From a virus: DNA of 30,592 nucleotides. Location: positions 1 to 30,592 of the IMG/VR virus record IMGVR_UViG_3300022542_000566. The stretch is one strand, 5' to 3'. The notes under the pieces were generated by a model that did not search any database, was not told the origin of the DNA, and was given only the letters and a program-made list of their open reading frames with translations. Of the stretch, positions 1 through 30,592 are shown in pieces; positions within the stretch are counted from its first letter, which is position 1; the number at the start of each line of letters is the position of its first letter. Position numbers and translations under genes: made by a program.

Positions 1-2
1 AA

Positions 3-104
3 GGCAAGAAAAAGAGATGGTGGCATGAGTTTGTTTGCTCATTATGTGGAAAAGTAAATAAAGTAGAGCCAAGAACTAAATCTAAATGTCCATGTAAAAA
101 TTAA
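3..104 (+). CDS. Partial small zinc-ribbon protein (3' end only)
   Basis: Reading frame 3 is open from the window edge to a TAA at 102-104 and encodes a 33-residue C-terminus rich in Lys/Arg. It contains a Cys-x2-Cys pair (CSLCGK) and, after about 15 residues, a Cys-x-Cys pair near the end (KCPCKN). Spaced Cys pairs of this kind suggest a zinc knuckle or ribbon that would bind nucleic acid or protein. The 5' end lies outside the window, so length and function are unknown. It lies just upstream of the SSB-like gene in the same direction and is probably part of the same early operon. Confidence 0.5.
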   Translation, partial: GKKKRWWHEFVCSLCGKVNKVEPRTKSKCPCKN

Positions 105-132
105 AACTAATTTGAATAGAAAGGATAATATT

Positions 133-396
133 ATGGCGGCAACAACACCAGAAAAAACGGTAAAGGTTGGCGGTATCCAATTAGCAATATGGAGCAACGA
201 AACGACTAAGGGAACGTTTCAGAGTATAACAATAGATAAGTCGTATAAGGATGGTGAAACTTGGAAGAAAACCAAGAGCTTGAAACCGACTGATTTAATT
301 AAAGTACAAATTGGAATTAATAAGGTTCTTGAATATCTATACTTGAAACCTGATGTAATTATACCGAAGAAAGATGATGATAATATACCGTTTTAA
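133..396 (+). CDS. Putative single-stranded DNA-binding protein
   Basis: An 87-residue protein begins at ATG 133, which has a GAAAGGA ribosome-binding site just upstream; a TTG at 112 in the same frame is less likely. The body has alternating strand-like segments (VKVGGIQLAIW, FQSITIDKSYKD, then KTKSLKPTDL) like a family of short phage/archaeal proteins with an OB- or PC4-like look. The last residues, KKDDDNIPF, match the acidic tip of bacterial SSB proteins (DDDIPF type), which recruits replication and repair partners. Position at the head of the replication cluster fits a role in coating single strands. Fold assignment is inference; the acidic tip is seen directly. Confidence 0.55.
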   Translation: MAATTPEKTVKVGGIQLAIWSNETTKGTFQSITIDKSYKDGETWKKTKSLKPTDLIKVQIGINKVLEYLYLKPDVIIPKKDDDNIPF

Positions 397-406
397 CAGG
401 TGATTT

Positions 407-649
407 ATGAAATTTAAGGTTGGACAAATAGTAGAAGTTGTGAATAATAGCAGTATGTGTGTATCAATAGATGCTACTGCTGTAGTAACAAAGGCAAACC
501 ATGATTTTATGGGCTATGACCTTATTGATGTAGCATGGAAAACAAACTCCGGTAATCAAATGAATGGCGGGTATCCTTCTTACTATTTCAAACTCAAATC
601 TGTACGTGGTGAACAATTAATGTTTGCTTTTATGCAAACGAGCGATTAG
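407..649 (+). CDS. SH3/KOW-like small protein 1 with C-terminal QLMFAF peptide
   Basis: An 80-residue protein starts with MKFKVGQIVEVV, a typical opening strand of KOW/SH3-like barrels, followed by further short beta segments. Near its end is GEQLMFAFM followed by QTSD. Five more proteins in the first 6.6 kb share this layout: a barrel-like start with a basic, hydrophobic Gly-containing motif and a C-terminal (E/Q)QLxFxF peptide. The peptide resembles the sliding-clamp-binding motif of bacteria (Q-x-x-hydrophobic-x-F), which is inference only. It lies between the SSB-like gene and the helicase-loader-like gene, so a replication-linked role is plausible. No named family is recognised. Confidence 0.6.
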   Translation: MKFKVGQIVEVVNNSSMCVSIDATAVVTKANHDFMGYDLIDVAWKTNSGNQMNGGYPSYYFKLKSVRGEQLMFAFMQTSD

Positions 650-679
650 CAAAGCTAATCTTACTATTTAGTTTTATGG

Positions 680-976
680 ATGATGACTAAAATAAATAAA
701 CCAAATTCTGATGCCGAAGTCTTTGAAATAATGAAAAAGTACTGCCAAGATAAAGGATATACTTTTAGTGACATACAGTTGGATTACATGGCTCAAAGTT
801 GTTACCTTCATTTTGAAAGCCGAGGGTGGGTAAGTATAAAATACTGGCCTGCGGTAGCTAAACGCTGGTGTCTGAATAATTTGGATAAGCAGTATAAAGA
901 TACTTATAAGGCTGAGCCACAGCCTCAAGGTAAAAGCATGAGAGAAAAAATAATGGAGCAGGAGAGCGATGGGTAA
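680..976 (+). CDS. Small protein resembling C-terminal domain of helicase loaders/replication initiators
   Basis: A 98-residue protein whose middle contains YLHFESRGWVSIKYWPAVAK, followed by RWCLNNL. This resembles the conserved tail of phage replication initiators and DnaD/DnaT-like loaders (pattern FYxYYESNGWxVGKNxMxxWKAAVRxW), a segment that binds single-stranded DNA or helicase in those families. The rest is polar and ends in a charged tail (MREKIMEQESDG). The start is uncertain: ATG 680 and 683 are adjacent and no strong ribosome-binding site is seen. Placement close to the SSB-like and DnaB-type helicase genes supports a loader role, but it is much shorter than known loaders and the assignment rests on motif resemblance. 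Confidence 0.4.
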   Translation: MMTKINKPNSDAEVFEIMKKYCQDKGYTFSDIQLDYMAQSCYLHFESRGWVSIKYWPAVAKRWCLNNLDKQYKDTYKAEPQPQGKSMREKIMEQESDG

Positions 977-1220
977 CAAAAGATATCCTGTGGGAACTAA
1001 AATTATGTATATGCCTAACGCAGACAATGTTTGTTTTACGGCACGTGGGGATATTGGCAAACAAGGGACAGTTGTCAAGGATTTGGGGTATCAAGTAAGA
1101 ATTCATTTGCCAACATCATCAAAGTCATCAAAAACATGGCGAACACTGTGGAAAAATATGGTGTTATTACCACAAAAGAATGAGCAGTTATTATTTGATT
1201 TTGCTTATGAGGAAGGCTAA
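969..1220 (+). CDS. SH3/KOW-like small protein 2 with C-terminal QLLFDF peptide
   Basis: An 83-residue protein, start overlapping the previous stop by 8 bases and preceded by GGAGAG. It opens with MGNKRYPVGTKIMYM, closely matching the paralogue at 2613 (MGDKRYPIGTKIKYK), and both share the block LPQKNEQLLF near the C-terminus, so these two are the most recent duplicates of the family. The middle (GKQGTVVKD) is a KOW-like turn and strand. It ends DFAYEEG after the peptide. Function unknown; the conserved peptide could dock a partner such as a sliding clamp. Confidence 0.6.
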   Translation: MGNKRYPVGTKIMYMPNADNVCFTARGDIGKQGTVVKDLGYQVRIHLPTSSKSSKTWRTLWKNMVLLPQKNEQLLFDFAYEEG

Positions 1221-1250
1221 TTATGGTAATCACAAGGTTTGGAGAATATA

Positions 1251-1769
1251 GTGGCTAATACAATTAGAGAAGTTCCTGGCCACAAAGGGTATTATGCTAC
1301 AATAGATGGTAGAATATGGTCTGCCCCTAAAATTGGAAGTAGCACAATGGGGATATATCTAAAGCCACGAGCCAAATCTTGTGGGCACTTGCAAATGTGC
1401 TTAATGCCAGATAAACGGAATTATTATGTGCATAGATTAATATTAGAAACATTTGTAGGTAAATGTCCTGACGGTATGGAGGCATGTCATATAAATGGTA
1501 GCCCAGCCTGTAATCATATTTATAATCTACGTTGGGACACTAAAAGTAATAACCAAAAAGACTCTATAAAATATGGAACGTACCCAGATAAAAGTGGAGA
1601 AAATAATCCATATTCCAAACTAAAAGAACAAGATGTACGAATTACTGTTTATATGTATAAGATTGGTAAATTTACTCAAAAAAAGCTTGCAGAAATATAT
1701 GGTGTAAAGCGTCAAACTATTAGTGATATAATTAATAAAAGAAATTGGAAATACATTTGGAGGAATTAA
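1251..1769 (+). CDS. HNH homing endonuclease with NUMOD4-like and C-terminal helix-turn-helix
   Basis: GTG 1251 is the likely start because GGAG lies at 1241-1244; an in-frame TTG at 1239 has no such site. The 172-residue protein begins with a NUMOD4-like segment (REVPGHKGYYATIDGRIWS), continues with an HNH_3-type core (YVHRLILETFVGKCP, then ACHINGSPACNHIYNLRW), and ends with a helix-turn-helix (KKLAEIYGVKRQTISDII) and NKRNWKYIWRN. Proteins of this class cut DNA at specific sites and spread by copying themselves into uncut genomes. It is free-standing just upstream of the tRNA synthetase gene. Its C-terminal domain recurs alone in the protein at 8451. Confidence 0.88.
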   Translation: MANTIREVPGHKGYYATIDGRIWSAPKIGSSTMGIYLKPRAKSCGHLQMCLMPDKRNYYVHRLILETFVGKCPDGMEACHINGSPACNHIYNLRWDTKSNNQKDSIKYGTYPDKSGENNPYSKLKEQDVRITVYMYKIGKFTQKKLAEIYGVKRQTISDIINKRNWKYIWRN

Positions 1770-1771
1770 TT

Positions 1772-2620
1772 ATGGTGGTAACTCGTTTCGCACCGTCTCC
1801 GACAGGCGAGCTTCATTGTGGTGGTGCAAGAACAGCACTATTTAATTGGTTGTGGGCAAAGCACAATGGTGGGAAGTTTATCCTCCGTATCGAGGATACA
1901 GACCGTAGCAGGTATAATGAGGAATCGGTAAGTAGTATAATGGAGGACTTACTGTGGCTCGGCTTAAATTGGGATGATGAAGTACCCTTCCAATCACAGC
2001 GTTTGGATATATACAACGAATTTATAAACAATCTACTTCATAAGAACATTGCATATAAGAAGTCGGACACTCTTGCGGTTTTTCTTGGTGTACCCAAAAA
2101 CCAGAAGATTGTTATACACGACACAATAGTAGGTGATGTAACTTTTGACACCAAACACATTAAGAATTTTGTCATACGGAAAAGTGACGGGTTCCCGACA
2201 TATAACTTTGCTTGTGTGATAGACGATTATCTGATGGGTGTATCCCATGTTATTCGTGGCAAAGAACACTTGAATAATTGTGCCCAACAACAAATCATCC
2301 GAAACTTATTGGGTATAGAGGGTTGCCCAGTCTATTCCCATGTATCTGTTATACTCAATATTGATGGAAGTAAAATGAGTAAGCGAAACACCAACAAAGT
2401 TAGTGTCAAAGATTACAGGGATAGTGGTATACTGCCGGAGGCTTTGTTGAATTATCTGGTTTTGTTGGGGTGGAGTATTGGGGGTGATAAAGAAATAATA
2501 AGTTTGAACGATTTGATAGGTGTTTTCTCCATTGGCAAGTTTAAGAAATCCAACAGTAAATTTGACGATAAAAAACTCCAGGCATTTAATCGTAAATATA
2601 GGAATATAGGACATGGGTGA
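1772..2620 (+). CDS. gltX: Compact glutamyl-tRNA synthetase catalytic core lacking the anticodon-binding domain
   Basis: ATG 1772 follows GGAGGA at 1759-1764. The 282-residue protein has the GluRS Rossmann core: RFAPSPTGELHCGGARTALF with a HIGH-type motif (HCGG, residues 15-18), RIEDTDRSRY (39-48), PTYNFACVIDDYLMGVSHV (142-160) and KMSKR (201-205), then LPEALLNYLVLLGWS. Full GluRS is about 470 residues. Here the CP1 insert is shortened to roughly 20 residues between residues 96 and 117, removing the usual Cys-containing region, and the chain stops just after FDDKKLQAFNRKY (264-276), where the stem-contact and anticodon-binding domains normally follow. GluQ-type enzymes also lack that domain, but they carry a different KMSKS variant. 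It should still activate glutamate with ATP; the acceptor is unknown. Confidence 0.88.
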   Translation: MVVTRFAPSPTGELHCGGARTALFNWLWAKHNGGKFILRIEDTDRSRYNEESVSSIMEDLLWLGLNWDDEVPFQSQRLDIYNEFINNLLHKNIAYKKSDTLAVFLGVPKNQKIVIHDTIVGDVTFDTKHIKNFVIRKSDGFPTYNFACVIDDYLMGVSHVIRGKEHLNNCAQQQIIRNLLGIEGCPVYSHVSVILNIDGSKMSKRNTNKVSVKDYRDSGILPEALLNYLVLLGWSIGGDKEIISLNDLIGVFSIGKFKKSNSKFDDKKLQAFNRKYRNIGHG

Positions 2621-2870
2621 TAAAAGATACCCTATTGGTACTAAAATAAAGTATAAAGGACGTAACGGTATTTTCAGTAAGCGTCTCTATGGTATGACAG
2701 GAAAAATAGTGGGTATAGTAAAAGACTTTCCTTTAATTTATCTGCCAGAAGCAAATGATATATCTGCGTACTCTACTAAAGAACGTCCAGCAACAGTACA
2801 AACAAATTGGAAAAATATTGAGATGCTGCCACAGAAAAACGAACAACTACTATTCGCTTTTATGGAATAA
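2613..2870 (+). CDS. SH3/KOW-like small protein 3 with C-terminal QLLFAF peptide
   Basis: An 85-residue protein whose start overlaps the end of the synthetase gene by 8 bases, implying translational coupling. N-terminus MGDKRYPIGTKIKYKGRNG and C-terminus LPQKNEQLLFAFME make it the closest relative of the 969 protein. The middle contains GMTGKIVGIVKDFPLIYLP, a likely pair of beta strands with a KOW-type glycine turn. It sits between the tRNA synthetase and the helicase. No catalytic residues are apparent, so it is more likely an adaptor or nucleic-acid-binding protein. Confidence 0.6.
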   Translation: MGDKRYPIGTKIKYKGRNGIFSKRLYGMTGKIVGIVKDFPLIYLPEANDISAYSTKERPATVQTNWKNIEMLPQKNEQLLFAFME

Positions 2871-2873
2871 TAT

Positions 2874-3746
2874 ATGCCATTATATAGTTTTAGGAAGGAC
2901 ATGGGCAAGATTAGGGATTCTATGGGTAAGCCTTTCGATGGTATACCTTCTGGAATAAAAGCATTAGATGATAAGATTTTGGGTTTTGGTAAGGGGGAGT
3001 TGTGCATTATAGGTGGTAGGCCAGGGTTAGGAAAATCATCATTGGCGAGGGACATACTATTACATAACAGCAAACCAGGAGTTACAAGTGATATGAGTTT
3101 GTTGTGCACGATGGAGATGCCCGCCTATGAGATATGTAATTATATGGCAGCTACATTAGCGATGGTTAGTTTTAGAGACATACAACAGGGCTGTGCTACC
3201 GAGAAGATGGTGGAAAGATTTAATGCAAAATGTGACGAGTTAACCAAGTATCAAATATACATTCAGGATGATTCATCCACCACACCAGAAACTATCCGGA
3301 ATGATTTATTAACCATCTATGAGGATTACCCTGTGTCCTGTTTAATTGTAGATTACTTGCAACTTATGTCTTTACACAAGCCTGTTGAAAGCAGGGAGCG
3401 GGAAATAGCTGAAATAGGCAGAGATTTGAAGGCAATAGCTATGGAGTTTAACATCCCAGTTATAGCCCTTTCTCAACTAAGTAGGAAAGCGGAGTTCAGA
3501 GAATCCTCCCGACCCCGTATAACAGATTTACGGGAGAGTGGGTCATTAGAACAAGATACAAGTAAAGTCATTCTAATACATAGACCAAGTTATCATTTGC
3601 AGCAGGATGACCCTAACATAGAAGATGATGGAGAGGCAGAACTTATTATTCCTAAACAACGGGGTGGCAAGAATAGCATAGTTAAGTGTGCATTTATCGG
3701 TGAGTGGACATCCTTTCGTGATTTACCAGAAGAGGAGGATTTTTAG
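2874..3746 (+). CDS. dnaB: Replicative DNA helicase, DnaB C-terminal type
   Basis: A 290-residue RecA-fold ATPase. Walker A is GGRPGLGKSS at residues 47-56, the catalytic Glu lies in TMEMPAYE (79-86), Walker B is LIVDYLQLM (157-165), and a downstream sensor region is ALSQLSRKAEFRESSRPR (198-215) followed by DLRESGSLEQDTSKVI. This is the hexameric 5'-3' helicase motor. The DnaB N-terminal primase-interaction domain is missing, as in several phage helicases where primase is separate; the primase here is encoded at 4410. It ends in an acidic tail (DLPEEEDF). Confident in family; loading mechanism is inferred from nearby genes. Confidence 0.92.
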   Translation: MPLYSFRKDMGKIRDSMGKPFDGIPSGIKALDDKILGFGKGELCIIGGRPGLGKSSLARDILLHNSKPGVTSDMSLLCTMEMPAYEICNYMAATLAMVSFRDIQQGCATEKMVERFNAKCDELTKYQIYIQDDSSTTPETIRNDLLTIYEDYPVSCLIVDYLQLMSLHKPVESREREIAEIGRDLKAIAMEFNIPVIALSQLSRKAEFRESSRPRITDLRESGSLEQDTSKVILIHRPSYHLQQDDPNIEDDGEAELIIPKQRGGKNSIVKCAFIGEWTSFRDLPEEEDF

Positions 3747-3998
3747 ATGATGTTTAGAATTGGTGATAAAGTAAAAGTAATTTACAATAGCGGCGGGTCT
3801 GATATTGTAAAACAAGCAATGAACAAAATTGGAATAGTTAAATCTATATCTTATGATTCTGAAAATCTTGAAATGGTTTATATTAAATTTGACGAGATAA
3901 TATTCGGTGGTTTAACAACCGTAGGCTTTTTCAAAAATGAGATAGAAAAAATATCCACCAAAGGCCAACAACTATTATTTTTGTTTATGATACAATGA
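3747..3998 (+). CDS. SH3/KOW-like small protein 4 with C-terminal QLLFLF peptide
   Basis: An 83-residue protein starting at ATG 3747 (or 3750) with GGAGGA at 3733-3738. It begins MMFRIGDKVKVIYN, a KOW-like first strand, has a KIGIVKSISYD turn-strand, and ends KGQQLLFLFMIQ. The stop is shared with the next gene in an ATGA overlap. It is fourth of the six paralogues that alternate with replication genes. Divergence in the middle but conservation at both ends argues that the C-terminal peptide is under selection. Confidence 0.6.
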   Translation: MMFRIGDKVKVIYNSGGSDIVKQAMNKIGIVKSISYDSENLEMVYIKFDEIIFGGLTTVGFFKNEIEKISTKGQQLLFLFMIQ

Positions 3999-4429
3999 AA
4001 AAGATAAAATGTCCAAAATGTAAGAAAATAAAGACCACAACGTGTTTTTATAAAAGTAAACGGACTAAAAGTGGTTTATATTGTTGGTGTAAAGAATGTT
4101 GTAGTATTCATAACAAAAAGAATTATAAAAAAGACAAAGAAAAAGTAATAGCTCGTCTGCTTAAAAGCAGATATGGATTAACTTTTGAACAATATAACAA
4201 AATATTAAAGCGACAGAATTATGAGTGTGCTATATGTGGTAAAACAGAGAAAGAAAATAAGCGAAGATTAGCTGTTGACCACTCACATAAAACTAATTTT
4301 ATTCGTGGGCTGCTTTGTGTTTACTGTAATAATAAACTGATGGGGTGTTTGTGTGATGATAGAAATTATACTATCGGTTTAATAACATATCTTCAAAATG
4401 CTATAAATAATGATACGGATTGGGTTTGA
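3995..4429 (+). CDS. Endonuclease VII-type HNH nuclease (resolvase family)
   Basis: A 144-residue protein with an N-terminal zinc ribbon (CPKCKK at residues 6-11, later CWCKEC) and an endonuclease VII core: RYGLTFEQYNKILKRQNYEC, then CAICGKTE, AVDHSHKTNFIRGLLC and VYCNNKLMG. The paired Cys residues bind zinc and the DH-x-HK segment is the His-Me catalytic finger. Relatives such as T4 gp49 cut branched DNA and help clear junctions before packaging; other members act as free-standing homing-like nucleases. It overlaps the preceding gene by 4 bases and precedes the primase gene. Family confident, biological substrate inferred. Confidence 0.88.
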   Translation: MKKIKCPKCKKIKTTTCFYKSKRTKSGLYCWCKECCSIHNKKNYKKDKEKVIARLLKSRYGLTFEQYNKILKRQNYECAICGKTEKENKRRLAVDHSHKTNFIRGLLCVYCNNKLMGCLCDDRNYTIGLITYLQNAINNDTDWV

Positions 4430-5315
4430 TATGCGAGACTCAGACTTCCAACGATTAAATATTGTACTTTGTGAGTATGATAAGGTATGGAGTTATTGTT
4501 GCTTTCATAAGGATACCATTAGACCTAACTTATCTATATCATTGTTAGATAAATACTACGGAAGATACAAATGTTGGGCTTGCCCAGCAGAGGGTTACTT
4601 GAGTAAAGAACAAATGGATAAATTAAATTTATCAGGCTTCATTACATACAAAAATAATAAGGATAACCTATCTACAAGATGGAGAGACTTTATTGATAAT
4701 TGCCACGATAATCTACAGAAATTCCCATTATTGAAGTTGGGATTATCAAAGGAATTAAATGTAAGCATAAAGAGTTTGGATACGTGGTTAGTTGGGTATG
4801 ATAGCCAGTCGTTTACTATTCCAATGTTTAGGGAGGATTTATCAGATTATTACCAACAAGGAGGATTCTGTGGAGCACAGCGTAGATTTCCGGATGGGGT
4901 TAAACGCTGTGTTACGGGTTCTCATTTGGGGCTTATGTACCCATACAATTGTATCGGTGATTATTACACATTTATTTGTGAGGGATTTAGTGATGGTATT
5001 TCTGTATGGGATTTGGGTCTACAGAGTATAGCACGCCCACACTGTCGACATATTGATGGAATTAAAGAGCTTTTTAATGAAGTTACGGAGGGCGTGGAAC
5101 ATATAATTATAATACCAGACAATGACACCGTAGGTCGTGATGGTGCGGAACAACTACAAGATGAATTAGAAGGATTGTGTTATGATGATTTGGAGGGTTG
5201 GGAGGAAGAATGCGATATAACTATATTTTCTTTTAATGGAGCCAAGGACATAAGGGGGTACATTAAGTTGAAAGGTAAAGAGGTTGTTAGGAGAGAGTTG
5301 TCGAGGTTAATATAA
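4410..5315 (+). CDS. DnaG-like primase with zinc finger and TOPRIM domain
   Basis: Numbering uses ATG 4410; ATG 4431, right after the previous stop, is an alternative and neither has a strong ribosome-binding site. Near the N-terminus C30-x2-H33 and C55-x2-C58 form a CHC2-type zinc finger that reads the priming site. The TOPRIM catalytic domain follows: FICEGFSDG (188-196, Glu191) and IIPDNDTVGRDGA (234-246, acidic pair Asp237/Asp239). GAKDIRGYI (277-285) matches the usual C-terminal KD motif of such primases. At 301 residues it is a compact stand-alone phage primase that would lay RNA primers for the family A polymerase, working with the helicase at 2874. Confidence 0.85.
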   Translation: MIRIGFDMRDSDFQRLNIVLCEYDKVWSYCCFHKDTIRPNLSISLLDKYYGRYKCWACPAEGYLSKEQMDKLNLSGFITYKNNKDNLSTRWRDFIDNCHDNLQKFPLLKLGLSKELNVSIKSLDTWLVGYDSQSFTIPMFREDLSDYYQQGGFCGAQRRFPDGVKRCVTGSHLGLMYPYNCIGDYYTFICEGFSDGISVWDLGLQSIARPHCRHIDGIKELFNEVTEGVEHIIIIPDNDTVGRDGAEQLQDELEGLCYDDLEGWEEECDITIFSFNGAKDIRGYIKLKGKEVVRRELSRLI

Positions 5316-5326
5316 GGGGTAGTTAT

Positions 5327-5527
5327 ATGGTTAAAAAGAAAATAATATTCAATAACCACCACATAATTTATGAAAATAAAGAGAAGCGGGTTAAAGCCGT
5401 TACTCGTAAGATAAGAAAAGGCGTTCACCAAGCAATTACTTTACTTAGGAGATTTACTTTTTTGACGAGTCAAGAAATAGATACGATAAAGACAGAATGT
5501 GACCTGAAAAGGAAATACGATGAGTGA
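5327..5527 (+). CDS. Conserved-looking small basic phage protein
   Basis: A 66-residue, Lys/Arg-rich protein with IIFNNHHIIYENKEKRVKAV, then RKIRKGVHQAITLLRRF and a helical tail ending LKRKYDE. The start at 5327 follows AAGGGGTAGTTAT. The predicted shape is a short beta segment followed by two helices, and the charge suggests nucleic-acid contact. I have a weak impression of similar short proteins beside phage primases, but no named family is recognised. It overlaps the next gene by 8 bases. Confidence 0.55.
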   Translation: MVKKKIIFNNHHIIYENKEKRVKAVTRKIRKGVHQAITLLRRFTFLTSQEIDTIKTECDLKRKYDE

Positions 5528-5738
5528 ACACAACTTCAAAAAGGGTGACAAGGTAAAACTAAGGAAACCTAAATGTTGGAGTATGGGGGATAGTGTTGGG
5601 GAAGTTGTTGGATTTGACCCCCCGTTTATACGAGTTACGTGGAAAGGTAAAGTTTATCAGGAGGATTACCCACATCTTGTACGAGAAATAGAATATGTTA
5701 TGAAAGTTGGTGAACAATTAACGTTTGGTTTTATGTGA
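5520..5738 (+). CDS. SH3/KOW-like small protein 5 with terminal QLTFGF peptide
   Basis: A 72-residue protein, start preceded by AAAAGGAAA and overlapping the previous gene. FKKGDKVKLRKP and GEVVGFDPPFIRVTWKGKVY look like successive strands of an SH3/KOW barrel. The protein stops right at the shared peptide, VGEQLTFGFM, so the motif is the free C-terminus here. Its N-terminus is almost the same as that of the 6351 protein (FKKGDKVK). No function can be assigned from sequence alone. Confidence 0.6.
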   Translation: MSEHNFKKGDKVKLRKPKCWSMGDSVGEVVGFDPPFIRVTWKGKVYQEDYPHLVREIEYVMKVGEQLTFGFM

Positions 5739-5750
5739 AAGGGGAACAGA

Positions 5751-6200
5751 ATGAGAAAGTTAGGTAAAGGTTTAGTAACATTGATTTGTATTGTAGGATT
5801 AGTTATTATGTTTGGTTGTGCTGGCTTGCAGGATATTGTTACTCCGTGCCATATTGATGAGGTTGCTGTTGATTATGCTGGTGTGGAGGCTATCAGCTAT
5901 CTTCCTTGGACAACGATATGGGATGCCAAGCGTGTAAGAGCATATATGAATTATATGCACACTCAAACACAAATTGCTTATGAGCGATTACAACAGGATG
6001 ATAGTTTAACCCACGCCTTCTTATTAAATAGTGTGGAGGTTAATTTGGCTGATGCTGTGGGGCTACAGGAACAACTGTTTGACCCCGCTGGCCCAATCGG
6101 TTTAGCTTTACCAATGATATTCGGTGGTACATTGGGTGCATTGTTTATTCCACGTAAACGAGAAAAAGATTTGGAGAAGCAGTTAAATGGCAAAAGCTAA
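5751..6200 (+). CDS. Phage lipoprotein with C-terminal membrane segment
   Basis: A 149-residue protein with a good ribosome-binding site (AAAGGGG). Residues 1-22 form a basic n-region and hydrophobic core, LVTLICIVGLVIMFGC, giving a plausible lipobox with Cys23 as the lipidated residue. Near the C-terminus GPIGLALPMIFGGTLGALFI is a second hydrophobic stretch followed by the basic tail PRKREKDLEKQL. The middle is soluble and helical. Phage lipoproteins of this size include receptor-blocking exclusion proteins and outer-membrane spanins; the location among replication genes favours an early exclusion or envelope role over lysis, but this is inference. Confidence 0.6.
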   Translation: MRKLGKGLVTLICIVGLVIMFGCAGLQDIVTPCHIDEVAVDYAGVEAISYLPWTTIWDAKRVRAYMNYMHTQTQIAYERLQQDDSLTHAFLLNSVEVNLADAVGLQEQLFDPAGPIGLALPMIFGGTLGALFIPRKREKDLEKQLNGKS

Positions 6201-6354
6201 TCCTGAATCTATGAAATGGCCCACTGATAAACCCAGGTATGATAAGAATTATCTTAGGTTGTACGGCAAGCAATGTCCTGTGTGTACTGGACGAAATGAA
6301 GTACTTGCTTGTTGGAAGTGTGGTGGTATTGGTTATGTGGAGAAAGAAAAATGA
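6187..6354 (+). CDS. Zinc-finger micro-protein (DnaJ-type CxxC pairs), 55 aa
   Basis: A 55-codon gene starts inside the end of the lipoprotein gene and ends in an ATGA overlap with the next gene. The first half is polar (MAKANPESMKWPTDKPRYDK) and the second carries CPVCTGRNEVLACWKCGGIG, two Cys-x2-Cys pairs with the CxxCxGxG feel of DnaJ zinc fingers. Such proteins in phages bind nucleic acid or host partners. The tight overlaps on both sides support that it is translated. Function unknown. Confidence 0.65.
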   Translation: MAKANPESMKWPTDKPRYDKNYLRLYGKQCPVCTGRNEVLACWKCGGIGYVEKEK

Positions 6355-6587
6355 AATTCAAAAAGGGTGACAAGGTAAAGATACTGCCATCGGCTGTAGA
6401 TATAGGTGTAAAGGAAAGTGAGGTGGGCAGAGTAGTAAAAGTGACAAATCCATTACCTTCATTTAGTGTCGGTATACTGATTAGTGATTCCAGAGGAGAG
6501 GAGTATGGATGTTGGTGTGTCAATGATTATGATATAACACCCTTCATAGAAATAGGCCAACAACTTTTATTATGGGATGATGTATAG
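6351..6587 (+). CDS. SH3/KOW-like small protein 6 with degenerate C-terminal QLLLW peptide
   Basis: Start ATG 6351 overlaps the previous stop and has GGAGAAAG at 6339-6346; an upstream in-frame non-ATG start at 6309 is unlikely. The 78-residue protein begins MKFKKGDKVKILPSAVD, includes EVGRVVKVTNPLPSFSVGIL as likely barrel strands, and ends IEIGQQLLLWDDV. The terminal peptide keeps the Gln-Gln-Leu-Leu but replaces the aromatic pattern with Leu-Trp-Asp-Asp, so this copy may have lost or changed the proposed docking function. It is the last of the six paralogues along the window. Confidence 0.58.
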   Translation: MKFKKGDKVKILPSAVDIGVKESEVGRVVKVTNPLPSFSVGILISDSRGEEYGCWCVNDYDITPFIEIGQQLLLWDDV

Positions 6588-6595
6588 GATTAGTT

Positions 6596-7063
6596 ATGAA
6601 AAATATAATATCGAACATTATCTTTAATATTTACTTATTATACCCTACAAACAGGGATGATGAAGGTAACTTCTACAGGTTATTACAGAACTACACCAAC
6701 ATAGGCATAGAGCTTCAGGCGTATCTGATAGATTGGGAGAAGATGGATGGTCTACCTAAGTCCTACTTGTATGTGCCTGCTGACCATGAGTTATTCATAC
6801 ATCGTGCTTACAAGGACAACCTTTTAACGAAAGAGCAAATATCATCCATAAACTGTAAGATTATTGAAGATTGCAACTTACTGATAAACTTTGGGAGCGG
6901 TAGCGACAACCGAAGTGATGTAGCTGTTGGTGATAACCTTGCTAACGAGTTGCAATATGCACAGCGAGAGAAGATACCTATTTACTCAATGCCTGATTTA
7001 AGTCCACATGCAATTCAATCATTAAGGTTGGCTATAAAACTTATAGTGAAAGCGGAACAATAA
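6596..7063 (+). CDS. Deoxyribosyltransferase/SLOG-like nucleotide-binding protein
   Basis: A 155-residue alpha/beta protein. The N-terminus has a beta strand (NIIFNIYLLYP) and the second half contains CNLLINFGSGSDNRSD, then GDNLANELQYAQREKIPIY. This strand, loop, then (A/G)xxxEL-helix and IPIY strand matches the Rossmann-like layout of nucleoside 2-deoxyribosyltransferase and SLOG domain relatives, which bind or cleave nucleoside N-glycosidic bonds. The conserved Glu in NELQYA is a candidate catalytic residue. It may adjust nucleotide pools or bind a nucleotide signal. Assignment is by pattern only. Confidence 0.5.
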   Translation: MKNIISNIIFNIYLLYPTNRDDEGNFYRLLQNYTNIGIELQAYLIDWEKMDGLPKSYLYVPADHELFIHRAYKDNLLTKEQISSINCKIIEDCNLLINFGSGSDNRSDVAVGDNLANELQYAQREKIPIYSMPDLSPHAIQSLRLAIKLIVKAEQ

Positions 7064-7077
7064 TTGGAGGATTAAAA

Positions 7078-7269
7078 ATGGATATGGACAAAGCAGCCGA
7101 TAAGTTAATCCGGTCAGCGTGTCGAGATTTAATTAAAGAGCGAGAAGTTCTGATAGATTTGTTGGTAGAGGCTCGTGATAGGATAACTTTGGAATGTTAC
7201 GGAAGAAAACCTGAACCGGAAACTGTGGATACTATGAAAAAGATAAACAAATTGTTGGGGAGCGATTAG
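7078..7269 (+). CDS. Hypothetical 63-aa helical protein
   Basis: Excellent ribosome-binding site (GGAGG at 7066-7070). The protein is mostly charged and probably helical (ADKLIRSACRDLIKEREVLI, then TMKKINKLLGSD), with no Cys-rich or catalytic pattern. Position and signals support translation as part of the early operon. I do not recognise a family. Confidence 0.6.
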   Translation: MDMDKAADKLIRSACRDLIKEREVLIDLLVEARDRITLECYGRKPEPETVDTMKKINKLLGSD

Positions 7270-7288
7270 CGACAAATCGGAGATTAAA

Positions 7289-7606
7289 ATGGAAAAGTAC
7301 GAGTTTTACGTAATCACAAAGGTACCAAGTATATCTGAACAAGGAAATATGGCACATGAACTTATGTATGACGGATGGGATTATTCTAATAACCGTAAAA
7401 TTCCTGTTATTGGGTTATCTGACACTCTTAAACCTCTCGGTGAGTGTAAAGTGCCTGTTTTTGAAGAGGGGGAAATAGTTATATGTGATATAGATATTGG
7501 TAGGGAAGTGTGCTACCCTGGAAGAAAACCATCCAAATGGGGCGTTGTTTATGACGTGTTTGATAGTCTTGATAATGCGGTTAAAAGAGCGAAAGAACTT
7601 TTATAA
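7289..7606 (+). CDS. Hypothetical 105-aa protein
   Basis: ATG 7289 follows GGAGATTAAA. The sequence starts with a beta strand (YEFYVITKVPSI), has a middle with hydrophobic strands (KIPVIGL, EIVICDIDIGREVCY) and ends in a helix (SLDNAVKRAKELL). It looks like a small alpha/beta protein. No known motif or family is recognised. It lies 11 bases upstream of the Cas4-like nuclease gene. Confidence 0.6.
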   Translation: MEKYEFYVITKVPSISEQGNMAHELMYDGWDYSNNRKIPVIGLSDTLKPLGECKVPVFEEGEIVICDIDIGREVCYPGRKPSKWGVVYDVFDSLDNAVKRAKELL

Positions 7607-7617
7607 AGGAGATAACT

Positions 7618-8451
7618 GTGGAGTGGACAAATAAATTTTTATTGCCCCCTCGTGTTATACGAGTCTTAAAAGGGAAATATAAAGAACACAGACCGGAGTT
7701 AAACAGACTAAGTATTACTGATTTAATTGACGACCCACTACCAAGAATATTATTTATCAATCATTGGGATGATATAGTACGTGATTATTCTGACCTAATA
7801 ACTATGGTACAGGGTATATCCTTACATAGTAGATATGAGGATTGTGCTTTAGGTGGTGTGGATGTTGAGCGTAAGTTTGAGGATGTTATTGATGGGGTGA
7901 TTGTAGTAGGCAAAGCTGATTGGTATGAAGAGCCTTTGCTATTGGAGTTGAAACAAACAGGGGTGTACGGCCCAAAGTATAGAATACCCAAGTGGACTAA
8001 ACAGATGAACTGTTATGATTGGCAAAGACATAATAGAGGGTACCCAGTAGAAGAATTAGGTGTTGATATATGGTATAGGGATTGGAAGCAGGGAAATGTG
8101 TACTGGAGGGATTACCCGCCTATACCCTATGAGTATATCCGCTTAGACTTGTGGGATTTTGATAAGCAAAATGAGTATATTCACAGTCAAGTGGCAAAAC
8201 ATCTTGCCCATCCCATATATGATATACCGCAGGAGTATGATATACCTTGCAGCGACAAGCAAAGGGGGATACGATTTGAAGCATACAAAGGAAAAAACAA
8301 GACTCCGAGTAAAGTAGGTGATACATCTTCGGAAGTAGAAATATGGTGTGGGCAGCAACCACAAAAGTTTAACATACAAAAAAGTGAGCCTAAATTTTGC
8401 AGATTATACTGTAAAAGTCGCTCTATCTGCCCCTTCTCAGGAGTAAAATAG
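7618..8451 (+). CDS. RecB/Cas4-like PD-(D/E)XK nuclease with 4Fe-4S cysteines
   Basis: GTG 7618 follows AAAGGAGAT. The 277-residue protein contains the RecB-nuclease pattern: a His in GISLHSRYED (His70), GKADW (Asp101) and LLLELKQTG with Glu110 and Lys112, then a QMNCYDW helix. Four Cys residues at 211, 261, 265 and 271 (the last three in FCRLYCKSRSICPF) match the iron-sulfur cluster of Cas4 and AddB nucleases. Enzymes of this type resect DNA ends for recombination or replication repair; phage copies are common. The stop overlaps the next gene's GTG start. Part of the 3' end appears to recur about 0.4 kb downstream. Confidence 0.82.
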   Translation: MEWTNKFLLPPRVIRVLKGKYKEHRPELNRLSITDLIDDPLPRILFINHWDDIVRDYSDLITMVQGISLHSRYEDCALGGVDVERKFEDVIDGVIVVGKADWYEEPLLLELKQTGVYGPKYRIPKWTKQMNCYDWQRHNRGYPVEELGVDIWYRDWKQGNVYWRDYPPIPYEYIRLDLWDFDKQNEYIHSQVAKHLAHPIYDIPQEYDIPCSDKQRGIRFEAYKGKNKTPSKVGDTSSEVEIWCGQQPQKFNIQKSEPKFCRLYCKSRSICPFSGVK

Positions 8452-8663
8452 TGAAGCAAATTAACGGTACGGCGAATTGTATTAGGGGCGGAGAAGGTAG
8501 CCCCAATCACAAACTAACAGAACAAGACGTAAGAATGATTATTTATATGTGGAGAACTAATTTATTTTTACAGCGAGAAATCGCTGAGATGTATAATAGT
8601 ACAAGAAGAAATATTAGCAGTATTGTAAACAAAAGAACTTGGAAACATATTTGGGAGAAATAA
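8451..8663 (+). CDS. Stand-alone helix-turn-helix protein related to the homing endonuclease C-terminus
   Basis: A 70-residue protein starts at GTG 8451, overlapping the nuclease stop. Apart from a short N-terminus it aligns with the last part of the HNH protein at 1251: KLTEQDVRMIIYMWRTNLF against KLKEQDVRITVYMYKIGKF, AEMYNSTRRNISSIVNKR against AEIYGVKRQTISDIINKR, and both end WK(H/Y)IW. It keeps the DNA-binding module but has no HNH nuclease. It may be a remnant of a homing endonuclease or a reused regulator or DNA-binding adaptor. It lies between the nuclease gene and a duplicated piece of that gene's end. Confidence 0.65.
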   Translation: MKQINGTANCIRGGEGSPNHKLTEQDVRMIIYMWRTNLFLQREIAEMYNSTRRNISSIVNKRTWKHIWEK

Positions 8664-8664
8664 A

Positions 8665-8850
8665 ATGAAGTATGCAGTAATCCAAAATATTTATAATGAT
8701 GGTGGCCCCTCAGACCCATATTCAAGTCCAGGCCCAGGTTGGTTTGACCATAAAGTAGTAAAAGTTTGTGGTACTAAGAAACAAGCAGAAGATTATTGTG
8801 AAGAAAAGTTTAATAACTTTAGCTGTAGTGTACAAGAAGTACCAGAATAG
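8665..8850 (+). CDS. Hypothetical 61-aa protein
   Basis: ATG 8665 follows GGGAGAAAT. The short protein has MKYAVIQNIYNDGG, a Pro/Gly-rich loop (SDPYSSPGPGWFDHK), and a helix (KKQAEDYCEEKFNNF) with two or three Cys residues. It belongs to the same inserted-looking segment as the helix-turn-helix gene. Its stop codon lies inside the duplicated nuclease end. No family recognised. Confidence 0.5.
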   Translation: MKYAVIQNIYNDGGPSDPYSSPGPGWFDHKVVKVCGTKKQAEDYCEEKFNNFSCSVQEVPE

Positions 8851-8881
8851 CTCAATCTGTCCGTTTGCCAAAGGAGAATAA
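8846..8881 (+). pseudogene. Remnant copy of the Cas4-like nuclease 3' end
   Basis: Read in a frame different from the 8665 gene, these bases give NSSICPFAKGE followed by a stop. The intact nuclease ends KSRSICPFSGVK followed by a stop, so the shared SICPF and similar bases (GCTC-ATCTG-CC-TT) suggest a leftover second copy of the gene's end. The upstream residues in this frame no longer match well and the Cys pattern before it is lost. The remnant also carries the AAGGAG ribosome-binding site of the next gene. Interpreted as a scar of insertion or recombination; short length keeps confidence moderate. Confidence 0.4.
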
Positions 8882-8882
8882 A

Positions 8883-9119
8883 ATGAAGTATGTTATTAAC
8901 CACTCAGAAACATCAGGTAATGAGTATGAGCTTGATGCTTGTTTTCATCGGGATTATTGGGCGATACCTATTAGTGTATATTGGTGGAAGTTTGAGGATG
9001 GTTTATGTAATGTCTGCTTAGATATATCTATTCATATACTTTGTTTTAGTTTCCATTTTGAACGGTGGAAGTGGGGCAAGAAAGGAGAATATGAAAGACG
9101 GGGATATAAACGATTGTGA
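8883..9119 (+). CDS. Hypothetical 78-aa aromatic-rich protein
   Basis: Start ATG 8883 is chosen because AAGGAG lies at 8870-8875; an upstream in-frame start at 8865 lacks such a site. The protein is rich in Trp, Tyr, Phe and Cys (YWAIPISVYWWKFEDGLCNV, then ISIHILCFSFHFERWKW) and ends in a basic tail (ERRGYKRL). The hydrophobic middle might be membrane-associated or a compact beta sheet. Its 3' end overlaps the next small gene by 29 bases. Function unknown. Confidence 0.5.
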   Translation: MKYVINHSETSGNEYELDACFHRDYWAIPISVYWWKFEDGLCNVCLDISIHILCFSFHFERWKWGKKGEYERRGYKRL

Positions 9120-9219
9120 TTGTAACCGACATTATATGTGTAAAAAATGTTGGGGTGAAATTATAGAAGAAGAGCGTAGGAAGTTAAAATTAGATAGTGG
9201 AAAGGAAGAATATGAGTAG
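9091..9219 (+). CDS. Cys/His micro-protein (zinc-knuckle-like), 42 aa
   Basis: ATG 9091 has a perfect AAGGAG site at 9082-9087. The 42-residue product contains DCDCNRHYMCKKCWGE, giving Cys and His residues suited to bind zinc, followed by a charged helix (IIEEERRKLKLD). It overlaps the gene before and the exonuclease gene after, and its end supplies that gene's ribosome-binding site. Too short for most gene finders. Probably a small zinc-binding accessory protein; function unknown. Confidence 0.55.
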   Translation: MKDGDINDCDCNRHYMCKKCWGEIIEEERRKLKLDSGKEEYE

Positions 9220-9922
9220 TAAACTAAAATACACAGACGACCTGCCAATTTATATGGTGGGGCTAACAAACATTAAGAACGCTAACTCCATCCAGTACCA
9301 GTGGTTATGGGAGAATGGGTGCATTCATCGGCATAGATATAGTAGGCATTTTAGTTGTTTTATAAAGAAGTATGGTATCAAAGAACGAGTTGGGTGGATT
9401 GATATTGAAACATCAAATCTAAAAGCTAACTTTGGCATAGTGCTATGCTGGTGTATTCTTGCAGAGGATGGTATTTTATACCAGGATTGGCTCACTAAGA
9501 AAGATGTACTATCTGGTGATGAGGATAAGCGGGTAGTTAGTACTTGTATTGATACTATGCAATCCTTTGATAGAGTAGTGGGGCATTACAGTACCTACTT
9601 TGATATACCCTTCTTGAGAACTCGTGCTCTTATACACGGATTACCTTATCCTGAGTTTGGTACATTGCTCCACACAGATGTTTGGCGTATGGCTAAGACC
9701 AAATTATGCTTGCACTCCAATAGACAGGATGTAATAGCTGAGTCTTTGTATGGCAAGACAGTTAAGACCCGTATTTCCCACCCGCATTGGAGACAGGCTA
9801 TGATGGGAAATGAAGAATCCTGTATGCAAGTTTTAGACCACTGCCAAAAGGATGTGCAAGACCTAAAGAAGAATTATGAGACTCTTCTTCCTTATTGCAG
9901 AATTACCAAAAGCTCTATTTAA
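9212..9922 (+). CDS. DnaQ-like DEDD 3'-5' exonuclease
   Basis: Start ATG 9212 follows AAAGGAAG. The 236-residue protein has an N-terminal region with helix-turn-helix flavour (residues 1-58) and then a ribonuclease H-fold exonuclease: WIDIETSNL with Asp64 and Glu66 (ExoI), VVGHYSTYFDIPFL with Asp131 (ExoII), and LDHCQKDVQDL with His210 and Asp214 (ExoIII, DEDDh type). It resembles the YprB/DnaQ group that removes nucleotides from 3' ends using two metals. It could supply proofreading or strand processing, which is of interest because the polymerase exonuclease domain in this genome is split. Confidence 0.8.
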   Translation: MSSKLKYTDDLPIYMVGLTNIKNANSIQYQWLWENGCIHRHRYSRHFSCFIKKYGIKERVGWIDIETSNLKANFGIVLCWCILAEDGILYQDWLTKKDVLSGDEDKRVVSTCIDTMQSFDRVVGHYSTYFDIPFLRTRALIHGLPYPEFGTLLHTDVWRMAKTKLCLHSNRQDVIAESLYGKTVKTRISHPHWRQAMMGNEESCMQVLDHCQKDVQDLKKNYETLLPYCRITKSSI

Positions 9923-9932
9923 GGAGGACATA

Positions 9933-10124
9933 ATGAGCACAGAGTTTAGAAAACAATATCAAAATGAATCAATGGAGTTTTATTTGTGGTCGCATGATAA
10001 GATTGCAGAGTTTTGGTGGAAAATGGCTTTGGAGTGGGTAAAAGAAAAATTAAACTGTGAAATAATGCCAGGAGACATAGAATATTTTATAGATAAAGAG
10101 TTAAAGGAATATTATAATGTCTAA
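9933..10124 (+). CDS. Small helical protein, paralogue of the 13928 gene
   Basis: ATG 9933 follows AAGGAGGAC; the longer frame from 9876 would overlap the exonuclease gene without a suitable site. The 63-residue protein contains DKIAEFWWKMALEWVKEKL and ends DIEYFIDKELKEYYNV. The 13928 protein has a matching layout (EAIAKRYWIAALEWIYYKG, then LAGDLIKDEL), so they are paralogues. Likely a short helical bundle; no known family. Confidence 0.6.
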   Translation: MSTEFRKQYQNESMEFYLWSHDKIAEFWWKMALEWVKEKLNCEIMPGDIEYFIDKELKEYYNV

Positions 10125-10296
10125 AAATTATAACGACTTCTGCCTCTACTGCACCGGCAACAAAGTTCGTGACATCCGTGAGTGTACGGATAGGTCTTGC
10201 CCATTCTACCCATTCAGGAGAGGTGGCTTGGAACGTGAGGTTGAGAAAGAAATATGTCAGAAGATAGTTAGCAATGTACTTACTGTAGGAGATTAG
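10117..10296 (+). CDS. Phage zinc-finger protein, 59 aa
   Basis: ATG 10117 overlaps the previous gene by 8 bases and follows AAAGGAAT. Product: MSKNYNDFCLYCTGNKVRDI, then RECTDRSCPFYPFRRGG, and a helical tail. Cys-x2-Cys and Cys-x4-Cys with CPFYPFR match a recurrent type of short phage zinc-binding protein (CxxC...C...CPLYPYR pattern). It probably binds zinc through four Cys; role unknown. It lies directly before mazG. Confidence 0.65.
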   Translation: MSKNYNDFCLYCTGNKVRDIRECTDRSCPFYPFRRGGLEREVEKEICQKIVSNVLTVGD

Positions 10297-10298
10297 TA

Positions 10299-10676
10299 AT
10301 GATAGACGAAAAATACAAAAATTTTGATTATCCAAAGTTTGTAGATAGTCTTAGAGCTTACAATGATAGGATGGGTTTATCTGGGGATATTCTCCATTCC
10401 GCCGTTGGTATATCTGGTGAAGCAGGGGAGCTACTTGACCATATTAAGAAGGTTATATGGCAGCAGCATTGTATAGATGTTGACTATATTATCAAAGAAC
10501 TTGGTGATATATTATTTTATCTAACATCTATGTGTAATTGTGTGGGTACAGACATAGATGAAGTGCGTGAACTAAACATAGAAAAGCTTACTAAGCGTTA
10601 TCCAGATGGTGTATTTGACGCAGAAAGGAGCATAAATAGAGATGAGGAAATTCAAAACGGGAGCGACAAGAGATGA
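10299..10676 (+). CDS. mazG: MazG-like nucleotide pyrophosphohydrolase
   Basis: ATG 10299 with GGAGATTAG upstream. The 125-residue helical protein has the MazG all-alpha NTP-PPase signature: GISGEAGELLDHIKKV with Glu41 and Glu44, and IIKELGDILFYL with Glu67 and Asp70, which together bind magnesium and the triphosphate. The C-terminal NIEKLTKRYPDGVFD is also typical. The reaction is NTP to NMP plus pyrophosphate. Phage MazG proteins may clear noncanonical dNTPs, tune nucleotide pools or lower alarmone signals. It overlaps the next gene, which acts on related substrates. Confidence 0.88.
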   Translation: MIDEKYKNFDYPKFVDSLRAYNDRMGLSGDILHSAVGISGEAGELLDHIKKVIWQQHCIDVDYIIKELGDILFYLTSMCNCVGTDIDEVRELNIEKLTKRYPDGVFDAERSINRDEEIQNGSDKR

Positions 10677-10995
10677 AGTAGGGGGTAAACTAAGTTATGT
10701 TAAGGGGTTATCCCCTGTTGTATTAAAGAGGTATTTGCAATACCTTGATGCACATAGGTTACAAGCTGATGGACAAAAGAGGAATTTTGATAATTGGAAA
10801 CTGGGCATAGACCAAGATACATACCTTGATGGATTAGGCCGTCACTTCTGGGATGTGTGGTTACTGTGTCAGGGGTATTCTGCGGAGGATAATCACGGCC
10901 CAGTTGTATTAGAGGATGTATTATGTGCGGTGATGTTCAATTCAATGGGGATGCTGTACGAGGTACTTAAAGGAAAGGAGAAGAAAGATGGGTAG
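10642..10995 (+). CDS. dATP/dGTP diphosphohydrolase-like protein
   Basis: A 117-residue protein with the start MRKFKTGATRDEVGGKLSYV, then LSPVVLKRYLQYLDAHRLQ, FDNWKLGIDQDTYLDGLGRH and FWDVWLLCQGY. This matches a phage family annotated as dATP/dGTP diphosphohydrolase, N-terminal (DUF5664/dGTP_diPhyd_N), a helical fold related to MazG-type pyrophosphohydrolases. It overlaps mazG by 35 bases, implying coupled translation and a joint role in purine nucleotide pools. Members occur in phages with modified purines but also in many without, so this gene alone does not indicate a modified genome. No PurZ homologue is in the window. Confidence 0.75.
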   Translation: MRKFKTGATRDEVGGKLSYVKGLSPVVLKRYLQYLDAHRLQADGQKRNFDNWKLGIDQDTYLDGLGRHFWDVWLLCQGYSAEDNHGPVVLEDVLCAVMFNSMGMLYEVLKGKEKKDG

Positions 10996-11134
10996 AATTA
11001 AGTTATTTCTTGCAGCATTATTAATAGTTTCTATGTTGGGTTTATCAGTTATCAACCTTACTAATGGTGATTGGAAATCTTTTTGTCTGGGTATTCTTTA
11101 TTCAGTAGCTAATGTAATAATTTTTATAATATAA
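10988..11134 (+). CDS. Small membrane protein with two hydrophobic segments, 48 aa
   Basis: ATG 10988 lies in a 4-codon overlap with the previous gene after AAAGGAAAGG. The product has a basic start (MGRIKLFLAALLIVSMLGLS), a short polar stretch (NLTNGDWKSF) and a second hydrophobic run (GILYSVANVIIFII). This suggests two membrane passes with a short loop. Size and shape are compatible with a small holin-like or inner-membrane accessory protein, but it sits away from any lysis gene. Confidence 0.5.
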   Translation: MGRIKLFLAALLIVSMLGLSVINLTNGDWKSFCLGILYSVANVIIFII

Positions 11135-11149
11135 ATGAGAGGGGTAGAA

Positions 11150-11563
11150 ATGGATATTAAGAAAAGTACAAATAGGGGCTTGTGGTATTTTGCACACCCA
11201 TATAGTTGTAGGGATAAGGATGGCAATTTTGTCCCAGAGGGTGAGGAAGCGAATTTTTATATTTGTAACATGCGGTCGGCAGAGCTACTGATGCGGGGTT
11301 ATAATGTTTATTCTCCAATTTCTCATACGCACCCCATACATAGGGCTTGTCCTGAGTTTCTTGCAAAGCATGAGCATGAACTGTGGTATCAACTGGACAA
11401 TGAGTTTATTGATAAAACAAGTTGGGCTGGTATAATCCTTGCTCCTGGTTGGGAGAAATCATCCGGTTGTAAGGCAGAGAAGGAAAGAATTGAGGCAAGA
11501 GGGTTGCCAGCTTTGTACTACTTGGATATAATGGATGACTTTTATCCTAAGATGGTGGAATGA
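11150..11563 (+). CDS. DUF1937/deoxyribosyltransferase-like protein
   Basis: ATG 11150 is preferred over ATG 11135 because GAGAGGGG lies at 11137-11144. The 137-residue protein contains YFAHPYSCRD, MRSAELLMRGYNVYSPISHT, ELWYQLDNEFIDKTS and IILAPGWEKSSGC followed by KAEKERIEARGLP. This is the nucleoside deoxyribosyltransferase-like fold of DUF1937/DUF4406 proteins, with a PGWxxSxG loop that binds a nucleotide and Glu residues as candidate catalysts. Function in phages is unsettled: nucleotide salvage or binding of nucleotide signals are possible. The stop overlaps the polymerase start by 4 bases. Confidence 0.7.
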   Translation: MDIKKSTNRGLWYFAHPYSCRDKDGNFVPEGEEANFYICNMRSAELLMRGYNVYSPISHTHPIHRACPEFLAKHEHELWYQLDNEFIDKTSWAGIILAPGWEKSSGCKAEKERIEARGLPALYYLDIMDDFYPKMVE

Positions 11564-11850
11564 AAACACAGGTGATAACAACCCCCACCGACTTCAAGAA
11601 TTGGATGTCTACCTGTAAAGGCATCTTCTCATTAGATACAGAATGTACATCTCTTAATTGGTTAGACCTTGAAATAATAGGCTTCTCAATTTGTGATGGA
11701 AAGCAAGCGTGTTATGTTGATATAAAGAGGGGGCATAAGAAAGAGTTGTTGGTGGTTCTTGACTACTATATATCCGAAAGTAAAATGGTAATATTTCATT
11801 CAGCCTCATTTGATATGATGGTTCTCAAAAAGGAGGGAATAGAAATATGA
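11560..11850 (+). CDS. polA: DNA polymerase I (family A), N-terminal fragment with ExoI and ExoII motifs
   Basis: A 96-residue fragment of the 3'-5' exonuclease domain. It holds ExoI (FSLDTECTSLNW, Asp26 and Glu28) and ExoII (FHSASFDMMVL, Asp85), and stops at KKEGIEI. In intact family A polymerases this point continues into a YLLDE segment; here that segment begins the next polymerase fragment at 12006 (SHLLDENLLENGLKYL) with no apparent loss of residues. The interruption is the 52-codon gene at 11847, whose start overlaps this stop in ATGA. The exonuclease site would have to be assembled from two polypeptides. Confidence 0.8.
   Translation: MKTQVITTPTDFKNWMSTCKGIFSLDTECTSLNWLDLEIIGFSICDGKQACYVDIKRGHKKELLVVLDYYISESKMVIFHSASFDMMVLKKEGIEI
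11831..11837 (+). promoter_or_regulatory. Strong ribosome-binding site embedded in the polymerase N-terminal fragment
   Basis: AGGAGGG lies 9 bases before ATG 11847 and codes for part of KKEGIEI. A full Shine-Dalgarno site at the exact break supports genuine translation of the inserted zinc-ribbon gene and argues against a sequencing error. Confidence 0.7.
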
Positions 11851-12005
11851 TTGATACTAGAAAGTATCCTTGTCCAAAATGTAGTACCGGTGAGTTATAT
11901 GATACTGGTAGTATGTTTATACAAGAAATAGAATGTGATAATCCTGATTGTAACTATAAGTGGTTAGATACTTGTGGTGTTGTATCTGGGGATATAACTG
12001 ATTAA
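11847..12005 (+). CDS. Zinc-ribbon micro-protein inserted in the polymerase gene, 52 aa
   Basis: A 52-codon gene between the two polymerase fragments: its ATG overlaps the first stop and its TAA directly abuts the ATG of the second. It encodes KYPCPKCSTGELYDTGSMF, then ECDNPDCNYKW, with Cys-x2-Cys and Cys-x4-Cys as in zinc ribbons that bind nucleic acid. It has its own strong ribosome-binding site. The insert is about 158 bases, too short for a normal group I intron or an intein. It might act in trans, help the two polymerase pieces assemble, or be a passenger of a mobile unit. Confidence 0.7.
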   Translation: MIDTRKYPCPKCSTGELYDTGSMFIQEIECDNPDCNYKWLDTCGVVSGDITD

Positions 12006-13463
12006 ATGCCTAAAATATTTTGTACTCTCACTTCGTCACATCTTTTAGACGAGAATTTATTGGAAAACGGTCTAAAATATTTGACTCGTATTCAACTCCA
12101 TAGAGAAGTAACAGATTATAAAGATGTTATAAAGTATGGTACTAATAGTCCAGAGTTTGCTAAGTACGCTACAGAAGATGCTATCAATACTTACGATTTA
12201 TATAAACTACAGTCACCACAAATAGAGAAAGAAGGTTTACACCACCTTGCTTATGACATTGAGTTTCCGTTTCAAAAAGCGTTGATGTGGCTTGCGATTA
12301 ATGGGATACGAGGAGACGTAAGTGCTGCCAAGACAATGAGATACGAAGTGCAGCATTTATTTTATACAATAGAGAATGAACTATTGAATATATTTGGTGG
12401 TGATTATGTCACCAGCATTACACCAAGAAGCAGAGTGGTGTCTTGTAAACCATCCATAAATTTCAATAGTTCAGACCAAGTAGTTCCCCTGATAGAAGGA
12501 CTGGGATTCCCTATATATGAGAGAAGTAAAAAAGAGAAGAAGAAGTCTTGGAATAAACAGAGCAAGAAAAGGTTAGAGGGAAAGCACCCCGCAATAGATT
12601 TATTAATTAAGTTGGGTAAAGTAGAGAAATTACTTAATGGTTTTTTAATTCCTTTTGAAAGGTTTATAGATGTTGATGGGAGAATTCGTTGTTCTTTTCA
12701 TAACACAGTGTGTGTTACTGGTCGTCTTAGTTGTTCGAGTCCGAACATTGAGCAACTTCCTAAAAATAATGACATTGCCAATATACGTAATTTATTTGTG
12801 GCCGAGCTTGGCAATGTTATTATTACTGCTGATTACTCTGGCCAAGAAGTAAGGATAATGGCTCAGGAGAGCGGTGACAAAACTTTCAAAGATGCTCTCA
12901 TAAACGGATTGGATTTACACCAAGTCACAGCAGATGCAATGGGAGTCAGCCGTGATGATGCTAAATGTATAGTCTTTGGTACAGCTTATGGCAAGTCGGC
13001 TTACGGCTTCTCCAAAGATTTTAATTGTTCAGAAAAAGATGCACAGGCATTTATTGACAGGTTTTTTGCCCGTTATCCAGGACTTAAACAAGCCATTGAA
13101 AAAACTAATGGGCAAATATATAGATATGGGTTTGTTAGGAATATGGCGGGGCGTAAAAGGAGATTCCCCGACTTCCATAGGTTAAATAAGTGGGGTAAAA
13201 AGAGGTGCTATAGACAAGGGTTTAATTTTAAGATTCAAGGTTATGGTGGAGAAGTCCTAAAAAAAGCAGCGTCAGAAGTTGTTAAGAACCTTAAATTAAT
13301 GCTTATCAATTTAGTGCACGATGAGATTGTCGTTGAGTGTGGTAGAGAATACAAAGAAGAAGGTATGAAGTACATTGAACAGTGTATGGTTAAAGCATTA
13401 CCAATATTTATACCTTGGGATATAGATATTAGTTCGGGAGGTTGCTATGGCGAAGCAAAGTAA
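12006..13463 (+). CDS. polA: DNA polymerase I (family A), C-terminal fragment with ExoIII and polymerase domain
   Basis: A 485-residue protein starting at ATG 12006, probably translated by coupling to the zinc-ribbon gene. It begins at SHLLDENLLENGLKYL and has ExoIII YATED (Tyr54, Asp58). The polymerase domain has TGRLSCSSPNIEQLP (238-252), motif A ITADYSGQEVRIMA (273-286, Asp276), motif B with Arg316, Lys320, Phe324 and Tyr328 in the Pol I spacing, and motif C LVHDEIVVE (436-444). All palm catalytic residues are present, so it should copy DNA. Phe324 occupies the position of E. coli Phe762. It would serve as the replicative polymerase with the helicase and primase encoded upstream. Confidence 0.93.
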   Translation: MPKIFCTLTSSHLLDENLLENGLKYLTRIQLHREVTDYKDVIKYGTNSPEFAKYATEDAINTYDLYKLQSPQIEKEGLHHLAYDIEFPFQKALMWLAINGIRGDVSAAKTMRYEVQHLFYTIENELLNIFGGDYVTSITPRSRVVSCKPSINFNSSDQVVPLIEGLGFPIYERSKKEKKKSWNKQSKKRLEGKHPAIDLLIKLGKVEKLLNGFLIPFERFIDVDGRIRCSFHNTVCVTGRLSCSSPNIEQLPKNNDIANIRNLFVAELGNVIITADYSGQEVRIMAQESGDKTFKDALINGLDLHQVTADAMGVSRDDAKCIVFGTAYGKSAYGFSKDFNCSEKDAQAFIDRFFARYPGLKQAIEKTNGQIYRYGFVRNMAGRKRRFPDFHRLNKWGKKRCYRQGFNFKIQGYGGEVLKKAASEVVKNLKLMLINLVHDEIVVECGREYKEEGMKYIEQCMVKALPIFIPWDIDISSGGCYGEAK

Positions 13464-13704
13464 ACCAATACACCTAACCGTACAATGGGGTTATAGGTGT
13501 AAGGCGGCGTGCGATTATTACTGTGGTGTTGTACCTATTGAAGCAATTATTATTGGAGGAGATGGTAGTAGTATACGATGTTGGTCTAAAGGTACATTCA
13601 ACCCTAAAAAGGTTACTTGCAAACGCTGCCTAAAACACCCTAATTATAAAACAGCAATGGATAAAATAAAATACCCATTATTGTTTTGGAAGGAGAATAT
13701 ATAA
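13447..13704 (+). CDS. Cys-rich 85-aa protein with C-terminal YPLLFWK motif
   Basis: ATG 13447 follows GGGAGG and overlaps the polymerase end by 17 bases. The protein has Cys residues in YRCKAACDYYCGVV, SIRCWSKG and VTCKRCLKH, suggesting one or two zinc sites. It ends KIKYPLLFWKENI, and the next protein ends in KKKYPLFYWKDGIV, so the two share a terminal motif. The bases coding this tail also contain the AAGGAG site of the next gene. Function unknown. Confidence 0.6.
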   Translation: MAKQSKPIHLTVQWGYRCKAACDYYCGVVPIEAIIIGGDGSSIRCWSKGTFNPKKVTCKRCLKHPNYKTAMDKIKYPLLFWKENI

Positions 13705-13928
13705 TGCCTGATTGGATTAATTATTATAATGATTACGTTACTGATTCAGCAAGTACAAGTTCAAGTACTTGGGGTTTATCTGCTTCCATACAACAAATGT
13801 ATGAAGAGTATATGCGACAAGACCATATAATGGAACAAATGATGTGTGAAGATGCAGAACGGGAAGCAGAGTTGGAAGAAGATAAAAAGAAGTACCCCTT
13901 GTTTTACTGGAAGGATGGGATAGTATAA
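13704..13928 (+). CDS. Acidic 74-aa protein with C-terminal YPLFYWK motif
   Basis: ATG 13704 shares a base with the previous stop (TAATG) and has AAGGAG upstream, so the longer frame from 13686 is not used. The protein has a Ser/Thr-rich stretch (DSASTSSSTWGLSAS) and an acidic helix (EQMMCEDAEREAELEEDKKK), ending YPLFYWKDGIV. Only the end resembles its neighbour. No family recognised. Confidence 0.58.
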   Translation: MPDWINYYNDYVTDSASTSSSTWGLSASIQQMYEEYMRQDHIMEQMMCEDAEREAELEEDKKKYPLFYWKDGIV

Positions 13929-14122
13929 TGAGTGAAAACCTGAAAGAATTTCAGAAGAAGTGGAATAAAATGGGAGTAGATGTCCCACGTGATATTCTAA
14001 GAGATGAGGCCATTGCAAAAAGGTATTGGATAGCAGCCCTGGAGTGGATATACTATAAGGGCGTATTAGACCCTTCTTTAGCGGGAGATTTAATTAAGGA
14101 TGAGTTAGATGGAAGTATTTAA
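13928..14122 (+). CDS. Small helical protein, paralogue of the 9933 gene
   Basis: A TAATG overlap joins it to the previous gene. The 64-residue protein contains WNKMGVDVPRDILRDEAIAK, YWIAALEWIYYKG and LAGDLIKDELDGSI. The middle and end match the 9933 protein (AEFWWKMALEWVKEK, DIEYFIDKEL). Likely a helical bundle; unknown function. Confidence 0.6.
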   Translation: MSENLKEFQKKWNKMGVDVPRDILRDEAIAKRYWIAALEWIYYKGVLDPSLAGDLIKDELDGSI

Positions 14123-14213
14123 TAGTTTATTAATAATAGGGCTTATGATTTGGATTGTACATAGGTTGTTTGTCCTAATTAAACGTATTGTAAAAGGATG
14201 GGGTAAGAAATGA
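14109..14213 (+). CDS. Single-pass membrane micro-protein, 34 aa
   Basis: ATG 14109 overlaps the previous gene by 14 bases, and the TGA forms an ATGA overlap with the next gene. The product MEVFNSLLIIGLMIWIVHRL continues into a strongly basic end (VLIKRIVKGWGKK). One hydrophobic segment with a basic cytoplasmic tail is a typical small inner-membrane protein. Too short for a firm call, but its overlaps and hydrophobicity favour translation. Confidence 0.45.
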   Translation: MEVFNSLLIIGLMIWIVHRLFVLIKRIVKGWGKK

Positions 14214-14527
14214 AAACCACACTAATAAACTATAGAACATACAACCTTGACAGGTCAAAGGTTATACCTATTGACAGAAGGAGTATATTTGGCAATCCAT
14301 TTCCTTTAAGTAAGTATAGCAGAGAAGAGTCTATTCTTCAATATTCTGTATGGTTTTATAGGCAATTAGAATTTAGACCGAATTTTGTTGAAGCCGTTAA
14401 AAAGCTTAAAGGTAAAACCCTTGGATGTTGGTGTCGACCTGAGGAGGGATTCAAAGGTAGATTACTATGTCATGGTCAGATTATAATTGCTTATTTAGAA
14501 GGGTGTAAACCAGAGGAGGTTGAATGA
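14210..14527 (+). CDS. DUF4326-type protein
   Basis: A 105-residue protein with IDRRSIFGNPFPLSKYSREE, a helix (SILQYSVWFYRQL), KKLKGKTLGCWCRPEEGFKG, and CHGQIIIAYLEG. The GNPF, LGCWC and CHG signatures are diagnostic of DUF4326, a small alpha/beta family common in phages and thought to be related to nucleotide-binding folds. Conserved Cys/His residues may bind metal. ATGA overlaps join both neighbours. Function unknown; family fairly certain. Confidence 0.75.
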   Translation: MKTTLINYRTYNLDRSKVIPIDRRSIFGNPFPLSKYSREESILQYSVWFYRQLEFRPNFVEAVKKLKGKTLGCWCRPEEGFKGRLLCHGQIIIAYLEGCKPEEVE

Positions 14528-14724
14528 AAACCAAATGGGATGAAATGTGGATACCTATATACGAATCAATAAGTCGTGGTCAGCTCTACTATCCATTATG
14601 GCATCACTTCTTTTCTCATCTGATTTATATATTGTTGCCTTTTCTCAACAAATTCCTCCCTGGTTATCCTTCCATACTTATGCTCTTGTATAAGGCCTAT
14701 CATCTTCCCCTGCAACTCACTTAG
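14524..14724 (+). CDS. Last early gene, running antisense into the late operon
   Basis: A 66-codon frame begins in an ATGA overlap after GAGGAGG, signals that favour translation initiation. Residues 1-24 (MKTKWDEMWIPIYESISRGQ) look like ordinary phage protein, but from about base 14596 on it lies opposite the end of the 928-residue late gene and codes an odd hydrophobic, Leu/Pro-rich sequence. It may be a gene whose original 3' part was lost when the two modules were joined. Whether a stable protein is made is doubtful. Confidence 0.4.
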   Translation: MKTKWDEMWIPIYESISRGQLYYPLWHHFFSHLIYILLPFLNKFLPGYPSILMLLYKAYHLPLQLT

Positions 14725-17382
14725 ATTTTTTTGCGTTTTATACATATTAAATCTTCGTTGCATTGTTATATCAATAGCTTGTGTTCTTAACCCAAACACT
14801 GTGTGAGCTATAGCCTCTGGCAACGGTTGTTCTTTTCCAAGTCTGGTTTTCTTGCCTGTAGCGGCCTCTTCTAACTTATCCCAATATATCCCCTTATAAG
14901 CCAAAGACGGAACTAAGCCCTGCCAGATATATTTCATGCACTTAAACGTTTTCTCCTCAGTAGTGTCCGTATTTTTATATATTTCCCTATCAGTCCACCC
15001 TGATTTATTTCTTGATATATCGGCGGTTAATTGAAAAAGCGGATTAGTGATACCTATTTTTAATAAACCACGTTCATTGGCGTCATTCAACTCCCCCCAG
15101 GGAACAATGTAAGTCCAGTCAAAAAATCTTAAATCGTTGTTCTTATCCCTATATGGCATAAGGATATAACTTCCAGTTTTCATATGGCTTGGAAGCTCTT
15201 TTTTTATCTTCTCATAATCTTTGGTAGTTAGGTCTAATTTATATAAGGAATACTGTGTCATTGTCTTAGCAGCCAGAGGGTACTTGGCTATGGTATGGGG
15301 TCGAGCAGCAGCAGCTTCTAATACTCTTGGTAATGCTTTGCGTGGAAATGTGTAGAAGGGCATTACCCTTCTTGCTATTAATTTCTCCCACTTTGCTAAA
15401 TCACTATAGTCAAACAACCATTTGTTAGCCTCCGTCACAGAATCTATCACTGACATTCCCTTGTCCCTTGATTGCAGGTACTTCATAAACTTGTTGATAA
15501 ACTCCTCGTGCTGGTACATCGCAGATGGTTTCTTACTTGCTTTAGTTATAAAAGCATTGACATCATCAAGGCCACCTCTAAGTCCCTTGATTGAATGTTT
15601 ACCAGTACTTTTTAACAAATCACCCATTATCTCTCCCTGAACCTGAGTAGTGCGGGCAAAATACATTTTTGCTATCTTGTACTCCTTTGAACCGGCCTTA
15701 TAATGCTTTAGGGCTTTGAATGCATACTTACTCTGTTGAATATAATCCATACCGCTCAAATCAAGTAATATCTTGTTCGAGATTTTATTGCGAAAATGGG
15801 TGGCTGGATTCCAAACAACCTTGCCTAATTTCCACGTACCAATTGCAGTGTCATACAACCTCTCAAAGTTACCCTTTATCCTCACAAGTTCGGTGACATC
15901 ATTATAGATTTTTGGATGAGCATACAACCCCCTCAATGCCCCGTAAGCCTTTGTGTCCGGTAGTGGTTTGCTTCTTAATCCTGGCATCCATCTTAAGCTT
16001 GTCCAGCCGGATTGTTTTGAAGCAAAATCAAATAGTTTAGCGGTCTCTATATCTGACCCTTGTTGAATTAATCTTTTAACTACAGGATAGGCAGGCTCCT
16101 TAATCTCCCCCATTGCCTTGCGAATCTTAAATGGTATATCTTTTCGTTTTTTGGCATACGGTGCTCGGATTCTTTTTGCTGCTCTTCTAAAAAGGGACGG
16201 GGCTGTGGCTTCTTTTGAAGTATACATCCTGGGTAAATATCCAGTACCACCATATTTATATGACCTTTGTATACTTTCTGTAATATCATCAATTTGAGAT
16301 TGAAGTTTTCTAACTAATTTAACCTTACCTGGGAACCGTTTTCTCTCCTTAAGTTTGATGATTTTACCCTGCAAAAATCTCTTTTTGAGAATTAACTGTG
16401 TTATACTTTTTCGTGGAAGTTTGGTTGTGTATACTTCTTTAGGTAATATACCTAATTTTTGAAGGGTCTTAAAGTTCTGAGAAAACTCTTGGATAGCTGG
16501 GTTAGCCGCTTCTCGAAGTCCAGGCTGCTCGGTAACGCTCCCTTTAATAACCTGACTTATACGTTGCTTTACGGCTTTGGGCCTGATATGTTTTCCAGTC
16601 TGTTTGCTTAATTCCTTTGATAGTCTATTTACATCTTCCTTTGCTAATTTTCTACCCAAATCTTTTGCTTTACTTACTTTTGCTCCTACTTTAGCTCTTA
16701 CTCTTAACTTTGCTCTTTCCCACAAAGGTAGTTTTTTAACACCAACTAATTTTCCAATGGGCTTAATCCCCTTTCCTGCAAGTTTTAATAATTTGCCACT
16801 AACGGCAGGGGTAACCGCAAAAGAAGTAGTTGTTCCTGCTGTCCACTTATACCACCCAGGGGCTTCCTCTCCTGTAACGCCTTTATAATATGAACCCCAA
16901 AAATCATTGAATGTCTTTGCCTCCTCCGGAACCTCCTTGCCAGGAATCCAAGTCTTGAGACCGGTTAAAACTGCTTCGCCTACTTCCCCCCATTCCCTTT
17001 TCGCTTGTTCAGCAGAAATAAAACTCAAAGGTCTACGCTGTCTTTGTATTGCAGTTAATGGGGTAGCCAGTGTATATTCTATTCTCTCAAATGGCCAGGC
17101 TATTACCCCTAACCCTACCCACACACCTTTACCAGCAACACCCCCAATCCTTTTAAGTACATTCCAAGAATCAGAAAAAACAGAGGAGTCAGCCTCCTCT
17201 AAAGGAATCTCTCTTGAAGGAAGTTGTAGTTGTTGTGCTCTTTGATGCCAAATGGAAGCTCCACCAGCAAGTTTCGCTGAGGCTATACCCGCTAACTTCG
17301 TTGTTGGGGCTTTGCCTGCAAGCGTAGCTGAAATTCCTTGTTGGGTATCGTATGCTCTTTTTCGTTCTTCCCATATACCCAT
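14596..17382 (-). CDS. Large internal virion/ejection-type protein, 928 aa
   Basis: Start preceded by AAGGAGAT inside the end of the upstream gene. The long, basic, mostly helical protein has a hydrophobic stretch near residues 84-97 (GKGVWVGLGVIAWPF), Lys/Arg-rich helices at 220-370, a YLPRMYTSKE block (382-391), and WNPATHFRNKISNKILLDL (524-542) then DYSDLAKWEKLIARRVMPFY (658-677). These last blocks resemble regions of large phage polyvalent/virion proteins of the LPD38 type. As the last gene of the late operon, after fibre genes, it is likely packaged and ejected with DNA or forms a channel. No lysozyme or protease motif is seen. Confidence 0.6.
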   Translation of the reverse strand: MGIWEERKRAYDTQQGISATLAGKAPTTKLAGIASAKLAGGASIWHQRAQQLQLPSREIPLEEADSSVFSDSWNVLKRIGGVAGKGVWVGLGVIAWPFERIEYTLATPLTAIQRQRRPLSFISAEQAKREWGEVGEAVLTGLKTWIPGKEVPEEAKTFNDFWGSYYKGVTGEEAPGWYKWTAGTTTSFAVTPAVSGKLLKLAGKGIKPIGKLVGVKKLPLWERAKLRVRAKVGAKVSKAKDLGRKLAKEDVNRLSKELSKQTGKHIRPKAVKQRISQVIKGSVTEQPGLREAANPAIQEFSQNFKTLQKLGILPKEVYTTKLPRKSITQLILKKRFLQGKIIKLKERKRFPGKVKLVRKLQSQIDDITESIQRSYKYGGTGYLPRMYTSKEATAPSLFRRAAKRIRAPYAKKRKDIPFKIRKAMGEIKEPAYPVVKRLIQQGSDIETAKLFDFASKQSGWTSLRWMPGLRSKPLPDTKAYGALRGLYAHPKIYNDVTELVRIKGNFERLYDTAIGTWKLGKVVWNPATHFRNKISNKILLDLSGMDYIQQSKYAFKALKHYKAGSKEYKIAKMYFARTTQVQGEIMGDLLKSTGKHSIKGLRGGLDDVNAFITKASKKPSAMYQHEEFINKFMKYLQSRDKGMSVIDSVTEANKWLFDYSDLAKWEKLIARRVMPFYTFPRKALPRVLEAAAARPHTIAKYPLAAKTMTQYSLYKLDLTTKDYEKIKKELPSHMKTGSYILMPYRDKNNDLRFFDWTYIVPWGELNDANERGLLKIGITNPLFQLTADISRNKSGWTDREIYKNTDTTEEKTFKCMKYIWQGLVPSLAYKGIYWDKLEEAATGKKTRLGKEQPLPEAIAHTVFGLRTQAIDITMQRRFNMYKTQKNLSELQGKMIGLIQEHKYGRITREEFVEKRQQYINQMRKEVMP

Positions 17383-17383
17383 T

Positions 17384-18361
17384 CTATCTCCTTTTGAACC
17401 CCTTGCTCATTATGTAGTCCCAATCAATACGTCCAACCGTAGGTTTACGTTCTAATAACCCTGGTTGTCCCTGTGGCGGACGAAGTGGCTCAATTACAGG
17501 CTCAGGTACAGGCTCATACACAGGCTCAATATCAATATCATATCCATCACGTTGTGCCATTTGTTGAGCCACAGTTATATCACCACCCGCCGCTATCAAA
17601 TAACTATCGACTATCTCAAGCGTTAGAGGTTGATTAAGGGTAACAAAATGTGGTGCTTCATCTGGAAACTTGTTTTCTATAATCCTTGCTGCTTCGGGAA
17701 CTTCCTCATGCCAATTCGGCCCCCATCTATTTGTGGCGTAAGCGATGTGGTCTGCTTTTTCTATAAGAACCTCCATAGGCAGGCCTAATGCACTTGATGG
17801 AGCACCAGTCGTCAACTCCCCTAATCCCTGTTGAATATTGTATGGGGTAAACGTGGGCCTTTCCACCCTTGGAGCCAACGCTTTCTCTCTTGCAGCAATC
17901 CCCTCCGGCGTATCCTCCCATTCAGGCGATGTCCACCAAGGGGGTATACCATATCTATCTTCCTCGTCACCAGGAAATGCGGAAACAGGAACACTGACAC
18001 CTGTCTTACTCAACTCCAACTTCTGTTTGATGGGGTATGCCTCTTGTTCCGTTATCCTGCCAGCCAACACCTCCTTGTCTATCTGCTGTATGGCACTGTC
18101 TATGCTGTCCATTTTACGTTGGCGTAGTTGCTCCTTACGTTGGAAGTCTATCTGGGAACGCAACTGCATCTTATCAATTTCCCATTGCTTCGCACGTTCC
18201 TGCATCTGCAAGTCTATGGCCATATCCTGCTGTCGGAGGGATTGGCGATAATCAAACTCCATTTGCATCTTCTGTAGTTCTTCCTGCTTCCTTGCTTGGC
18301 CAGCTAACGCAGCGGCAGTTAGCATAGTTTCAGGCCTGCCGTGCTTTATTTTAATGCCCAT
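17384..18361 (-). CDS. Coiled-coil internal virion-like protein, 325 aa
   Basis: Good ribosome-binding site (AGGAG). Residues about 15-120 are Gln/Glu/Lys-rich and form a long coiled coil (KQEELQKMQMEFDYRQSLRQ and following). The middle is Pro/Trp-rich, the next part globular (MEVLIEKADHIAYATNRWGP), then comes a Pro-Glu/Val repeat (EPVYEPVPEPVIEPL) and a basic end (FKRR). It precedes the 928-residue protein by one base. Long coiled coils here suggest an internal core, scaffold or ejected virion protein; identity is inferred from context. Confidence 0.5.
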   Translation of the reverse strand: MGIKIKHGRPETMLTAAALAGQARKQEELQKMQMEFDYRQSLRQQDMAIDLQMQERAKQWEIDKMQLRSQIDFQRKEQLRQRKMDSIDSAIQQIDKEVLAGRITEQEAYPIKQKLELSKTGVSVPVSAFPGDEEDRYGIPPWWTSPEWEDTPEGIAAREKALAPRVERPTFTPYNIQQGLGELTTGAPSSALGLPMEVLIEKADHIAYATNRWGPNWHEEVPEAARIIENKFPDEAPHFVTLNQPLTLEIVDSYLIAAGGDITVAQQMAQRDGYDIDIEPVYEPVPEPVIEPLRPPQGQPGLLERKPTVGRIDWDYIMSKGFKRR

Positions 18362-18370
18362 ACTATTCTC

Positions 18371-19969
18371 CTATGTTTCTCTAACTTCAACAAAAACTAA
18401 TTCTGCATCATCAGTCAAAGTATCACTTCCACTATCAGCGACTCTTGTTACTTTTAATCTAAAATATTCTCCTGCAGCGACACTATCCATATCAGCACCA
18501 TCAGTAAAAGCTATCTCACAATATGAAACTTCGCCAGAGGCAGAGGCTTCTTCATCGGCAACTGAATTATCTGACCCCCAAGCCTTTGTATCTAAATCGT
18601 CTGCGTCATTAGTTACTGACTTAAATGCTACTCCCCAGAAAACACCATGTGGAGTTACAGTCGTATCAGTTGCCATCCAACCTAAAGTTACAGTTACACC
18701 ACCGCCAGTATAGTTACGGGGCATAAACCCGCCAAATACTGCCAATTCATTAGTGTCTGCATCAAAATCTAAAACAGACACAGCGTTTCTTGTATCTGCT
18801 GTTGCAGCATTTGCTACTGTTGGTTCATTATCAAGTGCTGTGAAAGTTGTTAATGTAGTACCCGAACCACCACCAAGACCTAATTGGAAATCATTACCAC
18901 CATCGTCTGTAAACCAACGTGTGCAAGGAGAAGTATTTTTTACCCAATCCTGCCCATAAGCTGCTGTGTCTCCATCTGCTGCTGCTTGTTCTTTAAGGGT
19001 TATGGTTCCTTCAACTGTAAACAATGTTTTTGGTAATACGCCGATACCAACCTTATTATCCAATGCGATTGTTACCCCCATAACACCATCTTTGGCAGTA
19101 GTTATGGCTGCTTCTTCGTCACCCCCACTGCCAACATCGTATGCCAATCTAAGCAATCCGGTATTGTTTGTACTTATCAACCATCCAGCGTCACCAAAAT
19201 CAATCGGATGAAACCATAATCCGCAAACATCTACTCCAGTAAATGTAGTCGCTAATCTTAACCAACATTGGCTGCTGTTATGTTCTATATCAAGCCTACA
19301 TTGAGTAGCATAAGCACCCATAGTGCTTCCAGGTGTTGCTGTCCCAATACCAACTTTACATCCTGTTATCTCAAGAAAATTATTGGTATTATCAAATGTA
19401 AGAAGTGGCCCCGCTGCTTGACCTATTGTACCACCATCAGTAATAGTAATATTTCCAACAGTTGCTATTGTGCCAAGAGTAGTAATATTTGCTGAACCTG
19501 CCCAAGTGGAAAGTTGAGTGTTCTCTACGTTACCAAGACCAATCGATGTCTTTGCAGTAGCAGCGTTCTCCCAAGCCAATGCACCAGCACCAGTACCCAC
19601 AAGAAACTCGCTATCAGCAGAATTAGCACCCAATGTATTCAAATCATCAAGTACATCTCCTTGTGCCTGAACATTAGTGCCAATAACTAATCCCAAGTCT
19701 GTTCGTACCTCAGATAATGTTCTAATTGCATAAGTATCGGTGGCTGTTACCTTGATAAAGCTATCAGAAGCATAAGTAAGTCCCACTAATGAATCCAAAC
19801 CAGCATCCCATGCTTGTACATCAGTACCAATAGCTTTTACTTCTAAATCTTTACTGGCATCTAAAGCAAGTAATCTGGACGCAGTATGAGACGCTATATT
19901 TATAGTAGTACCAGTAGTACCAAGTGTTATTTTATTGGCTGCTCGTTCTACATGGAATATATTTGCCAT
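18371..19969 (-). CDS. Tail fibre protein, 532 aa
   Basis: Low-complexity, Gly/Thr/Ala/Asp-rich sequence typical of trimeric fibres. Modules include IGTDVQAWDAGLDSL (47-61) and its relative IGTNVQAQGDVLDDL (96-110), LTYASDSFIKVTATDTYAIR, repeated short beta units (TTLGTIATVGNITITDGGTI), and KVGIGTATPGSTM, a segment common before fibre tips. The C-terminal half is a beta-rich domain likely to bind host receptor. It lies in a series of adsorption genes and should be at the virion tail. No chaperone or peptidase motif is visible. Confidence 0.8.
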   Translation of the reverse strand: MANIFHVERAANKITLGTTGTTINIASHTASRLLALDASKDLEVKAIGTDVQAWDAGLDSLVGLTYASDSFIKVTATDTYAIRTLSEVRTDLGLVIGTNVQAQGDVLDDLNTLGANSADSEFLVGTGAGALAWENAATAKTSIGLGNVENTQLSTWAGSANITTLGTIATVGNITITDGGTIGQAAGPLLTFDNTNNFLEITGCKVGIGTATPGSTMGAYATQCRLDIEHNSSQCWLRLATTFTGVDVCGLWFHPIDFGDAGWLISTNNTGLLRLAYDVGSGGDEEAAITTAKDGVMGVTIALDNKVGIGVLPKTLFTVEGTITLKEQAAADGDTAAYGQDWVKNTSPCTRWFTDDGGNDFQLGLGGGSGTTLTTFTALDNEPTVANAATADTRNAVSVLDFDADTNELAVFGGFMPRNYTGGGVTVTLGWMATDTTVTPHGVFWGVAFKSVTNDADDLDTKAWGSDNSVADEEASASGEVSYCEIAFTDGADMDSVAAGEYFRLKVTRVADSGSDTLTDDAELVFVEVRET

Positions 19970-19970
19970 A

Positions 19971-20783
19971 TTACCACCCCCAATAGCCCGAATTAGTTGT
20001 CATTGCACCGGCCATGCCTACTGGTGGTATTCCAAAACTACCGAGAACGGGTATCTCATCAGGATTCATAAATCCATAGAACGGGAATCGGTAGAGTAAG
20101 GCTATTTCAGAAGCTGAGAGGGCGCGATTATAAATTGTTACGTGGTCAATGATACCATCCATGAAGTCAGCCCAGACACTATTTAATTGGAGACAGCCTA
20201 CTGTTGTATTATCAACTCCACCAGGCGTGTGGTCGGCTGTATCCTGAGTCCCAATTTTCCCATCTAAAACCGCGTATCTACTTGTAGAAGATTCAAAAAT
20301 AGCACCCCATTGCTGCCATTTACCTAATGTTATTACTCCATCACTACTGGCGGCACTTACTCCTGCGGCATCTCTCACACAGGCTTGCACTGTATTAGTA
20401 GTTTTATGAGCACGTAAATAAAGAAAATGCACAGTATTACTATTAGCTACAGCAACAGCCGTAAAATAACTGCTGGGAGTTGATGGTAATTGTTCTACCT
20501 TTACCCAGGCAATCATTGTCATAGGTGCACTTGTCAAGACAGCTTTAGCAGCAAATAATCCTTGACTGCTGGAAAGTTCAAAGTCGATACCAGAACCAAA
20601 ATTACCACCTACCCAAGTTGGAGAATTAACAAAATCCAGAAATAGCCCATTCCCACTCAAATCAAATACTTTATTGCCTGAGCCTTCCGGCATATACCAA
20701 TATCCAACAAGACCATCGTTGATACTCTCCCCTAAATCAAGTGGCCAGCCCATCGGTGGTTTATTATGATATACCCAAGCCAT
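19971..20783 (-). CDS. LamG/concanavalin A-like lectin-domain virion protein, 270 aa
   Basis: GGGAGAT lies before the start. The protein contains the LamG-type pattern GLVGYWYMPEGSGNKVFDLS, then DLSGNGLFLDF, MTMIAWVKVEQ, a sandwich core, and MDGIIDHVTIYNRALSASEI, ending in a Gly/Pro-rich tail. LamG jelly-rolls bind sugars or surface polymers, so it is probably an adsorption protein on the tail or fibre. Neighbours are fibre proteins on both sides. Confidence 0.82.
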   Translation of the reverse strand: MAWVYHNKPPMGWPLDLGESINDGLVGYWYMPEGSGNKVFDLSGNGLFLDFVNSPTWVGGNFGSGIDFELSSSQGLFAAKAVLTSAPMTMIAWVKVEQLPSTPSSYFTAVAVANSNTVHFLYLRAHKTTNTVQACVRDAAGVSAASSDGVITLGKWQQWGAIFESSTSRYAVLDGKIGTQDTADHTPGGVDNTTVGCLQLNSVWADFMDGIIDHVTIYNRALSASEIALLYRFPFYGFMNPDEIPVLGSFGIPPVGMAGAMTTNSGYWGW

Positions 20784-20784
20784 A

Positions 20785-21429
20785 TCAATCTCCCGTCTGA
20801 CTCACAAGAAAAGCTATTTCACATTGTGCAATCGTAGCAGTATCTTCAAGAAAGATAAATTTACCTATATTATCAAGTCCGGCAGTAGCAGGATTTGTAA
20901 CATCCAATACAGTTTGACCAGCAGCCTCTTGTGCCGCAAAGTCAGCTTTTTTTGCGGCGGCGGCGTGTGACAAAGCATTGAAGCGAGTTATATCAGTCCA
21001 TTCATCTAATGAATTTTCTTTTCGACCTTGAACAATAATCTCAATACCCGTTGTATTCACCGTAGTAGAAGATTGGGCTATATCAATATGAAGCGTAGTT
21101 GACCTTGAACCACTACAATCCAGTATACCACTATCCAGGACAGCAGGGGGAGTTATAGTAGTCCATTCCATAACCTGTGTATTTGCCGACTTAGTTATAC
21201 CAGTAGTAGTCATTCCAGTAGTTAAGGTTGCTTTTACTCTACCATGAAACCTACCACCGTTAGGGTCATAAGCGCCATTAAAAACTACCCTTGCCGCTTT
21301 GTAACTCAACGGTATATATACCTGAAAAGTCTTGACGGCCTCGCCTGTTGCAGTATCCTGAGTATAAACATCAGAAGTAGTTTCTTTCTGAAACTGTATA
21401 CCATCTAAAACTGTAATTGTATCAGCCAT
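20785..21429 (-). CDS. Beta-rich virion protein, 214 aa
   Basis: Start has AAGAGAAT upstream. Sequence includes VKTFQVYIPLSYKAARVVFN, GRFHGRVKATLTTGMTTTGI, and STTLHIDIAQSSTTVNTTGI, an alternating beta pattern, then an Ala-rich helix (SHAAAAKKADFAAQEAAG). It looks like a small jelly-roll or baseplate/fibre accessory. Context suggests a tail adsorption component, but no family is recognised. Confidence 0.5.
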   Translation of the reverse strand: MADTITVLDGIQFQKETTSDVYTQDTATGEAVKTFQVYIPLSYKAARVVFNGAYDPNGGRFHGRVKATLTTGMTTTGITKSANTQVMEWTTITPPAVLDSGILDCSGSRSTTLHIDIAQSSTTVNTTGIEIIVQGRKENSLDEWTDITRFNALSHAAAAKKADFAAQEAAGQTVLDVTNPATAGLDNIGKFIFLEDTATIAQCEIAFLVSQTGD

Positions 21430-21995
21430 TATTCTCTTGCCTCCAAATTAATTTTACCTGCTATTTCTAATCCAGATGTAAAAGCCTCAATTATAACAGT
21501 CGAGGCTAAGGCAGCTTGATGTTTATCCCATATCTCATCAGCAACAGCAATTTGTTGTGCGAGGGTTTGTATTTTAGCCCTGGGCACAGTATAAATTTTA
21601 ATATCAATATTTTCTGAATCTGTATTATCGGTTCTTATAGCTATAATAGATGCTTCGTAAGTCGAGATATTTATAGGTGTTATTTTGAGTTCCCAAGTTA
21701 TTGCCATAATTATATCCTCACTTAATGGATATTCTTCATAAGGAAATGGGGGCGGACTTTTGATAATAAATTGATACATATATATTGTCCGTTCCCACTG
21801 TTCCTGTTCCTGTGTATATTGCCAAGGTAAATGTTTTTCACATACTTGAAATATCTGTTGGCGTTCTATCATAGTGTAATAATGAAATACACTATAAGTA
21901 TTTGGGCCAACATCAATATGTCCATCTGTACTAATATATGTTAGTTGGTACGCAGGTGCAAACAGTTCTTCAAATGGTTTGAAGTCTATTGCCAT
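21429..21995 (-). CDS. Virion-region protein, 188 aa, possibly two translation products
   Basis: The first start at 21995 lacks a visible ribosome-binding site. Inside, Met97 (start base 21707) follows GAGGAT and begins MAITWELKITPINISTYEAS, a typical first line of a small phage tail-region protein. The second part has DNTDSENIDIKIYTVPRAKI and a helix (EIWDKHQAALAST). The N-terminal part (FKPFEELFAPAYQLTYIS, then WQYTQEQEQWERTIYMYQF) is aromatic-rich. This may be a fusion of two once-separate genes, or a long form plus a short form. Function unknown. Confidence 0.5.
   Translation of the reverse strand: MAIDFKPFEELFAPAYQLTYISTDGHIDVGPNTYSVFHYYTMIERQQIFQVCEKHLPWQYTQEQEQWERTIYMYQFIIKSPPPFPYEEYPLSEDIIMAITWELKITPINISTYEASIIAIRTDNTDSENIDIKIYTVPRAKIQTLAQQIAVADEIWDKHQAALASTVIIEAFTSGLEIAGKINLEARE
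21714..21719 (-). promoter_or_regulatory. Internal ribosome-binding site before Met97 of the 188-aa gene
   Basis: GAGGAT on the minus strand lies about 6 bases before ATG 21707. The long frame has no equivalent site at its own start, so the short product may be the main one. Confidence 0.45.
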
Positions 21996-21997
21996 TT

Positions 21998-23728
21998 TTA
22001 TACTGCAAGATAATAAGTAACTGTTACGCCTACATTACCAGCAGTTGAACCTTTGACATTTAATGCCTTATTTTGTGTTACTGTATTTAATGGAGTGCCC
22101 TCTGGGAAAGTAATCGCACATCCACCATTAGCTGCAAAATACATTTTACTTGTTACCGCCGTAGCATCCCCATCTTCAAGCCAATAGTTACCAGCAGTAT
22201 CAACTGAAATTATAAGTGATGTTACGAATATTCTTCTTGTTGCTGTTGCTGCAACAATCTCTCTTGCCGTTGTAGTATCAGCATTATCAAGGGTAGCTTT
22301 AGCTGCTTGTGGTTGTAAACCAGTACATAATCTACCATACCTATCAGTTACTAATCTGGCAGCATCCGCATCAGCACCTACATCTGTCGGTAATGCCGTA
22401 CCGTAAGCTGCCCCCATTGTTTGAATACCATCAGCAGGAGCAGCAGAAGCGTGAGTAGCATCCCAATCATCTATAATTTGAACAGCAGTTTCAATATTAG
22501 TTGTATCACCGGCAATAGTAGCTAAATGTGCTACACCATCATCGTCAGTTGCTATAGTTACTCTTTGTGTCTGTGCTGATATTGCTCCCTCACCAGCAGC
22601 AGCATCCGTACCTGCTATATTTATATTAACATTACAATAATTGGCATCATCCCAATCATCCATGATTTCTACTGCCGCTTGAATATTATCAAGTACAGTA
22701 TTGTCTGTAGAGCTAAGATTGGCTGTCACTGTTCCATCAACAGTAATTGTATTTCCACCATCGGAAATATGAAGAGCACCATCAGCATCTACTTGGAACG
22801 GGCCAACGTCCCCATCGGTAATGGTTTGGGGTGAAGATTGGTAAAGCCCACCTACTAAAATATGTTTTGAGCTTCCATCAGACCAATCAGCGTCATCAAT
22901 ATAAACGGCATCATCTATTAACTCTGTTGCTGTTTTTATTGCTCCTGTATCCGCATCTATTGTTCCTAACAATGCAAGAGCAGCGTCACTATTAAAATCC
23001 TGCGTCCACAAAGCCCCCTCTGCTGTACCCCGTAATCCAATCCAATCTGCTTCTGCCGGCGTTACTGTGGTAAGTGCATCATCACGTTCTACCATTATAG
23101 CACTACCCACTTGCGGATTTGCGGTAACTACATCCTCGGTGTATTCTGTACCGCCGCCTGCTCCTGTGACGTGTAATTGTCCGGTGCTACTAACCCTAAG
23201 AGGTACATAATCACCATCGGCAGGTGTCAATGTGGTAAGTGTATCATCACGAACCGCCAGAGCCATCACACCTGTATCCGTAGCCCCCAAGGCAGAATCC
23301 CTTGCTTTACCAAGACTTGTGGCAGCCACGCCAGGAATTATACTAAGAATATCTACATCACCAATGTCAACACCACTATTGGCCGCAAGTTTGCCTATGG
23401 CTGCCGTTCCTGCGGTCAGGGTAACGTCACCTATATCTACTCCACTATTTGCTGCTAACTTACCAATAGCATTAGTACCTGCTGGTAGAGACTCACCAAA
23501 TTTAATATCGCCGATATAAGTAGCATCGGTAATGTCATTAGCCGGTGCAACTCGCACAGCATTAAGTTTAACACCAATATCAGTAGCTATTGGTTCAGTG
23601 CCATTAAGCGTACCATCTACTAATTTAACAAACTGAACCAAACCTTGTGCATGTGTACCGTCTACTTGAATATCATCAGCGGCCACAGTAGCACCTGACC
23701 CTGGAGTTACGTTTATATTGTCAGCCAT
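21998..23728 (-). CDS. Repetitive tail fibre/adsorption protein, 576 aa
   Basis: AAGGAAAA precedes the start. The Ala/Asp/Thr/Gly-rich protein has an internal repeat, AGTNAIGKLAANSGVDIGDV (83-102) and AGTAAIGKLAANSGVDIGDV (106-125), LAVRDDTLTTLTPADGDYVP followed by LRVSSTGQLHV, a related VERDDALTTVTPAEADWIGL, and later EIMDDWDD/QIIDDWDA units. The C-terminal domain from about residue 480 is a beta sandwich (RRIFVTSLIISVDTAGNYWL). These features suit a long virion fibre that reaches the host surface. Repeats differ at third positions, so they are old rather than assembly artefacts. Confidence 0.7.
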   Translation of the reverse strand: MADNINVTPGSGATVAADDIQVDGTHAQGLVQFVKLVDGTLNGTEPIATDIGVKLNAVRVAPANDITDATYIGDIKFGESLPAGTNAIGKLAANSGVDIGDVTLTAGTAAIGKLAANSGVDIGDVDILSIIPGVAATSLGKARDSALGATDTGVMALAVRDDTLTTLTPADGDYVPLRVSSTGQLHVTGAGGGTEYTEDVVTANPQVGSAIMVERDDALTTVTPAEADWIGLRGTAEGALWTQDFNSDAALALLGTIDADTGAIKTATELIDDAVYIDDADWSDGSSKHILVGGLYQSSPQTITDGDVGPFQVDADGALHISDGGNTITVDGTVTANLSSTDNTVLDNIQAAVEIMDDWDDANYCNVNINIAGTDAAAGEGAISAQTQRVTIATDDDGVAHLATIAGDTTNIETAVQIIDDWDATHASAAPADGIQTMGAAYGTALPTDVGADADAARLVTDRYGRLCTGLQPQAAKATLDNADTTTAREIVAATATRRIFVTSLIISVDTAGNYWLEDGDATAVTSKMYFAANGGCAITFPEGTPLNTVTQNKALNVKGSTAGNVGVTVTYYLAV

Positions 23729-23737
23729 AATTTTTCC

Positions 23738-24169
23738 TTATGTTGTGTAGGTTAAAGCAAGTAAAAGTCCGATTGGGTTTCCTGTTACTATCACAGAAAC
23801 AGCAGTAAAATACATCTCATCATCGTCTACATAAAATATAATAGCGTCACTTGAATCTTTAATTACTGTTCCTGCCCATTCAGGCGTTGCATCCGTATGA
23901 ATATTTTGTGGGCAAGAAAGGGTTATTGTTCCATCCCCATCATCGGTAACTATTATTTGATTTGTAGTACCTGCTATCCATGCCGTTAGGTCAGCAACTG
24001 ATTCAAAAACTTTACCTGAATCGGTAGCAACCAATCTACTTGCTATCAAATCAGTTAAAGTAATACTCTTGAAAGGTGGATTTGCAGTATAACCCAACTC
24101 TTTAGATATTCTTCTAAAGTTTTTCTTGACACTGATATCACAATTCTTGGCTTCTGGAAGCAACGGCAT
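23738..24169 (-). CDS. Fibre-module virion protein, 143 aa
   Basis: Good site GAGGT before the start. After a basic N-terminus the protein contains LIASRLVATDSGKVFESVAD, then LTAWIAGTTNQIIVTDDGDG and TITLSCPQNIHTDATPEWAG. This ASRLVATD...VADLTxWIAGTxNQI...DDGDGTxTLSxPQxIH module is a recurring building block in environmental phage fibres. It may link the tail tube to the following fibre proteins. Confidence 0.65.
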   Translation of the reverse strand: MPLLPEAKNCDISVKKNFRRISKELGYTANPPFKSITLTDLIASRLVATDSGKVFESVADLTAWIAGTTNQIIVTDDGDGTITLSCPQNIHTDATPEWAGTVIKDSSDAIIFYVDDDEMYFTAVSVIVTGNPIGLLLALTYTT

Positions 24170-24172
24170 CTT

Positions 24173-24718
24173 TTACCTCGCTAACATTTGAAGTAATGCT
24201 GAGTAATCAGGGTATACATCTTCTATCCTTTCAAGGAATCCTGCCTTTTGTCCCATCACACCAAGCTGTCTTTGCTGCATAATATCTTCAAGCCTTAACC
24301 GTGCGGGAGCACCAACATCTGCTTCCCATTGTTTACCAATACCGGCAGCGGTAGTCGTACCATACATACCACCAGAAATCATTTGCTGCATTTGTTGTCC
24401 AACACCTTTGGTTCGAGCAGATTCTATTTCTCCCAAACCTCGTTTCTCAAATGCACCACCGGGCCCGACCATCCCCATCATTTTATCATACATTGCTTCA
24501 ATCTGTTTTCGTCTTTGTATATTAGCCCGCCTTGCACTTCTTGATTGAGCACCAACTTGTCTTGTCACCGCTTGTTGTTGTCGAGCACGATTCCTGGCAG
24601 CTATATCCCGATTCATAGATGCAATAGTTCTTTCATACCAACCCCCGCCAGCTTGAGGCCCAATTTCCACTTCGCTGCCCCTCGCCATTCCAAAATCCCA
24701 CCCTGTTTTGAGTGCCAT
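24173..24718 (-). CDS. Helical internal virion-like protein, 181 aa
   Basis: AAAGGAT before the start. The sequence is Arg/Gln/Gly/Met-rich: RDIAARNRARQQQAVTRQVG, KMMGMVGPGGAFEKRGLGEI, GTTTAAGIGKQWEADVGAPA, then DIMQQRQLGVMGQKAGFLER and IEDVYPDYSALLQML. Such Gly/Gln-rich helical proteins following the tail hub are often ejected or internal virion proteins in short-tailed phages. No enzymatic motif is seen. Confidence 0.5.
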   Translation of the reverse strand: MALKTGWDFGMARGSEVEIGPQAGGGWYERTIASMNRDIAARNRARQQQAVTRQVGAQSRSARRANIQRRKQIEAMYDKMMGMVGPGGAFEKRGLGEIESARTKGVGQQMQQMISGGMYGTTTAAGIGKQWEADVGAPARLRLEDIMQQRQLGVMGQKAGFLERIEDVYPDYSALLQMLAR

Positions 24719-24730
24719 AGTCTTATCCTT

Positions 24731-26323
24731 TTATCTTATTTTCCCTGCTTCTTTTATCTCGCCGAACACCTTATTGATGGCAAAAGTTTCAGAGGCAGTG
24801 GAGTTCAATAATTTCAAACCAATATAAGCTCCACGAACTCTTGTTCGGATTCTATCTTTACGGCCAGTACCGCTTAATGTACCAGAAGTAAATGGTGTAT
24901 CACCATCCTTAATTTTTTCAATTACTGTTTCTGCATCATCCCCAATGTGTATTTCATATGATACACCATCTGTATCGCTAAAACTTCCACCTGCACCACC
25001 CCCCGCTAATTCAAAAACCAAAGACGTCAACCGGCCCTCCCTATCATTATCCTTTGTCAAATGCTGAATAGGCCAAACAGCATAGCTTGATATGGCATCA
25101 TCACTTCCACCAATATCATCATCCTTTGCTGTTTCATCAAACTTCCTGATATACCCATCTTTGCAACCAACCAACAAATCTGCATAGTCATTATCGTTTG
25201 CAGCATAATAAAACAATGAATAAGGCCCACACTCGTCAGGATAACTTTCAGGAAAGAACCCTCCGAGCTTTAAGTCATACCAATAATTAGAGTTACTCCC
25301 ATCAGACAGCTTAGTGATACAAATTAGTATTCCGTGCCTTTTTCTATCATAAGCCATCGTGATACGATGAGTCGATGGGTTGGCATCCTCATCACTAATT
25401 AAATTAGGCAATGAAATCTCAGTAAGGTTCTCAACTGAACGAAATCCAAGTGGTATCTTATAAATTCCACCTGTTCCAAAGAAGTAAAGATTACCGCCCC
25501 CATCAAAGCACCAACTGTTAGCACCAAACATCCCCACAGTTAAGTCAACCTCATCTATCTCCCCACCAGCGGCGGGGTCTCCTGTCAACACCCATATAGT
25601 TGAGGCACATCCAAAGATTAGGTAATCATCCTTGTAGGGAATCAAAGCTCGTATAATGTCCCCCGTCTCACCCGCATCAGCATTGTTTCCTGCGGCTGCC
25701 GTCAATGGGTCGGTAGAGGCATAAACCCAATTCCAAGGGTTACCTATTTTAGACATATACCACTGGTGAGGATAATTGGGATTACCAGCAAGAACATTCC
25801 TACCACGATATAGGCATCCAAGATATGCCTTGGTTGGCATCGTACCGCTTGCCCCACCAGCGTAAGGTGTCCAATCATACCAATGCGGATTATTGGCTAC
25901 CGCCGAAGGCACACGGGTTTCAGGGGCCATACTTCCCCCAGACAGTGTGTAACCTGCAGTAGTAACAAAAGTCCCGCTTGTCACATAACCGTAGATTTCT
26001 GTTTTGGCAGTATTAACAAAATCAACTATCATTGTAGCAGCAGATGTTGCTTGTGTTACAGTTGAACCTCTTGTCGGAGCAGTTGTTAGAGCAGTTACAG
26101 TTAATTTAGTATTAACAAAATCTGCTACTTTGAGATTTGCACCATTAACCACAAATACTTTCTGGAAGGCTTCATACATATTGAGTTGGTCACTGGTGTC
26201 TATATCACCATTAGCTGCACCCAACTCTGTCATTGTTCCTGCACTCACTTCGTACCATACCTCGTCAGTCCCGACAGCAACCAATCTTCTAATAGTTGCT
26301 CTTTCATTTATAGAAACAGCCAT
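24731..26323 (-). CDS. Propeller-type tail/stabilisation protein, main (C-terminal) part, 530 aa
   Basis: Residues 1-28 (NERATIRRLVAVGTDEVWYE) look like the first propeller blade after an N-terminal strand. Later segments include DQLNMYEAFQKVFVVNGANL, YPHQWYMSKIGNPWNW, ALIPYKDDYLIFGCASTIWV, MFGANSWCFDGGGNLYFFGT and FEPVENL-like strands, then a C-terminal beta domain. The pattern matches beta-propeller tail tubular or DNA-stabilisation proteins at the head-tail interface. The usual N-terminus (proline/Asn-rich, RPG motif) is missing here but is found alone at 27281-27511, so the gene appears split. Its first strands are duplicated in the end of the upstream 318-residue protein. Confidence 0.65.
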   Translation of the reverse strand: MAVSINERATIRRLVAVGTDEVWYEVSAGTMTELGAANGDIDTSDQLNMYEAFQKVFVVNGANLKVADFVNTKLTVTALTTAPTRGSTVTQATSAATMIVDFVNTAKTEIYGYVTSGTFVTTAGYTLSGGSMAPETRVPSAVANNPHWYDWTPYAGGASGTMPTKAYLGCLYRGRNVLAGNPNYPHQWYMSKIGNPWNWVYASTDPLTAAAGNNADAGETGDIIRALIPYKDDYLIFGCASTIWVLTGDPAAGGEIDEVDLTVGMFGANSWCFDGGGNLYFFGTGGIYKIPLGFRSVENLTEISLPNLISDEDANPSTHRITMAYDRKRHGILICITKLSDGSNSNYWYDLKLGGFFPESYPDECGPYSLFYYAANDNDYADLLVGCKDGYIRKFDETAKDDDIGGSDDAISSYAVWPIQHLTKDNDREGRLTSLVFELAGGGAGGSFSDTDGVSYEIHIGDDAETVIEKIKDGDTPFTSGTLSGTGRKDRIRTRVRGAYIGLKLLNSTASETFAINKVFGEIKEAGKIR

Positions 26324-27279
26324 TATATTTGCTCATAAAATATCGTACTATTAGCCGCAACTACTAATCTTCTAATTGTGGTCATAAAATTCAAACCAGT
26401 ATATTCCCAATCCGTTCCCTGAGTTCCAGGTGGGTTGTCATAAGGCCCAGCACCATTACCACCACTGATAAGTCTATAACTTACCCGTATTTGGTCATAA
26501 TTAATAGACCCAAAATTCCAAGTATCACCTGTTGTCGTGCCATATATATTTGTAGCATCTATACGCCACTCATAAGTAGTTTCATAGCCCAGTGTTCCAA
26601 AAGCAATAGCCCAATTTACGGCAGCTTGGGCATCCCCAACTCGTACCCAACTGTCACCTTGTATACGAAAATAAACCTCATAGGTATCGGCAGCAGGGTC
26701 AGAAGCATCCCAACTCAATGGAGTTTCATCCAAAGTTATATCTGACCCAGTGTGAGAAGGTGATGGGTTAGTGGGTTTACCAGGGAGAATCGGGTCGCCC
26801 CAAGTTTCAAATAATATATCAACACTTGATACTGCTGTCCAATTACTGCCCGAATCAGAAGAAAGTAAACTTTCTCCATTAGCGTATGTTGGAGAAGAAA
26901 TATCTGCTTTCGGCATTACCCGATTATCTAAATCACCAGATGCTGTTCTCATTACAATAGCATATCTGGTTGAAGCAGATAACGCATAAGGTATAGAAAA
27001 AGTGTACTCCACCCACGCACCAGCAGTACTGGTAGTGTACGAAGTTGGGTCGTCCGTTATAGATGCGAGGTCTGCATCAGTAGGCTTATTATTACCATCT
27101 ACAGCTTTTATACTTATTGTTACTGTACCAGGAGCACCTATTTTATAGACCAATAGTTTAACGGAACTAATGGTAAAACCAACAGCTAATGTAGTAAAAG
27201 TTTGAGCCTTCCATTTTGTAGCATAAAAACCAGCGGCACCGTCCTCGCCCGTAATATAATATTCAAACCTATCTGCCAT
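26323..27279 (-). CDS. Adhesin-like protein inserted in the propeller gene, 318 aa
   Basis: The start is only one base from the preceding stop, after GGTGGTATAGT. Residues 1-160 form a jelly-roll-like module (AQTFTTLAVGFTISSVKLLV, then YALSASTRYAIVMRT), about 165-262 a fibronectin III-like module (PTNPSPSHTGSDITLDETPL, YEWRIDATNIYGTTTGDTW), and the last residues are MTTIRRLVVAANSTIFYEQI. The tail resembles the start of the next gene's product (ATIRRLVAVGTDEVWYEV). It therefore looks like a receptor-binding or virion-decorating cassette inserted in the propeller gene, carrying a copy of the boundary. Jelly-roll and Fn3 assignments are by pattern. Confidence 0.6.
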   Translation of the reverse strand: MADRFEYYITGEDGAAGFYATKWKAQTFTTLAVGFTISSVKLLVYKIGAPGTVTISIKAVDGNNKPTDADLASITDDPTSYTTSTAGAWVEYTFSIPYALSASTRYAIVMRTASGDLDNRVMPKADISSPTYANGESLLSSDSGSNWTAVSSVDILFETWGDPILPGKPTNPSPSHTGSDITLDETPLSWDASDPAADTYEVYFRIQGDSWVRVGDAQAAVNWAIAFGTLGYETTYEWRIDATNIYGTTTGDTWNFGSINYDQIRVSYRLISGGNGAGPYDNPPGTQGTDWEYTGLNFMTTIRRLVVAANSTIFYEQI

Positions 27280-27280
27280 A

Positions 27281-27511
27281 CTATACCACCGAAGCTACGG
27301 TGCAACAAGCAACTACAGGCTGTTCCGCTGCACCAACCTGCGTACCTGCTCCCCACTTATCAAGCCCAGGTCTTTGAACAATTATAATTCTTCCACCAAA
27401 GCCCTTAGCCCTTACATTGTTCATATACTCAGAGGTATTAGGTGCTGGTGTATCAGCGGGTAACCCAACATTTATCCCACGAATGGGAGGAGTGAACTCA
27501 ATGTTTGCCAT
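27281..27511 (-). CDS. Propeller-type tail protein, detached N-terminal part, 76 aa
   Basis: Good site AGAGGT before the start. Residues FTPPIRGINVGLPADTPAPN, TSEYMNNVRAKGFGGRIIIV and QRPGLDKWGAGTQV match the conserved opening of propeller-type virion proteins (Asn-rich strand, R-x-x-x-RPG). The product stops at VVACCTVASVV, where the first blade should begin; that blade is found in the gene at 24731 and, in a second form, at the end of the 26323 product. It may still be translated and assemble with the separate main part. Confidence 0.6.
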   Translation of the reverse strand: MANIEFTPPIRGINVGLPADTPAPNTSEYMNNVRAKGFGGRIIIVQRPGLDKWGAGTQVGAAEQPVVACCTVASVV

Positions 27512-27512
27512 A

Positions 27513-27746
27513 TTACTTACCTCTTTTTATTCTACGTAACATAGCATCTGCTGTTTCTCTTCCCCGACCATAGTATGCAATCTTTTTTCCTCCCTTTGGC
27601 TTCCCTGCTTTTACCCATTGGGCAAGGCCCATAGCTTTTTTTCCAACACCTTTGTGATACGCTTGCCACTCAGTCAATAAACTTTTCTTCTTTTTTGTTT
27701 TTCTTTTCAATCGCCACGTTTTTATTGGGCCTGTAATTTTAGCCAT
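27513..27746 (-). CDS. Very basic 77-aa protein
   Basis: GGTGGGAT before the start. The protein is about one third Lys/Arg, with RLKRKTKKKKSLLTEWQAYH near the start, LAQWVKAGKPKGGKKIAYYG in the middle and MLRRIKRGK at the end. This composition suggests binding to packaged DNA or to a negatively charged surface rather than enzymatic action. It sits just upstream of the propeller N-terminal piece in the late operon. No family recognised. Confidence 0.6.
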   Translation of the reverse strand: MAKITGPIKTWRLKRKTKKKKSLLTEWQAYHKGVGKKAMGLAQWVKAGKPKGGKKIAYYGRGRETADAMLRRIKRGK

Positions 27747-27748
27747 AA

Positions 27749-28102
27749 TTATCCCACCAAGTAAGTTATATCAATAATTGCATTTGCATCTGCACTATAA
27801 AAATAGAGTTCTGCTACATCTGAAATAGGAACCCAAAGCGGCTGACACGCCGAGGCACTTGCTTCGGTCGTACCATCATAAATATACTGTCTACCTAAGT
27901 CAACGCCTAAAGTGGAAGATGCTGCAACACCAAAATTCATTTTTACAACTTCTGTATTAGCAATAGCAGCCTGCACAAAACACCCCTTACAAGGCAAACT
28001 TGTACCACCATTGCCTTGACCAACATTAGTTGCACAAGTAACTCTAACAGAACCACCTGTAGGACAAATACGCTGCTGCTTACCATCATACTTTGTACCC
28101 AT
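27749..28102 (-). CDS. Small virion protein, 117 aa
   Basis: Strong site AAAGGGG. Four Cys residues (RICPTGGSVRVTC, PCKGC) and beta strands (FVQAAIANTEVVKMNFGVAA, VAELYFYSADANAIIDITYL) suggest a small beta sandwich, perhaps a decoration or joining protein on the head or tail. No recognised family; placed by operon context. Confidence 0.5.
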   Translation of the reverse strand: MGTKYDGKQQRICPTGGSVRVTCATNVGQGNGGTSLPCKGCFVQAAIANTEVVKMNFGVAASSTLGVDLGRQYIYDGTTEASASACQPLWVPISDVAELYFYSADANAIIDITYLVG

Positions 28103-28115
28103 TATTCACCCCTTT

Positions 28116-28490
28116 CTAAGTGGCCTCATTACTTAACTCTACCCAGCCAAGCGTACTGCCCATCCAGACCAAATCTGAATAACCACCAGCAGCCGTCATT
28201 TGGGTGGCACTATCACCAGTGGTGGCGGTTACATCTACAGTACTGGTTGCGGCATAAACCTCAAGTATAACCAAGCATCGCTGACCATAATATTTTCCGT
28301 TTGGGAGAGTAATAGTCATAGCACTTCCACTTGTACCATCAACTCTGATTACTCTATCTACAATAAAATTATCCGATGCACCACCAACTCTTGCTGTATA
28401 AGTAGTAACTGTAGTTGAAGTTGTTAATGCTTTGGTGCGGAGGTCGTAGGCCTTCCGCTGTGTTTCAAAAAAGTTCCCAGCACTTGCCAT
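28116..28490 (-). CDS. Small beta-rich virion protein, 124 aa
   Basis: AAGGAAG before the start. After a short helix (FFETQRKAYDLRTKAL) the protein is nearly all beta-like (TSTTVTTYTARVGGASDNFI, MTITLPNGKYYGQRCLVILE, STVDVTATTGD). A pattern of Thr/Val/Gly strands and length near 120 residues is common in minor capsid or decoration proteins, and YYGQRxLVILE recurs in environmental phage virion proteins. Function inferred from context only. Confidence 0.5.
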   Translation of the reverse strand: MASAGNFFETQRKAYDLRTKALTTSTTVTTYTARVGGASDNFIVDRVIRVDGTSGSAMTITLPNGKYYGQRCLVILEVYAATSTVDVTATTGDSATQMTAAGGYSDLVWMGSTLGWVELSNEAT

Positions 28491-28542
28491 AATTTTGCTT
28501 CCTTAATTAGTTCTTTGCATTAAAAAATTTTATACCCCCACA

Positions 28543-29313
28543 TTAGGGATATACGTTATTTTCTGTGTCCGGATATGTAAAGTAACCTCTCGGTGGAGGC
28601 CATACTCTATCCTTATCTGTGTACAGATTACCGATTTTGTCAGTGATAGTTACTTTATCAAATTTTATTAACGTTTGAATCAACTCCTTTGATTTCATTG
28701 TATGATGAGTTGTTGCCATATCGTCCTCTTGCATTTCAGCAACTGCCAAACAACTTTCCAAGATGGCCTCAATAGCACGAATCCCACCAATCACGAGGTC
28801 TGTGGTAGCTGACAACTGAACGGGGTCTGCCCTGTAAAACCCAGAAAGGGTTTCAGCTTGACCTGGCGTTGGATGCAGCCACAACTCATACAAAGTACCT
28901 ATCTCAATGTCATATCTAAGTGGTGTGACGGCGAAATATTCAGGATAGCCTGATATAGCACCACCAGTACGCATACTAAGAATTTGCTCAGCGTCTCGCT
29001 TTAGAAGCGGGGGATTAGCAGATGTGGTATCAAAATACAAGGTGCTATATACATCCGAAAAATCAATGGGCAAAGCATATTTCCATTGTCCAGAAGTGGT
29101 AGTAAAATCCCAATAAACCTTTAGGAACTCCCATTCGTGAGGTTGCCCAGTTTGCATATCAATAGGGTATAAGAACTGACGAATACCCCTATCAACCAAA
29201 GCTTTGCACAAAGTTAAGTTAGCTCCAGTAGGGGTTGTACCTCTTGCTGTAAGTCCTAAGAAATGGGACACTTCATCATAAAGATTTTGATAAGATAATG
29301 TTAATTTTGCCAT
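28543..29313 (-). CDS. Head-tail adaptor/connector-like protein, 256 aa
   Basis: TTAGGAG precedes the start. N-terminus: MAKLTLSYQNLYDEVSHFLG; then LCKALVDRGIRQFLYPIDMQ, EWEFLKVYWDFTTTSGQWKY, ALPIDFSDVYSTLYFD and a C-terminal helix with AIEAILESCLAVAEMQEDDM. Proteins with this helix-beta-helix layout follow the capsid genes in many phages and are annotated as adaptors, connectors or tail tubular protein A-like. It would join the portal ring to the tail. Position upstream of propeller and fibre genes agrees. Similarity is by pattern, so the exact role is open. Confidence 0.55.
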   Translation of the reverse strand: MAKLTLSYQNLYDEVSHFLGLTARGTTPTGANLTLCKALVDRGIRQFLYPIDMQTGQPHEWEFLKVYWDFTTTSGQWKYALPIDFSDVYSTLYFDTTSANPPLLKRDAEQILSMRTGGAISGYPEYFAVTPLRYDIEIGTLYELWLHPTPGQAETLSGFYRADPVQLSATTDLVIGGIRAIEAILESCLAVAEMQEDDMATTHHTMKSKELIQTLIKFDKVTITDKIGNLYTDKDRVWPPPRGYFTYPDTENNVYP

Positions 29314-29333
29314 ATCACTCCTAAATGCTGAAA

Positions 29334-29358
29334 GGGGGCAGGATGAACCCCGACCCCC
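29334..29358. other. G-run/C-run inverted repeat in the late-operon gap
   Basis: A GGGGG run at 29334-29338 can pair with CCCC at 29348-29351 or CCCCC at 29354-29358. It lies in the 62-base gap between the 55-aa gene and the adaptor gene, one of the widest gaps on the minus strand. On the minus strand a short T run follows, so weak attenuation or mRNA processing is possible. The stem is short and could be chance. Confidence 0.3.
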
Positions 29359-29375
29359 AATCAGCCGGAGACAGA

Positions 29376-29543
29376 TTACATATCTGTCTTTACTTCTTTT
29401 TTAGCTTCCTTTGCCCCTTCATCTTCCTTAATTAACCTTAAAAAAATTGATAACGCTTCCGCCACCAATCGGTGTTCAGCAGGTAGTCCCTTATCCCGCT
29501 CTGTTACTTGAAAAAGTACATCATATGCTTGCTTACTATTCAT
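29376..29543 (-). CDS. Small 55-aa late-operon protein
   Basis: ATG 29543 is chosen because GAAAGGAGAC lies just before it; the longer frame from 29687 would lie entirely over the glycosyltransferase gene. The product MNSKQAYDVLFQVTERDKGL continues with a helix (EHRLVAEALSIFLRLIKEDE) and an acidic/basic tail (KEAKKEVKTDM). It overlaps the upstream gene by 8 bases. Short helical proteins of this type sit between virion genes in many environmental phages; role unknown. Confidence 0.55.
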   Translation of the reverse strand: MNSKQAYDVLFQVTERDKGLPAEHRLVAEALSIFLRLIKEDEGAKEAKKEVKTDM

Positions 29544-30592
29544 AACTGTCTCCTTTCTTAATCCAATACACACAAGATTGTTCTGTAAACCCACTTCGAC
29601 CAACAACTTTGAAATCTTTTGATAGATATTTTTGTTGGAGTAAAACTTCTGTTTCCCGTCCAGCATCGTGAACAATAATTCTATCACTACACTTTACTGC
29701 TGTTGCAAAACTACATTCTCTATCAATATGTTTTCCAAGAATCCCTGGCCCATCAATAAAAATCAAATCAAATTTATCAGGAAATTCTACAGCTTTCTTA
29801 CCATCCCACATCTTTATGTCTAATAAGTTTTTACCTTTGTAATTACTTGCAGAAAGAGCGTCTATTGCCTTCTTCCAATCCTCGCTTGTTTCAAGACTGA
29901 TAATATTAGAGTGTTCTTGTATAAGAAGAGATGAAAGACCACAACCAAACTCTAACATCTTTTTAATATCGTTTCTTTGTATAATACTTCTAATAAACTT
30001 CCAGTCTGGCCAACTAATACTCATTCCACCCCATTGTAACCCAAGGTTATAAGGAATAACCGTATCTTCCTCAACATCGGCCCAACTCATTGTTTGAAAC
30101 AAACCCAGTTTTTTAATATGTTCACAATATCTATGTGGAGCAGTATAAACTTCAAATCCAGCCCTCTCAGCCTTTTCGCAAAAGGCAAAATCAGTTCCCA
30201 TTGTAAGTATCCCATCCTCATCATACTCACAATGAAACGGAGCTTTAAGATTCTCAAGAACCTCCCTTTTAATTAAAATACAACCAGTACCTACTGCATC
30301 TACTTGTAAAATATCTACTTCATCATCTATAGCAGATAAATTTACTGATGTATAACCTCGATTGCCAGGACATTTTACATAAGAAGTCCAATCTATTACC
30401 ATCCCCGTTTGCCTAACCTTCGCAGGAAACCCCAGTATATCTTTTCCAGCGGAAACCATTTCAAGTGGATTGTGCATAGGAATAACATCATCGTCTATCA
30501 TAAGAAGATACTCACAGTCTGTTTGTAAGAACCTTCGTGTTATCTTATTTCTATTACTTGATATGGGATGATGCCACGACTGACTGGGTTCC
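29536..30592 (-). CDS. Glycosyltransferase-methyltransferase fusion (5' end outside window)
   Basis: The frame stays open from the window edge, beyond the first internal Met, so the true start is to the right. The N-terminal part holds FLQTDCEYLLMIDDDVIPMH, with the DDD (DxD-type) sugar-nucleotide and metal site of GT-A glycosyltransferases, and VDAVGTGCILIKREVLENLK. The C-terminal part has LEFGCGLSSLLIQEHSNIIS (SAM-binding loop), DWKKAIDAL and FDLIFIDGPGILGKHID, as in Rossmann methyltransferases. Such a fusion could attach and methylate a sugar on a virion protein, DNA or host glycan. Located before the virion genes in the late operon. Confidence 0.72.
   Translation of the reverse strand, partial: EPSQSWHHPISSNRNKITRRFLQTDCEYLLMIDDDVIPMHNPLEMVSAGKDILGFPAKVRQTGMVIDWTSYVKCPGNRGYTSVNLSAIDDEVDILQVDAVGTGCILIKREVLENLKAPFHCEYDEDGILTMGTDFAFCEKAERAGFEVYTAPHRYCEHIKKLGLFQTMSWADVEEDTVIPYNLGLQWGGMSISWPDWKFIRSIIQRNDIKKMLEFGCGLSSLLIQEHSNIISLETSEDWKKAIDALSASNYKGKNLLDIKMWDGKKAVEFPDKFDLIFIDGPGILGKHIDRECSFATAVKCSDRIIVHDAGRETEVLLQQKYLSKDFKVVGRSGFTEQSCVYWIKKGDSYE

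Follow-up and report, generated by a model that had tools for sequence, protein, structure and literature searches.

The family A DNA polymerase gene of a 30.6 kb phage contig (the window, by which we mean the whole stretch of DNA that was analysed) is cut inside its exonuclease domain, and the same cut is found in five relatives, each with a different set of genes in the gap. We put the probability at roughly three in four (about 0.77) that the two pieces are produced by coupled translation and form a two-chain proofreading polymerase, with the break acting as a hotspot for cargo genes. The split runs through the catalytic domain of a replicative family A exonuclease and is stable, and its six natural variants differ in what fills the gap, which makes two questions directly testable, namely that of a proofreading site built from two chains and that of how phage gain anti-restriction genes inside an essential operon.

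The polymerase locus

The relevant features of the window are as follows.

9197-9922, + strand: separate DEDD-type exonuclease (phrog_403, polymerase exonuclease subunit), a conserved neighbour outside the break
11560-11850, + strand: polymerase piece 1, 96 aa, the N-terminal half of a DEDD 3'-5' exonuclease with ExoI (D26, E28) and ExoII (D85)
11830-11850, + strand: junction sequence AAGGAGGGAATAGAAATATGA, which combines the final codons of piece 1 and its stop with the ribosome site and ATG of the insert
11847-12005, + strand: cargo gene for a 52-aa zinc-ribbon protein with a CPKC...CDNPDC pattern
12003-12008, + strand: TAA-ATG abutment, the cargo stop lying directly before the piece 2 start
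12006-13463, + strand: polymerase piece 2, 485 aa, with ExoIII (Y54, D58) and the entire polymerase domain, motifs A to C included

In Pfam, piece 1 matches DNA_pol_A_exo1 (2.6e-9) and piece 2 DNA_pol_A (3.3e-68); in PHROG 17 they match positions 655-748 and 755-1230 respectively. The family A patterns for motifs A (DYSxxExR), B (RxxxKxxxFGxxYG) and C (HDE) are all found in piece 2, as DYSGQEVR, RDDAKCIVFGTAYG and HDE respectively, and the residues expected of a DEDD-Y exonuclease are divided between the pieces, with DxE and D in piece 1 and YxxxD in piece 2. The ribosome site of the insert, AAGGAGGG, falls within the final codons of piece 1, the stop of which is overlapped by the zinc-ribbon ATG in an ATGA at 11847-11850. 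The initial annotation of this DNA had described a polymerase split between ExoI and ExoII on one side and ExoIII with the polymerase domain on the other, and coordinates, frames, Pfam and PHROG matches all agree with this; the ribosome site, the ATGA overlap and the TAA-ATG abutment that it had assigned to the insert were likewise all found.

The break is exact. When the split sequence ...GIE-I/M-P-K-IFCTL is aligned with ...CRK-I-T-P-D-IFCTM from one of the nearest unsplit polymerases zero residues are lost, which bears out the earlier suggestion that the joined pieces read as one polymerase with little or no loss; a conserved gene is thus interrupted without loss and both pieces are kept, as in genes split by homing endonuclease genes (HEGs). 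Comparison with E. coli Pol I places the break right after the helix that carries ExoII, at what we take to be about residue 435/436 of that enzyme. A second contig, G001 (51 kb), is 100% identical to the window over 28.4 kb in two stretches that include the polymerase locus, and the two together suggest a genome of ~53.6 kb. Because G001 is identical and has other end points, and because the same break is seen in five diverged contigs, the break is not an assembly error.

Distribution and single origin of the split

A search of IMG/VR with piece 2 recovered an identical contig and five relatives (G002, locus L003; G003, L004; G004, L005; G005, L006; G006, L007), and a search with piece 1 returned the same set. 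The polymerases of the five relatives are 71-76% identical to that of the window (59-70% for the most divergent), and the break is shared by the window and all five of them, these being the six independent genomes known, all metagenome contigs. One difference is that piece 2 of the window (12906-12960) is without ~24 residues before motif B that are present in all the close relatives L003-L006.

Family-level scans identified about 140 further loci at 22-39% identity. In 89 of the 89 relatives from outside the clade that could be scored, exonuclease and polymerase are encoded in one ORF (86 of these are contigs of IMG/VR and three are phage records, a few being near-duplicates; 57 other loci were unscorable), and among scorable loci it is only in the six clade members that the exonuclease lies in a different ORF from the polymerase, so that the usual one-chain arrangement of family A is absent from 6/6 of them. 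The split clade is monophyletic with a support of 100/100 in a tree of 36 polymerases, from which G006 was left out as its piece 2 is further broken. The split is therefore derived and has one origin. No known-phage relative of piece 1 was found by tblastn, and in bacterial and archaeal genomes only distant, unsplit polymerases were matched. At four other loci (L054, L136, L142 and L090) the polymerase domain is interrupted elsewhere, by a second ORF or a large in-frame insert, and this polymerase family is thus a repeated target of mobile elements.

Cargo genes in the break

The six genomes with the common break carry six different cargo sets, listed here with the insert length, taken as the distance between the final sense codon of piece 1 and the piece 2 ATG.

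Window: zinc ribbon, 158 bp
G002: DNA methyltransferase (phrog_757, 2e-63) and a Cys-rich gene, 910 bp
G003: 55-aa membrane peptide, 166 bp
G004: methyltransferase (phrog_24333, 1e-60) and an MT-A70 methyltransferase, 1241 bp
G005: N6/N4 methyltransferase, 768 bp
G006: another N6/N4-type methyltransferase and a zinc ribbon, 790 bp

All three frames are represented among the inserts. Whatever the cargo, the start of piece 2 overlaps the preceding cargo stop or lies within 1 nt of it (6/6 genomes), and these overlapping or near-abutting stops and starts suggest coupled translation, in which ribosomes would translate piece 1, the cargo and then piece 2. Since start and stop codons are present for each half, the gap can take any gene that preserves these overlaps.

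The zinc ribbon of G006 (L007/L009) is 87% identical to that of the window and comes second in the break, behind a methyltransferase; no clear relative of the window's 52-aa protein was found in 50,697 phage records, and its assignment to a zinc-ribbon family has weak database support. In almost every relative the break is filled differently, a variation that the letters of the window alone could not reveal. The zinc-ribbon gene had been put forward as the element that splits the polymerase, and this is not supported, nor is a specific tie of the gene to the split, as four of the five other genomes have other genes in its place and in the fifth it follows a methyltransferase; as a cause of the split it is rejected by its absence from 4/6 genomes. 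It is best read as one passenger among several.

Most of the passengers are DNA methyltransferases, several of them unrelated to one another, which are probably anti-restriction genes; another phage survey also found that, of the known genes, methyltransferases vary most often (PMC7468147). Gene content also varies at other junctions of these genomes, which makes the break one variable site among several. It is conceivable, and we suggest it only tentatively, that the two-chain enzyme has been kept through deep divergence because the break is a dedicated exchange site for anti-restriction methylases and other cargo, in which case the conserved edges of the two pieces would serve at once as ribosome site, as stop/start overlap and as an anchor for recombination.

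Copies of the gene edges and probable recombination

Searching the seven contigs (279 kb) for the 14-base junction core with at most one mismatch gave eight sense matches, all of them at this locus, and several of the inserts contain partial copies of the polymerase edges. In G006 the methyltransferase ends ..AELKEGIEI, running into the zinc-ribbon ATGA. In G004 the stretch before the first methyltransferase reads, in the polymerase frame, FVMMVLLKGGVEI and a stop, compared with SFDCMVLLKEGIEI and a stop in piece 1 of G005 (33/44 nt). When all 2669 ATGA sites of the seven contigs are compared with the tail of piece 1, the copies in G004 (29/33 nt) and G006 (25/33 nt) are the two best non-authentic matches, and a third, shorter tail copy (EGVEI and a stop) precedes the MT-A70 gene of G004. 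The other edge is copied in G002, where an exact 17-nt piece-2 head (ATACCTAAAATCTTTGA, the consensus with ATA for ATG) lies between the two cargo genes. The best reading of these copies is that they mark one join after another, an edge and its cargo having arrived each time behind cargo already in place. Passengers may be exchanged, or added one behind another, by recombination that uses the conserved edges of the pieces as anchors, which would leave partial edge copies between cargo genes as a record of successive joining events.

The percentage identity of piece 2 also shifts sharply near the break in two genomes, from 29-63% in codons 26-75 to about 80% thereafter in G005, and from 77-92% in codons 26-100 to 44-61% thereafter in G006, which may be taken as a sign of recombination there. 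When the phylogenies of the two pieces were tested for conflict the AU p values were 0.03-0.29, and the case for exchange does not draw on them. Furthermore, the MT-A70 methylase lies inside the break in G004 and just upstream of piece 1 in G003, the two being 86% identical, which indicates that cargo also moves around piece 1. The G003 version (L004:2553-3242) has ~50 extra N-terminal residues that resemble the beginning of an endonuclease VII-type protein and may be what is left of an endonuclease, now fused to cargo.

A probable proofreading site on two chains

The catalytic residues of the exonuclease are conserved on both sides of the break, with D26, E28 and D85 of piece 1 invariant in 17 sequences and Y54 and D58 of piece 2 invariant in 36, so that the residues of the exonuclease site lie on two chains, as had been anticipated in the initial annotation. 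Both pieces are under purifying selection; dN/dS, a rough value here as dS is above 1 and near saturation, is clearly below 1, at about 0.08-0.17 in piece 1 and 0.07-0.10 in piece 2. In ExoII the window and G006 have Ser in place of Asn, a change that could weaken proofreading.

AlphaFold predictions were made for single chains. Piece 1 alone gave a pLDDT of 94.3, with the Klenow fragment as its best PDB match (TM 0.82 on the query), and piece 2 alone a pLDDT of 93.8, with matches to the Bst, Taq and Klenow polymerases; each piece thus has a confident fold by itself that corresponds to its part of Pol I. As the gene is cut inside its proofreading part the enzyme is probably assembled from two separate chains, with the proofreading site completed by both.

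Alternative explanations

The zinc-ribbon gene could instead be a functional partner of the polymerase, inserted specifically and bridging or regulating the two pieces. It does sit exactly in the break, it is translationally coupled and both of its carriers have Ser in ExoII, but unrelated genes stand in the same break in four of the six genomes and in G006 it is found behind a methyltransferase, so a role of this kind would seem very unlikely. There is a slim chance that the polymerase no longer proofreads, or that this task has moved to the DEDD exonuclease near 9200, leaving piece 1 as a dispensable remnant; the separate phrog_403 exonuclease is conserved in the group (5/6 genomes) and two genomes have Ser for the ExoII Asn, but piece 1 is present in 6/6 genomes with every catalytic acid and the low dN/dS given above, and ExoIII in piece 2 is also invariant. 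The move of proofreading to that exonuclease had been offered earlier as an alternative to a two-chain site, and is disfavoured by the conservation of the polymerase's own catalytic residues and by the purifying selection on piece 1.

It is barely credible that the pieces are rejoined into a single chain by intron splicing, protein splicing or ribosomal bypassing. Introns and a split intein are known in phage polymerase genes (PMC6892783; introns are also cited in PMC10580990), but the inserts, at 158-1241 bp and in all frames, are without a common sequence except for the junction copies, and piece 2 retains its own ATG. An intron in the insert was rejected, as no Rfam match was found at E values up to 1 except for a chance snoRNA in piece 2, the inserts are coding and for the most part unrelated, and that of the window is only slightly more structured as RNA than shuffled sequences (z -2.0). 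An intein at the break was rejected too, as the sequence on either side of the join is that of the polymerase to the last residue, with neither intein residues nor spare residues there, and bypassing was rejected because the inserts are too long and occur in all frames; the earlier view that neither intron nor intein is present is thus upheld. A small but real chance remains that the junction copies are a favoured ribosome-binding sequence and not scars, and that cargo turnover here is ordinary mosaicism. The motif does hold a Shine-Dalgarno site and the ATGA, other genes of the group share end peptides (YPLFFWK and QLLFxFM) and other junctions vary; however, the motif core is confined to this locus in 279 kb, the G004 copy in the polymerase frame extends well beyond a ribosome site, and what is copied in G002 is the head of piece 2, where there is no ribosome site. 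We continue to favour a two-chain proofreading polymerase with a cargo hotspot in its break.

Origin of the break

On the reading favoured here a single split took place in the group's ancestor, in the loop after the ExoII helix and with no codon lost, and we see about an even chance that the first invader was a free-standing homing endonuclease. No intact homing endonuclease is present at the break in the six genomes, and the suggestion draws on ~12 leftover codons in G004, on a second break in G006 and on precedent. The G004 codons (MFKRIKDFPNYL..) directly follow piece 1, and their matches in phage records are mostly HNH starts, at weak E-values of 0.3-9. G006 has a further interruption within piece 2, made by a gene of the endonuclease VII type (L007:3210-3674, L007:3635-5539). 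The last part of the G006 polymerase also has an intein in motif A (ADY^CFSPDTEV...KVSITGN^CGQEVR), and is thus spread over three ORFs plus an intein. Elsewhere in the window, at 8451-8663, there is a truncated HNH homing endonuclease remnant, 57 aa of which are 49% identical to the C-terminal part of an intact HNH protein (1239-1769).

Comparison with known split genes

Precedents are found in split polymerase genes of the T4 type and in a split phage reductase gene. Gene 43A/43B of the Aeromonas phages 25 and 44RR likewise encodes a two-chain replicative polymerase with a mobile or other insert, and in phage 25 the two pieces co-purify, with polymerase activity; it differs in being family B and in having a seg homing endonuclease or an untranslated spacer as the insert, and no varied cargo genes or edge scars are described for it in the review (PMC2988022). 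The nrdA/mobE locus of Aeh1 is similarly an essential gene split by a free-standing gene with both chains forming an active enzyme, although it encodes ribonucleotide reductase and its insert is still an endonuclease (PMC2988022). That the split chains of phage 25 and Aeh1 form active enzymes is a precedent for the assembly of two pieces proposed here (PMC2988022). Unlike in these HEG-split genes, the gap contains no intact endonuclease in any of the six genomes.

Within family A, the OM43 phages MEP401 and MEP402 and their relatives encode the polymerase in two ORFs, with a small ORF of unknown function between them in most members, but the break is in the polymerase domain and leaves the exonuclease intact within the first ORF; an intron is considered by the authors, and varying cargo and scars are not reported in the available part of the paper (PMC10580990). 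In Listeria phage P70 a family A polymerase is annotated as two ORFs with an HNH endonuclease between, again a split with an insert, but the break is near motif A and the insert is a homing endonuclease and may be an intron. Phage metagenomic islands and HEG-islands are comparable in that methyltransferases and homing endonucleases were, in one survey, the phage genes exchanged most often, and in that endonuclease genes are often found near polymerase genes; these islands are, in contrast, variable or endonuclease-flanked blocks and not cargo within a stably split polymerase (PMC7468147, PMC10448857). A literature search, thin on subscription papers, found no fixed break in a family A exonuclease with interchangeable non-endonuclease cargo and edge scars. 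Split polymerase and reductase genes of phages are thus precedents, and it is the variable non-endonuclease cargo, the scars and the location of the break, within a family A exonuclease domain, that set the present case apart.

Shared end peptides

Two kinds of end peptide recur among the small genes of these genomes. In the window the genes at 407, 969, 2613, 3747 and 5520 encode small proteins (64-111 aa) that end QL(L/M/T)F.FM(E), a peptide that resembles a sliding-clamp binding motif and is found in up to 12 genes per genome (in G003); a 528-aa protein of G005 has a similar end, QLQFSFMGK. Following the polymerase, two apparently unrelated small genes at 13447-13704 and 13686-13928 have a common C-terminal KYPL(L/F)(F/Y)WK, which is also found in four relatives, and the DNA there combines a ribosome site with a stop/start overlap.
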